Origin: Halorientalis sp. IM1011
GTDB lineage: Archaea; Halobacteriota; Halobacteria; Halobacteriales; Haloarculaceae
Direction of reading: 5' to 3'
NCBI RefSeq assembly: GCF_001989615.1
Contig: NZ_CP019067.1
Span: 1,550,001 to 1,614,000, forward strand
Length of the DNA stretch: 64,000 nt
In this document: positions 1 to 64,000 of the stretch, piece after piece
Numbering within the stretch: the first letter of the stretch is position 1
Layout: each line of letters starts with the position of its first letter
Notes under the pieces: generated by a model
What the model was told of the DNA's origin: nothing
Databases searched by the model: none
What the model saw: the letters and a program-made list of their open reading frames with translations, nothing else
Translations under genes and position numbers: made by a program

Positions 1-1
1 C

Positions 2-2134
2 GATCCGGACCCGGATGTCGACACGGCCGAGACGCCCGCGGATCGCGTCGACGCCGTCCTGACGAAGTGGCTCGCGGCCTTCATGGATCAGGGGACGGCC
101 ACCTGGTCGATGCCCGACCGCGAGCAGGGCTTCTACGCCGCGGTCCGTGCCGTGGCCCGCCACGACGGAGATATTCCGGACGGGTCCGCTGACGATACGT
201 GGCCAACCGAGCCCGGCGAGGCCATCGAACGCGTCCTCGACGAGCATCCGAGGGACGAGTGGCCGACCATCTTCGAGCATCACCTGACCGCGCTCCCGGG
301 CTGGGCCGGGTACATCAAGCAACGCGCCGCCGAGGGTGGCGAGTGGCAGTCGACGTACCCGATCACGCTGATCGAGTACCTCGCAGTGCGGCTCACGCTC
401 GCCGACCTGTTCGACGCGCCGATAAGGCCATCCGAGCCGGCGACCGACGACAAGCCCAGCGATTCCGTCCCGCTCGAAGAGGTCTGGCTCTCGGCGTGGG
501 AGGCCAGTTACCGCTCGGAACTGGTCGAAGCCGTCTCCGACGCCAGCCCGTCGGTCGACGAGCCAGAGGCCGACGGCCGGCCCGCCGCCCAGTTCGTGTT
601 CTGCATCGACACGCGCTCGGAGATCATCCGCCGCCACGTCGAGGCCACGGGCGACTACGAGACCCACGGCTACGCCGGCTTCTTCGGCATCCCGATGCGG
701 TACGAGGGATACGACACCGACGTGTCGGTCGACGCGTGCCCGCCAATCGTCGACGCCGAGCACCGCATCACGGACCGTCCGACCGGCGACGCCGAGGGCG
801 ACCAGCAGGCCTACGATCGCTGGTCGAACGTTCGCGACGCGGGCGGCAAACTGGTGAAGTCGCTCAGATCCAACGCCGCGACGGCGTTCAGCTACGTCGA
901 GAGCGCGGGAGCCGGCTACGGGCTGGCACTGGCCGCCCGGACGCTGCTGCCCGGACGCGTCTACGACGCCCACGACGCCGCCGACGAGCGCGTCCCCGCC
1001 GACCACGAAGTCTGTGAGCCCTCGGTCGACTACAACCCCGACGCCGTGACCGAACTCCGCGAGGGGCTGACGCTGGACGAAAAGGTCGAGTACGCCGCGG
1101 CGGCCTTCGAGACGATGGGCTGGGAGGAGTTCGCCCGCGTCGTCGTCTTCGCCGGCCACGCCAGCCAGACCGCGAACAATCCGTTCGACTCCAGCCTCGA
1201 CTGCGGGGCCTGCGCCGGCAACCCCGGCGGCCCCAACGCCCGCGTCCTCGCGACAATCTGCAACGACGAGGACGTCAGAGCCGAACTCCGCGAGCGCGGG
1301 ATCGAGATCCCCGAGGACACCGTCTTCGTCGCCGGCGAACACAACACCACCACCGACGAGGCCGAACTGTTCGACGACGCGGTCCCCGAAAGTCACACCG
1401 AGGACATTGCGCAGTTGCGCGCCGATCTGGAGACCGCCCGCGCCGGCGCGGCCGCCGAACGCGCCGGGGACATGGGCGCAGGCGAGGACGCCGGCGTCCG
1501 CGAGGTCGAGCGCCGCGCCGCCGACTGGGCCGAGACCCGCCCCGAGTGGGGGCTGGCCGGCAACGCCGGCTTCGTCGTCGGCCCGCGCGACCTCACCGAG
1601 GATCTGGATCTGGACGGTCGGTCGTTCCTCCACTCCTACGACTGGCGGACCGACGACGACGGCGACGCGCTCGAAGCCATCGTGACCGGCCCGCTGGTCG
1701 TCACGCAGTGGATCAACACGCAGTACTACTTCGCCACCGTCGACACCGGCGTCTACGGTAGCGGCTCGAAGGTCACGCACAACCCCGTCGGCAACGTCGG
1801 CGTCTACCAGGGCAACGGCGGTGACCTGCTGACCGGCCTCCCGCTCCAGTCGCTGAAGGCCGCCGACGACGAACCGTACCACCAGCCCCTGCGGCTCTCG
1901 ACCGTGATCCACGCGCCGGTCGAGCGCGTCACCGAGGTCCTCGCCGACCACGATGAGGTGACCGAACTGCTCGACAACGGCTGGCTCTCGCTGACCGTCG
2001 TCGACCCCGAACAGGACCACCGCGCGTTCCACTACGACGGCGAGTTGACCTGGACCGGTCACGAGGAAGCGGTGGCGACGGCGACCCAGAACCCGACCGC
2101 CGAGGCGTCCACCGAAGCGACCGCCGACGACTGA
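2..2134 (+). CDS. dabA: DabA-type inorganic carbon transporter subunit (UPF0753/DUF2309), 5' truncated
   Basis: The reading frame is open from base 2, so the N-terminus lies outside the window; about 710 residues are visible. DabA is the zinc-binding subunit of the DAB complex, which works with a membrane subunit (DabB) to accumulate dissolved inorganic carbon. The carbonic-anhydrase-like zinc site of the family is recognisable: CIDTRSE (Cys codon at 602, Asp at 608), the His of FAGHASQT (codon at 1157) and the Cys of CGACAGNPGG (codon at 1202). The conserved QWINTQYYF and HNPVGNVGV stretches near 1710-1800 also fit. A DabB/NuoL-like partner would be expected upstream of base 1. The family assignment is firm; carbon-transport activity in a haloarchaeon is inferred from the family. 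Confidence 0.9.
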   Translation, partial: DPDPDVDTAETPADRVDAVLTKWLAAFMDQGTATWSMPDREQGFYAAVRAVARHDGDIPDGSADDTWPTEPGEAIERVLDEHPRDEWPTIFEHHLTALPGWAGYIKQRAAEGGEWQSTYPITLIEYLAVRLTLADLFDAPIRPSEPATDDKPSDSVPLEEVWLSAWEASYRSELVEAVSDASPSVDEPEADGRPAAQFVFCIDTRSEIIRRHVEATGDYETHGYAGFFGIPMRYEGYDTDVSVDACPPIVDAEHRITDRPTGDAEGDQQAYDRWSNVRDAGGKLVKSLRSNAATAFSYVESAGAGYGLALAARTLLPGRVYDAHDAADERVPADHEVCEPSVDYNPDAVTELREGLTLDEKVEYAAAAFETMGWEEFARVVVFAGHASQTANNPFDSSLDCGACAGNPGGPNARVLATICNDEDVRAELRERGIEIPEDTVFVAGEHNTTTDEAELFDDAVPESHTEDIAQLRADLETARAGAAAERAGDMGAGEDAGVREVERRAADWAETRPEWGLAGNAGFVVGPRDLTEDLDLDGRSFLHSYDWRTDDDGDALEAIVTGPLVVTQWINTQYYFATVDTGVYGSGSKVTHNPVGNVGVYQGNGGDLLTGLPLQSLKAADDEPYHQPLRLSTVIHAPVERVTEVLADHDEVTELLDNGWLSLTVVDPEQDHRAFHYDGELTWTGHEEAVATATQNPTAEASTEATADD

Positions 2135-2204
2135 TTCCTGGCTCGGGTTCGCTCATCGTCGGAACCAGTCCGTTGGCCGACATCACGGCCGTCGCCGGTC
2201 TGCA

Positions 2205-2213
2205 ACGCTTATG
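2205..2213 (+). promoter_or_regulatory. TATA-type promoter of the ribbon-helix-helix gene
   Basis: ACGCTTATG is centred about 28 nt before the ATG at 2238. This matches a leaderless haloarchaeal promoter and argues against the upstream in-frame ATG at 2211, which overlaps the box. Confidence 0.55.
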
Positions 2214-2237
2214 CCGCTCTCGGCACTGAGTACCAGC

Positions 2238-2783
2238 ATGACTGGCGATCGTGTCACGGTATCACTCACGGAGGAGGCACAGTCGGCGCTGGAAGATCTC
2301 ACCGAACGGACCGACGAGAACCGCAGCGAGGTCATCCGCGAGGCGATCTCCTTCTACGCGGCGAACTTCGAGTCGGCGCGGACGAGCGACAGCGACGACC
2401 TCCAGACGTACTACCGGATGCTGACGACCGGCGAACACGTGTTGCTCGACGTCGACCTGCTCCACGCCTTTCTGGACAACGTCGAGGGCGAGGACGGACC
2501 GGACCCGGAGTTTCTGGAGACCGTCGACAGGGTCGCCGACTACCACACACAGGAGTACGCACAGCGGTTCGACTCGCTCGGGGAGATCCTGGAGTGGCTC
2601 TCCTTCTGTGGGTTCCTGACGGTCCGGGAGACCCAGGGGGACAGCTATCAGGTCGTCTTCCCCTCCGAGTCGGTTCGCTGGTTCATGACGCGGTTCATCC
2701 AGGGGAGCATCGCCGACCTGCCCTTCGAGGTCGAGATCGAAGAGAGCGTCTCCAAAGTGTTACTGAAAGAGTGTGAGCCCTGA
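2238..2783 (+). CDS. Ribbon-helix-helix (CopG-like) regulator with a C-terminal extension
   Basis: A 181-residue protein. The first ~45 residues (DRVTVSLTEEAQSAL...NRSEVIREAISFY) are a typical CopG/Arc ribbon-helix-helix DNA-binding domain: a beta strand followed by two helices with the SEVIREAI signature. The remaining ~130 residues are an acidic haloarchaeal extension that I do not recognise as an enzyme; it may bind a ligand or partner. The start at 2238 is chosen because the TATA box at 2205-2213 sits at leaderless spacing. The gene lies 103 nt downstream of dabA on the same strand but has its own promoter, so a link to carbon uptake is only positional. Confidence 0.75.
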   Translation: MTGDRVTVSLTEEAQSALEDLTERTDENRSEVIREAISFYAANFESARTSDSDDLQTYYRMLTTGEHVLLDVDLLHAFLDNVEGEDGPDPEFLETVDRVADYHTQEYAQRFDSLGEILEWLSFCGFLTVRETQGDSYQVVFPSESVRWFMTRFIQGSIADLPFEVEIEESVSKVLLKECEP

Positions 2784-2838
2784 CGCCGCCTTCTTATGTG
2801 TTCATACAACTGATGACCCGGATGCACACACATCTCAA

Positions 2839-2866
2839 CAATCCTTTTGATTGGTGATAGATATCG
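2839..2866 (+). promoter_or_regulatory. Promoter/operator candidate of the permease-hyuAB operon
   Basis: CAATC and GATTG (2839-2843 and 2849-2853) form a 5-bp inverted repeat around CTTTT. An AT-rich GATAGATATC (2857-2866) lies about 30 nt before the ATG at 2892. The region is much more AT-rich than its surroundings. The operator role is inferred. Confidence 0.4.
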
Positions 2867-2891
2867 TGGCAACAGGTCTCAATACGTAACC

Positions 2892-4100
2892 ATGGACATT
2901 GTTCAGCGACTCAAGGCGATCGGACCCGGGGCGATGGTGGCGGCGGCGTTCATCGGGCCAGGGACGGTAACGGCGGCGAGTGTGACTGGTGCCCGGCTCG
3001 GGTACGCACTGCTGTGGACGATCGCGTTCTCGATCATCGCGACGATCGTCCTCCAGGAGATGTCGGCCCGGCTGGGGCTGGTCTCGGGCGAGGGGCTCGG
3101 TGAAGCGCTCCGGAATCGGTTCGACAACCCGGCCGTCGAGTACGTCGCGATCTTCCTCGTCGTCGGTGCGATCGGCGTCGGCACCGCGGCCTACGAGTCC
3201 GGGAACATCCTCGGCGGTGCCGCGGGACTGGCGACGATCACCGGCGTGAGTTCGGAGATATGGGGCGTCGCGATGGGGCTGGTCGCGGGGATCTTGCTGT
3301 TCACCGGGAAGTACAAGCTGATCGAGCGGGCGCTGGTGGGTCTCGTCGCCGTCATGGCGTTTTCCTTCGTCGCGTCGGCGATCCTGATCGGTCCCGATCT
3401 GGGGGCCGTCGCCGGCGGGTTCGTCCCGAGTATCCCCGAGGGGTCACTCTACCTCATCACCGGCCTGATCGGGACGACGGTCGTCGGCTACAACCTCTTC
3501 CTGCACGCGAGCAACGTCCAGGAGCGGTGGTCCGGGCCGGGTGACCTCCCTGCATCACGGACCGACACCATCCTCTCCATCGCAGTGGGCGGGTTCATCA
3601 CGATCACGATCATGGTCACCGCGGCGGCCGCGTTCCCGCTCGGCACCGAGATCAGTGACGTCGGGCAGATGGCCCAGCAACTCGAACCGCTGGCGGGCAC
3701 CTACGCGAAGATCTTCTTCAGCATCGGGCTGTTCGCCGCCGGTTTCACGAGCGCGACGACCGCGCCGCTGGCCGGCGCGTGGGCGACGACGGGCGCCCTC
3801 GGCTGGGATTCGGACCTCAAGAGTCCGAAGTTCCGCGCGGTCTGGGGGACGATCCTGACGGTCGGCGTGGGGTCGGTCCTGCTGGGCGGCAGTCCGGTCC
3901 AGATCATCGTCTTCGCGCAGGTCGTCAACGGCATCCTGCTCCCCATCGTCGCGATCTTCCTCATCTACGCGATGAACCAGCGCGACCTCCTCGGCGAGTA
4001 CACGAACGGCCCGGTCGCGAACGCGCTCGGGGCCATCGTGACGCTCATCGTCGTGTGGCTCGGTCTTCGAACGCTCCTGAGTGTCGCCGGGGTGCTGTAG
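2892..4100 (+). CDS. Divergent NRAMP-family membrane permease lacking the metal-site signature
   Basis: A 402-residue integral membrane protein of the NRAMP (SLC11) fold, with about 11 hydrophobic segments. The start at 2892 (MDIVQRLKAIGPG) matches the usual NRAMP N-terminus. Canonical NRAMPs bind Mn2+/Fe2+ through DPGN in helix 1 and MPH in helix 6. Here the equivalents are GPGT (residues 22-25) and VGY (198-200), so the ligands Asp, Asn, Met and His are all absent although the surrounding sequence (GTTVVGYNLFLHASNVQERW) aligns. The gene ends at 4100 and hyuA begins at 4101, so it heads the operon. I infer transport of an organic substrate of the hyu enzymes rather than a transition metal. 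An unusual cation transporter, as seen in Mg2+-transporting NRAMP relatives, is the alternative. Confidence 0.85.
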   Translation: MDIVQRLKAIGPGAMVAAAFIGPGTVTAASVTGARLGYALLWTIAFSIIATIVLQEMSARLGLVSGEGLGEALRNRFDNPAVEYVAIFLVVGAIGVGTAAYESGNILGGAAGLATITGVSSEIWGVAMGLVAGILLFTGKYKLIERALVGLVAVMAFSFVASAILIGPDLGAVAGGFVPSIPEGSLYLITGLIGTTVVGYNLFLHASNVQERWSGPGDLPASRTDTILSIAVGGFITITIMVTAAAAFPLGTEISDVGQMAQQLEPLAGTYAKIFFSIGLFAAGFTSATTAPLAGAWATTGALGWDSDLKSPKFRAVWGTILTVGVGSVLLGGSPVQIIVFAQVVNGILLPIVAIFLIYAMNQRDLLGEYTNGPVANALGAIVTLIVVWLGLRTLLSVAGVL

Positions 4101-6104
4101 ATGAGCGACAGAGTCGTCGGCGTCGACGTCGGCGGGACCTTCACCGACGTGACGCTGCTGGTCGACGGGGACCTCGTCACGGCCAAGGTGCCGAGCACGG
4201 CGGATCAGAGCGACGGCGTCATGGCCGGCATCGAGAAGGCCTGTGCCGAGGCGGGGATCGACCCGGGAGCGGTCGAGGGGTTCTCACACGCGATGACGGT
4301 CTCGCTGAACGCACTCCTCGAAGAGTCGGGGGCCAGAACCGCCCTCGTGACGACCGCCGGATTCAGGGACGTGCTGGAGATCGGACGACAGGACCGGCCC
4401 GCCCTCTACGATCTCGACGCGGAGAAACCCGCCCCGCTGGTCCCCCGGCGTCGGCGGTACGAGATCGACGAGCGGACGACGACCGACGGCGTCGAGCAGT
4501 CCGTCGACGAGGAGGAAGTTCGCGAAGTCGCTGACGCGATCCGTGCGGACGACGCCGAGGCCGTCGCCGTCTCGCTGCTGCACGCCTACGCCCATCCCGA
4601 GAACGAGCGGGCGGTCGCTCGCGTCCTCCGCGAGGAACTGGACGTGCCCGTCTCGGCCTCCCACGAGGTGCTGGCGGAGTTCCGGGAGTACGAGCGGACC
4701 TCGACGACCGTCGTCGACGCGTACCTGCGACCCGCGATCGACCGGTACGTCGGGCACCTCTCGGAGCGAGCCACCGACGCCGGCCTGCCCGAGCCACGGA
4801 TCATGCAGGCAAACGGCGGCATCACCGACGCCGAGACGGTCCGGCAGAACGCAGTCCTGACGACGCTGTCGGGCCCGGCCGCGGGCGTCGTCGGCGCGAA
4901 CGCGATGGCCTCGACCGACGACGACGATCCGGCCCGCCTCGTCACGTTCGACATGGGCGGCACCTCGAGCGACGTGAGCCTCGTCCGCGACGGCGAGGTC
5001 GAGCGGACGACCGACGGCGAGATCAACGACCGCCCGATCAGGACGCCGCTGGTCGACATCGAGACCGTCGGTGCCGGCGGCGGCTCGATCGCGTGGGTCG
5101 ACTCCGGCGGGGCCCTCCGCATCGGCCCCCAGTCGGCCGGCGCGGAGCCGGGACCGGCCTGTTACGGTCGCGGCGGGTCCGAGCCGACCGTCACGGACGC
5201 CAACCTCGTCCTCGGGTACATCGGATCGAGCACCAGCCTCGGCGGGGAGCTGTCCCTCGACGAGGACGCGGCCCACGACGCGATGGCCGACCTCGCCGAG
5301 CGGGCGGGGATGGACGATCCGGTCGAGGCCGCCCGGGGCGTCTACCGCGTCGCCAACGCCAACATGACGCGTGCGATCCGGTCGGTCACGGTCGAGCGCG
5401 GCTTCGACCCCCGGAAGTTCGGCCTCGTGGCCTTCGGCGGTGCCGGCCCGATGCACGCCGTCTCGATCGCCAGCAACCTCGACATGGAGCGAGTGGTCGT
5501 GCCGCGGGCCTCGGGCGTCCTCTCCGCGTACGGCCTGCTGGCCGCCGACGAGAAACAGGACGCGGTCCGGACCTACCAGCGCCCGCTGGACGCCGTCGAC
5601 CCCGATGCCGTCGAGGGCATCTACGACGACTTGGCCGAGGAGGTGCTCGCCGAGATCAGCGACCCCGAGCAGGCGACGGTGACGCACACGGCCGATCTGC
5701 GATACGCCGGGCAGAGCTTCGAGCTCGCCGTCGAGGTCGGCGACTCGTTCGATCCCGTGGCCGCACGGGACCGGTTCGAGGAGTCCCACGAGGTCGCCTA
5801 CGGCTACCGGATGGACGAGCCGGTCCACCTGGTCAACTGCCGCGTGACGGCGACGGTCGACCGCGACGTACCGGCGATCGACTACACCGCGACCGGCGAC
5901 CCCCTGAAGGGGACCCGGGACGCGACCTTCGAGGACGGCGTCTACGAGACGCCGGTGTACGACCGACCGCACCTCCAGCCCGGGCGAACCCTGGGCGGGC
6001 CCGCGATAATCGAACAGGACGAGAGCACGGTCGTCGTCCCCCCGCACTGGGACGTGCGGGTCCGTGACGACGGCGCGCTCGTCTCCGAGGTGACCGACTC
6101 ATGA
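4101..6104 (+). CDS. hyuA: Hydantoinase/5-oxoprolinase ATP-dependent subunit A
   Basis: A 667-residue protein of the HyuA family, which shares the sugar-kinase/Hsp70 ATPase fold and uses ATP to activate cyclic amides (hydantoins, 5-oxoproline) or to carboxylate ketones (acetone/acetophenone carboxylase relatives). The N-terminal phosphate motif GVDVGGTFTDVTLL (residues ~5-18), the second motif FDMGGTSSDVSLV (~283-295) and the signature QSAGAEPGPACYGRGG (~345) are intact. Length is typical for the family (650-720). The start codon directly follows the permease stop, and the 3' end overlaps hyuB by ATGA, indicating translational coupling. The exact substrate cannot be read from the sequence. 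Confidence 0.92.
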   Translation: MSDRVVGVDVGGTFTDVTLLVDGDLVTAKVPSTADQSDGVMAGIEKACAEAGIDPGAVEGFSHAMTVSLNALLEESGARTALVTTAGFRDVLEIGRQDRPALYDLDAEKPAPLVPRRRRYEIDERTTTDGVEQSVDEEEVREVADAIRADDAEAVAVSLLHAYAHPENERAVARVLREELDVPVSASHEVLAEFREYERTSTTVVDAYLRPAIDRYVGHLSERATDAGLPEPRIMQANGGITDAETVRQNAVLTTLSGPAAGVVGANAMASTDDDDPARLVTFDMGGTSSDVSLVRDGEVERTTDGEINDRPIRTPLVDIETVGAGGGSIAWVDSGGALRIGPQSAGAEPGPACYGRGGSEPTVTDANLVLGYIGSSTSLGGELSLDEDAAHDAMADLAERAGMDDPVEAARGVYRVANANMTRAIRSVTVERGFDPRKFGLVAFGGAGPMHAVSIASNLDMERVVVPRASGVLSAYGLLAADEKQDAVRTYQRPLDAVDPDAVEGIYDDLAEEVLAEISDPEQATVTHTADLRYAGQSFELAVEVGDSFDPVAARDRFEESHEVAYGYRMDEPVHLVNCRVTATVDRDVPAIDYTATGDPLKGTRDATFEDGVYETPVYDRPHLQPGRTLGGPAIIEQDESTVVVPPHWDVRVRDDGALVSEVTDS

Positions 6105-7696
6105 CCGACGACATCGACCCCGTAACCCTAGAGATCCTGCGGAATCAACTGGAGAGCATCGCCGAGGAGATGGGGCACGTCCTCATCACCGGCTCGTACT
6201 CGCCGAACATCAAGGAGCGACAGGACTGCTCGACCGCCCTGTTCGACGCCGACGGGAAGATGGTCGCACAGGCCGAACACATCCCGGTCCACCTCGGCGC
6301 GATGCCCGACGCCGTCGACGCGATCATCGACGACGACCCGAAACCGGGCGACGTGTTCATCGTCAACGACCCCTTCGCGGGCGGCACCCACCTTCCCGAC
6401 ATCACCCTCGTCTCGACGATCGCGCCCGAGGACGAGGTGATCGGCTTCGCCGTCTCGCGCGCCCACCACGCCGACGTGGGCGGCAGCGCGCCCGGCAGCA
6501 TGCCCCCGGGCGCCCGGGAGATCTACGAGGAGGGCCTCCGCCTGCCGGCCGTCCGCCTCGTCGACGGCGGCGAGTTGAACGAGGCAGTGATGGACGTGTT
6601 GCTGGCGAACGTCAGGACGCCCGACGAGCGCCGGGCGGACCTGCGGGCCCAGCGCGCCGCCAACGAGCGGGCCGAGGAGCGGATCGGCGAACTGCTCGAC
6701 GACCACGGCTCGCTGTTGCTGGACGCGTTCGACGCCGTCGTCGACTACTCGCGGGCCCGCGTCGAATCCGAGATCGAAGCGCTCCCTGACGGCCAGTTCC
6801 GCGCCCACGATATCCTCGAAGGCGACGGCGTGACCGACGAGGACATCCCCATCGAGGTGACGGTCACCGTCGACGGCTCCGAGATCGACGTCGACTTCGC
6901 GGGCACCGCCCCGCAGGTGGCCGGCAACCTCAACGCGCCGCTCTCGGTCGCCAAGAGCGCGGTCTACTTCGTCGTCCGGGCGGTCACCGACCCGGAGATC
7001 CCGTCGAATCACGGCTGTTACGAACCGGTGACCGTCTCGGCACCCGAGGGCACGGTTCTCAACCCTCGGCCCCCGGCCGCGGTCGTCGGCGGGAACGTCG
7101 AGACCAGTCAGCGCGTGACCGACGTGACGCTCGCGGCGCTGGCCGAGGCCATCCCGGAGCGGGTCCCGGCGGGCGGCCAGGGGACGATGAACAACCTCAT
7201 CATCGGCGACCGCGAGGGCGAGTTCACCTACTACGAGACCATCGGCGGCGGCTTCGGCGCCCGCCCCGACAAGGACGGCATGGACGGCGTGCAGGTCGGC
7301 ATGACCAACACGCTGAACACGCCGGTCGAGTCGATGGAGACCGAGTACCCGCTCCGCGTCGAGCGGTACGCCCTCCGCGCTGGAAGCGGGGGCGACGGCG
7401 AACACCGGGGCGGACTCGGACTCGAACGCTCGGTCACGGTCGAGACCGACGCGACCGTCTCCCTGCTCACCGAGCGCCGCCGCACCGCGCCGGCCGGCGT
7501 CGACGGCGGCGCGGACGGCGCCATGGGCGAGAATCTCGTCGACGGCGAATCGGTGCCCTCGAAGGCATCGGTAGACGTGAGCGCCGGCGCGACCGTGACG
7601 ATCCGCACGCCCGGCGGCGGCGGCCACGGCGACCCGGCCGACCGGTCGGAGGATGCACGGGAGGACGACCGCCGGGACGGAAAGGTGGAGGAATGA
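6101..7696 (+). CDS. hyuB: Hydantoinase/5-oxoprolinase subunit B
   Basis: A 531-residue HyuB-family protein and the partner of HyuA. Family hallmarks are visible in order: DPVTLEILRNQLESIAEEMG at the N-terminus, GDVFIVNDPFAGGTHLPDIT (residues ~83-102), SRAHHADVGG (~119-128), GNVETSQRVTD (~331-341) and a glycine-rich tail ending in TPGGGGHGDP. Overlaps both neighbours by 4 nt (ATGA), at hyuA and at the racemase-like gene. Together A and B form the catalytic complex; reactions known for the family are ATP-dependent ring opening of hydantoin or 5-oxoproline and carboxylation of acetophenone or acetone. Function beyond the family level is unresolved. Confidence 0.92.
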   Translation: MTDDIDPVTLEILRNQLESIAEEMGHVLITGSYSPNIKERQDCSTALFDADGKMVAQAEHIPVHLGAMPDAVDAIIDDDPKPGDVFIVNDPFAGGTHLPDITLVSTIAPEDEVIGFAVSRAHHADVGGSAPGSMPPGAREIYEEGLRLPAVRLVDGGELNEAVMDVLLANVRTPDERRADLRAQRAANERAEERIGELLDDHGSLLLDAFDAVVDYSRARVESEIEALPDGQFRAHDILEGDGVTDEDIPIEVTVTVDGSEIDVDFAGTAPQVAGNLNAPLSVAKSAVYFVVRAVTDPEIPSNHGCYEPVTVSAPEGTVLNPRPPAAVVGGNVETSQRVTDVTLAALAEAIPERVPAGGQGTMNNLIIGDREGEFTYYETIGGGFGARPDKDGMDGVQVGMTNTLNTPVESMETEYPLRVERYALRAGSGGDGEHRGGLGLERSVTVETDATVSLLTERRRTAPAGVDGGADGAMGENLVDGESVPSKASVDVSAGATVTIRTPGGGGHGDPADRSEDAREDDRRDGKVEE

Positions 7697-8391
7697 CGCG
7701 TCTCGGCATCGTCGTCCCCTCCTCGAACACGACGGCCGAACCGGAGTTCCGGGCGATGGCGCCCGAAGCGAGCACCGTCCACGTCGCCCGGATGCCGCTC
7801 GAGGACGTGACCGTCGACGGTCTCGACGAGATGGCCGACGGTGCCGAACGCGCCGCGGAATTGCTCGCCCACGCCGCCGTCGACGGGGTCGCCTACGCCT
7901 GCACCACGGGAAGTCTCCTGCACGGCCCGGGCTTCGACGAAGAATTGGAGGATCGACTGTCCGAAGCGGCCGGCGCACCGGCCGTCGCGACGGCCCTGTC
8001 GGTGAAACGCGCCCTCGCCGCGCTCGACGCCGAGACGATCGCCGTCGTCACGCCCTACGCGTCGGAGCTAAACGACCGAGAACGGGAGTACCTGACCGAG
8101 GCGGGGTTCGAGGTCGCCACCCTCGACGGCCGGGGGCTCGTCGCCAACACCGAGATCGGCGAGTTGACCGCCGCGGACGCGAGAGACCAGGTCGAAGCGG
8201 CCGTTCCCGACGACCTCTCGGTCGATGCGGTCTTTATCTCCTGTACGAACTACCGCACCGTCCCGGCCCTGTCCGAACTGGAGGATGCCCTCGGTGTGCC
8301 GGTGATATCGAGCAATAGCGCGACGATGTGGGATCTCGCGGATCGGCTGGATCTGGACACGACCCTCGACACGCGACTCGACGCGGTCTGA
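7693..8391 (+). CDS. Maleate isomerase / Asp-Glu-hydantoin racemase superfamily protein
   Basis: A 232-residue protein with the pseudo-symmetric two-domain fold of the Asp/Glu racemase, maleate cis-trans isomerase and arylmalonate decarboxylase group. N-terminal IVVPSSNTTAEPEF is the carboxylate-binding loop typical of maleate isomerases. Both catalytic cysteines are present, Cys70 (AYACTTGS) and Cys184 (FISCTNYRT), which favours an isomerase or racemase over an arylmalonate decarboxylase with a single Cys. It is last in the operon and overlaps hyuB by 4 nt, so it probably epimerises the Hyu substrate or product, or isomerises a downstream dicarboxylate. Family confident; substrate inferred. 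Confidence 0.85.
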   Translation: MTRLGIVVPSSNTTAEPEFRAMAPEASTVHVARMPLEDVTVDGLDEMADGAERAAELLAHAAVDGVAYACTTGSLLHGPGFDEELEDRLSEAAGAPAVATALSVKRALAALDAETIAVVTPYASELNDREREYLTEAGFEVATLDGRGLVANTEIGELTAADARDQVEAAVPDDLSVDAVFISCTNYRTVPALSELEDALGVPVISSNSATMWDLADRLDLDTTLDTRLDAV

Positions 8392-8392
8392 T

Positions 8393-9805
8393 CTAGTCGC
8401 CGAACGGGCCGCCACCGCCGCCCATACCGCCCATGCCGCCGCCGGGGCCGCCGGGTCCGCCACCGCCCTGTTGCATCTGCTTCATCATCCGCTCCATGTC
8501 GGCGTCACCCATGCCCTGGAACTGGTTGAGGGTCTTGGCCATCATCTTGTGCTGTTCGAGCAACTCGCGCACGCGGTCCTCGCTCGTGCCCGACCCCTTT
8601 GCGATGCGCTTGACCTGGCTCTGGCCGATCGAGCGGGGGTGTTCGAGTTCGTCGTCGGTCATCGAGTCCATGATGACCTCGAAGCTCCGCATCCGATCCT
8701 TGGTCACGTCCATGGCGTTGTCGGGCAACTGGTCCATCAGCCCGCCGCCCATGCCGGGGATCATGTCCATCACCTGGTCGAGCGGCCCCATGTTGTCCAT
8801 GGCCTTCATCTGGTGGCGCATGTCCCGGAGGGTGAACTCCCCCTCCATCAGGTCCTCGGGGTCCCAGTCCTCCTCGTCCTGGGTCTCCTCCATCGCGCGC
8901 TCGACGCGCTCGGTGAGCTGTTTGAGGTCGCCCATCCCGAGCAGCCGGGAGATGAACCCCGACGGCTCGAACCGCTCGATATCTTGTACCGTCTCGCCGG
9001 TCCCGAGGAAGGCGATCGACGAGCCGGTCTCGTTGACGGCCGCGAGTGCGCCGCCACCTTTCGCCGTCCCGTCGAGTTTCGTGATGGCGACGCCGTCGAT
9101 GCCGATGGCCTCCTCGAACTCGCGGGCCTGATCCTTGGCGGACTGGCCCATCGCGGCGTCGATGACGAGCAGGTTCCGGTCGGGGTCGACGGCGTCGTCG
9201 ATGCGCTCGATCTGGTCGATAAGTTCCTGGTTCAGACCGTCACGACCGGCGGTGTCGACGATACGCACGTCGGCTTCCTCGGTCGCTTCGAGGCCGGCCT
9301 CGGCGATCTCGACGGGGTCCTCGGCGTCGGGGTCCCCGTAGAAGTCCACCTCGGCGTTGTCGGCCATCTGCTTTGCCTGATCGTACGCGCCGGGGCGGTC
9401 GGTGTCGGTCTGGATGACCGCGGGACGCAGCCCCTTCTTCGAGAACCACCACGCCATCTTGGCCGCGGTGGTGGTCTTCCCGGACCCGTAGAGACCGGCG
9501 AGCAGGATGGTCTGGTTCTCCAGGGGCAGGTCGGTCGACTCGCCCACCAGTTCGACCATCTCCTCGTAGACCACGCGGAGCACCCAGTCACGGGCGGAGG
9601 TGCTGCTGGGCGGTTCCTCTTCGAGGGCCCGCTGTTCGATGTTGTCCGACAGCTCCATCACCAGGCTCGTGTCCACGTCGGCCTGCAGCAGCGAGCGCTG
9701 GATCTCCTTGACGACGTCTTCCACGTCGTCTTCGTCGATGCGGGACTTCCCCCGGAGGTCGTCGAGCGTCCCCCGGAGCGAACTCCCCAGATCGTCGAGC
9801 ACCAT
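8393..9805 (-). CDS. srp54: Signal recognition particle GTPase SRP54
   Basis: A 470-residue SRP54/Ffh. It binds 7S RNA and hydrophobic signal sequences and docks ribosome-nascent chains at FtsY for co-translational membrane insertion. Domain order is N (about 1-90), G (P-loop [10 protein letters not shown] at ~104-113; [14 protein letters not shown]), then a methionine-rich M domain from about residue 300 with [20 protein letters not shown] and [12 protein letters not shown]. The tail is a Gly/Met repeat, common in archaeal SRP54. Last gene of the rplX-pfdA-ftsY-srp54 run. It converges with the racemase-like gene, with only one base between the two stop codons. Confidence 0.97.
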
Positions 9806-9872
9806 GGTTAGTTACCCGAGGTACGCCGGCCAAGCGGTAAAGCCTTTTTCTGTCGGGGAGGCGAGGCCGGAC

Positions 9873-11045
9873 CTACGCCGCCGCCTCGTCCGCGCCCGGT
9901 TCCTCGTCGTCGTGGCCGAGCAGGCGGTCGACGATGACCTCGGGGTCGAACGGTTCGAGGTCGTCGTAGTCCTGCCCGGTCCCCAGAAAGAGGATGGGTT
10001 TGCCCGTGACCTGGGCGATGGAGATGGCCGCGCCGCCCTGTGGATCGGCGTCGGCCTTCGTCAGGACCGCGCCGTCGATCGCGGCGGCGTCGTCGAACTC
10101 CCGGGCGCGGTTGACCGCGTCCTGTCCCGCCACCGCCTCGTCGACGAAGATCGTCATGTCGGGCTCGATCACGCGATCGATCTTCTGGAGCTGATCCATC
10201 AGGTCGTTGCTGGTGTGGAGTCGGCCGGCCGTGTCCCCGAGCACCACGTCCACGTCGTTTGCCTCGGCGTACTCGACGGCGTCGTAGATGACCGCCGCCG
10301 GGTCCGATCCCTGCTCGTGGGAGATCAGCCGCTCGTCCAACGCGTCTGCGTGTTGCTGGAGCTGTTCGTTCGCGCCGGCCCGGTACGTGTCGCCGTTTGC
10401 CAGCACCGTCGAGTAGCCCCGCTCGTCGAACCACTGGGAGAGCTTGGCGATCGTCGTCGTCTTCCCGACGCCGTTGACGCCCGTGAAGATGATCGAGACG
10501 GGCTTGTCCGCCTCGTCGATCCGCTGCTCGAAGTCGAACTGCCCGACGCTGATCACGTCGATCAGGGCGTCGCGCAGCGCCTCCTCGACGACTAACCCTG
10601 TGGTCTTGACCTTCGAGCGCGTCTCACCGATCAGGTTCTCTCGGATCCCGCGCAGGATCTCCTGGGCGACGCTCAGCTCCACGTCCGAGGAGAGCAGCGC
10701 CATCTCCAGTTCGTCGAGCGGGCCTTCGAGGTCCTCCTCCTCGATGACCTCCTTGCCCGTGGCCGCGAGTTTCGCCCGCTCCATCAGGCCGCGGTCGCTC
10801 CCGCCGTCGTCCTCGGACTCCGGTTCGGGCTCCGGTTCCGGCTCGGCCTCCCGGTCGGACTCCGATTCCGGTGCCGGCTCGGCGTCGGCCTGTGCTGTGT
10901 CCGCATTGGCTTCCGGATCGGATGCCGTGGGTTCGGGCTCGTCGGCGGCGTCGACCGCGTCGTCGGGGGCGGCCTCGTCGCTCTCGGCCTCCTCCTCGAC
11001 GTTCTCCTTGAAGCTGTTGAGCTTGTCTTTCAGTCCGTCGAACAT
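9873..11045 (-). CDS. ftsY: Signal recognition particle receptor FtsY
   Basis: A 390-residue SRP receptor GTPase. It begins with a short amphipathic segment (MFDGLKDKLNSFKENV), followed by an unusually acidic, Pro/Glu-rich A domain (residues ~17-85), then the NG domain with P-loop GVNGVGKTTT (189-198), DTAGRLHTSND and TKADAD motifs. It receives SRP54-ribosome complexes at the membrane. It is encoded 6 nt downstream of pfdA and 67 nt upstream of srp54 on the same strand, consistent with one transcript. The acidic linker is an adaptation seen in haloarchaeal FtsY proteins. Confidence 0.97.
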   Translation of the reverse strand: MFDGLKDKLNSFKENVEEEAESDEAAPDDAVDAADEPEPTASDPEANADTAQADAEPAPESESDREAEPEPEPEPESEDDGGSDRGLMERAKLAATGKEVIEEEDLEGPLDELEMALLSSDVELSVAQEILRGIRENLIGETRSKVKTTGLVVEEALRDALIDVISVGQFDFEQRIDEADKPVSIIFTGVNGVGKTTTIAKLSQWFDERGYSTVLANGDTYRAGANEQLQQHADALDERLISHEQGSDPAAVIYDAVEYAEANDVDVVLGDTAGRLHTSNDLMDQLQKIDRVIEPDMTIFVDEAVAGQDAVNRAREFDDAAAIDGAVLTKADADPQGGAAISIAQVTGKPILFLGTGQDYDDLEPFDPEVIVDRLLGHDDEEPGADEAAA

Positions 11046-11051
11046 GGCCCC

Positions 11052-11519
11052 TTACTCGTCGTCGCCGCCCTGCTCCTGCATCTGGGCCATCTGCTGTTGC
11101 ATCTGCTGCTGTTGCATCTGCTGGGCCTTCTCCTCGAGTTCGTCACTCTCGTCCTCGATCTCGCTGATCTCGTCGCGAACGTCCTCGATCCGGTCGTCGA
11201 GGGTGTCCTTCTTGTTTTCGAGGGTCGTGACGGCGTCGGTCTGGTCGCGCTCGGCCGCGTACCCGCCGCCCAGCGAGACGATGATCTCGTCGATGTCCTG
11301 GATCTCGGCGCGGACGTACGCGTCGCCGCCCAGCGGGACCTGGACCGTCTCGCCCGTGTCGAGCGTCTGGATGGCCTCGATGGCCTCGTCGATCTCACCC
11401 TGTTCGGCCTGCAGGTCCTCGATCTCGGCTTCGAGGGTCTCTTTTTCCTCTTCGAGGGCCTGGATCTCCTCTGCGAGCTGCTGAAGCTGGCCGCCGCCAC
11501 CGCCGCCACCGAGGCTCAT
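11052..11519 (-). CDS. pfdA: Prefoldin alpha subunit
   Basis: A 155-residue coiled-coil chaperone subunit. Two long heptad-repeat helices (about residues 10-50 and 90-140) flank the beta-hairpin region containing TVQVPLGGDAYVRAEI and VSLGGGYAAE, the signature of the archaeal alpha subunit. Two alpha and four beta subunits form a jellyfish-shaped hexamer that hands unfolded proteins to the thermosome. The C-terminus is Gln/Met-rich. The ATG overlaps the stop of rplX (ATGA), giving translational coupling in the rplX-pfdA-ftsY-srp54 operon. Confidence 0.95.
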   Translation of the reverse strand: MSLGGGGGGGQLQQLAEEIQALEEEKETLEAEIEDLQAEQGEIDEAIEAIQTLDTGETVQVPLGGDAYVRAEIQDIDEIIVSLGGGYAAERDQTDAVTTLENKKDTLDDRIEDVRDEISEIEDESDELEEKAQQMQQQQMQQQMAQMQEQGGDDE

Positions 11520-11689
11520 TGGGCCACCTCACTGATTTCGACCTGTGTGCGCTTCAGGCCGTGCTTGGAGCCGAACTCGGCGTAGGTGTGCTCGACAGCC
11601 ACGTCCTCGTTTTCGGCTTCGAGCGTCTTCTCGAAGTTCTCCCACCCGTCGCGGGCCTGCCATCGACCACTTACAGTAAACTCGGTCAT
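11516..11689 (-). CDS. rplX: 50S ribosomal protein L18Ae/LX (eL20)
   Basis: A 57-residue protein beginning MTEFTVSGRWQARDGWENFE and ending in VEISEVAQ, with the conserved HTYAEFGSKHGLKR segment. This is archaeal ribosomal protein LX, the homologue of eukaryotic eL20/L18a. The stop codon overlaps the pfdA start by ATGA. It is the first gene of the pfdA-ftsY-srp54 transcript, a conserved euryarchaeal arrangement. Confidence 0.93.
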   Translation of the reverse strand: MTEFTVSGRWQARDGWENFEKTLEAENEDVAVEHTYAEFGSKHGLKRTQVEISEVAQ

Positions 11690-11747
11690 GTTCGGGACGT
11701 GCGGGACCGACGCGGAAGAATGTACCGACCTCTACTTTCCCACGTAG

Positions 11748-11960
11748 TTACTCCTCCCCCGTCGTATCGATACCCAGCGCCGCGTTCAGGCCACAGAAAC
11801 AGGTCGTGGCGTTGAACCCGAACGCGAGCGCGCCGATCCCCGCGAGCAGTCCCGTGGTCCGGTTCCCCTTCCGCAACGTGACGACGGCGACGACCGTCAG
11901 GACGACCGCGAGCAGTGCGCGCCCCGTCCGATCGACACCGCCGACGTTCTTCTCGACCAT
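11748..11960 (-). CDS. DUF2892-type small membrane protein
   Basis: A 70-residue protein starting MVEKNVGGVDRTGRALLAVV. The NVG-x-DR-x-R start followed by two hydrophobic segments (residues ~14-30 and ~38-55) is the DUF2892 (YgaP-type membrane anchor) pattern. Two cysteines occur near the end of the second helix (TTCFCGLNAALG). The start at 11960 is supported by a TATA box 27 nt upstream that lies inside the 3' end of surE, so the gene has its own promoter. Molecular role unknown; related domains in bacteria are sometimes fused to rhodanese. Confidence 0.8.
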   Translation of the reverse strand: MVEKNVGGVDRTGRALLAVVLTVVAVVTLRKGNRTTGLLAGIGALAFGFNATTCFCGLNAALGIDTTGEE

Positions 11961-11983
11961 GTCCCCCAGTTGGGTCGCGGGGA

Positions 11984-11992
11984 ACTTAATTT
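11984..11992 (-). promoter_or_regulatory. TATA box of the DUF2892 gene
   Basis: On the minus strand AAATTAAGT lies about 27 nt before the ATG at 11960, overlapping the surE stop codon. Spacing fits a leaderless transcript and decides the start. Confidence 0.55.
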
Positions 11993-12876
11993 CGACCGTC
12001 GAGGCCCTCTTTGCGACTTCGCTCGCGGGCGCGCTCGCCGTCGTTGTAGCCGTCGACCACCTGCTGGAGCGCACCGGTCTCGACCGACAGCGCGGGCGCG
12101 GTCAGGGGAGAGACGCTGACCTCGCCCTCGACCAAGGCGCGGCGGTCCGAGCCGACGGGGTAGCGCTCCCGGAGGTCCTCGTCGGCGGGGAAGGGGCTCT
12201 CCCAGCCGACGGTGTTGGGCCAGACCACGTCGCGAATGGCGATATCGCCCTCCCGTGGTTTGCCGAGATCGACCTCGTCGCGCTCGGTGGCTTCGTGTTC
12301 CACGTCGACGGCGTAGTCGTGGTGGGGTTCGGTCAGCCGCATCGGGGATTCGGACACGTCGACGGGCGCGTTGACGTTCAACACGTCGGCCTGCTCGAAC
12401 ACGCCTGTACTCTGGCTGCGGACCAGCAATTCCCGGGCCACCTTCGCCGGCCGGCCGAAGTCGTACTCCTCGGGCGGGTGGACGAAGAAGTCCTGCGCGT
12501 GGTAGGCCGAGATTGCCATCCCGGGCATATCGAGGAAGGCGGCCTCGATACACGCGCCGACGGTACCCGAGCGGCCGACGACGTAGTTGCCGGCGTTGGG
12601 ACCGTGGTTACAGCCCGCGACGACGAAATCGAAGTCGGCGTCGAGGCCGCCGACTCCGTAGGCCACGCAGTCGGCGGGCGTCCCCTCGATGGCGTAGCCC
12701 CAGGGATGCTCCTCGCGGGTGGTGCGGTGGGTGCGGGTCCGGCCCGTACCGCTCCGGTTGTCCGTCGGTGCGACGACGGTCACGTCGGCGACCCCCGTCA
12801 GTTCCTCGTACAGCGCCGCCAGCCCGGGGGCGTCGATGCCGTCGTCGTTCGTCAACAGCACGTGGAGGGTAGTCAC
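11986..12876 (-). CDS. surE: 5'/3'-nucleotidase SurE
   Basis: A 296-residue SurE-family metal-dependent phosphatase that hydrolyses nucleoside monophosphates. The N-terminal motif LLTNDDGIDAPG provides the metal-binding aspartates D11 and D12. The conserved Ser/Asn loop is seen in APTDNRSGTGRTRT, and GCNHGPNAG (~110) is the second metal-site motif. Length is a little above the usual ~250 because of a C-terminal acidic/Arg-rich tail. Divergently oriented from the MgtE-type pair, with a 120-nt shared promoter region. Confidence 0.93.
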   Translation of the reverse strand: MTTLHVLLTNDDGIDAPGLAALYEELTGVADVTVVAPTDNRSGTGRTRTHRTTREEHPWGYAIEGTPADCVAYGVGGLDADFDFVVAGCNHGPNAGNYVVGRSGTVGACIEAAFLDMPGMAISAYHAQDFFVHPPEEYDFGRPAKVARELLVRSQSTGVFEQADVLNVNAPVDVSESPMRLTEPHHDYAVDVEHEATERDEVDLGKPREGDIAIRDVVWPNTVGWESPFPADEDLRERYPVGSDRRALVEGEVSVSPLTAPALSVETGALQQVVDGYNDGERARERSRKEGLDGRN

Positions 12877-12965
12877 AGTGAGGCGTTGGCGTGCCGACGC
12901 GTCAGTCTTTCGGGCTCCCGTGTCCTCCGATCACACGCCACACAGAGATCGACCGGGCTACCGGG

Positions 12966-12973
12966 GTTTTTAC
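12966..12973 (+). promoter_or_regulatory. TATA box of the MgtE-type gene pair
   Basis: GTTTTTAC centred about 28 nt before the ATG at 12997, fitting a leaderless promoter in the surE/MgtE divergent region. Confidence 0.5.
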
Positions 12974-12996
12974 CCTGCGGGTTCGTTGGCCCGCCA

Positions 12997-13575
12997 ATGA
13001 CGGTCCGCGAGGTCGCCGCCGAGGCCTACCGCGAGGCGCTCCCGGTGCTCGCCGTGAGCGCGGTCGGAGGCCTGTTCGCCGGCGTCGTCCTCGGCGGGAT
13101 GGAGGCGGAACTCGAAGCGGTTCCCGGCCTGTTGATGCTCGTCCCAGCCCTGCTCGCGACCCGCGGGAACGTCTACGGGTCGCTCGGGGCGCGACTCGCC
13201 TCCGCACTCCACCAGGGGCTGATCGAACCCCGTCTGACGCTCGACGACGAGCGGTTGCGGGGCGCGATCGCGGCGGCGCTGGCCAACGGCGTCCTCGTCA
13301 GCCTGTTCGCGGCCGTCCTCGCGTTCGTCGTCCTCGCCGTACTGGGTCGGTCCGTGGCCCCCTTGCCGACGCTGGTCGGCATCGCCGGCATCGCCGGTCT
13401 GATCTCCGGCCTCCTGCTGACGGCGGCGGTCGTCGGCGTCGTCTTCGTCGGGTATCGCCGCGGCTACAACCCCGACACGCTCGCGGGGCCGGTCGTCACG
13501 ACCACGGGCGACGTGGTCGGGGTCGCCACACTCCTGCTCGCCACGCGAATCGTCCTCGGGCTGGGTGGGCTCTGA
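12997..13575 (+). CDS. MgtE/SLC41-type divalent cation channel, half protein 1
   Basis: A 192-residue membrane protein with about five transmembrane helices, corresponding to one integral MgtE domain without the cytoplasmic N and CBS domains. The SLC41 signature is present in PALLATRGNVYGSLGARL (residues ~46-63), and NPDTLAGPVVTTTGDVVGV (~158-176) carries the pore-lining Asp of MgtE. Its TGA overlaps the ATG of the next, homologous gene by one base (TGATG), so the two are translated together and presumably form a heterodimeric pore for Mg2+ or a related cation. The start at 12997 fits the upstream TATA box. Confidence 0.85.
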   Translation: MTVREVAAEAYREALPVLAVSAVGGLFAGVVLGGMEAELEAVPGLLMLVPALLATRGNVYGSLGARLASALHQGLIEPRLTLDDERLRGAIAAALANGVLVSLFAAVLAFVVLAVLGRSVAPLPTLVGIAGIAGLISGLLLTAAVVGVVFVGYRRGYNPDTLAGPVVTTTGDVVGVATLLLATRIVLGLGGL

Positions 13576-14132
13576 TGGAGACGCGCTGGTCCCCCGGCGC
13601 GATCATGCGGACGATGCTTCCCATCCTGCTGGTCCTGACTTGCATCGAACTCGCCAGCGGGTTCGTCCTCGATACCTTCGAGGGCACCCTGCTCCGGTAC
13701 CCCTCACTGCTCGTGCTGGTGCCCGTCACCATCGGGATGGCGGGCAACCTCGGGAGCGTCCTCGCGGCGCGGCTCTCGACGGTGGTCCACCTCGGCCTGC
13801 TCTCCTTCGAGCCGGACGACGAGTACCTGCTGGGCAACGCCGTCGCGACACTGGCGCTTGCGGTCACGCTCTTCCCGCTGGTCGGGGGCGGCGCGTGGCT
13901 GGCCCAGCTGCTCGTGGGCGGGACCGCACTCGGGATCGGGACCGTCGTGCTGGTGGCGTTCGCCAGCGGCGCGGTGCTGGCGCTGCTGGCGATCGTCGTG
14001 ACGCTGGTGACGACCTACGCCGCGTATCGGTTCGGGCTGGATCCCGACGACGTGGTGATCCCGGTCGTCACCAACGTCTGTGACGTGCTGGGCGTCGTAG
14101 TCCTGTTCGCCGTGGTTCGGCTGGTGATCTGA
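13575..14132 (+). CDS. MgtE/SLC41-type divalent cation channel, half protein 2
   Basis: A 185-residue homologue of the preceding protein. It has VPVTIGMAGNLGSVLAARLS (residues ~51-70) as the SLC41 signature and DPDDVVIPVVTNVCDVLGV (~155-173) as the second motif, with the pore Asp conserved. About five transmembrane segments. Translation is coupled to the upstream half through TGATG. Two complementary MgtE membrane domains encoded as separate adjacent genes lack the regulatory CBS gating domain of bacterial MgtE, so Mg2+ sensing, if present, must come from elsewhere. Confidence 0.85.
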   Translation: METRWSPGAIMRTMLPILLVLTCIELASGFVLDTFEGTLLRYPSLLVLVPVTIGMAGNLGSVLAARLSTVVHLGLLSFEPDDEYLLGNAVATLALAVTLFPLVGGGAWLAQLLVGGTALGIGTVVLVAFASGAVLALLAIVVTLVTTYAAYRFGLDPDDVVIPVVTNVCDVLGVVVLFAVVRLVI

Positions 14133-14171
14133 ATAGTCAGGGCTTTGGCTCGCAGGACCCAAGGACCGCCG

Positions 14172-15200
14172 ATGGCACCGTTGCCGACGGCGTTGCTGGT
14201 CGACGTGCTGGTCCGCGTCGCGTCGATCACCGTCTTCATCGCGCTGGGAGTCGGGCTGGCCAGCGTCGCCGTCGAGTTCGGCGCGGTCGAGTACATCGCG
14301 GGTTTTGCCCGCCCCCTGACCCAGCCCGCGAACCTCCCGCCGGAGGTCGGGACGGCGATTCTGGCGACGACGGCCTCCCCCACCGCCGGGTACGGCATGC
14401 TCGCGGAGTACCGGGAGGCCGGCCTGCTCGACGACCGCGCGACGCTCGTCGCCGTCACCATGAACACCTTCTTCGGATTCGCCCAGCACATCTTCACCTT
14501 CTACGCGCCCGTGTTGATCCCCATCCTCGGTCTGAAGGTCGGTCTCATGTACGTCGGCGCGCGGGCGCTGATCTCGCTCGCGATCACCGCGACCGGCGTG
14601 CTAGCCGGGGCCCTTCTGCTCTCGGAGCGAAACGTCGATACGACAGTTGAGGCCGACGTGGACGAACCGGCGGCGGGTGCGGAGGCTGACGGCGGCGAGC
14701 CACGCGACCGCCGCGCCAGACTCCGGGCCGCCGCCGCGAGCACCGTCGAGAAGATTCGCGACATCGTTCCGAGACTGCTCGTGGTCTACCTGATCGTCGC
14801 GACGCTCGTGGCCTACTACGATGAGATCGTCACCGTTCTGTTCGGCAGTCCGGACGCGCTCGGGGTCGCGAGCGCGGTCGCTCCGGTCACGGGTGCGCTG
14901 GGCCTCCCGAGCGCTGCGATCCCGACCATCGCGGTGTTCGCGGTGGACACGACCAACGGCGCGATCTTCATCGCCCCGCTGGTCGAGAACGGGACCTTCA
15001 CCGCGCGGGCGGCCGTGGCGACGATGCTCGTGGGCGGGATCGTCTCCTTCGCCGTCTCGACGTTCAAGCGGTCGATCCCCTTCCAGTACGGGATCTGGGG
15101 CCGGGAGTTCGGCAGCAAGGTGATCGTCGTCAACACGGTACTGAAGGTCCTCTTTATCGCCGTGGCACTGGTCGTCCTGCTCGCGCCGTCGGCGGTGTGA
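14172..15200 (+). CDS. Nucleoside-recognition (Gate) domain membrane protein
   Basis: A 342-residue multi-pass membrane protein with two Gate-like halves (residues ~5-165 and ~200-340) joined by an acidic, soluble linker (ERNVDTTVEADVDEPA... to ~190). Motifs such as ASPTAGYGMLAEY and NTFFGFAQHIFTFYAPV in the first half recall the nucleoside-recognition/Gate family found in spore-maturation and nucleoside-transporter-related proteins. An in-frame TTG at 14145 exists, but the ATG at 14172 gives a sensible N-terminus. The substrate is unknown; it follows the MgtE-type pair by 39 nt, so co-transcription is possible. Confidence 0.7.
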   Translation: MAPLPTALLVDVLVRVASITVFIALGVGLASVAVEFGAVEYIAGFARPLTQPANLPPEVGTAILATTASPTAGYGMLAEYREAGLLDDRATLVAVTMNTFFGFAQHIFTFYAPVLIPILGLKVGLMYVGARALISLAITATGVLAGALLLSERNVDTTVEADVDEPAAGAEADGGEPRDRRARLRAAAASTVEKIRDIVPRLLVVYLIVATLVAYYDEIVTVLFGSPDALGVASAVAPVTGALGLPSAAIPTIAVFAVDTTNGAIFIAPLVENGTFTARAAVATMLVGGIVSFAVSTFKRSIPFQYGIWGREFGSKVIVVNTVLKVLFIAVALVVLLAPSAV

Positions 15201-15209
15201 GAACGAAGA

Positions 15210-15224
15210 AGCGGCGCAGCCGCT
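15210..15224 (+). terminator. Small GC hairpin between convergent genes
   Basis: AGCGGC-GCA-GCCGCT is a perfect 6-bp stem with a GCA triloop, 10 nt after the Gate-protein stop and 32 nt before the end of the convergent zinc-finger gene. It could act as a transcription end signal in either direction; no oligo-T follows directly. Confidence 0.35.
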
Positions 15225-15255
15225 CGGGAGGCCCGAAAACAGCGAAGAAGTGCCC

Positions 15256-15387
15256 TCAGAGCGCGTGACCGGCGACCGGCTTCTTGGTCTCGATCTCCGT
15301 GTTGTGACAGGCGTTGCAGGTGTACTCGTTCAACTTCGTCGTCTCGTCGTTCAGAGCCATCCGTGTCCCGCACTGTGGGCAATACAT
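15256..15387 (-). CDS. Small two-CxxC zinc-finger protein
   Basis: A 43-residue protein, MYCPQCGTRMALNDETTKLN at the start, then EYTCNACHNTEIETKKP. Two CxxC knuckles (Cys3/Cys6 and Cys27/Cys30) separated by about 20 residues form a zinc-ribbon-like finger. It belongs to the class of haloarchaeal zinc-finger micro-proteins, several of which affect motility, biofilm or metabolism; no role can be assigned here. The upstream minus-strand sequence has a GGATTAAGG TATA-like element near 15410, supporting an independent promoter. Confidence 0.75.
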   Translation of the reverse strand: MYCPQCGTRMALNDETTKLNEYTCNACHNTEIETKKPVAGHAL

Positions 15388-15546
15388 TATGATTGTATAA
15401 GGGATGCCATTGACCTTAATCCTTTGCATCTGATAGGTCTGGTGAACCGTCTCACGGTACGGAATGACAGGGTCGGCGAAACGAGTCAGGGGTTTCGGCC
15501 TGTCGAGACTGTATCGTCGGAAAACGGCGAGAAGAAGTCCGGTCGC

Positions 15547-16488
15547 TCAGGCGCTGTCGGGGATGGGGTCTGCGATGACGACGGCTTCGCCGTCGATCAC
15601 CTCGTCGCCGTCGGTGCGGGCGGTAGTCGTCAGGCGGTAGCGGTCGTTCCCGAGGTCCTCGACGACCTCGCACTCGGCGGTGACCTCGCTGCCGATGTCG
15701 ACGGGGCCGAGGAAGGAAGTGTCCTGCGAGAGGTAGACGATGAGGCCCGGCAGTCGGGCTAAGGCGGCGCTGACGACGCCGACCACGAGCGTCCCGTGGG
15801 CGATGGGGCGGCCGAAGCGGGTCCCCTCGGCGTAGTCGGCGTCGAGGTGGAGGCGGTTGGTGTCGCCGCTGGCCTCGGCGAAGGCCTCCACGTCCTCCTG
15901 TGAGAGCGTCTTCGTGAACTGCACCACGTCGCCGACCTCGATGCGGTCGTCGTGGGGGCCGAGGCTCTCGAACTCCCACTCGTCGCGCTCGTAGGCGGTG
16001 TCGACGCGTTCGCGGTGGTGGCGGTCCCCGGACGGTTCCACACTGGCCGTCGCCCGGCGGCTGAAGTGAGGCAAGTAGTAGGAGAGGTCGGTCGTCGTGA
16101 CGATGCCGACGAGCTCGCCGTCGCCGGACTGCGTCCGGCTGCCAGAGGCGCTTCGCGCCTCGCTGTCGTCGGTCACGGGGAGTTTCTTGATCGTGTGCTC
16201 GCGGAAGAGGTCGACGGCCGCCTCGATCGGCTCGTCGGCGTCGACGGTGACGACCGGCGTGGACATGCAGTCGGCGGCAGTCACGGTACCAGTGTCGTGG
16301 CCCCCGGCCACGAGGGCGACCACGTCCGATTCGGTGACGATACCGACGGGGTCGCCGGCTTCGACGACGACGGCCGAGCCGATATCCTCACCGTGGAGCA
16401 GTTGAGCGACCGCAGTGGCGTCGAGGTCGGGATCGATCGTCTCGACTGTCGAGTTCATCACTTCGCGGACGGTAACGGGCACGAGCAT
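15547..16488 (-). CDS. CBS-pair and MaoC-like hotdog hydratase fusion
   Basis: A 313-residue fusion. CBS domain 1 spans residues ~5-58, CBS domain 2 ~68-137, and a MaoC/R-specific enoyl-CoA hydratase hotdog domain ~180-313. The hydratase-2 motif is complete: ASGDTNRLHLDADYAEGTRF followed by GRPIAHGTLV, with the catalytic Asp and His of the D-x-N-x-x-H pattern. The CBS pair likely senses an adenylate (AMP/ATP/SAM/CoA-like) and regulates acyl-CoA hydration. The second CBS domain carries a 13-residue insertion encoded by two adjacent palindromes (16123-16161). Domain fusion is clear; regulation is inferred. Confidence 0.88.
   Translation of the reverse strand: MLVPVTVREVMNSTVETIDPDLDATAVAQLLHGEDIGSAVVVEAGDPVGIVTESDVVALVAGGHDTGTVTAADCMSTPVVTVDADEPIEAAVDLFREHTIKKLPVTDDSEARSASGSRTQSGDGELVGIVTTTDLSYYLPHFSRRATASVEPSGDRHHRERVDTAYERDEWEFESLGPHDDRIEVGDVVQFTKTLSQEDVEAFAEASGDTNRLHLDADYAEGTRFGRPIAHGTLVVGVVSAALARLPGLIVYLSQDTSFLGPVDIGSEVTAECEVVEDLGNDRYRLTTTARTDGDEVIDGEAVVIADPIPDSA
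16123..16161 (-). repeat. Double palindrome inserted in frame in the CBS-MaoC gene
   Basis: Two perfect hairpins abut with a 5-nt spacer. On the minus strand the first is GAGGCGC-GAA-GCGCCTC (16161-16145), the second GCCGGAC-GCA-GTCCGGC (16139-16123). Together they are 39 nt, exactly 13 codons, encoding EARSASGSRTQSG between TDDS and the normal DGELVGIVTTTDL continuation of the CBS fold. Both loops are GNA triloops closed by C-G. Confidence 0.7.
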
Positions 16489-16581
16489 CTGTCGACACCT
16501 CCGGGGCCACTCTCCCTATGCCTTGGGGTCGACACGACGGTCGGCCTCGCCGCTCAAGTGGCTGGCCCTCACAGACGGGGT

Positions 16582-17547
16582 ATGGACCGCGTCGCCGTCG
16601 TACTGGTCGTCCTCGTCGTCGCCGCCAGCGGCTGTCTCGGCCTCGGACCGTCCGGGTCGCACGCACCAGGAACGCCCGCACCGCCCGCGGACGCCGATCT
16701 CGCGAACAGTTACGCCGTGACCGTCACGAGTGTGATCGACGGCGACACGATCGAAGTCCGCTACCGGAACGGGACGCAGGAGACCGTCCGCCTGCTCGGC
16801 GTCGACACGCCCGAGACCAGCAGCGAGAACGACCCCGCGGAGTTCGAGGGGGTCCCGGAGACTGCGGCCGGACGCTCCTGTCTCGGCGAGGCCGGTCGCG
16901 ACGCCACCCGCGCGATGACCGACCGCCTGCTCGGCGAGACCGTCACGCTCGGCGTCGACGCCGAGAGCGACCGCCGGGGCTACTACGGTCGCCTGCTGGG
17001 CTACGTCTACCAGGACGGCGCGAACGTCAACTACTGGCTGCTCACCGAAGGCCACGCCCGCGTCTACGACAGCCAGTTCACCGAGCGCGAGCGTTTCGAC
17101 GCCGCCGAACAGCGCGCCCGGGCGAACGGCACCGGCCTGTGGACCTGTGCGACCGACGACCCGCCGACACCGACCGAGGAGGTAGTCGCCGACGGTGGAA
17201 CGGTCTCGGGCCCGCTCGCCATCGTCGAGGTCCACGAAGACGCCGCCGGTAGCCAGCCGGACAGCGAGAACCTGAGCGACGAGTACGTCGTCTTCGAAAA
17301 CCGCGGGAACGGGACCCTCGACATCTCGGGGTGGACCGTCAGCGACGCGGTCGACCACACCTACTACTTCCCCGACGGAACCACCCTCGACCCGGGTAAG
17401 CAGGTCACCCTCCGGACCGGAAGCGGCACGGACACGGAGACGGACCGCTACTGGGGGGAGGGAAGTCCCGTCTGGAACAACGACGGCGATACGGTGACCG
17501 TGCGCGCGGCCAACGGGACCGTGATGGTGCGGCACCCGTATTCGTAG
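16582..17547 (+). CDS. Secreted lipoprotein: thermonuclease plus lamin-tail domain
   Basis: A 321-residue protein. Residues 1-18 form a signal peptide with lipobox (VVAASGC, Cys18 predicted lipidated). A staphylococcal-nuclease domain follows (~44-195): VTSVIDGDTIEV, VRLLGVDTPET and RRGYYGRLLGYVYQDG carry the usual Asp, Arg, Glu and Arg catalytic or Ca2+-binding positions. Residues ~215-320 resemble a lamin-tail domain (VEVHEDA...EYVVFENRGNGTLDISGW...NNDGDTVTV). Predicted to be an extracellular, membrane-anchored nuclease, perhaps for DNA scavenging. The lamin-tail domain is commonly appended to secreted nucleases and may bind surfaces. Confidence 0.88.
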   Translation: MDRVAVVLVVLVVAASGCLGLGPSGSHAPGTPAPPADADLANSYAVTVTSVIDGDTIEVRYRNGTQETVRLLGVDTPETSSENDPAEFEGVPETAAGRSCLGEAGRDATRAMTDRLLGETVTLGVDAESDRRGYYGRLLGYVYQDGANVNYWLLTEGHARVYDSQFTERERFDAAEQRARANGTGLWTCATDDPPTPTEEVVADGGTVSGPLAIVEVHEDAAGSQPDSENLSDEYVVFENRGNGTLDISGWTVSDAVDHTYYFPDGTTLDPGKQVTLRTGSGTDTETDRYWGEGSPVWNNDGDTVTVRAANGTVMVRHPYS

Positions 17548-17564
17548 GGAAGCTGCGGGGTGTC

Positions 17565-18908
17565 TCAGAGCTCGTAGAGATAGGCCGATCCGGAGTCGTT
17601 GCCGGCGGGTTCGTCGTCCTGTGGAGCGCCGAACAGGCCGAGTTCCCCGTGGATCGCGACGGCTCCCGGATACCAGTCGTCCCCGTCGAGGTCGGCGGTG
17701 TCGATCCGCTCTACCACGTGCCACTGGCCCGCGGATCGCTCGAAGACGTAGCCCCAGGCGGTATCGGCGTCGCCCATCGGAACGGAGTTGGCACCCGCAA
17801 GCGCCAGTGACCCGTCGACCGCGACCGTTCCGACGTTCCCGACTTTCTCCTGTTCGGTCGGCTCGGCGGGCGCGAGCGTGCCGCGCTGGCTCCACTCGCC
17901 GTCGACCCGCTCGAACTCGAACACCGCGCCGGCCTGCTCGGTCCCGCCTCTGTCACGCGAGGGGGCGGCGACCAGGATCCGTTCCCCGTCGATGGCGACG
18001 CCCTTCCCGAACGACTCGCCCGCCTGCCCGCTGTCGGGCCCGATCTCCCTGCCGTCGGACCACTGTCCGCTGGAGCGCTCGAACACGTACGCAGCGCCGC
18101 TTCCCTCGCCGGCGGCGTCGTGATCGGGTGCACCGACGACTGCTACGTCACCATCGACGTCGACTGTGCTTCCGAACCCGTCGAACCCCGCCACGTCGTC
18201 GACGGTGAGTGTCGCCTGTCGCGTCCAGCCGTCGTCACCCCGCTCGAAGACGGTGGCCGCGCCGGGACTGCTCTGGTTCCCCCCGTAGCTCGTGGCCCCG
18301 ACTATCGCGGTCGATCCGGAGACCGAGACCGCCCCACCGAACCAGGTCGTCGTCGCATCGGCCGTGAGTTTCGCCGCTTGGGACCAGTCCCCGTCACGCC
18401 GGCGGAAGACGTAGGCCGCGCCGGCGTGTCGCCCCTGCTCGTCGTCGTCTTTCGCCCCGACCACCGCGACGTCCCCGTCGACGTCGACTACACCGCCGAA
18501 CCCGGCCCCGTCGGCTGGATCCGAGGCCCCGATCGTCGTCCCCTCAACCCACTCTCCGTCCGCCCGCTCGAAGACGGTCAGCGACCCGGCCCGCCGTCCG
18601 TCTCTGTAATCACCGCGTCTGCCGACCAGTGCGACCCCATCGCCGACGGCCACCCCGGAGCCAAACCGCTCGCCCGTCGAGGGATCGTCGGCGACGAGCC
18701 TCGTCGGCGGTCCGACCGTCCGCTCGATGCTCGCCCCCGATTCCGACCCGGCTTCGGTCCCCGACTGCGACGGCGTTCCAGTCGATCCGTTCGGGCTCGC
18801 ATCCCCCGCCCGCGAGTCGCCGCTTTCCGAACACCCTGCGACCGCCAGCGTCCCCGCGGCGACACTCGCCCGCAGGAACCCCCGCCTGCTCGTCAGTTCG
18901 TCGGTCAT
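17565..18908 (-). CDS. Tat-exported FG-GAP beta-propeller lipoprotein
   Basis: A 447-residue protein. The N-terminus has a twin-arginine motif (TSRRGFLRAS) and a lipobox (LAVAGC, Cys ~26), so it is exported folded and lipid-anchored. After a Ser/Gly/Glu-rich linker come about seven ~55-residue FG-GAP-like repeats, each with a pattern such as FGGVVDVDGDVAVVGAKDDD followed by GAAYVF and W..... Seven units would close one beta-propeller. Family function is adhesion or protein interaction at the cell surface. It converges with the nuclease lipoprotein gene, with only 17 nt between stops. Confidence 0.85.
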   Translation of the reverse strand: MTDELTSRRGFLRASVAAGTLAVAGCSESGDSRAGDASPNGSTGTPSQSGTEAGSESGASIERTVGPPTRLVADDPSTGERFGSGVAVGDGVALVGRRGDYRDGRRAGSLTVFERADGEWVEGTTIGASDPADGAGFGGVVDVDGDVAVVGAKDDDEQGRHAGAAYVFRRRDGDWSQAAKLTADATTTWFGGAVSVSGSTAIVGATSYGGNQSSPGAATVFERGDDGWTRQATLTVDDVAGFDGFGSTVDVDGDVAVVGAPDHDAAGEGSGAAYVFERSSGQWSDGREIGPDSGQAGESFGKGVAIDGERILVAAPSRDRGGTEQAGAVFEFERVDGEWSQRGTLAPAEPTEQEKVGNVGTVAVDGSLALAGANSVPMGDADTAWGYVFERSAGQWHVVERIDTADLDGDDWYPGAVAIHGELGLFGAPQDDEPAGNDSGSAYLYEL

Positions 18909-19002
18909 GTCACTCGATCGAACACCGACGATGATTAATATTTTGATGAATCTGACAATCGAAACGGTCTGCGCCTGCTACGTCGAACTCGTCGTCACCC
19001 CC

Positions 19003-19617
19003 TCAGACGATCGCGTCCAGCGCCCGCCAGAAACTCGGCCCCTCGTCCTCGTACCGGACCGGGACGAACCCCGCCTCGCGCGGGGCCACCACGTCGCCCT
19101 CGTAGTCGTCGCCGACCATCACGTACTCGTCGGCGTCGACCTGCTCGCGGGCGTACTCGTAGATCTCCGGGTCGGGCTTCGCCACGCCGGCCTCGGGCGC
19201 GGTCACGATCGTCTCGAAGTAGTCGGCGAGGTCGTGGGCCGCCAGTTTGGCCGCCTGTCGCCCCCGCGATCCGTTCGTGAGGATGCCGAGGTGATCTGTC
19301 TCGGCGAGTGCAGACAGCGCCGACCGCGCGGCCTCTGGCACGGTCGTCGTCTCGATCTCGGCTTCCCGGAGCGCGTCGACGAGTTCCTCCGGGTCGACGT
19401 CCGCGTCCGTGGCCGCCGCGACCGCGTCCGCCCCCGCCCATTCGGCCTCCGGATCGAGCGCCGTCCGCCGCTCGTCGAGCGTGTCGAGGTAGATCTCGAC
19501 GAGTTCGGGGTCGGCCGGCCCGAGGACCGATTCGAGTCCGCGCTCGACGACGGTCTCGCGGTCGGCGGTGTGGGAGCACAGGGTGCCGTCCACGGCGAAG
19601 AAGATCGCGCTCGTCAT
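19003..19617 (-). CDS. HAD-superfamily protein with substituted nucleophile
   Basis: A 204-residue HAD-like protein. Motif I normally reads DxDGT; here residues 8-12 are AVDGT, so the nucleophilic aspartate is alanine (codon GCC at 19596-19594). Motifs II (ILTNGSRGRQ), III (GVAKPDPEIYEYA) and IV (VMVGDDYEGDV) look intact. The helical cap (~20-95) resembles the haloacid-dehalogenase/phosphoglycolate phosphatase type. The stop region overlaps nothing, but its ATG overlaps the stop of the upstream UPF0201 gene (ATGA). Probably inactive as a classical phosphatase, or acting as a binding protein; a sequencing error (GAC to GCC) is possible. Confidence 0.82.
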   Translation of the reverse strand: MTSAIFFAVDGTLCSHTADRETVVERGLESVLGPADPELVEIYLDTLDERRTALDPEAEWAGADAVAAATDADVDPEELVDALREAEIETTTVPEAARSALSALAETDHLGILTNGSRGRQAAKLAAHDLADYFETIVTAPEAGVAKPDPEIYEYAREQVDADEYVMVGDDYEGDVVAPREAGFVPVRYEDEGPSFWRALDAIV

Positions 19618-20030
19618 CGGTCGTCGGTGTCGACCGGCCGCCCCTCTTCGGTCGGCGGCGCGACGTGGTCGATGTACTCCTCGACCGACGGTTCCTCGAC
19701 CCGTACCCGGACGTGGAGGTCGCCCAGTTCGCTCGGATTGCCCACGGCGAAGGTGACCACACCCTCGAAGGCCGGCTGTTTCTTCAGGTCGAAGCTGAAG
19801 GAGTCGCCCTGCCGGTTCTCGAACAACCGCTTCCGCGCGGCGTCGAGGATCTCCTGTCTGTGGAGACACTCCGAGAGCTGTTCCATGCTGTGGGTCTCCG
19901 CCAGCAGTTCGCCCGGCCGCTCCTCGATCTCGGCGTCCGGGAAGAGGTTGTGAATGGCGTCGGCCACCCGGTCGGTGACCTCCGTGTCGTTGACCGGCGC
20001 GGTGATCTGGACGTCGACGCTGTAGATCAT
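19614..20030 (-). CDS. UPF0201 family RNA-binding-like protein
   Basis: A 138-residue archaeal protein starting MIYSVDVQITAPVNDTEVTD. The pattern of a ferredoxin-like fold, then LHRQEILDAARKRLFENR and FDLKKQPAFEGVVTFA, identifies UPF0201, a family structurally similar to ribosomal L5-like RNA-binding domains. Function is not established. It sits between UPF0200 and the HAD gene, overlapping each by 4 nt (ATGA), a strong operon that suggests a shared housekeeping role. Confidence 0.85.
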   Translation of the reverse strand: MIYSVDVQITAPVNDTEVTDRVADAIHNLFPDAEIEERPGELLAETHSMEQLSECLHRQEILDAARKRLFENRQGDSFSFDLKKQPAFEGVVTFAVGNPSELGDLHVRVRVEEPSVEEYIDHVAPPTEEGRPVDTDDR

Positions 20031-20587
20031 CGTACCGCCTCCGGCCCGTCCTCGAAGACCGTCCGGACCTGCCTCCGGAACCGTTCGAGCGTGTCGGTGT
20101 TCTCGATGGTCACGTCGGCCCGCTCCATGGCCGCGCCCATGCCGAACCCGAGTTCCCGCTCGTCGCGTTCCCGCAGGCTCTCGCCGCCGTCGGTGTCGTC
20201 GCGCCCGCGGTCGGTGATCCGCTCGCGGCGGACCTCGAACGGCGCTTCGATGCTCACCAGATAGAAGTCCTCGCCGAACCGGTCGCGGAAGGCCTCCAGT
20301 TCCACGTCCGAGCGCAGGCCGTCGACGAGAACGGTGTCGGTGTCGTCGTCGGCCAGTCGCTCCTCGATCAGCGGGAGCGACCGCTCGGCGATGGCCGCCG
20401 GCCCGTTCTCCTCGCGGAGCGCCTGGGCGATCTCGCCGTGGTGACTGGCCGGATCCAGCCCCCGATCCCGGCACTCCCGGCGGATCACGTCCCCCATCGT
20501 CACGACCGGCACGCCCATCTCACGTGCCACTTCCGCGGCCTCGCCTTTTCCACTGCCCGGGAGGCCGACTGTCCCGATAACGGTCAT
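20027..20587 (-). CDS. UPF0200 P-loop kinase (AMP/dephospho-CoA kinase-like)
   Basis: A 186-residue P-loop NTPase. The Walker A motif GLPGSGKGE lies at residues 8-16, followed by VVTMGDVIRRE and LVDGLRSDVELEAF, typical of UPF0200, an archaeal family related to adenylate, cytidylate and dephospho-CoA kinases. The exact phosphoryl acceptor is unknown. First gene of a three-gene minus-strand operon (UPF0200-UPF0201-HAD) with ATGA overlaps. It is divergent from the tRNA-Arg gene. Confidence 0.85.
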   Translation of the reverse strand: MTVIGTVGLPGSGKGEAAEVAREMGVPVVTMGDVIRRECRDRGLDPASHHGEIAQALREENGPAAIAERSLPLIEERLADDDTDTVLVDGLRSDVELEAFRDRFGEDFYLVSIEAPFEVRRERITDRGRDDTDGGESLRERDERELGFGMGAAMERADVTIENTDTLERFRRQVRTVFEDGPEAVR

Positions 20588-20698
20588 TGCGCACTCGTAG
20601 ATGCAGAGCGCGCTTAAGGGCTGTGACTGGCCGTGGCGGTCGAAACCGATCCCCGAAACCGGGGTTCTTTTTGTCTCTCACAGCACAGTCGAAAGCGA

Positions 20699-20802
20699 GG
20701 GCACGTAGCTCAGTCCGGAAAGAGCGTCGGACTTCTATCACCCGCAGTCAACTGCCGGTGGAAGCCATCCGACGGTCGTGGGTTCAAATCCCACCGTGCC
20801 CG
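20699..20802 (+). tRNA. tRNA-Arg(TCT) with a 29-nt intron
   Basis: Acceptor stem GGGCACG (20699-20705) pairs perfectly with CGTGCCC (20795-20801), with discriminator G at 20802. D stem GCTC/GAGC, anticodon stem TCGGA (20727-20731)/TCCGA (20768-20772), anticodon TCT at 20734-20736, and T arm GTGGG-TTCAAAT-CCCAC (20778-20794). The CCA end is not encoded. The mature length after splicing is 75 nt. All arms fit a canonical arginine tRNA reading AGA/AGG codons, which are rare in this G+C-rich genome. Confidence 0.93.
20738..20766 (+). other. Archaeal tRNA intron (bulge-helix-bulge)
   Basis: The intron lies between positions 37 and 38 of the tRNA. CTTC (20732-20735) pairs with GAAG (20761-20764) to form the 4-bp central helix. 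TAT (20736-20738) and CCA (20765-20767) are the 3-nt bulges, each cut after its second base. CACC (20739-20742) with GGTG (20757-20760) closes the inner helix. This is a strict substrate for the archaeal splicing endonuclease. Confidence 0.88.
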
Positions 20803-20839
20803 TTCACTTACGTCCGGATAGGTAGGCAGAGCCGACCGA

Positions 20840-21919
20840 TCACTCGACAGCGAGATCCATCGGGTCTTCGAGTTGGCCGGTGATCTCCTCGAAGGCGTCC
20901 GTAGCGGTGAGGAGACCGACGACAGTGTCGTCCTCGGTCACCAGTGCGAGTTCCTGATTTTCGGCCTGGCACCGGTCGATGAAGTCGCTGACGGTCGTGT
21001 CGGCGGGGACGGTCAGCGGCGGGGTCGCCAGGTCTTCGAGCGAGGTGGTCCCGGCGTCGAGCGCCTCGTAGTTGTGCAGGACCGTCGGTGCGTAGACGAC
21101 GCCCACGAACGCGTCCAGCGAGCCCTCCAGCAGTGGGAATCGGACGTGTGGCGTCCCGTCGATCCGGTCCATGTTGGTCTCGAAGTCGTCGGTCGTCGAG
21201 AGCGCCACGATGTCACTGCGATCGACCATGGTCTCGCTGACCGACATCTGGCCGATGTCCAGCGCGTTGATCACTTCGGTCCGGCGTTCTTCGGGGACGC
21301 CGAGCTGGTTGAGCGACTCGCCCATCGTGCGTCGCAGTTCTGCCCGAGTGGTCGCGACACCGTCCTCGGCTTCCGCTTCAGTCCACGAGCGGGAGATTTC
21401 GACGCCGAACAGGCCCAGCAACGCTTTGGCCACCCAGTCGGCCGCGATGATCACCGGGTACATCAGCTTCGTCCAGGCGTACAGCAGCCCCGAGCCGTAA
21501 CCGGCGACGAACTTGGCACGCTCGATTCCCAGATACGTCGGTGCCTGCTCGCCAACGATGACGTGCAGGAGGTTGACCACCGCCAGTGCGAGGAGCACTG
21601 ACAGCGTCGTGTGACCACCTCCCGTGATGCCGACTGCACTCAGCAGTGGTCCCATCACCGCCGTGACAGCCGGTTCGGCGACGACCCCCAGCCCCACGCT
21701 ACAGATAGTGATCCCGACCTGACAGCCCGTGAGGAAGATCTCCAGGCGCTCGGTCATGTTCCACGCGCGTTCGAGCCCTCGTCCGTTGCCGCGGAACTCC
21801 GCTTCCTCGAACTGTCTGACGCGAGTCATCGCGAACTCGGTCGTGACGAAAAAGCCGTTTCCCAGCAGAAGAACGACGCCACCGAACAGGCGAAACCACG
21901 TGACCGGAGAGACAGCCAT
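20840..21919 (-). CDS. CNNM/HlyC-CorC-like membrane protein (DUF21 plus CBS pair)
   Basis: A 359-residue protein. Residues ~5-190 form a DUF21 (CNNM) transmembrane domain with conserved features: GNGFFVTTEFAMTRVR at the start of helix 1, then GCQVGITICSVGLG and VVNLLHVIVGEQAPTYLGI. A CBS pair follows at ~205-345, starting near VINALDIGQMSVSETM and ending in LVTEDDTVVGLLTATDAFEEI. The C-terminal CorC/HlyC domain is absent. Family members mediate or regulate Mg2+ (with Na+) or Co2+ efflux. The start at 21919 is the ATG; the in-frame codon before it is TTG. Confidence 0.88.
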   Translation of the reverse strand: MAVSPVTWFRLFGGVVLLLGNGFFVTTEFAMTRVRQFEEAEFRGNGRGLERAWNMTERLEIFLTGCQVGITICSVGLGVVAEPAVTAVMGPLLSAVGITGGGHTTLSVLLALAVVNLLHVIVGEQAPTYLGIERAKFVAGYGSGLLYAWTKLMYPVIIAADWVAKALLGLFGVEISRSWTEAEAEDGVATTRAELRRTMGESLNQLGVPEERRTEVINALDIGQMSVSETMVDRSDIVALSTTDDFETNMDRIDGTPHVRFPLLEGSLDAFVGVVYAPTVLHNYEALDAGTTSLEDLATPPLTVPADTTVSDFIDRCQAENQELALVTEDDTVVGLLTATDAFEEITGQLEDPMDLAVE

Positions 21920-22055
21920 CAAACGACTGATTCATCTGGCTAGGGCCTAAATCTGCCGTTCGAGCTGTTCTGTCGCCCCTCCCACAAAGCCAGTCATCTC
22001 TGTGTGAGACGGTTGAGCGAAGACGATGCAGAAGGCCACGGCACCAGAGCCGGAT

Positions 22056-22718
22056 CTATATATACCCGAGCGCGTCCTCGATCCGACCCAGTTCCGGCCC
22101 CGTGGTATCCTCACCGACGACGTAGCCGTTCTCGTTGGCGAGCAGGCCCGACCCGACCAGCGGCCCACCGTAGTTGATGGTCCCGATGTCGGCGGGCACG
22201 TCCAGCAGGTCTTCGAGGAAGTCCAGTTCCTCGTCGGTCGTCTTGGGGTGGCAGAGGACGCCCCGATTGGTCGCGACGGCGGCGGTGCCCACTGTACGGA
22301 CGCCGGCCAGCGTGCCGCGTTCGACGGGTACGTCCAGTGCGTCCTTGACAGTCTGGACGGCGTCGCGGGAGAGATCCGGGTGGAGGTACGCGCCGGTGTC
22401 GTTGGCCAGGACGACGTTGCCGGCGGCGGTGATCCGACCCGGGAGGTCGGTGACGGGGAGGGAGACGGCGTCTTCGATCCGTTCGCGTTCGCGGTCGGTA
22501 GCGCGGCCGCTGACCAGCAGGCCGTTCTCGTTGCCGGTCGCCAGCGCGCCGACGGTGCCGGAGCCGCCGACCGTCGTCGGAATCGCCGGCACGTCGAGTT
22601 CGTCGGCCAGATCCTCACGGAGGTCGTCGTCGACGTCGGGGCGGACGAGCAGACAGTCGTCGGTCGCCCGGGCGAAGACACCGACGTACGCCGAACCGGC
22701 GAAGGCCGCGCGGAGCAA
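22056..22718 (-). CDS. tif6: Translation initiation factor aIF-6
   Basis: A 220-residue aIF6, the anti-association factor that keeps 50S subunits from joining prematurely and takes part in 50S maturation. The fivefold quasi-symmetric pentein repeats are visible, e.g. [37 protein letters not shown] and [19 protein letters not shown]. The N-terminus ([18 protein letters not shown]) starts at a TTG codon two bases after the rpl31e stop, so translation is coupled and the start is non-ATG. Third gene of rpl39e-rpl31e-tif6. Confidence 0.95.
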
Positions 22719-22720
22719 AG

Positions 22721-22996
22721 CTATGCCGTCTCTGCTTCGACGACGGCCTCGCCCTCTTCGTCGAAGCGGGCGGCCCGCACGCGAAGCTTGCTCGGGGGCT
22801 TTTTCTGGCCGCGCTCCCAGATGGCCTCGTTGATCGAGGGGTCCAGCCGGACGGCGTCGCCGTCGACGCTGAAGTGCTTGGCGAGGTGCTCGCGGATCAG
22901 CGTCATGGCCTTGCCGGCGCGTTCGTGTTTCGGTTCCGCGTTCACGTCACGGAGCGGGACCGTGATGACCCGCTCCTCGAAGTCACTCGCGCTCAT
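22721..22996 (-). CDS. rpl31e: 50S ribosomal protein L31e
   Basis: A 91-residue protein, [18 protein letters not shown] at the N-terminus, with [17 protein letters not shown] and the family-typical [20 protein letters not shown] segment. eL31 sits near the peptide exit tunnel, where it contacts SRP and other nascent-chain factors. Its ATG overlaps the rpl39e stop by one base (TAATG) and tif6 follows after 2 nt, so the three genes are translated as one coupled unit. Confidence 0.97.
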
Positions 22997-23148
22997 TATT
23001 CGTCGGTGTCGCTGTTACGCCAGCTACGACGCTGGGGGTTGCGCTGGACTTCGCGGTCCGTCTTCAGCATGACCCACGCCGGAATTCGGCTGTTCTGGCG
23101 GTCCTTCTTGGCGAGACGCTTTTTCTTGGCCTTCGACTTCTTACCCAT
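22996..23148 (-). CDS. rpl39e: 50S ribosomal protein L39e
   Basis: A 50-residue basic protein, [20 protein letters not shown], then [20 protein letters not shown] and RSWR, matching eL39 of the exit-tunnel wall. It is first in the rpl39e-rpl31e-tif6 operon, with a TATA box (minus strand ATTTAAG, 23174-23180) about 29 nt upstream of the ATG. The stop TAA overlaps the rpl31e ATG. Confidence 0.95.
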
Positions 23149-23173
23149 AGTGCCCGCTTCTACCCTGTCGGCG

Positions 23174-23180
23174 CTTAAAT
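23174..23180 (-). promoter_or_regulatory. TATA box of the rpl39e operon
   Basis: ATTTAAG on the minus strand, about 29 nt upstream of the rpl39e ATG at 23148, fits a near-leaderless ribosomal protein transcript. Confidence 0.6.
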
Positions 23181-23195
23181 TTGTGTTCTTTCGTC

Positions 23196-23247
23196 CCCAC
23201 CTTTTTCCGCGGGGGGTCGTCCGCGACCCCCCGCGCAAAAACGTGGG
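23196..23247. repeat. Near-perfect 24-bp inverted repeat
   Basis: Arms 23196-23219 and 23224-23247 pair over 24 positions with only two C-C mismatches (23201/23242 and 23207/23236) around a TCCG loop. The inner 12 bp are CGCGGGGGGTCG. A TTTTT run lies in each orientation within the outer stem. It lies downstream of the ZIP gene and upstream of rpl39e (both minus strand), so it could terminate ZIP transcription; it also has the form of a small mobile palindromic element. Confidence 0.7.
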
Positions 23248-23255
23248 CGAAAAAG

Positions 23256-23282
23256 CCGGACGCTCGCTCCGCTCGCGTCCGG
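23256..23282 (-). repeat. Hairpin with GNA-triloop core
   Basis: Arms CCGGACGC (23256-23263) and GCGTCCGG (23275-23282) enclose an 11-nt core that reads GAGCGGAGCGA on the minus strand. The core can form tandem G-A pairs, two G-C pairs and a GGA triloop. The same core type recurs at 59284-59308 and 59329-59355. Confidence 0.6.
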
Positions 23283-23342
23283 TACGACGAACGTGACTGT
23301 CGACCGCACAGCGACCGCGCAGCGACCGCACCGCAAAATCGC

Positions 23343-24152
23343 CTACAGAAACGCCAGCGGCACCATCACCGCGAAGCCGACGACCAGCCCGGTCACCAGC
23401 TCTCGGTGCCCACGTCCCGGAAGCCCGCTCCCCTTCTCCAGCGCCTCGGGGACGAACTCCGAGAGCACGAGATAGATCATCGCACCGGCGGCGAACCCGA
23501 ACCCGGCCGGCAGGAACTCCTTGGCGATCCGCACGAAGTAGAACGCCAGCACCGCCCCGATGGGCTGGGGCAGGCTGGAGAACACGGCCCACCAGACCAT
23601 CTTCCAGTTGGAGACGCCCATCGACCGCAGCGGAATGGAGATGGCCAGCCCCTCCGGGACGTTGTGGATCGAGATCGCGACGGTCATGAAGATCGCCAGA
23701 AGCGGCACGACGAAGGGACCGAAGGAGAGGCCACCCGCCAGATTCAACTCCGCGAAGGAGACGCCGACTGCGACCCCCTCCGGAAAGCTGTGGACCGTCA
23801 GGATGCCCAGGATCAAGACGAGTTTCTGGAAGTCGGCCTCCTCGTACTCCCGGGGGTCGAAGTGGTGATCGGAGATGACCCGGTTGGCGACGATCACCAG
23901 TACTACGCCCGCCGCGAGACCGGCGACCATCAGCAAGTAATCGCCCCGCCCGTCGGCCTCGGCCATCCCTTCCAGCACGAGGCCGAACGTCGACGCCGAA
24001 ATCATGATCCCCGAGGCCAGCCCCCAGAGCCCGACCTGCAACCGGTCGCTCACTTCCGAGATGAAAAAGAACGGAAGCGCGCCGATCCCGGTCGCCAGAG
24101 CCGTCATGAATCCCGCGACGAACACCAGCGTCAGATTCGCCAACGTTCCCAT
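23343..24152 (-). CDS. ZIP family metal transporter
   Basis: A 269-residue membrane protein of the ZIP family (Zn2+/Fe2+/Mn2+ uptake) with about eight transmembrane helices. The two metal-binding signatures are clear: [13 protein letters not shown] in helix 4 (residues ~119-131) and [15 protein letters not shown] in helix 5 (~158-172). A short His/Asp/Glu loop ([16 protein letters not shown]) lies before helix 4 and may bind metal. GufA-like members of this length are usual in archaea. Monocistronic, with the large inverted repeat 96 nt downstream. Confidence 0.92.
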
Positions 24153-24280
24153 ACCCGGACTTCGAACGTCCGCGGCTTAAGAATTATCACTAACCTGATC
24201 GGTTTTGGTTGGCCTAAAGGGGCGACCGCGGCCGCCCTAGCGGGACGGGGCCAGTCCCTCGTGGCCGAGTGGTGCGTCGC

Positions 24281-24817
24281 TCAGAGGTCGAACCGCTCGA
24301 CCGTCTGGTACTCGGGTCCCGCGTCGGTGAGGACGCTCTCGGTGAGCCTGATCTCCTCGACGCGGAGCCGGCCCGCGGTCGGGTCCCGCTCGCGGACGGC
24401 CTCCTGGACCAGTTCTTTCCCGCCGGCGTGGTCCATCCGAGCGAGGGTGGCGTGAGGCGTGAACTCGTGATCCGGCGGTTCGAAGCCCAGGTCGACCAAC
24501 CGCGGCGCGACCGCCTCGTGAAGCGCGGTCAGTCGGTCGCCGCCCGCCTCGACGCCGAGCCAGACGACGCTGATGTAGTCGAGGGAGGGAAACACACCGA
24601 GACCACCGAACTCGGCGGTGAAGGGGTCGACGTCCGCCTCGGCGACGGCGTCGTCGAGCGCGGCCGTGACCTCGTCGAGGCGGTCGGGGTCGGTGTCGCC
24701 GAGGAAGAAGAGCGTGACGTGTGCCTGCTCCGGGTCGGTGAAGTTCAGCCCCGAGGCGTCCGCGACGGCCTCGCCGAGGCCGTCGAGGTCGACGCTGACG
24801 AACAGTCGCTTGCCCAT
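24281..24817 (-). CDS. thpR: RNA 2',3'-cyclic phosphodiesterase (LigT/ThpR)
   Basis: A 178-residue member of the 2H phosphoesterase superfamily, historically called 2'-5' RNA ligase. Both HxT motifs are present: HVTL (His33) and HATL (His122). It starts MGKRLFVSVDL as usual. It hydrolyses 2',3'-cyclic phosphate ends of RNA to 2'-phosphates and may act on tRNA-splicing ends. Divergent from the TPR gene. With RtcA 7 kb downstream, this window holds two RNA-end processing enzymes. Confidence 0.92.
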   Translation of the reverse strand: MGKRLFVSVDLDGLGEAVADASGLNFTDPEQAHVTLFFLGDTDPDRLDEVTAALDDAVAEADVDPFTAEFGGLGVFPSLDYISVVWLGVEAGGDRLTALHEAVAPRLVDLGFEPPDHEFTPHATLARMDHAGGKELVQEAVRERDPTAGRLRVEEIRLTESVLTDAGPEYQTVERFDL

Positions 24818-24912
24818 GTTTCGTGGTTCGGGAGTTCGGGCTTGAATCCATCGCCGGTCGAGTCCCGGCCAGTCTGCCCGTCCCGTTGTGGCGGCCGTCC
24901 CGTGGACGTAGC

Positions 24913-24920
24913 CCTTAACC
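24913..24920 (+). promoter_or_regulatory. TATA box of the TPR-DUF424 operon
   Basis: CCTTAACC about 28 nt before the ATG at 24944, leaderless spacing. Confidence 0.5.
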
Positions 24921-24943
24921 GACTGCCCGTCCAATCCCGGGGT

Positions 24944-25699
24944 ATGACAGACAGAGAGCCCGACGACTACGAGTTCTCGGAGGGGCAGGGGTTCGAGGAC
25001 CCCTACGACGAGTTCGATCTGGACCCGCCGGAACTCGACGTGGATCCGGACAAGGTCGACCCCGTCGACTCCCGGGCGCTCGCGGACATGCTCGACGAGC
25101 GCAACATCGCCAGCGAGGAGGTCGACGCCGAGCAGTTGCTCGACGTGGCCCTCTCCTACATGCAGATCAACCGCTTCGAGCAGGCCGCCGACGCCTTCGA
25201 GCGGGTCGCCCGCTACGCCGACGACGACCGTATCGCACAGGAGGCCTGGACCAACAAGGGTGCAGCTCACGCCGAACTCGAAGAGTACGACATGGCCATC
25301 GGCGCGTACAAGGAGGCCATCGACATCGACGGGGACAGCGAGCACGCGGCCACCGCCGAGACCAACCTCGCCTACTCCCTCTGGGAGTTCGGCCGCACCG
25401 AGGAGGCGCTGGAACACGCCGAGCGCGCCGTCGAGATCGACGAGCGCTTCGCCGAAGCCTGGTACAACCGCGGCTTCTTCCTGCTGGAGCGTGGCCTCGC
25501 CGAGGACGCGCTGAACGCCTTCGACAACGCGATCCGACTGGGCCACCGCAACACCCGAATCCTGGAGGAGAAGGCCCGCGCACTCGAAGAGATGGGCGAG
25601 TTCGATAGAGCCGAGGAGGTCGCCCAGGAGGCAGAAGAGATGCGCGAAGAGGCCGAAGCCGATCTGGTCGAAGAGCAGCAACAACAGCAACTGGAATGA
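24944..25699 (+). CDS. TPR-repeat protein
   Basis: A 251-residue acidic cytoplasmic protein. An Asp/Glu/Pro-rich N-terminus (1-55) precedes about five tetratricopeptide repeats (~65-235), e.g. AWTNKGAAHAELEEYDMAIG, EAWYNRGFFLLERGLAEDAL and ILEEKARALEEMGEFDRAEE. The C-terminus is a coiled coil ending in a Gln run. TPRs mediate protein-protein contacts; partners are unknown. The stop overlaps the DUF424 start by ATGA, so the two are translationally coupled. Confidence 0.88.
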   Translation: MTDREPDDYEFSEGQGFEDPYDEFDLDPPELDVDPDKVDPVDSRALADMLDERNIASEEVDAEQLLDVALSYMQINRFEQAADAFERVARYADDDRIAQEAWTNKGAAHAELEEYDMAIGAYKEAIDIDGDSEHAATAETNLAYSLWEFGRTEEALEHAERAVEIDERFAEAWYNRGFFLLERGLAEDALNAFDNAIRLGHRNTRILEEKARALEEMGEFDRAEEVAQEAEEMREEAEADLVEEQQQQQLE

Positions 25700-25986
25700 T
25701 CCTCAACGAGCGCGACACGGAGGAGGGACTGCTCGTGTCGGTCTGTGACCCCGACGTGCTCGGGGAGACCTTCGAGAACGGCGAAGTCTCGCTCACGGTC
25801 GAGGCGGACTTCTACGACGGCGAGGAGGTCGACGAGGAGGCCGTCGTCGACAGCCTCGCCCGCTGTGCGGTCGCCAACATCGTCGGCACCCGCTCCGTCG
25901 AGGTCGCTATCGAACACGGCTTCGTCGAGGAGGGCAACGTCCTCGATCTGGGCGAGACGCGCCACGCCCAGATGCTGCGGATGTGA
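25696..25986 (+). CDS. DUF424 family protein
   Basis: A 96-residue protein of archaeal family DUF424, with MILNERDTEEGLLVSVCDPD at the N-terminus and the characteristic VVDSLARCAVANIVGTRSVE segment and GNVLDLGETRHAQMLRM end. Small alpha/beta protein conserved in Euryarchaeota, often near translation or tRNA-related genes; its biochemical role is not known to me. Overlaps the TPR gene by 4 nt. Confidence 0.85.
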   Translation: MILNERDTEEGLLVSVCDPDVLGETFENGEVSLTVEADFYDGEEVDEEAVVDSLARCAVANIVGTRSVEVAIEHGFVEEGNVLDLGETRHAQMLRM

Positions 25987-26065
25987 GCGCCCGCCATTCC
26001 ACCCACTTCCCGTCCCCCACCGCTCCGGCTGAACGCTTTTGTATTGGCCGGGAGGCCCCATTCGC

Positions 26066-27160
26066 ATGCAGATCACCGGCGTCGACCAGTATCACCTGGA
26101 ACACCAGGTGGAGGGGAGTTTCGAGCCGACGTGGATCCCCGGCTACCCGCAGGGGACCCACGAAGTCGAACTGTTCGAGATCGAGACCGACACGGGACTG
26201 ACGGGCTACGGCGCGATGCCGAGTTTCGCCGGCGGGATGGATTTCTCCGAGCCCCTGTCGTACTTCCTGCTCGGCGAGGACCCCCACGACGTGGAGGGGA
26301 TCCTGCGAAAACTCGACAGCATCAACCTCGTCGGCCCGCGCCCGTGGGGCGTCGAGATCGCCATGTGGGACCTCATCGGCAAGGACGCGGGCAAACCGAT
26401 CTACGAACTGCTCGGGGGCTCAGGGAGTGAGATTCCGGTCTACGCCTCGACGGGCGAGGTGATGCCGGCCGAGGAGCGAATCGGCTACCTCGAAGACGTA
26501 CTCGACGCGGGCGTCGGGGCGGTCAAACTCCGGGTTACCGACCCCGACCACATCGATATCGTCCGGGCGGTCAGGGAGGCCTACCCCGAGCTGCCGCTGA
26601 TGGTCGACGCGAACAAGGGGTGGGCGGTGCGGGTGATGGAAGACGAACAGCAGTGGTCGTTCCGTGAGGCCCTAGAGTTCGCCCGCGGGCTGGAGGACGT
26701 GGGGAACGTCCGCTGGCTCGAAGAACCGCTGCCACGCCACGACTACGAACAATATGCTCGACTGCGGGAGGCCGTGGACGTGCCCATCGCGGGCGGGGAG
26801 TTCAACGACGGTATCCACCACTTCCGGGAGTTCGTGAAGCAGGGGTCGCTCGATATCCTGCAACCCGACGCCGCGCTGGCGACGGGGATCAAACGCGCCG
26901 ACGAGGTGGCCGCGATGGCCCGCCAGCACGGACTGGAGTACGTGCCTCACACCTGGACCAACGGAGTCGGCTTCGTCGCCAACCTCCACGTGATGGCGGC
27001 CAACGACGCGCCGTGGTGTGAGTTCCCGATGGAACCGCCGTGGACGCCCGACGTGCGGGACTTCCTGCTCGAATCGACCGTCGACCACGAAGAGGGCACG
27101 GTCACGCCGCCGGACGGTCCCGGCCTCGGGGTCGAGATCGACGAGTCGCTGCTTTCCTGA
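26066..27160 (+). CDS. Enolase-superfamily (mandelate racemase/muconate lactonizing-like) enzyme
   Basis: A 364-residue protein with a capping N-terminal domain (~1-125) and a modified TIM barrel. The barrel carries AVKLRVTD (strand 2, KxR rather than the usual KxK), VDANKGW (metal-ligand Asp), WLEEPLPRHD (metal Glu), IAGGEFNDG (metal Glu) and YVPHTWTNG (candidate general acid/base His on strand 7-8). The arrangement suggests a sugar-acid dehydratase or racemase acting by proton abstraction alpha to a carboxylate with Mg2+. The start at 26066 follows a TATA-like CTTTTGTA about 30 nt upstream. Substrate undetermined. Confidence 0.85.
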   Translation: MQITGVDQYHLEHQVEGSFEPTWIPGYPQGTHEVELFEIETDTGLTGYGAMPSFAGGMDFSEPLSYFLLGEDPHDVEGILRKLDSINLVGPRPWGVEIAMWDLIGKDAGKPIYELLGGSGSEIPVYASTGEVMPAEERIGYLEDVLDAGVGAVKLRVTDPDHIDIVRAVREAYPELPLMVDANKGWAVRVMEDEQQWSFREALEFARGLEDVGNVRWLEEPLPRHDYEQYARLREAVDVPIAGGEFNDGIHHFREFVKQGSLDILQPDAALATGIKRADEVAAMARQHGLEYVPHTWTNGVGFVANLHVMAANDAPWCEFPMEPPWTPDVRDFLLESTVDHEEGTVTPPDGPGLGVEIDESLLS

Positions 27161-27244
27161 GCGCGCCGTTCGAGGGGCGTCAGCGCATCGCACGGACGAT
27201 CCGGATCGTAAGGGGAAGGGGGATCGGTGGCTTCCGGTCGCCCG

Positions 27245-27655
27245 ATGAGCGAATTCGAGTTCACGACGGCGATCCCGATCCGCTATCGCGATCTGGACCC
27301 CTGGGATCACGTCAACAACGCCGTCTACGCGACGTATCTGGAGGAAGCCCGGACGGAGTACCTCGACACCGTCTTCGAGACGCCGATGGAGGCACGCGAC
27401 TTCGTGCTGGCCAACCTCGAACTGGACTACCGCGCGCCGATCACCTACGACAGCGACGGGGTCGAGATCGCCGTCCGAACTGGTGACCTCGGGTCGTCGA
27501 GTCTGACGCTCTCCTACGAGGTCCGGCGGAGCGACGGAGTCGTCTCGGCCACTGGTGAAACGACGCAGGTCCACATGGGCGAGGACGGGACGCCGACGCC
27601 CTTGCCCGGGGAGTGGCGGGAGTCGATCCGGGCGTTCGAGCCCGCACTCGACTGA
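27245..27655 (+). CDS. 4-hydroxybenzoyl-CoA thioesterase-type acyl-CoA thioesterase
   Basis: A 136-residue single hotdog-fold protein. The signature YRDLDPWDHVNNAVYATYLE (residues ~14-33) is that of the 4HBT/YbgC thioesterases, with the catalytic Asp just before the HVNN turn. The rest (LANLELDYRAPI, GSSSLTLSYEV) follows the usual hotdog strand pattern. It hydrolyses acyl-CoA thioesters; chain specificity unknown. Monocistronic between the enolase-superfamily gene and sufS. Confidence 0.9.
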   Translation: MSEFEFTTAIPIRYRDLDPWDHVNNAVYATYLEEARTEYLDTVFETPMEARDFVLANLELDYRAPITYDSDGVEIAVRTGDLGSSSLTLSYEVRRSDGVVSATGETTQVHMGEDGTPTPLPGEWRESIRAFEPALD

Positions 27656-27720
27656 TCGGCGACGTGGAGTTCTCGCCCGGACCGAAGGAGTGTTGAGTCC
27701 GGAACGCCTCTGTTCACACA

Positions 27721-28965
27721 ATGGAGACATCCGAGTCAGCACCGCTTTCCGTCGAACGCATCCGGGCGGATTTCCCGATCCTCGAACGCGAGTTCGACGG
27801 GACGCCACTGGTCTATCTCGACAACGCGGCGACGAGCCAGACGCCAGAGCCGGTGGTCGACGCCATCGTCGACTACTACCACCGGTACAACGCCAACGTC
27901 CACCGCGGGCTCCACCAGCTCTCACAGGAGGCCTCGATCGCCTACGAGGAGGCCCACGACCGCGTGGCCGAGTTCGTCGGTGCCTCGGGCGGCCGCGAGG
28001 AGGTCGTCTTCACCAAAAACGCCACCGAGGCGATGAACACCGTCGCCTACGCCTGGGGCCTCGAAGAACTCGGGCCGGGCGACGAGATCGTCCTCACGGA
28101 GATGGAACACCACGCCGCGCTGGTGACGTGGCAACAGATCGCCAAGAAGACCGGTGCCACGGTCCGATTCATCGAGGTCGACGACGAGGGCTACCTCGAC
28201 ATGGACCACGCCCGGGAGCTGATCGGCCCCGACACCGCGATGGTCAGCGCCGTCCACGTATCCAACACCCTCGGCACGATCAATCCCGTCTCGGAACTGG
28301 CGGATCTGGCCCACGAACAGGACGCCCTGATCTTCGTCGACGGCGCGCAGTCGGTCCCGCACATGCCCGTCGACGTCGAGGAGATCGACGCCGACTTCTT
28401 CGCCTTCTCGGGCCACAAGATGTGTGGTCCCACAGGGATCGGCGTCCTCTACGGCAAGCAGCACCTGCTGGAGGAGATGCAGCCGTACCTCTACGGCGGC
28501 ATGATGATCGAGAAGGTCACCTTCGAGGACTCGACGTGGCACGACCTCCCCTGGAAGTTCGAGGCCGGCACGCCCGTCATCGCGCAGGGCATCGCGCTGG
28601 CCGAAGCCTGTGACTACCTCGACGAGATCGGGATGGACAACGTAAAGCGCCACGGCGAGGCGCTGGCCGAGTACGCCCACGACCGGCTCTCGGAGTTCGG
28701 CGACATCGAGATCCTCGGCCCGCCGGCCGACGACCGGGCGGCGCTGGTCTCGTTCAACCTGGAGAGCGTCCACGCCCACGACGTGTCGGAGATCCTCAAC
28801 GCCCACGGCGTGGCGGTCCGGGCCGGCGACCACTGCACCCAGCCGCTGCACGACAAACTCGGCGTCCCTGCCTCGGCGCGAGCCTCGTTCTACATCTACA
28901 ACACCGAAGAAGAGGTCGACACGCTGATCGAGGGGCTGGAAGACGCGCGGGAGCTGTTCGCGTAG
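27721..28965 (+). CDS. sufS: Cysteine desulfurase SufS
   Basis: A 414-residue group II PLP-dependent cysteine desulfurase. The PLP lysine is Lys233 in FSGHKMCGPTG, and the persulfide-carrying cysteine is Cys372 in RAGDHCTQPL. Other hallmarks are YLDNAATSQTP, TKNATEAMN and the VHVSNTLG loop. It mobilises sulfur from cysteine for Fe-S cluster assembly. The SufU-type scaffold/sulfur acceptor gene lies 1.4 kb downstream on the same strand, separated by the minus-strand azlCD pair, consistent with a SufS-SufU partnership. Confidence 0.95.
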   Translation: METSESAPLSVERIRADFPILEREFDGTPLVYLDNAATSQTPEPVVDAIVDYYHRYNANVHRGLHQLSQEASIAYEEAHDRVAEFVGASGGREEVVFTKNATEAMNTVAYAWGLEELGPGDEIVLTEMEHHAALVTWQQIAKKTGATVRFIEVDDEGYLDMDHARELIGPDTAMVSAVHVSNTLGTINPVSELADLAHEQDALIFVDGAQSVPHMPVDVEEIDADFFAFSGHKMCGPTGIGVLYGKQHLLEEMQPYLYGGMMIEKVTFEDSTWHDLPWKFEAGTPVIAQGIALAEACDYLDEIGMDNVKRHGEALAEYAHDRLSEFGDIEILGPPADDRAALVSFNLESVHAHDVSEILNAHGVAVRAGDHCTQPLHDKLGVPASARASFYIYNTEEEVDTLIEGLEDARELFA

Positions 28966-29003
28966 GTATCCGGTTCGCCGTTTTCGCTCACAGTCTCACG
29001 CCG

Positions 29004-29345
29004 TCACAGCGCCGGCAGAATCAGGAATCGCAGCGTCCAGAGCGCCCCCATCCCGGCAGCCATCGTCGCGAAGACGCTCTCGGTGCGCCAGGCGACGACG
29101 ACGGCGACGGTACCGGCGACCAGTTTGTCGGTGGCGAGCCCGCCGGCGTCGAGCGTGACGAACGCCGGGAGGACGAGGGCGGCGAGGACGGCAGCGGGGA
29201 CGTACCGCAGCGGCTGCCGGACCCGCGGCGGGATCTCGTCGAGGTAGCCAAAGAGGGCGATGAACGAGAACCGGATCGCGTAGGTCGCGACGCCGATGGC
29301 GAGGATGACCCCCCAGATGGCGGGGTCGCCGTAGCTAGTGGCCAC
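29004..29345 (-). CDS. azlD: AzlD-type branched-chain amino acid exporter subunit
   Basis: A 113-residue protein with four hydrophobic segments, typical in length for AzlD. WGVILAIGVATYAIRFSFIA followed by GYLDEIPPRVRQPLRYVPAA matches the family pattern (R-x-x-F; L-x-Y-x-P). It starts at a GTG codon inside azlC: the two genes overlap by 11 nt, so translation is coupled. With AzlC it forms a secondary exporter for branched-chain amino acids or analogues. Confidence 0.9.
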   Translation of the reverse strand: MATSYGDPAIWGVILAIGVATYAIRFSFIALFGYLDEIPPRVRQPLRYVPAAVLAALVLPAFVTLDAGGLATDKLVAGTVAVVVAWRTESVFATMAAGMGALWTLRFLILPAL

Positions 29346-30033
29346 GGCTCACCTCCACGTCGAGGACGCGCTCGGAGGCCAGTCCGGCCGCGATGCCGAC
29401 GCTCGCGCCGACGAGCAGGCCGAGGTTGAGCGGGAGGCCGGCACCGACGACGGCGACGGTGCCGCCGACCACGCCGGCGACGGTCGTCGGGCCGTCCTCC
29501 ATCGCGGGGACGAGCAGGGCCAGAAAGACCAGCGGGACGGCGAACTCCAGCCCCCAGGCGTCGGGGACGCCGGTGCCGAGCAGGACGCCGGCGACGGTGG
29601 CGATCTGCCAGACGACCCACAGCGTCGCGGCAGCGCCGAGGTAGTAAGCCACGCGGTCGACCGACTCCTCGGAGCGATAGCTGGCGATGGAGAGGGCGTA
29701 GGCCTGATCGGTCAGGAGGTAGGCCAGCCCGGCCTTCACGCGGCCCGCGAACCGCCGGAAGTGCGGTGCGATGGAAGCCGAGTACATCAACATCCGGAGG
29801 TTGATGACGACGGCGGTGACGAAGACGACCGTGAGCGGCGCGTCGCGGCCGATGAGATCGAGGGCGGCGAGCTGTGACGCCCCCGCGAACACCAGCACGG
29901 ACATCCCGAGCGCCTGCGAGAGGTCGAGACCGGCGTTCGCCGCGGCGATGCCCGCGACGAGGCCGAAGGGGAGGATACCGAGCAGGAGCGGCGACACGTC
30001 ACGGACGCCACGGAGAAAGTCGTCGCGGTCCAT
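29335..30033 (-). CDS. azlC: AzlC-type branched-chain amino acid exporter subunit
   Basis: A 232-residue membrane protein starting MDRDDFLRGVRDVSPLLLGI, with the AzlC signature PFGLVAGIAAANAGLDLSQA and MSVLVFAGASQLAALDLI, then LLTDQAYALSI. About six transmembrane helices. It is the large subunit of the AzlCD exporter and precedes azlD with an 11-nt overlap. A short intergenic region separates it from the small membrane gene at 30093. Confidence 0.92.
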   Translation of the reverse strand: MDRDDFLRGVRDVSPLLLGILPFGLVAGIAAANAGLDLSQALGMSVLVFAGASQLAALDLIGRDAPLTVVFVTAVVINLRMLMYSASIAPHFRRFAGRVKAGLAYLLTDQAYALSIASYRSEESVDRVAYYLGAAATLWVVWQIATVAGVLLGTGVPDAWGLEFAVPLVFLALLVPAMEDGPTTVAGVVGGTVAVVGAGLPLNLGLLVGASVGIAAGLASERVLDVEVSRGH

Positions 30034-30092
30034 AGCGACGGATCGACCGGCGGCCGTTTACGCGTGACTATTCGCGGTCGATGGTGACCCGC

Positions 30093-30299
30093 CTACTCGT
30101 CGGACTCGTCGCCGCGAGCCCGGGTGAACACCCACAGGAGGATGAGGATACCCTCGACGCGAGCGGCGGTGTAGACCCAGGGGCGGAGTTCGACCTCGCT
30201 GTCCTCGCTGACGGCGAGGTCCATCCAGAAGTCGACGACTTTGCGCGGGGCGAGCAGTTCGACGAGACCGAACAGGGCCAGCGGGAGGCGGAGTGCCAT
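30093..30299 (-). CDS. Small haloarchaeal membrane protein, function unknown
   Basis: A 68-residue protein, MALRLPLALFGLVELLAPRK at the start, with a hydrophobic segment at 1-16, WMDLAVSEDSEVELRPWVYT in the middle and a second hydrophobic helix (VEGILILLWVF) before an Arg/Asp/Glu-rich end. Two membrane segments joined by an acidic loop. Not a recognised family. Divergent from sufU. Confidence 0.65.
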   Translation of the reverse strand: MALRLPLALFGLVELLAPRKVVDFWMDLAVSEDSEVELRPWVYTAARVEGILILLWVFTRARGDESDE

Positions 30300-30378
30300 G
30301 GTGTACCCGTTCGCGGTCCCGGACCAAAACGATTCGCCCGGTAGCGGCGTCCGCGCGCGGAAACACGTGACGCGGAAC

Positions 30379-30386
30379 GCTTATCC
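30379..30386 (+). promoter_or_regulatory. TATA box of sufU
   Basis: GCTTATCC about 30 nt before the ATG at 30414 supports that start over the internal ATG at 30432. Confidence 0.5.
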
Positions 30387-30413
30387 GCCGGACTCGCCTA
30401 TCGGGAGCCAACA

Positions 30414-30839
30414 ATGGTCGGCGGCTCCGATATGTACCGACAGCAGATCCTCGATCACTACAAGAGTCCCCGCAACTACGGGGAGATGGAGGATCCCACG
30501 TTCACGCACGTCGGCGAGAACCCGATGTGTGGCGACACCATCGAGATGCAGGTACGACTCGACGACGACGAGGAAGAGATCGAGTACGTCGCCTTTCAGG
30601 GGGACGGCTGTGCCATCTCGCAGGCCTCGGCGTCCATGCTCTCGGAGAAGCTCCAGGGGATGACGATCGAGGAGCTTCAGGAGATGGACCGCGACGACGT
30701 GGTCGACATGCTCGGCGTCGACATCTCCCCGATGCGAATCAAATGCGCCGTGCTGGCCGAGAAGGTCGCACAGGACGGCGCTGACATCTACTTCGGCGAA
30801 CTGGACGTGGACAAGACCACGACCGAAGACGACGAGTAG
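30414..30839 (+). CDS. sufU: SufU/IscU-type Fe-S scaffold or sulfur-transfer protein
   Basis: A 141-residue protein. Three conserved cysteines are Cys39 (NPMCGD), Cys66 (GDGCAIS) and Cys111 (RIKCAVLA), with the Asp of CGD. The SPMRIKCA context (Arg instead of the IscU His) is SufU-like, but the Cys66-Cys111 spacing (45) matches IscU and lacks the ~18-residue insertion of Gram-positive SufU. It accepts sulfur from SufS (27721-28965) and passes it on for Fe-S assembly. The start at 30414 follows the TATA box; MYRQQ at 30432 is the alternative. Confidence 0.9.
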   Translation: MVGGSDMYRQQILDHYKSPRNYGEMEDPTFTHVGENPMCGDTIEMQVRLDDDEEEIEYVAFQGDGCAISQASASMLSEKLQGMTIEELQEMDRDDVVDMLGVDISPMRIKCAVLAEKVAQDGADIYFGELDVDKTTTEDDE

Positions 30840-30878
30840 GGCGCGTTCGTTGCGAATTGGAGGGTTTTCGCGGCTCGT

Positions 30879-31913
30879 TCACTGCGACGGATAGCGGATC
30901 GTGACGGCGGTGCCGTTTTCGTCGTTCTCGACGACGGAGACGTGGCCGCCGACGCGTTCGACGGCCAGACGGACCATCCAGAGGCCGAGTCCGGTGCCGT
31001 GGACGAGCGGGGTGGTCTCGTCGTCGCGGAGGGCGAGCAGTTCGCTCTCGGGGATCGGCGGGCCGTCGTCGGTGACGGTGAGTTTGACCCAGGGTTCGTT
31101 CGGTGGGACGCCGACGGTGACGACGACCTCGGGGTCCTCGGCCTCGGCGTGCTGGATGGCGTTCTCACAGAGTTCCGTCAGGGCGAGTTCGACCTCCGGG
31201 CGGATGGTGGCGGCTCCCTCGGAGGGACGCAGCATGTGGACGTTGGCGTCGGGGTGGCGGTCGTTGAGGTCCTCCTCGACGCGTTCGAGCACGGTCGTGA
31301 GGTCGGTTGGTCGCCAGTTGTCCTCGGGGGAGAGGACCTGCCGGATGCGCTGGACCTTCTCGACGAGGCGGTCCCAGCGCTCGGCGATGTTCCGGACCTT
31401 CCGTGCGGAGTCCTGCTCGGTCTCGTCCAGCGCGTCGGCGAGCAGGCGGGCGTGACTCAGGACGACGGTCATGTCGTTGCGGAGGTTGTGCCGGAGTAAT
31501 CTGTTGAGGACCGTCGCCTGGCGGCGACGCTGCTCGCGCATCGTAATGTCGACGAACAGAAAGCGGGTGCCGATCACGTCGTCGTCGCAGTCCGTTCGCG
31601 GGACCGCGCGCACGAGCGTGTGGACGACGGTGCCGTCGGCACAGACCAGTTTCCGTCGCTCAGTGACGGGCTCGTCCCCGACCTCCGGGTGTGTGTCGCC
31701 GGCCTCCAGTTCCGCCGCCGACGAAGGCGTGTACACGTCCGCGAGCGGTCGCCCCTTTAGCGACTCCCTGTCGTAGCCAAGCGTCTCCACGAACCGCTCG
31801 TTGCACACGTCGATCACCGCCTGCCCGTCCTCGGTTCGGGTGTGGACGTACATCACCGGCAGGTCCTCCAGCAGACTCTGCCACTCCCCCGCATCGTCAG
31901 CCCCCTGAGACAT
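30879..31913 (-). CDS. PAS-domain sensor histidine kinase
   Basis: A 344-residue soluble haloarchaeal histidine kinase. A PAS domain (about 11-125) is followed by a dimerisation/phosphoacceptor helix with the haloarchaeal H-box RHNLRNDMTV (His142), then a HATPase_c domain with N-box ELCENAIQHAE, G1 VTDDGPPIP and G2 HGTGLGLWMV. No transmembrane segment, so a cytoplasmic signal is sensed by the PAS fold. No response regulator gene is adjacent. The start at 31913 follows a GATAGTAT element about 28 nt upstream. Confidence 0.88.
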   Translation of the reverse strand: MSQGADDAGEWQSLLEDLPVMYVHTRTEDGQAVIDVCNERFVETLGYDRESLKGRPLADVYTPSSAAELEAGDTHPEVGDEPVTERRKLVCADGTVVHTLVRAVPRTDCDDDVIGTRFLFVDITMREQRRRQATVLNRLLRHNLRNDMTVVLSHARLLADALDETEQDSARKVRNIAERWDRLVEKVQRIRQVLSPEDNWRPTDLTTVLERVEEDLNDRHPDANVHMLRPSEGAATIRPEVELALTELCENAIQHAEAEDPEVVVTVGVPPNEPWVKLTVTDDGPPIPESELLALRDDETTPLVHGTGLGLWMVRLAVERVGGHVSVVENDENGTAVTIRYPSQ

Positions 31914-32097
31914 CTTCACACGTTGTTTTCGGATACTATCATTTGAAACTACCGTGGATTTCAGAGAGTGTACCGCCGGGTCCGATCCACCCGACCGCTT
32001 CGAGTGGGGCATCTCCTCTCTCTCAAAGTGAACGTTCGGTCAGTCCGTCGGCCCGGGGAGCGGGGTGTTTTTCTCCCGTGGTGCGCTACCGAATTCC

Positions 32098-33138
32098 ATG
32101 CTGGAACTGGACGGCGGGGACGCCGGCGGGGGATATCTCCGGACCGCCCTGGCGCTGTCGGTCCTGACCGACCGACCCGTCCGCGTCGCGAACGTCCGCG
32201 GCGACCGACCGGAGCCAGGGCTGAAACCACAGCACGCCGCGGCCGTCGAAGCTGTGGCGGAAGTCTGTGACGCGACCGTCACGGGGACGGAGCACGGGGC
32301 GACGACGGTCACCTTCGAACCCGGGGGCGCGCCGGGCGGTGTAGCGTCGGTCGACGTCGGAACCGCCGGGAGCGTGACGCTCGTCTTCGACACCGTGGTG
32401 CCGCTCGCGATGGCCGCCGACGCGCCGATCCGCCTGCGTGCGACCGGTGGAACGGACGTGGCGTGGTCGCCGCCGCTGACGACCTACCGGCGGGTGAAAC
32501 TCCCGCTCCTGCGACGGCTGGGCGTACCGGTGGCCGTCGACGCCAGCCGGCGCGGGTTCTACCCCGTCGGCGGCGGTGCGGCGACGCTCACGCTCGCCCC
32601 CGCGAATCCGTCATCGCTCGACCTCGGAGAGCGAGGCCACCCCGAGGGCGTCCGGGTCTACTCGCTGGCGAGCGAGGGGCTCGCCGACGCCGACGTGGCC
32701 GAGCGGCAGGCCGACGCGGCCGTCGAAGCGCTCGACGCCGCTGATCGCCGGGTTCGCGAGCGAGTCGTGAGCTACGTCGACAGCGAGTCGCCGGGCTCGG
32801 TCTGCACCGTCCGAGCCGACTACGGGACCGGCGTCGCTGGTCTGGACGCGCTCGGCGAGCAGGGCAAACCGGCCGAGGACGTCGGTCGCGAACCGGTCGA
32901 GGCACTCGAGGCCTTCGAGGGCACCGGTGCCGCGATCGATCGACACCTGGCAGATCAGCTGTTGCCCTTCCTCGCGGTTGCGGGCGGGACGGTGACGGTG
33001 CCCGAGGTGACTGCGCACGTCGAGTCGGGCCTCGACCTGCTCGCGGCCTTTGGCTGTGACGTGGCGGTGACGGAGGAGAGTGATCGAGTTCGGTTGCAGT
33101 CGGACGGGTTGGTCGATGCGGGTTCCGGCAGCCGATGA
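32098..33138 (+). CDS. rtcA: RNA 3'-terminal phosphate cyclase RtcA
   Basis: A 346-residue enzyme that converts RNA 3'-phosphate ends to 2',3'-cyclic phosphates using ATP through a covalent histidine-AMP intermediate. Recognisable parts: LELDGGDAGGGYLRTALALS (nucleotide-binding start), ANVRGDRPEPGLKPQHAAAV (strongly conserved RNA-binding loop), SRRGFYPVGGG, and the active-site histidine in DRHLADQLLPFLAVAGG. Length normal (~340). It precedes an HTH regulator gene by 49 nt. Confidence 0.93.
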   Translation: MLELDGGDAGGGYLRTALALSVLTDRPVRVANVRGDRPEPGLKPQHAAAVEAVAEVCDATVTGTEHGATTVTFEPGGAPGGVASVDVGTAGSVTLVFDTVVPLAMAADAPIRLRATGGTDVAWSPPLTTYRRVKLPLLRRLGVPVAVDASRRGFYPVGGGAATLTLAPANPSSLDLGERGHPEGVRVYSLASEGLADADVAERQADAAVEALDAADRRVRERVVSYVDSESPGSVCTVRADYGTGVAGLDALGEQGKPAEDVGREPVEALEAFEGTGAAIDRHLADQLLPFLAVAGGTVTVPEVTAHVESGLDLLAAFGCDVAVTEESDRVRLQSDGLVDAGSGSR

Positions 33139-33155
33139 GTTCGAGGTAACGCCTC

Positions 33156-33163
33156 GTTTTATT
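33156..33163 (+). promoter_or_regulatory. TATA box of the HTH regulator
   Basis: GTTTTATT centred about 28 nt before the ATG at 33188, supporting the short form of the protein rather than in-frame upstream starts. Confidence 0.55.
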
Positions 33164-33187
33164 CGCCAGGCGACCCAACTGGGGGTG

Positions 33188-33571
33188 ATGCCAACGGTCG
33201 ACCCGCAACCGGACCGGTTTCGCGATCTGATGCTCGACGACGAACCGGGGTTCGAGGAGGTCCTGACCTGCGTGTTCGGGATCCAGCGCCACGAGGCCCG
33301 GACGTATCTGGAGCTACTCGACCGGCCCGAGAGCACCGTCGCGGAACTGGCGGACGTACTCGACCGGGACCGCAGCAACGTCAACCGGTCGCTGTCGACG
33401 CTCCGGGAGAAGGGGCTGGCCGGCCGAACCCGGCGACTGCTTGACGACGGCGGCCACGTCTACCAGTACACCGCGACCCCAGTGGCAGAGGCCCGGGAGT
33501 CGATGCACGAGACCCTCGACGAGTGGGCCGCCTACGTCCACGAGCGCATCGACGAGTTCGGCGAGGGCTAG
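33188..33571 (+). CDS. Winged-helix transcriptional regulator (TrmB/MarR-like)
   Basis: A 127-residue DNA-binding protein. The HTH is in YLELLDRPESTVAELADVLD followed by RDRSNVNRSLSTLREKGLAG (recognition helix), then a wing (RTRRLLDDGGHVYQYTATPV) and a C-terminal dimerisation helix. It has the N-terminal wHTH of the TrmB/MarR type without the sugar-binding domain of full TrmB proteins. Leaderless start at 33188. Target genes unknown; neighbours are rtcA and thrC. Confidence 0.82.
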   Translation: MPTVDPQPDRFRDLMLDDEPGFEEVLTCVFGIQRHEARTYLELLDRPESTVAELADVLDRDRSNVNRSLSTLREKGLAGRTRRLLDDGGHVYQYTATPVAEARESMHETLDEWAAYVHERIDEFGEG

Positions 33572-33620
33572 CGAACGGAAACCACCCCACTTTTGCGCCG
33601 CCGAGCCGTCCTGTCAGGAA

Positions 33621-34886
33621 ATGGCAACCCTCGATCTCGAACTCGACGGCCCGCGGACCGTACCCGAGGCGGCCGACGACGGCGTCTGGCTGACCTGCAT
33701 CGAGTGCGGCGAGACGTTCGCCCCCTTCGACGACGTACGCTACACCTGCGACGACTGCGACGGCCTGCTGGAGGCCCGCTACGCCGACGCGCCAACCCTC
33801 GACGACTTCGAGGGCCGTGGCGTCTGGCGCTACAGTGAGGCGCTGCCGTTCGACTCGGGGGTCACCCTCCCCGAGGGTGACACGCCGCTGCACTACGTCC
33901 CCGACCTGGAGGACGACATCGGCGTGCGCAACCTCCGGATCAAACACGAGGGGATGAACCCGACGGGGTCGTTCAAAGACCGCGGGATGACCGTCGGCGT
34001 CCGGGTCGCCCAGGAGGTCGGTGTCGACCGTCTCGCCTGTGCCTCGACGGGCAACACCAGCGCCGCGCTGGCCGCCTACGGCGCTCGCGCTAACCTCGAA
34101 ACCCTCGTGCTCCTCCCCGCCGGCAAGGTCGCCGCCGGGAAGGTCGCCCAGGCCAGCCTCCACGGCGCGCGCATCCTCGAAGTCGACGGGAACTTCGACT
34201 CCTGTCTCGACATCGTGCAGGACCTGGCGAGTCGGGGCGAGGCCTACCTCCTGAACTCCCTCAATCCCTTCCGCCTCGAAGGCCAGAAGACGATCGGGTT
34301 CGAGATCCTCGAACGCTTCTACGAGGACGAGGGTCGCTTCCCCGACCGGATCGTCCTCCCCGTCGGGAACGCGGGCAACACCGCGGCGCTGTACAAGGCC
34401 TTCCGCGAGCTCGTCCGCAGCGGCGACCTCGCGCCGGGCGACGTGCCCAAGCTGACGGGTGTGCAGGCCGAGGGCGCGGCACCGATGGTCGAGGCCATCG
34501 AGAACGGCTGGGAAGACACCGAGCGCTGGGACGAGGTCGAGACCCGCGCGACCGCCATCCGCATCGGCAACCCCGTCAACGCGCCGAAGGCCCTGCCCGG
34601 CATCCGCAACACGGACGGAACCGCCGTCGCCGTCTCCGACGAGCGGATCACCGAGGCCCAGCGCGACCTCGCCGAGCAGGGCGTGGGCGTCGAACCCGCC
34701 TCCGCCGCGAGCGTCGCGGGCCTGCGGAAACTCCGCGAACAGGGCGAGATCGACGCGGGCGAGGACGTGGTCTGTCTGACGACCGGCCACCTGCTCAAGG
34801 ACCCCGACGCCGCCGCCGAGGCCGGCGCGGACCCCGAACCCGTCCCCAACGACACGGACAAAGTGCTCGATCACCTCGCCGGCTAA
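33621..34886 (+). CDS. thrC: Threonine synthase
   Basis: A 421-residue PLP enzyme converting O-phosphohomoserine to threonine. An N-terminal zinc-ribbon (CIEC...CDDC, Cys26/29/43/46) typical of archaeal ThrC precedes the fold type II catalytic domain. The PLP lysine is Lys119 in NPTGSFKDRGM, the phosphate loop PVGNAGN lies at ~250, and ASTGNTSAALAAYG is the substrate loop. It belongs, with serA/serB and metX/metY further on, to an amino-acid biosynthesis neighbourhood. Confidence 0.95.
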   Translation: MATLDLELDGPRTVPEAADDGVWLTCIECGETFAPFDDVRYTCDDCDGLLEARYADAPTLDDFEGRGVWRYSEALPFDSGVTLPEGDTPLHYVPDLEDDIGVRNLRIKHEGMNPTGSFKDRGMTVGVRVAQEVGVDRLACASTGNTSAALAAYGARANLETLVLLPAGKVAAGKVAQASLHGARILEVDGNFDSCLDIVQDLASRGEAYLLNSLNPFRLEGQKTIGFEILERFYEDEGRFPDRIVLPVGNAGNTAALYKAFRELVRSGDLAPGDVPKLTGVQAEGAAPMVEAIENGWEDTERWDEVETRATAIRIGNPVNAPKALPGIRNTDGTAVAVSDERITEAQRDLAEQGVGVEPASAASVAGLRKLREQGEIDAGEDVVCLTTGHLLKDPDAAAEAGADPEPVPNDTDKVLDHLAG

Positions 34887-35041
34887 CGCGTCGGCGTCGG
34901 CGGCGACGGCCTGCTCGGGAAGGTGCTGGGTGCGATCCGGTAACCGGCTCGCGTGGGTTTCTGAGGGGATCCGAGAGTGGGGGCCGTGCGCTGCGGGACG
35001 CGGGGTGATGCCGGAACGGTCGTGTCAGGCCGAACCCCGGG

Positions 35042-35266
35042 TCACGGAGCGCCCCTGCTCATGATCATCGCAGTGATCCAGCTCGCAACCGTTGCGACCA
35101 GAAGGAGCGCCGTAATCAGTGTCAGTTCGGTCACGCCCAAGTAGGTTTCCCGCAGGCCGGGGAACAGGTCGAGAACGTACAACGCCGTTACCAGGAGGGA
35201 GTACAGAAACACCGCCGTGACCATGGAGGCATAGGGATGCTCGTAGAAGACGGGTCGTGGGTCCAT
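35042..35266 (-). CDS. Small two-helix membrane protein, function unknown
   Basis: A 74-residue protein starting MDPRPVFYEHPYASMVTAVF, with transmembrane segments at about 14-33 and 46-67 joined by a short polar loop (PGLRETYLGVTE). An upstream in-frame ATG (35311) overlaps the likely TATA box (GATTAATGC on the minus strand near 35310), so 35266 is preferred. A purine-rich GGGGAGGA lies about 15 nt before the start. No family recognised. Confidence 0.6.
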   Translation of the reverse strand: MDPRPVFYEHPYASMVTAVFLYSLLVTALYVLDLFPGLRETYLGVTELTLITALLLVATVASWITAMIMSRGAP

Positions 35267-35478
35267 CGTTCGGTGGCAGTCCTCCCCTGTGTCATATCGG
35301 GGACATAGCATTAATCGTTCGCCTCGCCTCACGTCGAGCGAGGATTCCCGTCGGACGGTTCGGTCACCGGCCCCGTTCGGACTCGACAGGATCCGATCGC
35401 GGACCGTCGGTGGTCGGGACCCGCCTGCCGGTCGCCGCCTCGACGTCCGACATCGCGACCACTTGGTTCCGCCGCCGC

Positions 35479-37506
35479 TCAGAGGCCCCAGAAGAAGACG
35501 ATACCGAGCGTCGTGACGGCAGTCAGGATCAGTTGTAACGGCGCACCGACGCGTGCGAAGTCGGTGAACCTGTACCCGCCCGGTCCGTAGACCATCAGGT
35601 TCGTCTGGTAGCCGACAGGGGTCAGGAGGGGTGTGCTGGCGGCGAAGGTCACGGCCATGGCGAACGCGAAGGGGTTCGCGCCGAGCTGGCCGGCGACCTC
35701 GACCCCGATGGGCAACATAAGGACGACGCTCGCGGAGTTGCTGATCATCTCGGTGATCACGGCGGTCCCGAGGTAGAACAGTCCGAGGACCGCGATCACC
35801 GGGAGGAGGACGCCCGCGGAGACGACGAGGTCGGCGATGACGTCCGCCGTACCGGACGCCTCGACCGCGATGCCGAGCGGGATGACGCCCGCCACCATGA
35901 AGATCACTTCCCAGTCGACGGCCTCGTAGGCCTCCTCCGGCGTGAGGATGCCGGTGAAAAACATCGCGGCGACCCCCGTCAGCGCACTGACCATGAGGGT
36001 GAGGACCTCGAACGCCGCGAGGCCGAGGACGCCGGCGAGGATCCCGAGCGCCACGGGGATCTTCGATCGGTCGAAATCCTCCCAGCGGTCGTCACTGGAG
36101 ACGGCCACGTCCGTGTCCCTCGCGATGCGGTCGACCACCTGGTCGGCCGCCTGGATCAGGACGACGTCGCCGGCCTGCAGTCGTACTTCACGGAGGCGCT
36201 GACGGATCACCTCGTCCCCCCGGCGGATCGCCAGGACCGTCACGTCGTAGTCACGCTCGAAGTCCGTGACGCCGCTGCGACGACTCGACCAGGGCCCGGG
36301 CAACAACACGACTTCGGTGAGTTCGATCTCGTCGTCGGAGACCTCCTCGTCCGTCCCGTCGCCGTCCGCCCCCGTGTCCTCGCCGGACGCCTCGTCCACG
36401 TCGCCCGACGCTTCCTCCCCGGTGGCGTCGCCACTGCCCTCCGCGTCGAGCGACGACCAGTCGTGACGTCGCGGCGAGAAGCCGGGCGGGAGGGGCTGTT
36501 CGTCCTCCGCGGCCGCCTCCATGACCTCCGGGAGGAGCTGGAGGTGCTCCTGCTCGATGACCTCCTGGAGGGTCTCCTGGTCGGCCCTGACGGAGAGGAC
36601 GTCGCCGGCCCGGATCCGTTCCGAGCCGAGCCCCCGGGTGAGCGTCCGGTGGCCGCGGACGATCTGGAACACGTCGAGGTCGAGGTCCCGGTCGCTCAGG
36701 TCCCGGACCGTGGATCCGGCGAGCGGCGAGTCCTCCATGACGACGACGTCGGTGAGGTAGTCGGTCATGCCGAACGTGTCGCTCGGAGAGTCGGCCGGCT
36801 GGATCCGCGCCGGGGTGAGATATCGGCCGACGGTGAGGAGGTACGCGATCCCGACGAGCAGGACGACGGCCCCCAGCTGGGTGAACTCGAGCAGCGTGAA
36901 CGGCTGCGCGTCGGGACCGCCCACCTGAACCCACACCTCGCTCGCCAGGAGGTTCGTTATCGTCCCGATGACGGTGAGCATCCCGCCGAGCATCGACGCG
37001 AAGGACAGCGGGATCAGGAGTTTCGAGGGCGACCGCTTCGTCTGCCGTGCGAGGTTCATCACCGCAGGGATCAACACGGCCACGATGGAGACGTTGCTCA
37101 CGACCCCGGCCGTCGGCCCGGAGAGCGTGACCGTGGCGAGCAACTGTCGGAACTCGTCGTCCCCGGCGAAGGCGACCAGTTTCCGCGTCAGTATCTGGAT
37201 GACGCCGGTCCGTCGGACGCCCTCGCTCAGGACGAACATCGCCAGCACCGTCAGCGTCGCCGGGTTCGAGAAGCCCGAGACCCCCTCCGCCGGTGACACG
37301 CCGGTCCACTCGCCCAGAATGACGAGCGCGACGACGAGCGCGACGGCGGTGGCGTCGATCGGGACCGGCTGAGTGAAAAAGAGGACGAACACGGCGGCGA
37401 CGATGGCGAGGACGACCACCACGTCGACCGAGACCGGAAGCTGCACGGGGAGTTGCTGCAGCGGTACCCCGTTGCTCCACGACAGCAGAGAAAGGAGAGG
37501 ACCCAT
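35479..37506 (-). CDS. SLC13/DASS-type permease with two TrkA-C (RCK_C) domains
   Basis: A 675-residue membrane transporter. The first SLC13-like half (residues ~20-240) includes GVVSNVSIVAVLIPAVMNLA. Two RCK_C domains follow (about 245-325 and 390-475), separated by an unusually acidic Ser/Gly/Asp/Glu linker (~340-385). The second membrane half (~490-675) ends with ITEMISNSASVVLMLPIGVE and TPVGYQTNLMVYGPGGYRF, which are the hallmark hairpin and motif regions of the family. Relatives move sulfate, dicarboxylates or other anions with Na+; the RCK_C domains suggest ligand gating. Substrate unresolved. Confidence 0.9.
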   Translation of the reverse strand: MGPLLSLLSWSNGVPLQQLPVQLPVSVDVVVVLAIVAAVFVLFFTQPVPIDATAVALVVALVILGEWTGVSPAEGVSGFSNPATLTVLAMFVLSEGVRRTGVIQILTRKLVAFAGDDEFRQLLATVTLSGPTAGVVSNVSIVAVLIPAVMNLARQTKRSPSKLLIPLSFASMLGGMLTVIGTITNLLASEVWVQVGGPDAQPFTLLEFTQLGAVVLLVGIAYLLTVGRYLTPARIQPADSPSDTFGMTDYLTDVVVMEDSPLAGSTVRDLSDRDLDLDVFQIVRGHRTLTRGLGSERIRAGDVLSVRADQETLQEVIEQEHLQLLPEVMEAAAEDEQPLPPGFSPRRHDWSSLDAEGSGDATGEEASGDVDEASGEDTGADGDGTDEEVSDDEIELTEVVLLPGPWSSRRSGVTDFERDYDVTVLAIRRGDEVIRQRLREVRLQAGDVVLIQAADQVVDRIARDTDVAVSSDDRWEDFDRSKIPVALGILAGVLGLAAFEVLTLMVSALTGVAAMFFTGILTPEEAYEAVDWEVIFMVAGVIPLGIAVEASGTADVIADLVVSAGVLLPVIAVLGLFYLGTAVITEMISNSASVVLMLPIGVEVAGQLGANPFAFAMAVTFAASTPLLTPVGYQTNLMVYGPGGYRFTDFARVGAPLQLILTAVTTLGIVFFWGL

Positions 37507-37703
37507 TGATTCGCCCTTTTCTGGCGGTTATTCGACTGATCACATAGCGTTTGTGTTCCCGTGTTGGCAAAACACCCGCGCCTGCTGGGACCGAGGGGAA
37601 ACCGACGGCGTGCGGGACGAGACGTGTGTCTCCCGCGTCGTCTCCGTGTGTCGGGAAGCGATGTCGGTGCTGTCGTCTCGCCCGTGGTAGCTCCGCGGAG
37701 CGG

Positions 37704-37991
37704 TCACTCGATTTCTAGTTCGCCGCTCTCACCGCTTTCCTCGCCGCCGTCCTCGGGCCATTCGAGTTCGAACTCGACGCTCAGATCGCCGGGGGAGTTC
37801 GCAGGCCCTTCCCGTTCGGCTTTCACTTCGAACGTCGGTCGTGCTGGCGGAGTCAGCGTCACGGATTCACTGCCGGATTTCAGGTCGATCGCGTCCCCGC
37901 TTTCGAGGTTGTCGACAACTCGCTGAAGCAGTGCTGCAATCTCCTCTCGACTCTGCGTGCTCTCGGATTTGAACAGGACTTCTTCGGGCAT
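37704..37991 (-). CDS. Amphi-Trp domain protein
   Basis: A 95-residue protein beginning MPEEVLFKSESTQSREEIAA, then LLQRVVDNLESGDAIDLKSG and VTLTPP; the final part VEFELEWPEDG carries the conserved E-x-E-W pattern of the amphi-Trp family. Two C-terminal beta strands and a short helix are likely; the family is found in archaea and bacteria, often beside other small domains, with unknown function. The start at 37991 is set by a TATA box (GCGCTTATC on the minus strand, 38015-38023) about 28 nt upstream. Confidence 0.82.
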   Translation of the reverse strand: MPEEVLFKSESTQSREEIAALLQRVVDNLESGDAIDLKSGSESVTLTPPARPTFEVKAEREGPANSPGDLSVEFELEWPEDGGEESGESGELEIE

Positions 37992-38014
37992 ACAGTCACT
38001 ATCCACGTCTACAC

Positions 38015-38023
38015 CGATAAGCG
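38015..38023 (-). promoter_or_regulatory. TATA box of the amphi-Trp gene
   Basis: Minus-strand GCGCTTATC, about 28 nt before the ATG at 37991. The remaining 250 nt up to the coiled-coil gene at 38273 show no further gene. Confidence 0.55.
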
Positions 38024-38272
38024 CATCTACCAGTCTGTCTCTGCGTTGGAACCGCAGTCACGCGGCATACGCGCCCTGTGTTACTGATGGTTGCTAGTCA
38101 TCTGGAAGGCCACTCTGTCGTGTGACTCCTGTCCCAGACAGTTCGCTCCGTGACGGTAGGACCCCGTGTGGTGGTCACGGCGAACCACCCGAGAGCGCCG
38201 CGTCGGCCGCTCGTGTGCCGAGCGTCTGACTGGTCTTTACGTGACTCGGTGACACAGATATACGCCCGCGAG

Positions 38273-38638
38273 ATGACTTCCGACACGACACACGCCGCCC
38301 CGGGGGGATCGGCCGACGAACGGGCCGACGACGTGACCGTGGCCGCGCCACCGCCCGACGCGCGCCCCGCGACGGGTCGGTTCTCGCGCGCCGAGACCGC
38401 ACGTCTGCGGGCGACCGAACGCGAGATTCTCAGGGCACGGGTCGCCCTGCTGGAACGGCGCGTCGCCCAGCGGGAGCGCGAACTGGACGCGGTGATCGAC
38501 CGCTACGAGGAACTGCTGGCCGCCGAGAATCCACAGACGGTGGTCGACGACGGGGCTGTCGAGATCGAGTTCGAGAGCGAAGAACCGGAGCCGGGTATCG
38601 GTGCGAGAATCCGCGAGAAACTGTCGCGTCTCTTCTAG
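38273..38638 (+). CDS. Coiled-coil hypothetical protein
   Basis: A 121-residue protein. A disordered Ala/Pro/Asp-rich N-terminus (1-35) is followed by a long charged helix (FSRAETARLRATEREILRAR to about residue 85, with heptad-like Leu/Ala spacing) and an acidic C-terminal segment ending GARIREKLSRLF, an amphipathic helix. No enzymatic motif. Likely an oligomeric or membrane-peripheral structural protein. Its TAG overlaps the serA stop on the opposite strand (shared CTAG at 38635-38638). Confidence 0.7.
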   Translation: MTSDTTHAAPGGSADERADDVTVAAPPPDARPATGRFSRAETARLRATEREILRARVALLERRVAQRERELDAVIDRYEELLAAENPQTVVDDGAVEIEFESEEPEPGIGARIREKLSRLF

Positions 38639-40236
38639 TCGTCGTCTTCGGCCTGGCCGTTGAGGCTGATGTAGCTCACGTCGATGATCCGCTCGTCGGC
38701 GAGGATGGCCTCGAGCACCTCGTCGCTGGGCTGGTCGTCGAGGTTGTACACCGACAGCGCCTCGCCGCCGATGGTCTCACGGCCGTTGAACATCGCCGCG
38801 ATGTTGACGTCGTGGTCGCCGAGCGTCGAGCCGATGAAGCCGATGACCCCGGGCACGTCGTCGTTGCGCGCGACGAGCATGTGGCCGTGCGGGATGGCGT
38901 CGACCCGGTAGCCGTCGATCCGGACGATCCGGGAGTCCTCGCCGGCGAACTGGGTGCCACAGACGCTGACCTCGTCCTCGCCGTTGCGGACGGTCACCGT
39001 CACGAGACTCTGGAAGTCCTCGGAGGAGCGGCTCTTGGTCTCGGTCACGTCGATGCCGCGCTCCTCGGCGATCCGGGGCGCGTTGACGGCGTTGACCTGC
39101 CACTCCAGCGGCTCGAAACAGCCCTTCAGGGCGCTGGCCGTCACCAGGTCGAGTTCTTCCTCGGCGATGTCGCCTTCGTAGGAGATTTCGACGTCCTCGA
39201 GGCGGTCGTCGAACAGCTGGACGGCGATCTTGCCGGCCGTCTCGGCGAGGTCGAGGTACGGGCGGACGCGGGGGAACGCCGACTCGTCCATCGAGGGGGC
39301 GTTCAGCGCGTTCATGACGGGTTCGCCGCGGAAGGCCGCGAGCACCTGGTCGGCGGTGGCGGTCGCGACGTTCTCCTGTGCGGCCTCCGTGCTCGCGCCG
39401 AGGTGGGGCGTGACGATCACGTCGTCCACGTCGAGCAGCGGGTTGTCCGGGTCGACCGGCTCCTCGGCGAACACGTCGATGGCGGCCCCCTTCAGCTGGC
39501 CGTTCTCGACGGCGTCGGCCAGCGCGGGCTCGTCGATGATGCCACCGCGGGCGCAGTTGATCACGTAGCCGTCGTCGAGTCTGGCGAGTTCGTCCTCGCC
39601 GATCATGTTCTCGGTCTCCGGCGTCAGCGGCGTGTGGATCGTGATGAGGTCCGCGCTGTCGAGGCAGTCCTCCAGGTCGTCCGCGAGGTCGGCACCGAGC
39701 TGGTCGGCCCGTTCCTCGGAGATGTAGGGGTCGAAGGCGACGAGGTTCATGCCCAGACTCCCGAGGCGCTTTGCGACCTCCTGACCGACGCGGCCGAGGC
39801 CGACGATACCGAGGGTCTTGCCGTTGAGTTCGGTGCCGAGGAACTCACCCTTGGCCCACTCGCCGCCCCGGAGGCGGGCGTGAGCCTGCGGGATCGAGCG
39901 GGCGGTGGCAAAGGTCATCGCGACCGTGTGTTCGGCGGCCGCGCGGACGTTGCCCTCGGGGGCGTTGGCGACGATGACGCCGTGTTCGGTCGCGGCGTCG
40001 ATGTCGATGTTGTCCACGCCGATGCCGGCGCGGCCGACGATGATCAGGTCGGTCGCGGCCTCGAGCACCTCGTCGGTGACCTCGGTGCCGGACCGAACGA
40101 TCAGTGCGTTCGCGTCCGCGACGGCGTCGAGTAACTCCTGTCCCTCCACGTCGTAGGCCGTCTCCACGTCGTGGCCCGCCGCGCGCAGGCGCTGGATCCC
40201 CGCATCCGCGATCGGGTCCGTGACGAGTACCTTCAT
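38635..40236 (-). CDS. serA: D-3-phosphoglycerate dehydrogenase
   Basis: A 533-residue long-form SerA. Substrate-binding domain, NAD+-binding domain with GLGRVGQEVAKRLG (~145-158), catalytic residues in NCARGGIIDE, the Glu of the dehydrogenase core, and TPHLGASTEAAQENVA with the catalytic His. An intervening domain (~320-450) and a C-terminal ACT domain (VPGVIGFIGSTLGDHDVNIA) follow, the latter expected to bind serine for feedback inhibition. Catalyses the first step of serine synthesis. A GGTTATGG TATA element lies about 32 nt before the ATG. serB lies 1.4 kb away. Confidence 0.96.
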   Translation of the reverse strand: MKVLVTDPIADAGIQRLRAAGHDVETAYDVEGQELLDAVADANALIVRSGTEVTDEVLEAATDLIIVGRAGIGVDNIDIDAATEHGVIVANAPEGNVRAAAEHTVAMTFATARSIPQAHARLRGGEWAKGEFLGTELNGKTLGIVGLGRVGQEVAKRLGSLGMNLVAFDPYISEERADQLGADLADDLEDCLDSADLITIHTPLTPETENMIGEDELARLDDGYVINCARGGIIDEPALADAVENGQLKGAAIDVFAEEPVDPDNPLLDVDDVIVTPHLGASTEAAQENVATATADQVLAAFRGEPVMNALNAPSMDESAFPRVRPYLDLAETAGKIAVQLFDDRLEDVEISYEGDIAEEELDLVTASALKGCFEPLEWQVNAVNAPRIAEERGIDVTETKSRSSEDFQSLVTVTVRNGEDEVSVCGTQFAGEDSRIVRIDGYRVDAIPHGHMLVARNDDVPGVIGFIGSTLGDHDVNIAAMFNGRETIGGEALSVYNLDDQPSDEVLEAILADERIIDVSYISLNGQAEDDD

Positions 40237-40393
40237 GATCGGTTCATTCCAGCCTGCGGCCATAACCCTTTCTTCATCGGCCCGGGCCGGAAACCGAACG
40301 CGAGCGCGCGCCTCGCGTGGGATACGGTCGCACGGATCCCGGGGACGGTGGGCGGCGCTGTCAGTCCCGCCGCACCGCGGTGAGAGGGTTGAT

Positions 40394-41056
40394 ATGGAGG
40401 GAGCACCGAGCAGACGTGTGAGCGACGGGACAGAGACGCCGCTAGATCCGGGGGGGCTCCCGACCGGGGAGAGCGTGCTGATCGCGGGGCCGGCGATGAC
40501 GGGCAAGCGTCGGCTGTTGTTCGATCTGGTGGGTGCCAGTCGGGACCGGGCCGCCATCCTGATCTCGACCAAAAGCGACGCCGAGCGGTTTCGTGAGGGG
40601 TTTCTGAGCGAGCGGAAGAGCGACGACTGGGCCGTCCGGAGCATCGACTGTGTCGCCCGCAGCCGGAGCATGCGGCAGGTCCGGGATACTGCCGAGATCA
40701 AACACGTCTCCAGCGCTGGCGATCTCACCGGCGTCGGGATCGCCGCCTCGGGGTTCATGCGGGAGTTCTACCACGCCGACCGCGCGGCCCGTATCGGGTT
40801 ACACTCGCTGTCGACCATGCTGATGTACGCGGATCTCCGGCGCGTTTACCAGTTCGTCCACGTCCTGACCGGCCGTATCGACTCCTCCGGATTCGCGGGC
40901 GCGTTCACGCTCGATACCACCACCAGAAACAGCGAGTCGCTGGACGTGTTGACGCAGGTGTTCGACGCGCTGGTCGAGGTGCGCGACGAGGAGAACGGCC
41001 CGGAGTTGCGGGTCCGGGGCGGCGACTTCGGCCCCCGGGCGTGGACCGAGTTCTAG
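40394..41056 (+). CDS. RecA-superfamily-like P-loop protein
   Basis: A 220-residue protein with a Walker A-like LIAGPAMTGKRRLLFDLV near residues 29-46 and a core resembling the KaiC/RadA-type ATPases that are abundant in haloarchaea as stand-alone signalling proteins. A later strand ending GAFTLDTTT may be the Walker B equivalent, but the usual acidic residue pattern is weak, so hydrolysis is uncertain. Two starts are possible: ATG 40394 or GTG 40418, the latter at leaderless distance from TTGATATGG. Function unknown. Confidence 0.65.
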   Translation: MEGAPSRRVSDGTETPLDPGGLPTGESVLIAGPAMTGKRRLLFDLVGASRDRAAILISTKSDAERFREGFLSERKSDDWAVRSIDCVARSRSMRQVRDTAEIKHVSSAGDLTGVGIAASGFMREFYHADRAARIGLHSLSTMLMYADLRRVYQFVHVLTGRIDSSGFAGAFTLDTTTRNSESLDVLTQVFDALVEVRDEENGPELRVRGGDFGPRAWTEF

Positions 41057-41059
41057 TGG

Positions 41060-41479
41060 CTACTCGTCTAAGTGTTCGTGAACCAGATCGACCAGCGGTG
41101 CCTCGGTCCGATCGAAGGTGAACACGATTCCCGACCACTCCCGGTAGGGGAAGTGGGCCACGAGGACGTTGTCGTAGAACCGCATCGTGGCGTCGAGCGT
41201 GCCGAAATCGAACAGCGCGCCCTCCTGTGGCGGGTCGCCGAGCCCCTTCATCACGAGCGTCTCGGCACGCTCCTCGCGTTCGGCGTCCGAGAGGGCGGCG
41301 GCCACGTCATCGCGGAGAAAGAGGACGTCGTAGTCGTCGGCGGTGTACCGGATCGCCGAGCGGAGCGCGGCGTCGGACTCGGCCCGCAGGTCGTCGATGA
41401 GGGCGCGGACGTCGTCGTCGACGTCGTCCAGATCGTCCTCGTCGATCTCCGCGAGGTCGTCCGACGGGGTATCGGTCAT
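41060..41479 (-). CDS. Conserved haloarchaeal acidic protein, function unknown
   Basis: A 139-residue soluble protein. The N-terminal 30 residues are almost all Asp/Glu (IDEDDLDDVDDDVRALIDDL), followed by a mixed alpha/beta domain (RYTADDYDVLFLRDDVAAAL; MRFYDNVLVAHFPYREWSGI). No catalytic motif recognised. The start at 41479 follows a GGGCTTATG element about 30 nt upstream. Converges with the RecA-like gene, 3 nt apart. Confidence 0.72.
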   Translation of the reverse strand: MTDTPSDDLAEIDEDDLDDVDDDVRALIDDLRAESDAALRSAIRYTADDYDVLFLRDDVAAALSDAEREERAETLVMKGLGDPPQEGALFDFGTLDATMRFYDNVLVAHFPYREWSGIVFTFDRTEAPLVDLVHEHLDE

Positions 41480-41619
41480 GGAGCGTACGTGGTCGCGCGC
41501 GGACATAAGCCCACGGGGCGGTTCGAGACCGGCGGCGTAGCCAGCGAACGCGGTTCGGACCCACGACGCCCTCGACGCGAATCACTGCGTTTGAAGCCCC
41601 CGGACGCGAACGGCCCAGT

Positions 41620-42255
41620 ATGACACTCGTCGCCTTCGACTTCGACGGAACGCTCTCGGACTCCGAGATGACCGTACTGCTCGGCGAGCAGTGCGGGGTA
41701 GCCGACCAGATGGAAGAGATCACTCAGCGGGCGATGAACGACGAGATCGGCTACGCCGAGAGCCTCCGCAGCCGGTGTGAGTTGCTCGACGGCCTCTCCC
41801 AGGAGAAGGCCGAGGCCGCCTTCGATCAGGTCGTCCTCCGGGAGGACGCCGCCATGGTCATCGAGAACCTCAACGAGGCCGGCGTCCACACCGCCATCCT
41901 CACTGGCGGGTTCGAGCGCGGCGTCGAGCGCGCCCTCGAGAAGGCCGACGTGACCGTCGACTCCATCGTCGCCAACCGGCTTCCGATGGCGGACGGCGAA
42001 CTGACGGGGGCAGTCGAGGGGCCACTCATCGAGGGGACCAAAGACGACGCCCTCGAAGACCTCGCCGGCACGGTCGGCGTCGACATGGCCGACACCATCG
42101 CCGTCGGCGACGGGGCCAACGACATGCCGATGCTCGAAGTCGCGGGCCTGTCGGTCGGGTTCGACCCGAAACCGGCCGTCGAACCCGCGTGTGACACCAT
42201 CGTCCTCTCGATGGCCGAACTCCACCGCCTGCTCGAAGACGAAGACGCCCTCTAA
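41620..42255 (+). CDS. serB: Phosphoserine phosphatase
   Basis: A 211-residue HAD-family phosphatase completing serine synthesis. Motif I FDFDGTLSDSE has both catalytic aspartates (Asp7 and Asp9); motif II ILTGGFERG, motif III Lys in IEGTKDDALED and motif IV VGDGANDMPML are intact. The cap region (EITQRAMNDEIGYAESLRSR) is SerB-like. Lies 1.4 kb from serA. Comparison with the HAD protein at 19003-19617, which lacks the first Asp, shows that this one is catalytically complete. Confidence 0.93.
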   Translation: MTLVAFDFDGTLSDSEMTVLLGEQCGVADQMEEITQRAMNDEIGYAESLRSRCELLDGLSQEKAEAAFDQVVLREDAAMVIENLNEAGVHTAILTGGFERGVERALEKADVTVDSIVANRLPMADGELTGAVEGPLIEGTKDDALEDLAGTVGVDMADTIAVGDGANDMPMLEVAGLSVGFDPKPAVEPACDTIVLSMAELHRLLEDEDAL

Positions 42256-42352
42256 CTGTCGCGCTCACCGACGGACGCGACCGCGTCGCTTTGTGTCGCC
42301 CCCATCCTTCCACAGCGTTCGTGGTTTAATTTACCTCCCGGCCGGCGGAGGC

Positions 42353-42359
42353 CTTTTAT
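42353..42359 (+). promoter_or_regulatory. TATA box of the 42385 gene
   Basis: CTTTTAT just before 42360 places the transcription start near 42382-42385, so the protein is probably made from a leaderless TTG (42385) or the GTG at 42391. Confidence 0.5.
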
Positions 42360-42384
42360 GTAGGGAACGTATAGACGAGTTGTC

Positions 42385-43104
42385 TTGAGTGTGAGTCTGT
42401 TTCCCACGCGGCAGTGGCTCGACGCGTACCGGCGCGAGATCAACGAGAGCGCCGCGTTCGACGACGTCGGTGTCGGCTGGGGCGTGGGTTCGAACGGTGA
42501 CGTGCTGATCGTGGTGGAGGATCTGCCGCTTGCGGAGACGCGACTCGGTGAGTTACCCGACGTGGTGTTCGACGGCGTGCCAGAGACCGTCGAGGAGGAC
42601 CTCGTGGACGTCACGCTCGACGAGGCACCCGAACTGATGGACCGAACGGTGCGTCAGCACTTCCCGCCGGTGGCCCAGCGCCTCCTCGACCAGCTCGAAA
42701 CCTGCGTCGTCGACGGGAACATCTACTGTTACATCGGGCTGGAGAACGGCAACTGTCCGGAAGTCGAGATCCTCGACGGGCCCGACGAGCGTGAGGTGAA
42801 CGCGGTGCTGGAAGCGCCCTGGAACGTCTGGCAGGCGATCATCGACGGGCGGCCGGCGACCTCGGCGGTGCTGGGCGGCGACCTCTCCGTCGAGACCGAC
42901 GGGCCGCTGGGCCCGCAGACGCTGACGATGCTGCAGTTGCTCGGCGACGTGGCCGCCGACGTGGAGACGACGTTCCTCTTCGAGCAGCCGCGTCGCTCGA
43001 TGCCCGACCTCGTGCTGGACGAGACCGTCCGGCAACCCGCCGCCGTCCAGAAACTGGCCTACCGGCAAGCCGCACTGACCAGCCGGCTGTTCAACGTTTT
43101 CTGA
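42385..43104 (+). CDS. Conserved haloarchaeal protein, function unknown (non-ATG start)
   Basis: A 239-residue soluble acidic protein beginning SVSLFPTRQWLDAYRREINE. The first half (GWGVGSNGDVLIVVEDLPLA) resembles an SCP2-type sterol-carrier fold, and the middle segment has VDGNIYCYIGLENGNCPEVE with two cysteines followed by WNVWQAIIDGRPATSAVLGG. I do not recognise a named family with confidence. No ATG exists near the N-terminus; TTG at 42385 or GTG at 42391 is used. It converges with metY, 13 nt between stops. Confidence 0.65.
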   Translation: MSVSLFPTRQWLDAYRREINESAAFDDVGVGWGVGSNGDVLIVVEDLPLAETRLGELPDVVFDGVPETVEEDLVDVTLDEAPELMDRTVRQHFPPVAQRLLDQLETCVVDGNIYCYIGLENGNCPEVEILDGPDEREVNAVLEAPWNVWQAIIDGRPATSAVLGGDLSVETDGPLGPQTLTMLQLLGDVAADVETTFLFEQPRRSMPDLVLDETVRQPAAVQKLAYRQAALTSRLFNVF

Positions 43105-43117
43105 GCCAGACGCCGGC

Positions 43118-44410
43118 TCAGGTCGACTGCGCGATGGCCTGATCGAGGTCGGCTTTGATGTCCTCGACGCCCTCCAGCCCGACCGAGAGCCGGACGAGGT
43201 CGTCCGTGACGCCCGCGGCTTCCTTCTCCTCCTCGGTGAGTTGCTGGTGGGTCGTGCTGGCGGGGTGGATGATGAGCGTCTTCGCGTCGCCGACGTTGGC
43301 CAGCAGGCTGGCGAGTTCCGTCGACTCGACGGTGCCGCGGGCGGCGTCGTAGCCGCCCTCCAGTCCGAAGGTGATCATGCCGCCGTACCCGCCGTCCAGA
43401 TACTCGCTGGCGTTGTCGTGGGTCTCGTGGTCCTCCAACCCGGGGTAGGTGACCCACGAGACTTCGGGGTGGTCCTGCAAGAACTCCGCGACGGCCATCG
43501 CGTTCTCGCAGTGACCGCGCATCCGCTGGGGCAGCGTCTCGACGCCCTGCAGGGTCTGCCAGGCGTCGAAGGGGGACTGCTGGTTGCCCAGATCGCGCAG
43601 GCCGCGAGCGATGGCGGTGTAGGTGAACGCCTGCTCGCCCATCGCCTCGGCGAAGTTGACGCCATGGTAGGCGGGGTTGTCCTGGGCGATCTCGGGGTAG
43701 TCCTCGGCGTGGGCCTGCCAGTCGAAGTTGCCCCCGTCGACGACGACGCCGCCGACGGTCGTCCCCGACCCGTGGATCCACTTCGTCGTCGAGTTCCAGA
43801 CGAGGTTCGCGCCGTGCTCGATCGGGTTGCACAGGTACGGCGTCGCGAACGTGTTGTCCATGAACAGCGGAATCCCGTGATCCTCGGCGATCTCGGCCAG
43901 CCGGTCGATGTCGGGCGTCACCAGCGCGGGGTTGCCGATGGTCTCACAGTGGATGTACTTCGTGTTCTCGTCGATGGCCTCCTCGTAGGCCTCGTAGTCC
44001 AGCGTGTCGACGAAGCGGGCCTCGACGCCCTTCCTGGGGAGCGTGTGGGAGTAGTAGGTGTAGGTCCCTCCATAGAGCGAGGAGGCAGTGACGATGTTGT
44101 CACCGGGGCCAGCCAGCACGAAGTCCGTCAGATTGAGCGCGCCCATCCCGGAGGCGGTGGCGACCGCGCCGACGCCACCCTCCAGCGCAGCGATGCGTTC
44201 CTGCAGGGTCTCGACGGTGGGGTTCATCAGTCGCGAGTAGATGTACCCCGGTTTCGCCAGCGCGAACTGATCGGCGGCGTCCTCGGCGTCCTCGAAGACG
44301 TAGGAGGTGGTCTGGTAGATCGGCGGCGCACGCGCGCCCGTCGCCGAATCCGGCTCTTCCTGCCCCACGTGGAGGGACTTCGTCTCGATCTGGTCGTCGT
44401 CCTCTGACAT
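43118..44410 (-). CDS. metY: O-acetylhomoserine sulfhydrylase-type enzyme, copy 1
   Basis: A 430-residue Cys/Met-metabolism PLP enzyme. PLP lysine Lys210 in [17 protein letters not shown]; the usual [20 protein letters not shown] start, YSRLMNPTVETLQERIA and VGDAKTLIIHPASTTHQQLT. It condenses O-acetylhomoserine with sulfide (or methanethiol) to homocysteine or methionine. A second, collinear copy (46023-47321) lies beside metX; this copy has its own promoter (GTTATATC about 30 nt before the ATG). Family certain; sulfide versus methanethiol use not decidable. Confidence 0.93.
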   Translation of the reverse strand: MSEDDDQIETKSLHVGQEEPDSATGARAPPIYQTTSYVFEDAEDAADQFALAKPGYIYSRLMNPTVETLQERIAALEGGVGAVATASGMGALNLTDFVLAGPGDNIVTASSLYGGTYTYYSHTLPRKGVEARFVDTLDYEAYEEAIDENTKYIHCETIGNPALVTPDIDRLAEIAEDHGIPLFMDNTFATPYLCNPIEHGANLVWNSTTKWIHGSGTTVGGVVVDGGNFDWQAHAEDYPEIAQDNPAYHGVNFAEAMGEQAFTYTAIARGLRDLGNQQSPFDAWQTLQGVETLPQRMRGHCENAMAVAEFLQDHPEVSWVTYPGLEDHETHDNASEYLDGGYGGMITFGLEGGYDAARGTVESTELASLLANVGDAKTLIIHPASTTHQQLTEEEKEAAGVTDDLVRLSVGLEGVEDIKADLDQAIAQST

Positions 44411-44435
44411 AGGGGAGGGGTTCACACGCCCCGGA

Positions 44436-44443
44436 GATATAAC
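44436..44443 (-). promoter_or_regulatory. TATA box of metY copy 1
   Basis: Minus-strand GTTATATC, centred about 30 nt before the ATG at 44410. Confidence 0.55.
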
Positions 44444-44540
44444 TGTCCACTCGTCGATGACAGATCCCGAATACGTTCGTCGGCGGAACGACACCCCGAT
44501 GTGGATAGGTTCATATTCGCGCGACGAGACGTTCCCGGCG

Positions 44541-44801
44541 ATGAGTGGTCGTGTCGGTCGAACCGGGAGCGTCGTACTCGAACGACTCAGCGACAATCCG
44601 CTGGCCGTCGCCGGGTTCGTCGCTGCTCTCGGGGCCGCCGTGGTCGTGCTCGCGACGGCCAGTGCGAGAAGTGGAGCCACGCCGACGGATCCGGGGGACG
44701 CGGCGGCGATACTGGGAGCCGTCCCCGCCGTCGCGATGGCACAGCCGGCCTACGTCGCGGCGTTTCTGGTAGGTGTAGTCGCGACTGTCTACGCGCGGTA
44801 G
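44541..44801 (+). CDS. Small membrane protein, function unknown
   Basis: An 86-residue protein starting MSGRVGRTGSVVLERLSDNP, with two hydrophobic helices (about 23-42 and 65-84) separated by a Thr/Pro/Asp-rich loop. The start is chosen downstream of a TTCATATTC element (~44508-44516) at roughly leaderless distance. It converges with metX, 14 nt between stops, and is divergent from metY copy 1. No family recognised. Confidence 0.6.
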   Translation: MSGRVGRTGSVVLERLSDNPLAVAGFVAALGAAVVVLATASARSGATPTDPGDAAAILGAVPAVAMAQPAYVAAFLVGVVATVYAR

Positions 44802-44815
44802 TGAGTCGCGGCGAG

Positions 44816-46021
44816 TCAGGAGAACAGACTCGTGTGGACGGGCGCGAACTGACTCTCCTCGTCGTCGCTCTCGGCGGTGTCGGTGATCGCCTTCCCAGTC
44901 ACGCCCTCGTCGAGGAAGTCAGCGAGCGGCGGGCCGACCTTCTCGGGTTCGACGAGGAAGGCGTCGTGGCCGTGGTCCGATTCGACGACGTGGTGGGCGA
45001 CGGGCGTGCCGAGGTCGCGGAAGGCCTCGGCGACCTGCTCGGACTGTTCGGTGGTGAAGTGCCAGTCGCCGGTGAACGAGAGTAGCAGCGCCTCGCCCTC
45101 GAAGGCGCTCAGGGCGTCGGCGTCGTCCTCGAAGCCCGCGGCGAGGTCGTAGTTGTCCATCGAGCGGGTCAGGTACAGGTAGGAGTTGGCGTCGAACCGC
45201 TCGACGAACTTCTCGGCCTGGTAATCGAGGTAGGACTCCACGTCCCGGTAGGGGAAGAACGTGCCCGCGGCGTCGACGGGGAAGGTGCGCATGGCGTCCC
45301 GGCCCGCCGCACGGCGGCCGAACTTCTGTTCCATGGAGGCCTTCGAGAGGTACATGATGTGGCCTATTTGCCGCGCCAAAGCCAACCCGTCCGTGGGCTT
45401 CGCGTCGGTGTCGTAGTACTCCCCGCCCTGCCAGTCGTCGTCGGTGGTGATGGCGCGGCGGGCGACGGCGTCCAGTGCGAGACACTGCGGGTCGAGGCGG
45501 GCGGCGGCGGCGATGGACACGACTCGCTCGACGTGGTCGGGGTGGCGTTTCGCCCAGTCCAGTGCGTTCATGCCGCCGACGCTGCCGCCGACGACCGCGT
45601 GGAGGTGGGGGATCCCGAGTTCGTCCAGCAGGCGGCGCTGGGCCTCGGTCCAGTCGCCGACGGTGACGGCGGGGAAGTCGGTGCCGTAGGGCTCGCCGGT
45701 CTCGGGGTTCTCGCTGGCCGGGCCGGTGGTGCCGTAGCAGGAGCCGGGGACGTTGGCACAGACGACGTAGTACTCGGTGGTGTCGACGGCCTTGCCGGGG
45801 CCGACGATGTCGTCCCACCACGCGCGGGCCTGACCGCTCGTTCCCTCGCCGGTCCGGTGGCCGGCGACGTGTGAACTGCCGGTCAGGGCGTGACAGACCA
45901 GCACCGCGTTCTCGCCGGTGAACTCGCCGTAGGCCTCGTAGGCGATCTCGAGGTCGGGGATCGACTCCCCGCACTCGAACTCGAACTCGCCGACCGAGAC
46001 CGTGTCGCGTTCGACCTCCAT
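44816..46021 (-). CDS. metX: Homoserine O-acetyltransferase
   Basis: A 401-residue alpha/beta-hydrolase acyltransferase. The nucleophile is Ser147 in [32 protein letters not shown] (~325-340) carries the catalytic Asp and [13 protein letters not shown] the His. It acetylates homoserine with acetyl-CoA, making the MetY substrate. It starts 1 nt after the stop of metY copy 2, so the two are co-translated on the minus strand. Could use succinyl-CoA, as some homologues do, but the family default is acetyl. Confidence 0.94.
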
Positions 46022-46022
46022 G

Positions 46023-47321
46023 TTACGCTCCGGTCGCTGTCCCGATGGCTTGGTCCAGGTCCGCCTTGATATCTTCGACGTCCTCGATGCCGACCGAGAG
46101 TCGCAGGAGGTCGGGCGTGACGCCGCTCGCGCGCTGTTCCTCCTCGGTCAACTGCGCGTGGGTCGTGCTGGCGGGGTGGACCACGAGCGTCTTCGCGTCG
46201 CCGACGTTGGCGAGGAACTGGCCCAGCTCCATCGCCTCGCAGACGGCCCGACCGGCGTCGTAGCCGCCCTCCAGTCCGAAGGCGAGCATCCCGCCGTACC
46301 CCCCTTCCAGATACTCGCTGGCGTTGCCGTGGGTCTCGTGGCTCTCCAGTCCGGGGTAGGTGACCCACGATACCTCGGGGTGGTCGGAGAGGTATTCCGC
46401 GACGGCCATCGCGTTCTCGCAGTGGCGCTCCATCCGAACGGCGAGCGTCTCCGACCCCTGCAGGGTCTGGAAGGCGTCGAAGGGTTTCTGCCCGTCGCCG
46501 AGCACGCGGAGAGCGCGATAGCGGGCGGCGGCGGCGAAGGCGCGGTCGCCGAACCGCTCGCTGAAGTTCGTGCCGTCGAAGGCGGGATTTGGCGCACCGA
46601 TCTCGGGATACTTCTCGGGGAACTCGCCCCAGGGGAAGGAACCACCGTCGACGAGGACGCCGCCGACGGTGGTTCCCGAGCCGTGGATCCACTTCGTCGT
46701 CGACTCCCAGACGACGTCCGCACCGTGGTCGAGCGGGTTGCAGAGCGCGGGCGTGCCGAAGGTGTTGTCGACGAACAGCGGCACGTCGTTTTCCTCGCAG
46801 ACGGCGGCCAGTTCCTCGAAGTCCGGGGTCACGAGCGACGGGTTACCGATGGTCTCACAGTGGACGTAGGCGGTGTTCTCGTCGATGGCGTCGTCGTAGG
46901 CCGCGTAGTCCAGCGTGTCGACGAAGCGGGCCTCGACGCCGCGTCGGCGGGCGTTGTGCGAGAGGTAGGTGTGAGTCCCGCCGTAGATAGAGGAAGCGGA
47001 GACCACGTTGTCGCCCGCGTCCGCGAGCACGCTGGTGGCCGCGTCGAGCGCCGCCATCCCCGCGCCCGTGGCGACGGCGTCGACCCCGTTCTCCAGCGAG
47101 GCCAGCCGTTCCTCCAGCATCCGGACCGTCGGATTGTGAAACCGCGAGTAGATGTTGCCCTCGCCCTCCAGCGCGAACAGATCAGCCGCGTGGTCCGCGT
47201 CCTCGAAGACGTAAGACGTAGTCTGATAGATCGGCGGCGCACGCGCCCCTGTCGCCGGATCCGGCTCCTCCTGCCCGGCGTGGACACAGCGCGTCCCGAA
47301 CCGTCGCGTGTCGTCGGTCAT
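46023..47321 (-). CDS. metY: O-acetylhomoserine sulfhydrylase-type enzyme, copy 2
   Basis: A 432-residue paralogue of the enzyme at 43118-44410. The first 210 residues align without a gap, and the PLP lysine again is Lys210 ([17 protein letters not shown]). It differs in the substrate loops (e.g. [37 protein letters not shown]), which suggests distinct sulfur acceptors or donors. Directly coupled to metX (1-nt gap). The start at 47321 is an ATG; an upstream in-frame start at 47348 lies within the AT-rich promoter. Confidence 0.93.
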
Positions 47322-47457
47322 GTATGACACGCATATATCTCTAGCCATCTATAACCGAGAGTTACGGCAATATTTCTGTGAGTGTTCATCCCACGCAAGG
47401 AGAGGGCGGTCCGCCACACCGTGGACCGATAACAGAGAAAGCGAGAAAGTAGCGGGC

Positions 47458-47808
47458 TCAGGCGTCCGATTCGGTCGGCGTGGCGGTCGTGTTGTCCGTC
47501 GGCGTGGTCGGACTCGTCGAGCCGTTGGGCGCGGTCTCGTTGCCACACGGTTCCTCTTCGAGGATCTCGTCGATCGCCAGATTGGCCAGTTTCTCGCCGG
47601 TGAGGACGAAGCCGTCGTCGCTCACGTTCTTCTTGGACTCCTCGTAGTCGGACGCGTTCGTCCGGTTCTGGAGCCGGTCCTGGGAGATGTTCTCGGTCTT
47701 GTTTACGGGTTCACACTGACTCGAATCGACCGCGCCGGACGCCACCGCGATCCCGGTACCGGCGAGGACCGCGAGCACCGCCATCAGGAGTGTACGTTTT
47801 CTGACCAT
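47458..47808 (-). CDS. Secreted hypothetical protein
   Basis: A 116-residue protein with an N-terminal signal sequence (MVRKRTLLMAVLAVLAGTGI, cleavage after about AVASG) and a mature part with two cysteines (SQCEPVN and EEPCGNE) that could form a disulfide. Many NxT/NxS sequons (NKT, NIS, NRT, NAS, NVS, NET, NGS, NTT) suggest heavy N-glycosylation. The C-terminus is Thr/Pro-rich, typical of surface-attached or exported haloarchaeal proteins. Function unknown. Confidence 0.75.
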   Translation of the reverse strand: MVRKRTLLMAVLAVLAGTGIAVASGAVDSSQCEPVNKTENISQDRLQNRTNASDYEESKKNVSDDGFVLTGEKLANLAIDEILEEEPCGNETAPNGSTSPTTPTDNTTATPTESDA

Positions 47809-47961
47809 CTGTGTCGGGGACCTCCGTGCCGGGAGTTGCTAGTTGTATTCTTTCATTTCCTATTTGGAATTTACGGTCTGCCGTCGGACCGCCCGCCCTC
47901 GGAGTCGCGTGGGAAACGAGAAGATTGATTTCGGGCCAGCGGGTGAATCAGTGCAGTCGCG

Positions 47962-48699
47962 ATGTCCGCCGAGTTACCTGTCGATGCCAGTGACGATCCC
48001 CGCCTTCACACCGACCACGTGCGCCACCTGCCGGGCGACGGCGACGCGCGCGCCGTCACGCTCGTCGGCGTCGTCCACGACCACCCCGCGAGCCGGTATC
48101 GAGTCCACGAACTCGTCGCCGCGCTCGACCCCGCCGTCCTCGCGGTCGAGGTCGCGCCGCTCGCGCTCCCGCTGTTCCAGGGCTACGCCGCCGACGAGCG
48201 CGATCTCCCGGCGTTCGGCGGCGAGGTCAGCGCTGCCATCGCCGCCGCCGAGGACGCCCGCGTCGTCGGTATCGACGGCGTCGACGCCGAATTTCTGGAG
48301 ACGCTCGCTCGGGAAATCCTCGACGAGCGCCCCGATCCCGCCACGCTCTCGCGGGTCGGCGCGAGCGTCCTCGGCGTCGTCCGCAGCGCCGTCACCTGCC
48401 GACTCGGCGCGACCGTCGCTTCGGCGACCGGCCTCCGTCTGGAGGTCGACGAGCCGGTGACCCACGAGACGACGCTCGCGGACCCACCCGAGAGACAGGC
48501 CGACGACGAGCGCTCACAGCTGAACCGGAGCCTGACGCTGTTGCGGTGTGCGGACCCGCCGGAACCGGTCCGCATCCGCGACGACGTGCGGGACGAGTGT
48601 ATGGCCAGCCGTCTCGCCGACCTGCGGACCGAGGGCGAGGTCGTGGCGGTCGTGGGTCGGGGACACCTCGATCCGCTGTCCGAGCGCCTCGGCGAGTGA
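47962..48699 (+). CDS. TraB/TIKI-superfamily-like protein
   Basis: A 245-residue soluble protein. VTLVGVVHDHPASRYRVHEL near the N-terminus, LDPAVLAVEVAPLALPLF in the middle and VVAVVGRGHLDPLSERLGE at the C-terminus recapitulate the conserved His, Glu and GH motifs of the TraB/PrgY/TIKI group of putative metallopeptidases. The core between them is shorter than in full TraB proteins and the usual membrane helices are missing. A compact, soluble variant. Upstream of the class V aminotransferase gene but with a separate promoter region. Confidence 0.72.
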   Translation: MSAELPVDASDDPRLHTDHVRHLPGDGDARAVTLVGVVHDHPASRYRVHELVAALDPAVLAVEVAPLALPLFQGYAADERDLPAFGGEVSAAIAAAEDARVVGIDGVDAEFLETLAREILDERPDPATLSRVGASVLGVVRSAVTCRLGATVASATGLRLEVDEPVTHETTLADPPERQADDERSQLNRSLTLLRCADPPEPVRIRDDVRDECMASRLADLRTEGEVVAVVGRGHLDPLSERLGE

Positions 48700-48778
48700 G
48701 GAGGCCGAACGAGCGGCCGGTGAGTGAAGCCGGTATCAAAACTACCATGGCCCCCGGCGGAGGAGGTACGCCTATCAG

Positions 48779-49894
48779 GTGGTTCCGGTGACCAAGAAAC
48801 AGGAATACACGGGCGACTATCCAGAGAAGCGGCTGTATCTCCCCGGTCCGACGGAGGTCCGCGAGGACGTGATCGAGGCGATGGCCGAACCGATGTTCGG
48901 CCACCGCATGGACCGGATGACCGACCTCTACACGACCATCGTCGAGGACACCAAGGAGTTCCTCGGCACCGACCAGAACGTGATCGTCCTCACCGCGTCG
49001 GGGACCGAGTTCTGGGAAGCGACGACGCTCAACCTCGTCGAGGACCGCATGCTCGTCCCCACGAGCGGCGCGTTCAGCGAACGCCAGGCCAACGTGGCCG
49101 AGCGCCTCGGAAAGGACGTGGATCGCATCGAGTACGACTGGGGGCAGGCGGTCAAGCCCGAGGACATCCGGGACGCCCTCGAATCCGGGGCCGACTACGA
49201 CGCCGTCGGCATGGTGATGAACGAGACTTCCACGGGCGTGCGCAACCCCGTCGAGGAGATCGGGGACCTGCTTGGGGACTACCCGGACACCTACTTCGTC
49301 GTCGACGCCATCTCCTGTCTCGGCGGGGATCAGATCGACATCGAGGCCAACAACATCGACTGCATCTTCACCTCCACGCAGAAGGCCTTCGCCATGCCGC
49401 CCGGCCTCGCCGTCTGTACCGTCAGCGACGACGCCTACGAGCGCGAGGCCGAGAAAGGCGACTCCTCGTGGTACGGCGGCTTCCGGCGCACGCTCGACTA
49501 CTACGACCGGAAGGGCCAGACCCACTCCACGCCCGCCATCCCGATCATGCTCGCCTACCGCAAGCAGATGAAACACATGCTGGAGGAGGGCCACGAGGCC
49601 CGCGACCAGCGCCACCGCGAGATGGCCGAGTACACCCGCGAGTGGGCTCGCGAGCACTTCGGGCTCTTCCCCGAGGCGGGGTACGAGTCCCAGACCGTGA
49701 CCTGCGTCGAGAACACCCGCGACATCGACGTGGCCGCGACGGTCGAAGCCGTCTCCGAAGAGTACGACTTCGAGTTCTCCAGCGGCTACGGCGACATCTC
49801 CGAGGAGAGCTTCCGCATCGGCCACATGGGCGAACACACCGTCGAGAGCATCCGGGAACTCACCGACGCCATCGAGGACGTGGCAGGGCTCTGA
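48779..49894 (+). CDS. Class V aminotransferase (serine-pyruvate/alanine-glyoxylate type)
   Basis: A 371-residue PLP aminotransferase of the AGXT/SPT subfamily. RLYLPGPTEVREDVIEAMAE at the N-terminus, VLTASGTEFWEA for phosphate binding, VVDAISCLGGDQIDIEAN for the PLP Asp, and the Schiff-base lysine in FTSTQKAFAMPPGLA. GTG at 48779 (GGAGGAGG about 12 nt upstream) or GTG at 48788 can start it. Members use serine, alanine, aspartate or phosphoserine with glyoxylate, pyruvate or 3-phosphohydroxypyruvate. With serA and serB nearby and no serC seen here, it is a candidate for the missing transaminase. Confidence 0.88.
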   Translation: MVPVTKKQEYTGDYPEKRLYLPGPTEVREDVIEAMAEPMFGHRMDRMTDLYTTIVEDTKEFLGTDQNVIVLTASGTEFWEATTLNLVEDRMLVPTSGAFSERQANVAERLGKDVDRIEYDWGQAVKPEDIRDALESGADYDAVGMVMNETSTGVRNPVEEIGDLLGDYPDTYFVVDAISCLGGDQIDIEANNIDCIFTSTQKAFAMPPGLAVCTVSDDAYEREAEKGDSSWYGGFRRTLDYYDRKGQTHSTPAIPIMLAYRKQMKHMLEEGHEARDQRHREMAEYTREWAREHFGLFPEAGYESQTVTCVENTRDIDVAATVEAVSEEYDFEFSSGYGDISEESFRIGHMGEHTVESIRELTDAIEDVAGL

Positions 49895-52036
<2,142 letters not shown>

Positions 52037-52039
52037 CCC

Positions 52040-52047
52040 AATTTACT
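52040..52047 (+). promoter_or_regulatory. TATA box of the Tat protein gene
   Basis: AATTTACT about 30 nt before the ATG at 52074, immediately after the ligase stop. Confidence 0.5.
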
Positions 52048-52073
52048 TTTTCGTCGGCAGTCTACGCGGAGGC

Positions 52074-52664
52074 ATGCCCTCCCTACCCGATGCCGTCCGG
52101 TCGCTCTCCAGACGCGACCTCCTCGCAGCCGGCGCGGGGAGTCTGCTGACGCTCGGTGCGACCAGCGCGCTCGGTCGGCCGTCCTTGCGGTTCGACGGCG
52201 GTGCGGCGTACATCCACCCCGCGAGCGACCGAACAATCGAAAACGGCCTCCAGCCGGACGGCGACGCCGAGACGTACGTCACGGTCGTCGCCGACGAAGC
52301 GCCCGATGTTGCCGGTCCGGACATCCGTCCGACCTTCCGGGAGCTCCTCGAAACCCCCGAGACCGACGAGGACGGCGGCGTGTTTCACGCGATCATCCAG
52401 ACGCGTTCGACGCCCGAATCCTCCTACTACCTATACCCTGACAGCGTACGCGACCCGCGCTGGCGTGGTCGCGATACGCTCGTCATTCCCGTCGGCGTCG
52501 AGTCCGTGGGACCCTTCGACGGAATAGAAGACGACGACCGTCGGACTCAACTCCAGTCGGCCGCGGAACTGGTGGGGACGGCCATCTGGAGTGTGACCCC
52601 TGCACTGAACCACCTCCCGAGCAACGTCGACCTGGCACAGGTCCACCGGGAGTACGTCGAGTGA
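52074..52664 (+). CDS. Tat-exported protein, function unknown
   Basis: A 196-residue protein with a twin-arginine signal (SLSRRDLLAAGAGSLLTLGA) and probable cleavage after SALG. The mature domain is acidic (YVTVVADEAPDVAGPDIRPT; SYYLYPDSVRDPRWRGRDTL; VIPVGVESVGPF) with no recognised enzyme motif. Secreted folded; no lipobox. Downstream membrane protein has its own promoter. Not a recognised family. Confidence 0.72.
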   Translation: MPSLPDAVRSLSRRDLLAAGAGSLLTLGATSALGRPSLRFDGGAAYIHPASDRTIENGLQPDGDAETYVTVVADEAPDVAGPDIRPTFRELLETPETDEDGGVFHAIIQTRSTPESSYYLYPDSVRDPRWRGRDTLVIPVGVESVGPFDGIEDDDRRTQLQSAAELVGTAIWSVTPALNHLPSNVDLAQVHREYVE

Positions 52665-52730
52665 CGGGTCGGCGAAACCCGCGGTGACGGACGCGGAGCC
52701 TGCACCGAGATGTCTCGCCTCGCTGTCTTC

Positions 52731-52737
52731 TTTATGT
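52731..52737 (+). promoter_or_regulatory. TATA box of the 52761 membrane gene
   Basis: TTTATGT about 28 nt before the ATG at 52761. Confidence 0.5.
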
Positions 52738-52760
52738 CCCCGGCGCGCGTAACTGAACGT

Positions 52761-53114
52761 ATGTTCCTCCAGTTCGGAAATTTCGAGGGGCTGATCGCGC
52801 TCGGGATGGTGTTCGTCGTCTTCGGACTCGGCCTGGCGCTCGTGCTCGGCATCGCGTACATGGAACACCGCAAGGAGATGCGGCTGATCGAGGAAGGCGC
52901 CTACGCGGAGGTCGCCGAGGACGGCCGGGCGTGGATCCTGGCGCTCGGCCTCCTGCTGGTCGCCCTCGGCCTGGGCAACGTCGTCGAGAGCTACCTGGGT
53001 GGGACGGGGATCGAGGGGATCACCGCCTTCCTCGTGGGCGTGGCCGCGCTGACCTACTACGCGATCAAGCGCCGGCAGGGGCAAGCGGGAGGCCCAGGTG
53101 CAGGAGCGGAGTGA
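52761..53114 (+). CDS. Three-helix membrane protein, function unknown
   Basis: A 117-residue protein. Helix 1 (~8-30, LIALGMVFVVFGLGLALVLG), a charged segment (MEHRKEMRLIEEGAYAEVAE), then helix 2 (~57-75) and helix 3 (~82-103). The MEHRKEMRLIE-x-GAYAEV pattern recalls the DUF6249-type membrane proteins, in which a short acidic cytoplasmic loop links the helices, but the match is from memory. Leaderless start at 52761. Confidence 0.65.
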   Translation: MFLQFGNFEGLIALGMVFVVFGLGLALVLGIAYMEHRKEMRLIEEGAYAEVAEDGRAWILALGLLLVALGLGNVVESYLGGTGIEGITAFLVGVAALTYYAIKRRQGQAGGPGAGAE

Positions 53115-53226
53115 CGACGAGACGAGCGCCTGATCCTTCGCGTCCGGTGGAGGTCCCCGTGAGGAGTGTGTTTCGGCCGACGGCGACCGACGACCCCGGT
53201 TCGCACCCGCCGAGAATCGACTGGGC

Positions 53227-53234
53227 ACTATATC
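53227..53234 (+). promoter_or_regulatory. TATA box of the DUF6544 gene
   Basis: ACTATATC about 30 nt before the ATG at 53260. Confidence 0.5.
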
Positions 53235-53259
53235 CGCGCGGGAGGGCTACCGAGAGCCG

Positions 53260-54216
53260 ATGGAGTCGAAACCGGAGCGACCTGTCGAGGAGCGGACGGG
53301 GGCGAGCGACGGGAAGGCGTCGGCCGCCGACGAGACGGACGGGTCGCCGGTTATCTCACGGCGCGGCGTCCTCGCGGGCGTCCTCGCGCTGGTCGGCATC
53401 CTGGTGGGCGTCGTCCTCCTGGCCCGGGCACGTCTGGCGAGCGCTCACGAGCAACTCGCGGACGAGGTGGTCGCGGACGCCGCCCCGCCCGCTGACGAGC
53501 CGTTCACACACGAGAACCTCGCGGGGCTGCCGGAACCGGCCCGGCGCTACTTCGAGACGGTGCTGACCGAGGGCCAGCCCTACGTCGAGACCGCCCGAGT
53601 GAGACAGGACGGCCAGCTCAGACTGGGCGACGCCGATTCGGCCTGGAAACCCATGACGGCGACCAACACCGTCAGCGTCTCGCCGCCGGGGTTCGTCTGG
53701 GACGCCGAGGTCGAGATGGCGCCGTTCCTGCCCGTCAGCGTCGTCGACACCTACCACGACGGCGAGGGATACCTCCGTGCGAAACTGCTCTCGCTGGTCA
53801 CCGTCGCCGAGGACGGCCCCGGCCCCGAGATGGACGAGGGCGAGCTCCTCCGGTACCTCGCGGAAGCGCCGTGGTACCCGACGGCGCTGTTGCCGGAAAG
53901 CGGCGTCACCTGGGAGTCCGTGAGCGACACCGCCGCGCGGGCGACGCTCACCGACGGCGACACGACCGTCTCGGCGGTCTTCCACTTCGACGACGAGCAC
54001 CGCGTCGAGCGGGTCGTCGCCGACCGCCCGCGCGCGACCGACGACGGCTACGAGCGGACGCGCTGGATCGGCCGCTTTAGCGACTACGAACGCCACGGCG
54101 GAATGGTCGTCCCCACGGCGGGCGAGGTCGCGTGGGACCTCCCCGACGGCGACCTGCCCTACTGGCGCGCGACCGTGTCGGGATTCGACTACCGACCGGC
54201 GCTGAACGACGACTGA
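53260..54216 (+). CDS. DUF6544-like membrane-anchored protein
   Basis: A 318-residue protein. A disordered acidic N-terminus (1-30) precedes an RRGVLAGVLALVGILVGVVL anchor helix (~34-55). The exported domain begins with LAGLPEPARRYFETVLTEGQ (~88-107), a hallmark of DUF6544 (formerly DUF6920), and continues with many beta strands (RQDGQLRLGDADSAWKPMTA, FVWDAEVEMAPFLPVSVVDT). The family probably binds lipophilic ligands or remodels envelope lipids, but evidence is thin. Promoter at 53227-53234. Confidence 0.75.
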   Translation: MESKPERPVEERTGASDGKASAADETDGSPVISRRGVLAGVLALVGILVGVVLLARARLASAHEQLADEVVADAAPPADEPFTHENLAGLPEPARRYFETVLTEGQPYVETARVRQDGQLRLGDADSAWKPMTATNTVSVSPPGFVWDAEVEMAPFLPVSVVDTYHDGEGYLRAKLLSLVTVAEDGPGPEMDEGELLRYLAEAPWYPTALLPESGVTWESVSDTAARATLTDGDTTVSAVFHFDDEHRVERVVADRPRATDDGYERTRWIGRFSDYERHGGMVVPTAGEVAWDLPDGDLPYWRATVSGFDYRPALNDD

Positions 54217-54254
54217 GCGAGGCGGGCGAGCGGGTGGCGGCGACGACGGCGACG

Positions 54255-54518
54255 TCAGACCTCGTCGTCGGGGTCGTGGCGCTCGGCCATCCGTTCGGCC
54301 TCGTCGGCGTAGCGCTGTCGGTCCTCGGGGTCGACGGGCTCTAACCTGTCGGCCTCGACCTCTTGCCCAGCCGTCACCGTCGAGTCGAACAGCATCTGGG
54401 TCGAGCGTTGCTGGAAGACCGCCCGTTCGCCGTCGGGCGTGGCGTAGACGAGTGTCACCATGTCCTCGTGTTCGTACTCGCGGGCGACCAGCCACGTGCG
54501 GACGGTGTCGTCGGTCAT
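54255..54518 (-). CDS. Small haloarchaeal protein, tandem paralogue A
   Basis: An 87-residue acidic protein. Its N-terminal half (TWLVAREYEHEDMVTLVYAT, then PDGERAVFQQRSTQML) aligns closely with that of the upstream gene (54518-54784). Likely a small beta-sheet domain formed by these strands plus a charged helical tail (EDRQRYADEAERMAERHDPD). Its ATG overlaps the stop of the paralogue by one base (TGATG). Function unknown; neither copy has catalytic motifs. Confidence 0.72.
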   Translation of the reverse strand: MTDDTVRTWLVAREYEHEDMVTLVYATPDGERAVFQQRSTQMLFDSTVTAGQEVEADRLEPVDPEDRQRYADEAERMAERHDPDDEV

Positions 54519-54784
54519 CAGATCTCGTCGTCGGGGGCGTTGTTCTCGGCGACGCGGGCGGCCTCGGTGGCGTAGCGCTCCCGGAGGTCGGGGTCCTCTA
54601 CTGGTTGCAACTGGTCGGGCGAGGCCTCTTTGGCAGCGGTGACGCCCGCGCCCTGGAGCATGTTCGAAGAGCGGTTGCTCTGCATGTAGCGCTCGCCGTC
54701 GGGCGTGGCGTAGACGAGCGTCAGCAGTCCCTTGTCGCTGTACTCGCGCTCGACGAGCCAGACCCGTTCGGTCGCCTCGGTCAT
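54518..54784 (-). CDS. Small haloarchaeal protein, tandem paralogue B
   Basis: An 88-residue protein, VWLVEREYSDKGLLTLVYAT then PDGERYMQSNRSSNML, about half identical to its neighbour and with the same length and layout. It ends ATEAARVAENNAPDDEI. The two genes are translationally coupled (TGATG), implying a heteromeric pair from a recent tandem duplication. Role unknown. Confidence 0.72.
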   Translation of the reverse strand: MTEATERVWLVEREYSDKGLLTLVYATPDGERYMQSNRSSNMLQGAGVTAAKEASPDQLQPVEDPDLRERYATEAARVAENNAPDDEI

Positions 54785-54884
54785 ACCGGCGCTTGTGGAC
54801 CGGCCGGCTTGTATCCACCCATCGCGGCTCCACGGCCGAGTCGCGCGCCAGATTCATGTGAACGGCTCGCGAACCGGCGAGCCG

Positions 54885-55631
54885 ATGACCCGCTGGGAGG
54901 ACCGGGCGAGCGAGCGACTCCGGGACGGCGAGACGATCGAAGCGAGCGTCCCGGTCGGAGACGACGGCCTCGTCGTCACTAGCCAGCGCGTGTTCGCGTT
55001 CACGCCCGAGGGCGACGGCGCGAACTTCCGGTCGGTCGAGCGACCGAACGTGGAGCGCGTCGGCACGGCGGCCACGAGCGAGACCGACTGGCTCGGCCGC
55101 GCCGGCAAGACCGCGCTGGCCGGCCTCGCGGGCGTCGCGCTCGGCCTGACCGTCGACTTCGGTGGCCTGCTGGATCTGGGCGACATCGGCGGGCAGGGGA
55201 CCAGCCGGGTCGGTATGGGCGGGATGCTCGCGGTCCTCCGGCAGGTGTCGCGGTTGCTGGAACTCCTCGACGAAGCCCTGCTGATCGGGGGGCTCCTCGC
55301 ACTGGCGGGCGCGCTCGGAGCGCTGGGGCTGTACCTCCAGAGCCGGACGGAGACGGTTCGGATCGCGGTCGCCGGCGACGAGGACCTGCACGTACCGGCC
55401 GACGACCGGCGTGACGCGGTCGCGCGGGTGCGCCGGCATCTCGCCGACGACGGTGGTCCGCCGACGCCGGTCGACGCGGGAACCCAAAAGCGGGACGCCG
55501 GCGTGAAGGACCGATCGGTCGACGCCGACCCGGCCGAAGGGAGCCCCCGCGACCGTGGGACGCTGGGGACAGTGCTGGACTCGCTACGGACGGAATCGGG
55601 GCCATCGAGTGACCGCGCCGACGAAGAGTAA
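54885..55631 (+). CDS. Membrane protein with PH-like N-terminal domain
   Basis: A 248-residue protein. Residues 1-65 ([34 protein letters not shown]) resemble a short bacterial PH-like domain. Two or three hydrophobic helices follow (~70-95, ~118-130 and ~135-155), then an [20 protein letters not shown] strand repeat and a long disordered acidic C-terminus. Probably a peripheral envelope-stress or scaffold protein; not a named family. It ends 35 nt before uvrC on the same strand. Confidence 0.65.
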
Positions 55632-55665
55632 TCCACATACGCCGCGGGCACGTACGGCCCTCGAG

Positions 55666-57423
55666 ATGGACCCGAACGAGGTTCGGGACCGGGCGGCCGA
55701 CCTGCCCCGCGAGCCGGGGAGCTACCAGTTCCTCGCCGACTCGGGGACCGTCCTGTACGTCGGGAAAGCCGTCGACCTGCGCGACCGGGTGCGCTCCTAC
55801 GCCGATCCCAGAAGCGAGCGCATCCGTCGGATGGTCGAGCGGGCCGTCGACGTGGAGGTGGCCGTCACCGACACCGAGACACAGGCCCTGCTGCTGGAAG
55901 CGAACCTCATCAAGCGCCACCAGCCCCGGTACAACGTCCGGCTGAAAGACGACAAGTCCTACCCGCTGGTGCAGTTGACCGACCACGCCGTGCCCCGGAT
56001 CGAGATCACCCGCGATCCCGACGACGACGCGACCGTCTACGGCCCCTTCACCGACAAGGGTCGCGTCGAGACGGCCGTGAAGGCCCTGCGGGAGACCTAC
56101 GGCCTGCGTGGGTGTTCGGATCACAAGTACAGCAACCGCGACCGCCCGTGTCTCGACTACGAGGTCGGACTCTGTACCGCGCCCTGCACCGGCGAGATCA
56201 GTCAGGGCGAGTACGCCGCGGACGTGGCGAGCGTCCGCCGGTTCTTCGAGGGCGAGACGGGCGTGCTGGCCGATCCCCTCCGCCAGGAGATGGAGCGAGC
56301 GGCACAGGGAGCGGAGTTCGAGCGCGCTGCCAACCTCCGGGACCGACTGCGCGCCGTCGAGGCGTTCCACGGTGAGGGCGGCGAGGCCGTCAGCGCCGGC
56401 GAGGGCGACCGCGAGCGGGCGGTCGACGTGCTCGGCGCGACCGTCGAGGGCGACGAGGCGACCGTCGCGCGCCTGCACGCTGCCGACGGGCAACTGGTCG
56501 AGCGCGAGCGCCACACGCTGGCCGCCCCCGAGGGCGAGGGCGGAGCGACCCGCATGGGTGCGGTGTTCGACGCCTTCGTCCCCCAGTACTACGCCGAGCG
56601 CGAGTTGCCCGACGCCATCCTGCTGCCAGAGCGGCCCGAGGACCCCGAACTCGACGCCTGGCTCGCCGCGGAGGGCGTCGACGTCCGGGTCCCGGGCGCG
56701 GGCCGGGAGGCCAAACTCGTCGATCTGGCGCTGAAGAACGCCCGCCGCGGCGTCGGCGCGCGGGGCGACGAGGGGGCAGCGCTCGCGAGCGCGCTCGGCA
56801 TTGACACACCTGTCGAGCGCATCGAAGGGTTCGACGTGAGCCACGCACAGGGGAGTGCCGTCGTGGGCAGTAACGTGACGTTCGTCGACGGGAGCCCCGA
56901 GAAGAGCGACTACCGGCGGCGAAAGCTCGACGAGCGCAACGACGACTACGCGAACATGCGCGCGCTGGTGCGCTGGCGGGCCGAGCGCGCCGTCGAGGGC
57001 CGGGACGACCGACCCGACCCCGACCTGCTGTTGATCGACGGCGGCGACGGGCAACTCGGGGCGGCACGGGACGCACTGGCCGAGACTGGCTGGAACGTCC
57101 CGGCCATCGCGCTCGCGAAGGACGAGGAACTGGTGGTTACTCCCGCCGGCACGTACGACTGGGACGACGACGCGCCGCATCTCCACCTGTGTCAGCGCGT
57201 CCGCGACGAAGCGCACCGCTTCGCCGTCCAGTACCACCAGTCGCTCCGGGACGACGTGTCGACGGCGCTCGACGACGTGCCCGGAGTGGGTCCGGAGACG
57301 CGCCGGCGACTCCTCCGGCGGTTCGGCAGCGTCGAGAACGTCCGCGGGGCAGACCCCGGCCAGCTCCAGCAGGTCGACGGCGTCGGCGAGAAGACCGCCG
57401 AGACCATCGCGTCGCGCCTGTGA
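55666..57423 (+). CDS. uvrC: Excinuclease ABC subunit C
   Basis: A 585-residue UvrC. GIY-YIG nuclease domain at the N-terminus ([20 protein letters not shown], 3' incision), Cys-rich loop ([20 protein letters not shown]), UVR motif (~200-235) for UvrB contact, UvrC RNase-H-like domain with [18 protein letters not shown] and [13 protein letters not shown] (5' incision), and a C-terminal tandem HhH ([20 protein letters not shown]). Bacterial-type nucleotide excision repair, with uvrB 5.2 kb downstream. Start ATG at 55666; slightly shorter than the ~600 typical length. Confidence 0.96.
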
Positions 57424-57536
57424 GGCCGACCGAGGAAGGAACCGGATTTATCCGACAGATCGTGCGATGGGGTTCGGGTGTCGTCTGGGTAAATTTCGTT
57501 CGTCCGTCAGTGCGAAAATTCTAAGGTGTCGTAGAT

Positions 57537-57715
57537 TGATATAAAATTGCACATGGGAGGGGGACCGGACAGCGCGAGCGCCGCCGGGGGGACGGCGCTC
57601 GGAGAACGGCCCGGGGCGTGGACGACCGGCCGGGAGACGCGGGTGTGTCGATCCGGGGGGAGTCGGCGGGACCGTCGGCGACGCGCTCGCGGGCGTGCCG
57701 GTGGGGGACCCGACG
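57537..57715 (+). promoter_or_regulatory. Promoter and long GC-rich leader of the surface-protein gene
   Basis: GATATAAAA (57537-57545) in an AT-rich island is a strong TATA candidate. Its transcription start would fall near 57566-57572, leaving about 145 nt of very GC-rich 5' untranslated sequence before the ATG at 57716. A second AT-rich box (GGGTAAATTTCG) lies near 57488. The 292-nt gap after uvrC contains no supported gene. Confidence 0.4.
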
Positions 57716-59281
57716 ATGGGACGTAACGCTGTTCGCTGGCCGCTGATCGGTGGGCTCGCCGTCCTCGTGGTCGTCGCGGTGCTCGGCGGCGTCGCGCTGT
57801 CGAACGCGGGACCGGCCAGCGCAGCGGTCGGGGCCCAGGCCGACGATACCGACTGGAACACGACCAATGGATCGGGTGCGGTGGCCGACGGCTGTCCGCC
57901 CGGCGACGCGCTCCGGAAGGAGGTGTACGACGGGCTGGAAGACCGCTCGGTCGAGGAGGTCCGGTCGGTGATTCCGGACGACGCCGTCCAGTGTCTCCCG
58001 GCGGACGTCCGCAACACTCTGGAACTCGAAAACGAAAGCGACGGCAACGGGACCGACGGCGACGACTGTCCGTCGGCGGAGGCGATCCGGGCGGAGGTCG
58101 ACACGGAACTCGTCACCAGTTCGAAAGCCGAGGTCCGAGCGGCCCTCTCGGAGGACGAGATCGCCTGCCTCCCCGCGGACGTGATCGACCAACTCGACAT
58201 TGGCACGGGATCGGAGAACGGGACGGAGGACTCGAACGACAGCAGTTCGGGCGGGATCGAGTGTCCGTCGGACGCGGAGATGCGGGTGGCGGTCGAGACG
58301 GCGCTCGCGGACGGTTCGGTCACGACGGTCCGCGAGCAGATCCCCGAGGACTACAGGGATTGCCTCCCGACGGACGTGAAAGACGAGTTGAACATCGAAG
58401 ACGACGCGGCGAACGCGTCGGCGGCTACGGACCCCGAGACCGAGAGCGGGGACGCGAGCGGGACCGAGACGGAGGGCGTCGACTGTCCGGCGCCCGAGAC
58501 GGTTCGGGAGGAGGTCAACATGACGCTCGAACGGATGTCGGCCGCGCAGTTCCGGACGATGGTCCACGAGGACTACGTGGAGTGTTTCCCGCCCGACGTC
58601 CGCGAGCGACTCGGGTTGACGGCGACCGCTGGGACGGACTCGGACGGCGGGACGCCGACCGACGCCGACACGTCGGTCGACGGCCCGGGGTCGACGGGGG
58701 CAGACTCGGGCGGTGCCGGGGTCGGCGGTGACCCCGCGACCGTCAGCAGCGACGAACTCACCGACTCGGACGACGACGGCGTGCCGGACCGGTACGACTA
58801 CGCGCCCCGCGATCCCGACGTGCAATCGAAAAACGACGTGCAGGCGGCCGGCGATCCCGGCAGTGACGACGGGAGCGGCGGGAGCGGCGACGAGATCCCG
58901 GTCGCCGCGGGGTCGGCGTTGCTACTCGTGCTGGCCGCCGGCATCGGTGGGGTCGTCTACCGGCGCTACGGCGGGCCGTCTGGCGGGGCCGACGACGAGT
59001 TGCCCCGGCCGTCCGAACCGGTGGCGACCGGCGAAGCGAGCGCCCAGCCCCACGACGTGTTCGGCGAGAGCGCGTTCGATCCCGACGGTGCCGCCGGTTC
59101 GGGAACGGAGTTCACCTTCGACGAGCACGGTGACGACGACGGGTTCGTCTTCGACAATGACGACGAAGACGTGATCACGCTCGACAGCGACGGGTCGGTC
59201 GCCGACGAGGAGGTCGACGCCGGCTTCGTCTTCGAGGGAGGCCCCGAACTCGACGAGGGTGGTGAACCGGCGGACGATTGA
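57716..59281 (+). CDS. Cell-surface protein with four two-cysteine repeats and a TSP3-like Ca2+ motif
   Basis: A 521-residue protein. Signal peptide (~8-36), four ~45-residue modules with cysteines at 60/93, 118/151, 183/216 and 257/290 (each pair 33 apart, e.g. CPSAEAIRAEV at the start and CLPADV at the end), joined by Asn/Ser/Thr/Asp-rich linkers. A DSDDDGVPDRYDYAPRDPDV segment (~345-364) matches a thrombospondin type-3 Ca2+-binding repeat. A transmembrane helix (~395-417) is followed by a ~100-residue acidic cytoplasmic tail. Many NxT/NxS sites. Probably a surface adhesin or sensor; the module is not one I recognise. Confidence 0.82.
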   Translation: MGRNAVRWPLIGGLAVLVVVAVLGGVALSNAGPASAAVGAQADDTDWNTTNGSGAVADGCPPGDALRKEVYDGLEDRSVEEVRSVIPDDAVQCLPADVRNTLELENESDGNGTDGDDCPSAEAIRAEVDTELVTSSKAEVRAALSEDEIACLPADVIDQLDIGTGSENGTEDSNDSSSGGIECPSDAEMRVAVETALADGSVTTVREQIPEDYRDCLPTDVKDELNIEDDAANASAATDPETESGDASGTETEGVDCPAPETVREEVNMTLERMSAAQFRTMVHEDYVECFPPDVRERLGLTATAGTDSDGGTPTDADTSVDGPGSTGADSGGAGVGGDPATVSSDELTDSDDDGVPDRYDYAPRDPDVQSKNDVQAAGDPGSDDGSGGSGDEIPVAAGSALLLVLAAGIGGVVYRRYGGPSGGADDELPRPSEPVATGEASAQPHDVFGESAFDPDGAAGSGTEFTFDEHGDDDGFVFDNDDEDVITLDSDGSVADEEVDAGFVFEGGPELDEGGEPADD

Positions 59282-59283
59282 CG

Positions 59284-59308
59284 GGAGGTCGAGCGTAGCG
59301 AGACCTCC
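59284..59308 (+). repeat. Hairpin with GNA-triloop core
   Basis: GGAGGTC (59284-59290) and GACCTCC (59302-59308) enclose GAGCGTAGCGA, the same 11-nt core type as at 23256-23282 (one base different). It begins 3 nt after the surface-protein stop. Confidence 0.6.
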
Positions 59309-59328
59309 TATCGTGCGAGCGGGGAGTG

Positions 59329-59355
59329 CGAGACTCGACCGTAGGGAGAGTCTCG
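59329..59355 (+). repeat. Second hairpin with compensated GNA-triloop core
   Basis: CGAGACTC (59329-59336) and GAGTCTCG (59348-59355) enclose GACCGTAGGGA. Compared with GAGCGTAGCGA the G-C pair in the core is swapped for C-G, keeping the fold. It is followed by a GC-rich palindromic stretch (GGGCCCGGCCC) around 59365-59376. Confidence 0.6.
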
Positions 59356-59413
59356 AAACGCGAGCGGGCCCGGCCCGCGAGCCGGGCAGCCCAAACCAGT
59401 TCGTTCACTAACA

Positions 59414-59420
59414 GTTAAAC
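59414..59420 (+). promoter_or_regulatory. TATA box of the SPFH gene
   Basis: GTTAAAC about 27 nt before the ATG at 59444. Confidence 0.5.
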
Positions 59421-59443
59421 CGGAGGGCGTCGAACTCGCTCCC

Positions 59444-60589
59444 ATGAGCGACCGGGGCCGCGAGAGTCTCGCGTACAGGCTCGGACGGGCGAGCGCGAGC
59501 GGTGGCTCGCCGGCCTCGGCCCGCAGACTCGCAGCGACGCTGGCGGGCTTCGCCATCGTTCTCTTCCTCTTCGACGCGATCGGCGGAACGGAACTCGTCG
59601 GGATGCTCGTGCTGGCGATCGCGGTGGTCGCGGTCGACAGCGCCGTCGTGATCGTCCAGGCCACCGAGAAACAGGTCCTGACGGTGCTGGGGAGCTACCG
59701 GAAGACACTCGATCCGGGTCTCAACCTCGTGCCGCCGTTCGTCTCGTCGACCCACAGCTACGACATGCGGACCCAGACGCTGGACGTGCCCACACAGGAG
59801 GCGATCACGCGGGACAACTCCCCCGTCACCGCGGACGCCGTCATCTACGTGAAGGTGATGGACGCGAAGAAGGCGTTCCTGGAGGTCGAGGACTACACGC
59901 GGGCGGTCTCGAACCTCGCCCAGACGACGCTGCGGGCGGTGCTGGGCGACATGGAACTGGACGAGACGCTGAGCAGGCGCACCGAGATCAACACGGCCAT
60001 CCGCCGGGAACTGGAGGGGCCGACCGACGAGTGGGGCGTCCGGGTCGAATCGGTCGAGGTCCGGGAGGTGAAACCCTCCGCCGACGTGGAGGACGCGATG
60101 GAGCAACAGACCGCCGCCGAGCGTCGCCGCCGTGCGATGATCCTCGAAGCCCAGGGCGAGCGCCGCTCGGCCATCGAGCGCGCACAGGGTGACAAGCAGT
60201 CGGACATCATCCGCGCGCAGGGTGAGAAACAGAGCCAGATCCTTGAAACACAGGGCGACGCCATCTCGACGGTCCTGCGCGCGCGGTCCGCCGAGTCGAT
60301 GGGCGAGCGGGCGATCATCGACCGCGGTATGGACGCGCTCGACTCCATCGGGCGGAGCGAGTCGACGACGTACGTCCTGCCACAGGAACTGTCCTCGATG
60401 GTCGGCCGGTACGGCAAACACCTCACCGGCAGCGACGTGGCGGCGGACGGCGAGTCACTGGAGAGCCTGGACTTCGGCGCCGAGACCCGCGAACTCCTCG
60501 GGCTGGACGACATCGAGGAGACGCTGGAGACGCCCGATACCGAGGCCGAGCGGGCCGAGGGGGCCGCGGCCGAAGCCGAGGCCGACTGA
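59444..60589 (+). CDS. SPFH/Band 7 (stomatin-like) membrane protein
   Basis: A 381-residue protein. A soluble Ser/Gly/Ala N-terminus, two hydrophobic segments (~27-45 and ~50-68), then an SPFH domain (~70-210: VIVQATEKQVLTVLGSYRKT, LDPGLNLVPPFV, MRTQTLDVPTQEAITRDNSP, VTADAVIYVKV). A long coiled-coil tail follows (AERRRRAMILEAQGERRSAI, ERAQGDKQSDIIRAQGEKQS), ending in acidic residues. Band 7 proteins oligomerise in the membrane and scaffold proteases or channels. No NfeD partner is adjacent. Confidence 0.92.
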   Translation: MSDRGRESLAYRLGRASASGGSPASARRLAATLAGFAIVLFLFDAIGGTELVGMLVLAIAVVAVDSAVVIVQATEKQVLTVLGSYRKTLDPGLNLVPPFVSSTHSYDMRTQTLDVPTQEAITRDNSPVTADAVIYVKVMDAKKAFLEVEDYTRAVSNLAQTTLRAVLGDMELDETLSRRTEINTAIRRELEGPTDEWGVRVESVEVREVKPSADVEDAMEQQTAAERRRRAMILEAQGERRSAIERAQGDKQSDIIRAQGEKQSQILETQGDAISTVLRARSAESMGERAIIDRGMDALDSIGRSESTTYVLPQELSSMVGRYGKHLTGSDVAADGESLESLDFGAETRELLGLDDIEETLETPDTEAERAEGAAAEAEAD

Positions 60590-60591
60590 AC

Positions 60592-61029
60592 TCAGTCCTC
60601 GTCGAGTCTGACGGTCATCACGGGGACCGGGGACTTGCGGACGACTTTCTCCGCGACGCTGCCGATGAGGTAGTGGTCGATGCCGGTCCGGCCGTGGGTG
60701 CCCATGACGACGAGGTCGACCCCGACGTCGTCGATGGCGTCGAGGATCGCGGTCTTGGGGACGCCCGCTTCGACGTGGGTTTCGACGGGCACGCCGTCGG
60801 GGAGCACGGCGACGGCGTCGTCGACGGCGGCCTCGGCGCGCTCGCGTTCGGCCTCGTCCCAGACCTCGGTCGAGATACCGCTGCTGGGGCTCTCGAAGCG
60901 GTTGCGCGAGTCGGCGACCGAGAGGACGTGGACGGTGGCGTCGAACCGTTCGGCCACGGTACCGGCGTGGTCGGCGGCCGCTGCGACGCCCTCGCTGCCG
61001 TCGGTCGGAAGCAGAATGTCCTGGTACAT
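60592..61029 (-). CDS. Universal stress protein UspA family
   Basis: A 145-residue UspA-domain protein. N-terminal MYQDILLPTDGSEGVAAAAD and the C-terminal ATP-binding signature GTHGRTGIDHYLIGSVAEKV (G-x2-G-x9-G-S). ATP-binding type of UspA, likely a homodimer acting in stress resistance or as a regulatory partner. Convergent with the SPFH gene (2 nt between stops) and 39 nt downstream of the TauE gene, so it may be co-transcribed with it. Confidence 0.93.
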   Translation of the reverse strand: MYQDILLPTDGSEGVAAAADHAGTVAERFDATVHVLSVADSRNRFESPSSGISTEVWDEAERERAEAAVDDAVAVLPDGVPVETHVEAGVPKTAILDAIDDVGVDLVVMGTHGRTGIDHYLIGSVAEKVVRKSPVPVMTVRLDED

Positions 61030-61068
61030 GGTTCGTGGATGCGGGTCCGGGCGTAAAACGGCCGGGGG

Positions 61069-62154
61069 TCAGAAGCCGCCGACGGCCATCAGGAACAGCG
61101 CGACGGAGATGATGGTGAAGAGGCCGGCGACGCCCAGCGTCAGGGTGTCGGTGTCCAGCGCGTTCGAGACGTAGGGCGCGATCTGACCGCCCAGCGTACA
61201 GGCGGGAACGGTGAACACGACCATGTTCCACGGCGTCGAGGCGAGTGACAGCGAGTGTGCGCCCGGGACGAATGAACCGCCGAAGACGTGGACGAGTGAC
61301 GCGAGGACCGCCGTGCTGGCGACCACGATGTGGTTCGTCCCGATGGCGACCCGGACCGGGACCTTCGTCCGGAGCTGGGAGATGATCCCGAGTTCGCCGA
61401 TGCCGAACCCGGCCAGGCCCTGGAACGCGCCGCCGATGCCGTAGTTGGCGAACCGTTCGAGATAGCCCGACCACGTGTACTCGTACGTGTCGCCGTCGCG
61501 GTCGACGCGCGTCACGCCCCCGTCCTCGTCGACGCCGACGCCTGCCGGGCCGAGTTTGTCGTCGTCGTCGGGGAGTTCGGGGTCGGCTCCGCCGTCGGCC
61601 GACACCGCCTCGTCGCTCTCGGCCGGTTCCTCGTGGGAGAGGTCGGCGACGTACAGGAGGTACGCCGCGGCGATCAGCGCGACACCGAGCGCGAAGTGGA
61701 ACAGCGGTTCGGGGATGAAGAAGGACAGAATCGCACCGCCGACGACGAACGGGACCGCGCCGGCAAGGAGGGACAGCGCCAGTCGGCGGTCGACGAGCCC
61801 GTACTGGATGAACGCGATGGACGAGCTTCCAACGCCGAACGACTCACTGATGAGACCGACCTTCACCAGTGTGGGCGGATCGAGGTCGTACCCCGCGATC
61901 AACGGGAAGATGAAGATCAGGAAGGGCACGAACATGGCCGACCCGCTGATGCCGACCGTGTTGACGATGATCGCACCGAGCAGGAAGAAAAAGAACAGCC
62001 ACCAGTACTCCAACCAGTAGCTCATTCCGCTGCCTTCCGTCGGCGCGAACAGCACTACCGCGGCCACGAAGATGATCGGTGCGGCGGCGACGAAGAGGTG
62101 TTGATACCTCAGGAACGTCTTCTGGAGCCTGCTGGACCTTGACGACGCGGTCAT
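61069..62154 (-). CDS. TauE/SafE family anion exporter
   Basis: A 361-residue membrane protein with about eight transmembrane helices in two TauE halves. First-half signature NTVGISGSAMFVPFLIFIFP; second-half GGAFQGLAGFGIGELGIISQ. A charged cytoplasmic loop (~165-225: ESDEAVSADGGADPELPDDD) links the halves. Relatives export sulfite, sulfoacetate or other organosulfur anions. The start at 62154 removes an unlikely 30-residue extension. Adjacent to the UspA gene on the same strand. Confidence 0.88.
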   Translation of the reverse strand: MTASSRSSRLQKTFLRYQHLFVAAAPIIFVAAVVLFAPTEGSGMSYWLEYWWLFFFFLLGAIIVNTVGISGSAMFVPFLIFIFPLIAGYDLDPPTLVKVGLISESFGVGSSSIAFIQYGLVDRRLALSLLAGAVPFVVGGAILSFFIPEPLFHFALGVALIAAAYLLYVADLSHEEPAESDEAVSADGGADPELPDDDDKLGPAGVGVDEDGGVTRVDRDGDTYEYTWSGYLERFANYGIGGAFQGLAGFGIGELGIISQLRTKVPVRVAIGTNHIVVASTAVLASLVHVFGGSFVPGAHSLSLASTPWNMVVFTVPACTLGGQIAPYVSNALDTDTLTLGVAGLFTIISVALFLMAVGGF

Positions 62155-62335
62155 TTGAGCTTGGCCCGCGATTTGGGAATTGCCTCTGAAATACCTTGTC
62201 GTTCGTTCGGCGAATGACCCGTGACAACTGCACACAACCGGCAATTTTTCTATCGGAGGTGACTGACCGTTAATTTCGCTGCCCCACTGTGTGGCGTTAG
62301 TTGCCGACGCGTCCAGCGACGGCCACCGCCCCCGA

Positions 62336-62344
62336 ATTTTTATT
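62336..62344 (+). promoter_or_regulatory. TATA box of the 62372 gene
   Basis: ATTTTTATT around 62336-62344, about 30 nt before the ATG at 62372. The remaining sequence between 62155 and 62335 shows no gene. Confidence 0.5.
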
Positions 62345-62371
62345 ACAGACCCGGATAAACTAATGTGTGTA

Positions 62372-62557
62372 ATGAGCCTTAAGGAGGGACTTCCGACCGA
62401 GAGCGAGCAGTCCGCAGAGACCGACCGCCGGACGGACTCGGAGTCTCTCCCACCGACAGCGGAGCCCCCGGCGACTGGACTCCGCGGGAAGCTGGCGCGA
62501 TTCAGTCGCGAGTGGTCGCGCCGCTACGTCGAGATGCGGGTCGAAGCCCGGAAATAA
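62372..62557 (+). CDS. Small haloarchaeal protein, function unknown
   Basis: A 61-residue protein, MSLKEGLPTESEQSAETDRR, an acidic disordered segment, then a basic amphipathic C-terminus (LRGKLARFSREWSRRYVEMR, ending VEARK). Could bind nucleic acid or a membrane surface. Leaderless start from the box at 62336-62344. It converges with uvrB, 76 nt between stops. No family recognised. Confidence 0.55.
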   Translation: MSLKEGLPTESEQSAETDRRTDSESLPPTAEPPATGLRGKLARFSREWSRRYVEMRVEARK

Positions 62558-62633
62558 CGACTCCGCGGTCCGATTCGGCGAATCCGTTTTTCCGTCGAGC
62601 AATCGCTCGCCAGCGGCGGGGCCGTCCGGCCAG

Positions 62634-64000
62634 TCAGAACTCGTCGGCCGGTTCCGGGACGACGCCTTCCTCGTCGGTCTCCATCTCGAACTCCTGGCGG
62701 AGTTCGCGGATACGGTCGCGGATGTCCGCCGCGAGCTCGAACTCCAGGTTGTCGGCGGCCTCCGTCATGCGCTCTTCGAGTTCGGCGATCAACTGCTCGG
62801 CCTCGCCCTCGTCGTCGGGGTCCATCCCGGCGACGCCGCCGGTGTCGGTCTCGGCACCGGGGAGGTTCGTCTCGCCGACGGGCTTGTCGATGGTCGTCGG
62901 TTCGAAGCCGTGTTCCTCGTTGTACTCCTGCTGGATCTCCCGGCGTCGGTTGGTCTCCTCGATGGCCGACTCCATGGCCCCGCTCACCTCGTCGGCGTAC
63001 AGCACGACCTCGCCGTTGACGTTGCGGGCGGCCCGGCCCATCGTCTGGACCAGCGTCGTCTCGCTCCGGAGGAAGCCCTCCTGGTCGGCGTCGAGGATGG
63101 CCACGAGGCTCACCTCGGGGATGTCAAGCCCCTCCCGGAGGAGGTTGATGCCGACGAGCACGTCGATCTCGCCCAAGCGGAGCGAGCGGATGATCTCGTG
63201 GCGCTCGAGCGTGTCGGTCTCGTCGTGCATGTAGGCCACGTCGACACCGGCCTCCTCGAGGTACTCGGTGAGGTCCTCGGCCATCCGCTTGGTGAGGGTG
63301 GTGACGAGGGTGCGTTCGTCGCGCTCGATGCGCTCGTCGATCCGGTCCATGAGGTCGTCGACCTGTCCCGTCGCGTCGGCGATCTCCACCGCGGGGTCGA
63401 CGAGGTGTGTGGGGCGAACGATCTGTTCGACCACCTGCTCTGAGACCTCGCGCTCGTAGTCGCTCGGCGTGGCGCTGACGAACAGCGTCTGATTGGTCTT
63501 CTCCTCGAACTCCTCGAAGGTGAGCGGGCGGTTGTCGAAGGCGGTGGGGAGCCGGAAGCCGTTCTCGACGAGGCTCTCCTTCCGGCTCTTGTCGCCCTCG
63601 TACTGGCCGCGGATCTGCGGGACGGTCTGGTGGGACTCGTCGATGACGGTGAGGAAGTCGTCCGGGAAGTAATCCAGCAGGGTGTAGGGGGCTTCGCCCG
63701 AATCGCGGTCCGAGAGGTGGACCGAGTAGTTCTCGATGCCCGAACAGTAGCCGGTCTCCCGCAGCATCTCCAGATCGAAGGTGGTGCGTTCCTCGATGCG
63801 CTGGGCGGCGACGGCGTCGCCCTGGCGCTCGAAGTATCGGACTCGCTGTTCGAGCAACTCCTCGATCTCCTCGATAGCCCGGTCCAGTCGGTCCTCGGGG
63901 ATCGAGTAGTGCTCCGCGGGGTGGAGCAGGACGGCGGGGTCGGTGCTCTTGACCTCGCCTTCGAGAGGGTCGATCTTCAGGAGGCGGTCGATCTCGTCGC
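62634..64000 (-). CDS. uvrB: Excinuclease ABC subunit B, 5' truncated by the window edge
   Basis: The minus-strand frame is open to base 64000, so the N-terminal helicase domain lies outside the window; about 455 residues are present. Visible parts: the segment [20 protein letters not shown] typical of domain 2, [19 protein letters not shown], the helicase motifs [60 protein letters not shown] (DExx/motif V region) and [18 protein letters not shown], and a C-terminal UVR motif ([20 protein letters not shown]). It loads at lesions with UvrA and recruits UvrC (gene at 55666-57423). Bacterial-type NER. Confidence 0.95.

Follow-up and report, generated by a model that had tools for sequence, protein, structure and literature searches.

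Palindromic repeats that sit in frame inside many unrelated genes are known as Rickettsia palindromic elements, or RPEs (PMC10969869, PMC3733652). Besides Rickettsia, some other bacteria also have in-frame palindromic elements. RPEs are ~150 bp long (PMC10969869). RPE-4 and RPE-6 are CGTC repeats and RPE-1 makes longer insertions (PMC3733652), and Di Nocera et al. (2013) tied RPE-4/6 to the CGTC-tagged REPs, noting intragenic copies and no transposase (PMC3733652). The CGTC-tagged REPs, spread over five bacterial phyla, have stems of 8–9 bp with AT pairs first, loops of 4–5 nt and head-to-head dimers (PMC3733652). Haloarchaea have short repeats of their own. The PATEs of Haloquadratum walsbyi are transposase-free and palindromic and lack inverted terminal repeats; terminal-only PATEs measure 52 bp, and PATE palindromes resemble IS605 ends (PMC3119063). 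The SMR-A of the same organism, ~110 bp, has inverted terminal repeats and inserts in near-terminal palindromes of IS605-type elements (PMC3119063). All of this is drawn from those portions of the papers that were available to us, and the comparisons we make with them are limited in the same way.

The locus we compare with these systems lies in the genome of Halorientalis sp. IM1011, within a stretch of 64,000 nucleotides that we call the window (GC content 68%). A first-pass annotation, made from the letters alone, had pointed to two perfect GNA-triloop hairpins, 5 nt apart and together 39 bp long, inside a gene for a CBS-CBS-MaoC protein (Table 1). The hairpins are there as described, with GAA and GCA as their triloops on the coding strand, and the peptide that they encode, EARSASGSRTQSG, is flanked by LPVTDDS and DGELVGIVTTTDL in CBS domain 2. 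The same annotation took the insertion to be these 39 bp, adding 13 residues, and here it fell short: empty orthologues are shorter by 45 bp, or 15 residues. With a GAC flanking the insertion at either end, its exact limits may be shifted by 3 bp, and 16123-16167 is an alternative placement. In the structure that AlphaFold predicts for the host protein (mean pLDDT 81.9, pTM 0.49), the insert lies between strands 102-107 and 125-131, in a loop. Its pLDDT drops below 50 at residues 115-121 and, if the model is a guide, the insert is probably disordered, a low-confidence extension of the loop. A search of solved structures for the insert gave no significant match.

Table 1. The host gene, the insertion and its parts in the window
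Feature	Position	Strand	Basis
Host gene, CBS-CBS-MaoC protein, 313 aa	15547..16488	-	Pfam CBS (two stretches) and MaoC
45-bp insertion, AGC + 39-bp double hairpin + GAC	16120..16164	-	Empty orthologous sites
39-bp double-hairpin core, encodes EARSASGSRTQSG	16123..16161	-	Covariance model match, 78.7 bits, E 2.6e-24
Hairpin A, GAGGCGC-GAA-GCGCCTC	16145..16161	-	Perfect 7-bp stem; compensatory variation
5-nt spacer, TGGCA	16140..16144	-	Family form NNGNA, itself a filter in unit selection
Hairpin B, GCCGGAC-GCA-GTCCGGC	16123..16139	-	Perfect 7-bp stem; compensatory variation
CGTC adjoining foot of hairpin B (coding strand: GACG)	16119..16122	+	Compared with the CGTC tag of PMC3733652

How does this unit measure up to the systems described before? 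Like an RPE, the haloarchaeal palindrome sits in frame in unrelated genes, and the likeness to RPEs drawn in the first-pass annotation stands as far as the way of working goes. Kinship has not been shown, and the length is wrong: in place of the much longer element of Rickettsia we have a 45-bp double hairpin with 7-bp stems and 3-nt loops. With the CGTC-tagged REPs, judged from the accessible text, the unit shares a CGTC at a hairpin foot (the REP tag being CGTC, TGTC or CCTC), a same-strand tail ending in CCA, intragenic copies and the absence of any associated transposase found. In 70 of 77 units hairpin B has GAC at its foot, although some loci were found using a pattern that contained it. 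The stems do not fit, those of the window's unit being 7 bp long with a GC pair first and 3-nt loops, and the same register holds in alignment A1, where it was filtered. Head-to-head dimers predominate among the CGTC-tagged REPs; the two haloarchaeal hairpins lie side by side, some of their units were seen to follow head to tail in 45-bp steps (we did not count arrangements), and they occur in archaea; in what was available of PMC3733652, the word archaea appears only among the references.

The PATEs and SMRs are haloarchaeal and transposase-free, as our units are, and SMR-A has a further likeness in that our units too are found inside end-like palindromes of IS605-type elements. PATE palindromes resemble IS605 ends, and the unit's hairpins differ from those end-like hairpins that we saw at Y1 transposase loci (IS ends were not mapped). 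The SMRs are 80-110 bp with inverted terminal repeats whereas our 45-bp unit has two different hairpins. In-frame insertion is not among the subjects of the part of PMC3119063 open to us, whose 'in-frame' passages concern stop codons and table notes only. REPs and REPINs with their RAYTs are also short hairpin repeats that form clusters and presumably move as single-stranded DNA. We saw no GTAG tag in the haloarchaeal unit. REPIN-type repeats flank a Y1 (RAYT) gene as its ends; the pairs of hairpins close to Y1 genes that we inspected have the look of insertions, a matter that is unsettled. The terminal inverted repeats of a MITE are missing, the unit's two hairpins differing in sequence.

Might two such hairpins simply have arisen by chance in GC-rich coding sequence? 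Single 7-bp triloop hairpins are indeed about as frequent in the window as they should be (15 against 12.4 expected from a third-order Markov model, so no excess), which is what a chance origin would predict. An exact second copy, a dispersed family, empty alleles and covariation have already refuted it, and we give it practically no weight. In 300 kb of fourth-order Markov sequence there was no pair of triloop hairpins (stems of at least 6 bp) exactly 5 nt apart, one pair at a spacing of 6 nt and one at 7 nt; the loci that we fetched, most of them chosen for holding the unit, contain 67 distinct pairs at 5 nt. C(GNA)G loops in DNA are unusually stable. Folded as DNA, a 49-nt stretch across the hairpins has a minimum energy of -17 kcal/mol (z = -3.1), equalled by one of 200 shuffles. 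The centroid fold is exactly the two hairpins, to which the minimum-energy fold adds a few outer pairs.

The 39-mer is present twice in its own genome. The second, identical copy lies 1.1 Mb away in a CBS domain of another protein, and a reversed pattern used as a control found nothing. When up to 3 mismatches are allowed, copies appear in 10 of 146 genomes of the family (control 0) and in 42 of 392 genomes of the order, representing 17 of its 95 genera; every row of the reversed control stayed at 0. From a collection of 84,980 species, an exact degenerate pattern picked out 71 stretches; 69 carry haloarchaeal names or Halobacteriales MAG titles and the remaining two belong to one unclassified Euryarchaeota MAG. 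Five plasmid records out of 72,556 match, all haloarchaeal, four with an annotated gene under the match and one without annotation, and two patterns run against viral contigs gave no match. A covariance model built from 39 hand-chosen units returned, at E<=0.01, 19 matches in the genome of origin, 13 with E below 1e-6; across the 12 chosen genomes the number ran from 10 to 110. Only 150 candidates were scored per genome, and matches near the limit may be chance. The window itself has one unit; besides its own reverse strand, the next covariance match is at E 0.005. The unit is one member of a variable double-hairpin family.

Genomes differ in how richly they are stocked. G434 has 90 model matches in 2.8 Mb, many of those classified being in frame and four in an antisense frame. 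At Halorubrum loci (L038, L039, L041, L060-L069, L071-L075 and others), many non-coding units are adjoined, in either orientation, by a second repeat (GAGGCTGGGGAGGCGTGAGGTGCGG...GGTGGGACTCAAAGGGGCAG), for which Rfam gave no match in the tested loci.

Evidence that the unit is an insertion comes from its host gene. A search with the CBS-MaoC protein matched 56 of 58 relatives, and we aligned 23 loci, the window's included. Three have the insert, all from Halorientalis, and 20 do not, though in three of the 20 this loop is extended by residues unrelated to the insert. Four empty alleles (L106, L108, L109 and L110) are shorter by exactly the 45 bp already mentioned. We extended the comparison of filled and empty DNA to 13 genes, choosing the empty alleles ourselves: of 37 comparisons, 27 differ by net exactly 45 bp, seven by 42 or 48, and three are not clean (L158 and L174 have indels of their own; L180, compared for the gene of L017 and given the label PolB with no family test behind it, failed to align). 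The cleanest pair is L092 and L162, with near-identical flanks. A net 45 bp makes the inserted unit AGC+39+GAC or a cyclic variant of it. Tandem copies step by the same 45 bp, for example at G044:C1:1071749/1071794/1071839 and G402:C23:65480/65525/65570. There is no clear target-site duplication, and from the empty sites one could span no more than 1-3 bp; PATEs are characterised by the lack of one. We rejected the idea that GAC is the target: most sites agree with it, but at L092 and L011 no GAC precedes the insert. Decayed copies of the unit exist too.

The empty sites at orthologous positions show that the unit was inserted. The first-pass proposal of a small palindromic element inserted in coding sequence is borne out by these empty orthologues and by the dispersed copies, coding and non-coding, in the organism's own genome and across its order; it would have failed had all orthologues shared the residues or had no copies been found elsewhere. 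That such elements are tolerated remains inferred.

Insertion is not the only way in which the repeat could have reached this gene. Gene conversion or horizontal transfer between alike CBS domains might have put it there. The genome's two copies occupy corresponding positions in two CBS domains, agree letter for letter over 50 bp and align locally over 74 columns at 93%, and a third CBS-like stretch, at a contig end (L054), also carries the repeat. At several sites, moreover, inserts are identical or nearly so despite diverged flanks, which could reflect horizontal transfer, conversion or re-insertion. This last comparison is biased, the copies having been found by their likeness to a consensus, and because of that ascertainment we do not take it as proof of constraint. 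Conversion between similar genes cannot, however, explain each first arrival of a unit carried by 27 Pfam families. We consider it unlikely as the origin of the repeat here, though gene conversion may explain the CBS pair alone.

Same-site inserts turn up in other gene families. In DUF302-like genes (L031, L050, L084, L094, L097, L100) and in DUF309-like genes (L006, L008, L013, L019, L024, L055, L103) they occur in different genera or families, with flanks that are far more diverged. These may mark a hot spot, transfer or conversion, and we cannot resolve which. At the C-terminus of a histidine kinase (L009, L366, L368), two Halorientalis species have units with different stems in the same loop, one of them decayed, through either recurrent insertion or conversion between paralogues.

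The stems of the family change, and they change in pairs. Among 93 copies collected with no pairing filter, we counted 29 double stem changes, every one of them Watson-Crick, against 3.8 expected, along with 28 one-sided changes and no two-sided change without pairing. Alignment A1, whose rows were pre-filtered for pairing, is 98.4% paired (slides, 32-41%) and has 39 cells changed on both sides, a number matched by 0 of 500 shuffles; alignment A2, with rows fitted to the model, is 99.4% paired with 145 double changes. By one of five covariation measures, further pair types, A2 is not above its shuffles (127 of 500). The unit of G044 at L208 has wholly different, AT-rich stems and an unchanged architecture, and some other units have stems longer than 7 bp. 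The pairing reaches into the protein. Amino acids 2 and 5 of the peptide co-vary, as A-A in 46, E-S in 22, G-P in 20 and other combinations in 3 of 91 copies (a set that required at least 6 of 7 pairs), and on the evidence of the codons alone these linked residues are the product of complementary codons.

Preserved pairing would also be expected if the hairpins were a functional nucleic-acid signal (an RNA structure, a nucleoid-protein site or a recombination site) selected at each place. The closing C-G pair, present in 77 of 77 units, points the same way, but weakly, the search patterns having had C and G there. Against such a signal, few species have the unit at the 13 compared genes, and relatives that we fetched lack it; it occurs across unrelated genes, often within coding sequence; decayed units exist; and no Rfam family matches it. 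At the gathering score, Rfam found only archaeal RNase P RNA (in L060) among 12 loci, and there was one chance match in the window stretch. We regard a selected signal as quite unlikely.

What does the unit do to the proteins that carry it? The 93 distinct copies, selected by pattern, comprise 51 that are strictly coding in the sense frame, 33 non-coding, eight unclear and one antisense. GC3 and an open frame defined the coding class; a looser classification gave 57 and turned L018, the sole antisense copy of the strict set, into a sense one, and L017 was counted as non-coding in the strict set though its frame is open. The second set, 49 of 56 model matches in 45 loci (mostly from G434 and G044), has 25 confidently coding copies: 20 in sense frame 0, four antisense in phase and one antisense out of phase. 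All six frames of the 39-mer are stop-free (L001, L008), so the frame bias is not only a matter of avoiding stops. Stops nonetheless leave a mark. A second loop of the form xTA, which gives TAG in the sense frame, is found in none of the 51 coding copies and in 26 of the 33 non-coding ones (Fisher p 1e-15), with the proviso that the copies are not phylogenetically independent and the non-coding ones come mostly from a few Halorubrum genomes.

The Pfam scan covered 31 host proteins, 28 of which scored above the cut-off, with 27 distinct best families. They include pyridine nucleotide-disulphide oxidoreductase, adenylosuccinate synthetase, the aconitase family, class I tRNA synthetase (W and Y), ribosomal protein L2, M32 and M20 peptidases, 5-FTHF cyclo-ligase, PspA, HerA, a DNA polymerase X-like protein, a chemotaxis receptor and a histidine kinase. 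No Pfam family was found for L092 (an RPAP-like protein) or L099, and L018 was below the cut-off. Several hosts we take to be LeuC, Lpd, RPAP, YyaL, PolX and TyrRS.

So strong a preference for one frame (51 of 52 strictly coding copies, L018 being the exception, and 20 of 25 in the second set), together with a peptide rich in Ser and Gly, might suggest that the peptide itself is selected as a protein tag or linker. Yet there are coding copies in antisense (the five of the second set, and L208), many non-coding copies have a stop in the sense frame, and residues 2 and 5 change jointly as DNA pairing dictates. Selection of the peptide strikes us as very unlikely.

If the unit moves, which enzyme moves it? 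It is too small to encode one. Y1 transposase matches occur in nine of 11 unit-bearing genomes, and two have none. Of 27 Y1 match loci, some cut by contig ends, seven have a hairpin pair and five a model match, three of these strong; none of these loci in the 11 genomes tied a moving enzyme to the unit, with the caveat that the mapping of IS ends was not systematic. Only in L208 did we see a Y1 match with a hairpin pair to either side. At this locus (L208:1501-1874, G044), a Y1 transposase is lengthened in frame by the 15 residues of a diverged, AT-rich unit (HFVWC-[15]-PKYR), an antisense coding copy that is absent from six relatives, and a second pair lies just behind the transposase gene in an apparent, interrupted end palindrome. 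Given their places, the first within the transposase frame and the second breaking up a palindrome of end-like form, these pairs look like passengers. In the window's own genome, at L199 (161-213), L371, L372, L375 and L376, the unit lies inside the end-like palindrome of IS200/605-like elements, some of which may be copies of one unit-carrying IS, and a related double hairpin interrupts L192 relative to L191. Units in end palindromes and in tandem arrays suggest that the unit prefers other hairpins, as a passenger and not as a transposon end. Parentage by an IS200/605 element was considered and rejected, since the end-like hairpins that we saw are unlike the unit's, again without systematic mapping of IS ends.

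We judge it highly probable that these 39 bp form the core of a short palindromic repeat, a single copy from a mobile haloarchaeal family, and that this copy was inserted within Halorientalis; its non-autonomous movement is an inference. We have demonstrated dispersal, presence and absence at orthologous sites, the 45-bp size and tandem 45-bp steps, compensated stems and a strong bias to one frame. The unit that we propose would measure 45 bp: after a variable triplet come a 7-bp hairpin whose loop has 3 nt, the 5-nt NNGNA spacer, a second 7-bp hairpin and, last, GAC. It would have entered the ancestor of the CBS-MaoC gene within Halorientalis, in the loop that joins two strands of CBS domain 2, lengthening the frame by 15 hydrophilic residues. 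We infer that it moves as a non-autonomous, REP/RPE-like element, probably as single-stranded hairpins processed by an enzyme supplied in trans, an enzyme that we have not shown. For such trans-mobilisation we see about even chances, the alternative, also inferred, being template switching in replication. The in-frame copies would be those tolerated by purifying selection: a length of 45 bp leaves the frame intact, and what the sense frame encodes is hydrophilic and rich in Ser and Gly. Tolerance is inferred, and a benefit to the host has not been shown.

A broader reading, which we could argue either way, is that this is an order-wide haloarchaeal class of protein-coding palindromic DNA. Its double-hairpin architecture would persist through compensated stem changes, and base pairing in the DNA would thereby impose linked pairs of amino acids on unrelated proteins. 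Even a transposase, a tRNA synthetase and ribosomal protein L2 would be among those entered. For its movement the class would rely on a system that handles hairpins, with no dedicated transposase, and that system may target other hairpins, as in tandem units and IS end palindromes.

We found no earlier description of the haloarchaeal double-hairpin family in the open-access literature; most subscription papers and all preprints were outside our scope. The word 'halo' is absent from the main text of PMC12306157, so far as that text was available. The family would be a clear archaeal counterpart of the bacterial in-frame palindromic elements, and the first as far as our open-access search shows. 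It lengthens many haloarchaeal proteins. With units in housekeeping genes of haloarchaea that are harmless and in some cases cultured, as named strains, both movement and the tolerance of proteins become testable. TQSGDGELVGIVTTTDLSYYLPHFSR is an example of a peptide that would mark a translated insert, translation itself not having been shown. The family also puts into natural protein data an amino-acid covariation that does not stem from contacts within proteins at all, and coevolution methods could be misled by it.

Two further observations concern the host proteins. By predicted translation, two or three tandem 45-bp units stand in frame inside one protein, clearly so in L083 and L095 and less clearly in L364 and L267. 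In a Halobacteriales MAG (L005, G032:C11), a unit lies in frame at codon 97 of the 288-aa ribosomal protein L2, which matches both Ribosomal_L2_N and Ribosomal_L2_C.

Follow-up and report, generated by a model that had tools for sequence, protein, structure and literature searches.

The gene following uvrC in the window, i.e. in the whole stretch of 64,000 nucleotides of Halorientalis sp. IM1011 DNA analysed here (genome size 3.78 Mb), encodes an archaeal surface protein of an otherwise familiar kind, in which we found a real, uncatalogued domain of 45 residues. The domain is repeated four times, each time with two cysteines in a C-x32-C arrangement (Table 1). The 521-residue product contains exactly eight cysteines and all of them reside in these four modules. 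In 200,000 trials of random placement of eight cysteines, four pairs at a spacing of 33 never occurred and three pairs occurred 37 times. Pairwise identity between modules was 15-20/45. The best gapless self-alignment over 45 residues scored 98 compared to a mean of 34 and a maximum of 55 in 200 shuffles. Because the best score exceeded the shuffle maximum, the repeats are not due to chance. This bears out a preceding sequence-only reading, which had pointed to four cysteine pairs of equal spacing. That reading had also called disulfide-rich repeats rare in archaea; on this point the comparison covered cysteine content within the window, which was 1.5% for this protein versus 0.68% in the acidic ORFs.

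Together with six proteins from the genus, 24 module copies were available. Paired cysteines, co-conserved at a fixed spacing as in disulfide-closed extracellular domains in general, were present in 24/24. Invariant over all copies were C, P, R, L, R, C, P, D and L; V, S and V/L were nearly so. The common layout proposed earlier had included an R..EV helix. Of this, the arginine holds in all copies, as does a V/I after it; the glutamate varies.

Table 1. Features of the module gene and of its neighbours, in window coordinates.
Feature	Position	Strand	Evidence
uvrC, upstream conserved neighbour marking the locus	55663..57423	+	Pfam UvrC domains; synteny
Surface protein gene, 521 aa, type I membrane topology (predicted)	57716..59281	+	ATG coincides with orthologue starts; six relatives in genus
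N-terminal signal peptide or anchor, aa 1-37, probable cleavage near A37	57716..57826	+	hydrophobic run ~aa 8-28, two Arg before
Module 1, aa 60-104, C60-C93	57893..58027	+	alignments; helices in models
Module 2, aa 118-162, C118-C151	58067..58201	+	alignments; helices in model
Module 3, aa 183-227, C183-C216	58262..58396	+	alignments; helices in model
Module 4, aa 257-301, C257-C290; closest to membrane, most conserved copy	58484..58618	+	orthologue identity, dN/dS
Ca2+-loop motif DSDDDGVPDRYD (TSP3/EF-like), aa 350-361	58763..58798	+	sequence
Transmembrane span, aa 394-416, ends Arg-Arg (YRRYGG)	58895..58963	+	hydropathy
Acidic cytoplasmic tail (predicted), aa 417-521	58964..59278	+	orthologue alignments
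SPFH/Band_7 (stomatin-like) gene, downstream	59444..60589	+	PF01145 138.7 bits; synteny

AlphaFold2, run on 20 module rows, predicted a compact four-helix unit (pLDDT 87.9, pTM 0.61) with helices at 6-19, 22-28, 31-34 and 39-44. The full-length model was poor overall (pTM 0.22), and confidence was low for the linkers and the tail; it displayed four such helical units. The genome encodes a DsbB family gene adjoining a thioredoxin-fold, DsbA-like ORF with a WKCPAC motif, and because of this adjacent pair extracytoplasmic disulfides are plausible. The pair is located at about 1545070-1545985 of G000:C1 (L077 1465-2857), some 4-5 kb before the window. The DsbA-like product has a zinc-finger-like start (CPVC...HAWEAHG) and CPAC in the thioredoxin part. 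VKOR was rejected as the disulfide oxidant since the window genome had no VKOR match and has DsbB instead. Constant cysteine spacing in every copy, the lack of indels in four-copy orthologues, a confident helical model and the DsbA-like/DsbB pair make a folded, disulfide-closed helical module well supported, as the sequence-only reading had anticipated; the structure prediction it had called for returned a compact helical unit. Very probably, one intramodule disulfide closes each module. The paired cysteines might hold a metal or haem instead, and Cys-Pro at the first cysteine of every copy is a point in favour. However, a module offers only two cysteines and no conserved His or Met, export is predicted and the genome has its Dsb pair. 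We regard metal or haem ligation as very improbable.

The remainder of the protein agreed with the earlier description, which had listed a TSP3-like Ca2+ motif, a membrane anchor and an acidic cytoplasmic tail. The calcium loop (DxDxDGxxD) and the C-terminal span are present, and the tail counts 33 D/E versus 3 K/R. Four- and three-copy orthologues carry two such loops in tandem. The linkers between modules are acidic, of variable length and rich in N-glycosylation sequons; all eight N-x-S/T sequons (8/8) are in the ectodomain, seven within linkers, none in the tail. The N-terminus, the ectodomain sequons, the Arg-Arg-ended span and the acidic tail support a type I surface protein. In alignments the tail motifs FTFD, GFVFDN, DEDVITLDSD and GFVFEGG are kept across six orthologues; FxFD/FVFE motifs recur within the tail and are conserved in the tailed orthologues. 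Some 170 bases 5' of the ATG a TATA-like A/T-rich stretch was noted (~57533-57548). Such a leader is longer than usual for haloarchaea.

Searches against known families and folds were negative throughout. The module had no score above the curated cut-offs in Pfam and NCBIfam and no significant match in PHROGs. The module profile did not significantly match PDB chain sequences (hmmsearch, best E 0.42), nor did the predicted fold match PDB structures (Foldseek, E <= 0.001 required, best E 5.3) or the viral folds of BFVD. No relatives were found on phages, plasmids or viral contigs. DEK_C, UBM and DUF7508 were considered as module identity and dismissed, with scores far under the cut-offs. The sequence-only reading had not recognised the module, and neither did any of these collections.

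Where does the module occur? The six other Halorientalis proteins carry 4, 4, 4, 4, 3 and 1 copies. A contig scan with an alignment as query named H. persicus, H. regularis, H. pallida and a Halorientalis MAG; with a single protein as query no match was obtained. Among eight genomes of the genus six have the module. The window genome, G002, G004 and G007 each encode four copies, G005 encodes three and G001 a single one; in G003 and G006 the search found no module. Profile searches covered overlapping samples of 146 genomes of the family, 392 of the order, 391 of the class and 393 of the phylum; for order, class and phylum the genomes were an even draw from larger sets. In the larger scans no more than 17 candidates were scored per genome. 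Among these sampled genomes no convincing copy was detected outside the genus. Sixteen out-of-genus matches with E of about 1e-4 to 0.05 were read on the strand of the match; none had a C-x32-C pair and several crossed a stop codon. On these sampled searches the module is apparently restricted to one genus.

G002, G004 and G005 share the gene order p249-uvrC-module gene-SPFH, which in G002 and G004 is followed by Usp and TauE. The G007 contig stops after the module gene. Wherever the contig continues, SPFH is directly 3' of the module gene. In G003, SPFH starts 76 bases after uvrC and the module gene between them is absent. An obligate partnership of SPFH with the module protein is weakened by G003. 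At 27 loci outside the genus, the roughly 1.5 kb flanking the SPFH homologue on each side contained neither uvrC nor a module gene. Absent at its site in G003, and with no module in G003 or G006, the module gene is dispensable in the genus. Because the site is occupied by a module protein, by a CBM35 protein (in G001, see below) or by no gene, we consider it a slot for variable surface proteins within the genus. Two features nearby are recorded. Between the module gene and SPFH, the sequence at 59281-59400 folds into two strong hairpins plus a GC-rich third stem (z -2.46), which could be a terminator or a processing site. The gene at 54882-55628, 5' of uvrC, is conserved in six congeners and had no Pfam match at E 0.01.

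When the four four-copy orthologues were compared with the window protein, there were 0 gap columns over 180 module positions and 41-55 in the linkers; G005, with three copies, lacks one whole module. Against the window protein, dN/dS was 0.32-0.46 for modules compared to 0.49-0.79 for linkers, i.e. purifying selection is stronger on modules than on linkers. Module 4 was far more conserved than the others (78-84% identity to four-copy orthologues, dN/dS 0.19-0.26), and dN/dS of the Ca2+-loop region was 0.08-0.25. In a module tree, built from few columns, copies clustered by position across species. Module 1 did so clearly (99/97) and module 4 less clearly (91/86, not starred); module 3 grouped loosely and the remainder did not separate. 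From this positional grouping, the amplification is probably older than the species compared. The grouping also suggests position-specific roles of the copies.

What might such a protein do? With a probability of about 0.5, we propose a flexible surface stalk whose disulfide-closed beads serve as binding units in adhesion or recognition. The N-terminal signal would export the type I protein to the cell surface, where it would display four helical beads, each shut by its own disulfide, probably made by the DsbA-like/DsbB pair. Acidic, probably glycosylated linkers would separate the beads; the calcium-loop segment, the single membrane span and the conserved acidic tail would come after them. 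The beads would most likely be repeated binding units, and the tail may anchor or relay surface contact inside the cell. We infer binding mainly because a CBM35 congener occupies the same locus and because conservation is position-specific; surface exposure, glycosylation and a role of the tail are likewise deduced. Known binding domains are absent from the window protein.

Copy numbers of 1, 3 and 4 and varying linker lengths would suit inert stiff beads whose sole effect is to extend the stalk across the S-layer. Yet in a mere spacer one would not expect copies to group by position, clearly so for module 1 and less so for module 4, nor the conservation of module 4 to be far above that of the others. 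A passive spacer is therefore unlikely. Another possibility is a transmembrane sensor, in which ligand binding or redox sensing by the modules would be relayed through a cytoplasmic partner, perhaps SPFH, that the conserved acidic tail recruits. The tail motifs conserved in six orthologues and the SPFH gene immediately 3' are consistent with this. However, SPFH persists at the locus in G003 without the module protein, the G001 homologue is tailless and a signalling domain was not found. Consequently, a sensor appears about as unlikely as a spacer, and the binding stalk is preferred.

A wider scenario is put forward tentatively and is, on balance, doubtful: within a single archaeal genus, a helical domain stapled by a disulfide would have originated and multiplied to four copies, each specialised for its position, and at the corresponding surface-protein locus a congener would have an alternative, carbohydrate-binding architecture. 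The module is well defined, its locus is clear, its copy number varies naturally, one congener has an empty site and another carries a different head on a shared base. This makes it a compact case for how new extracellular domains originate in archaea. It also bears on whether haloarchaea build surface proteins with Dsb-made disulfides.

How does the module protein compare with known systems? A weak likeness to DEK_C (PF08766) in 2/20 modules (best E 0.023) was not significant, and the module is without a fold match to PDB chains. The likeness to TSP_3 (PF02412) is the DxDxDGxxDxxD motif between modules and membrane; it is confined to the calcium loop, does not extend to the modules and stays under the Pfam cut-off (25 bits; 13.8 bits in H. 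regularis, no score in the window protein). Albumin-binding GA modules are small helical beads in tandem on anchored bacterial surface proteins. They resemble the module as repeated helical beads; to our knowledge they are without paired cysteines, and the Pfam scan returned no match to them. The closest counterpart is the CBM35-stalk protein of G001 (L068 4260-5006 and L009 22-1788). It differs by its N-terminal CBM35 domain, absent from the window protein according to Pfam, by a long Thr-Glu repeat stalk, by a single module and by the lack of a cytoplasmic tail. The same uvrC-SPFH site, a C-x32-C module, the Ca-loop and the C-terminal anchor are common to both.
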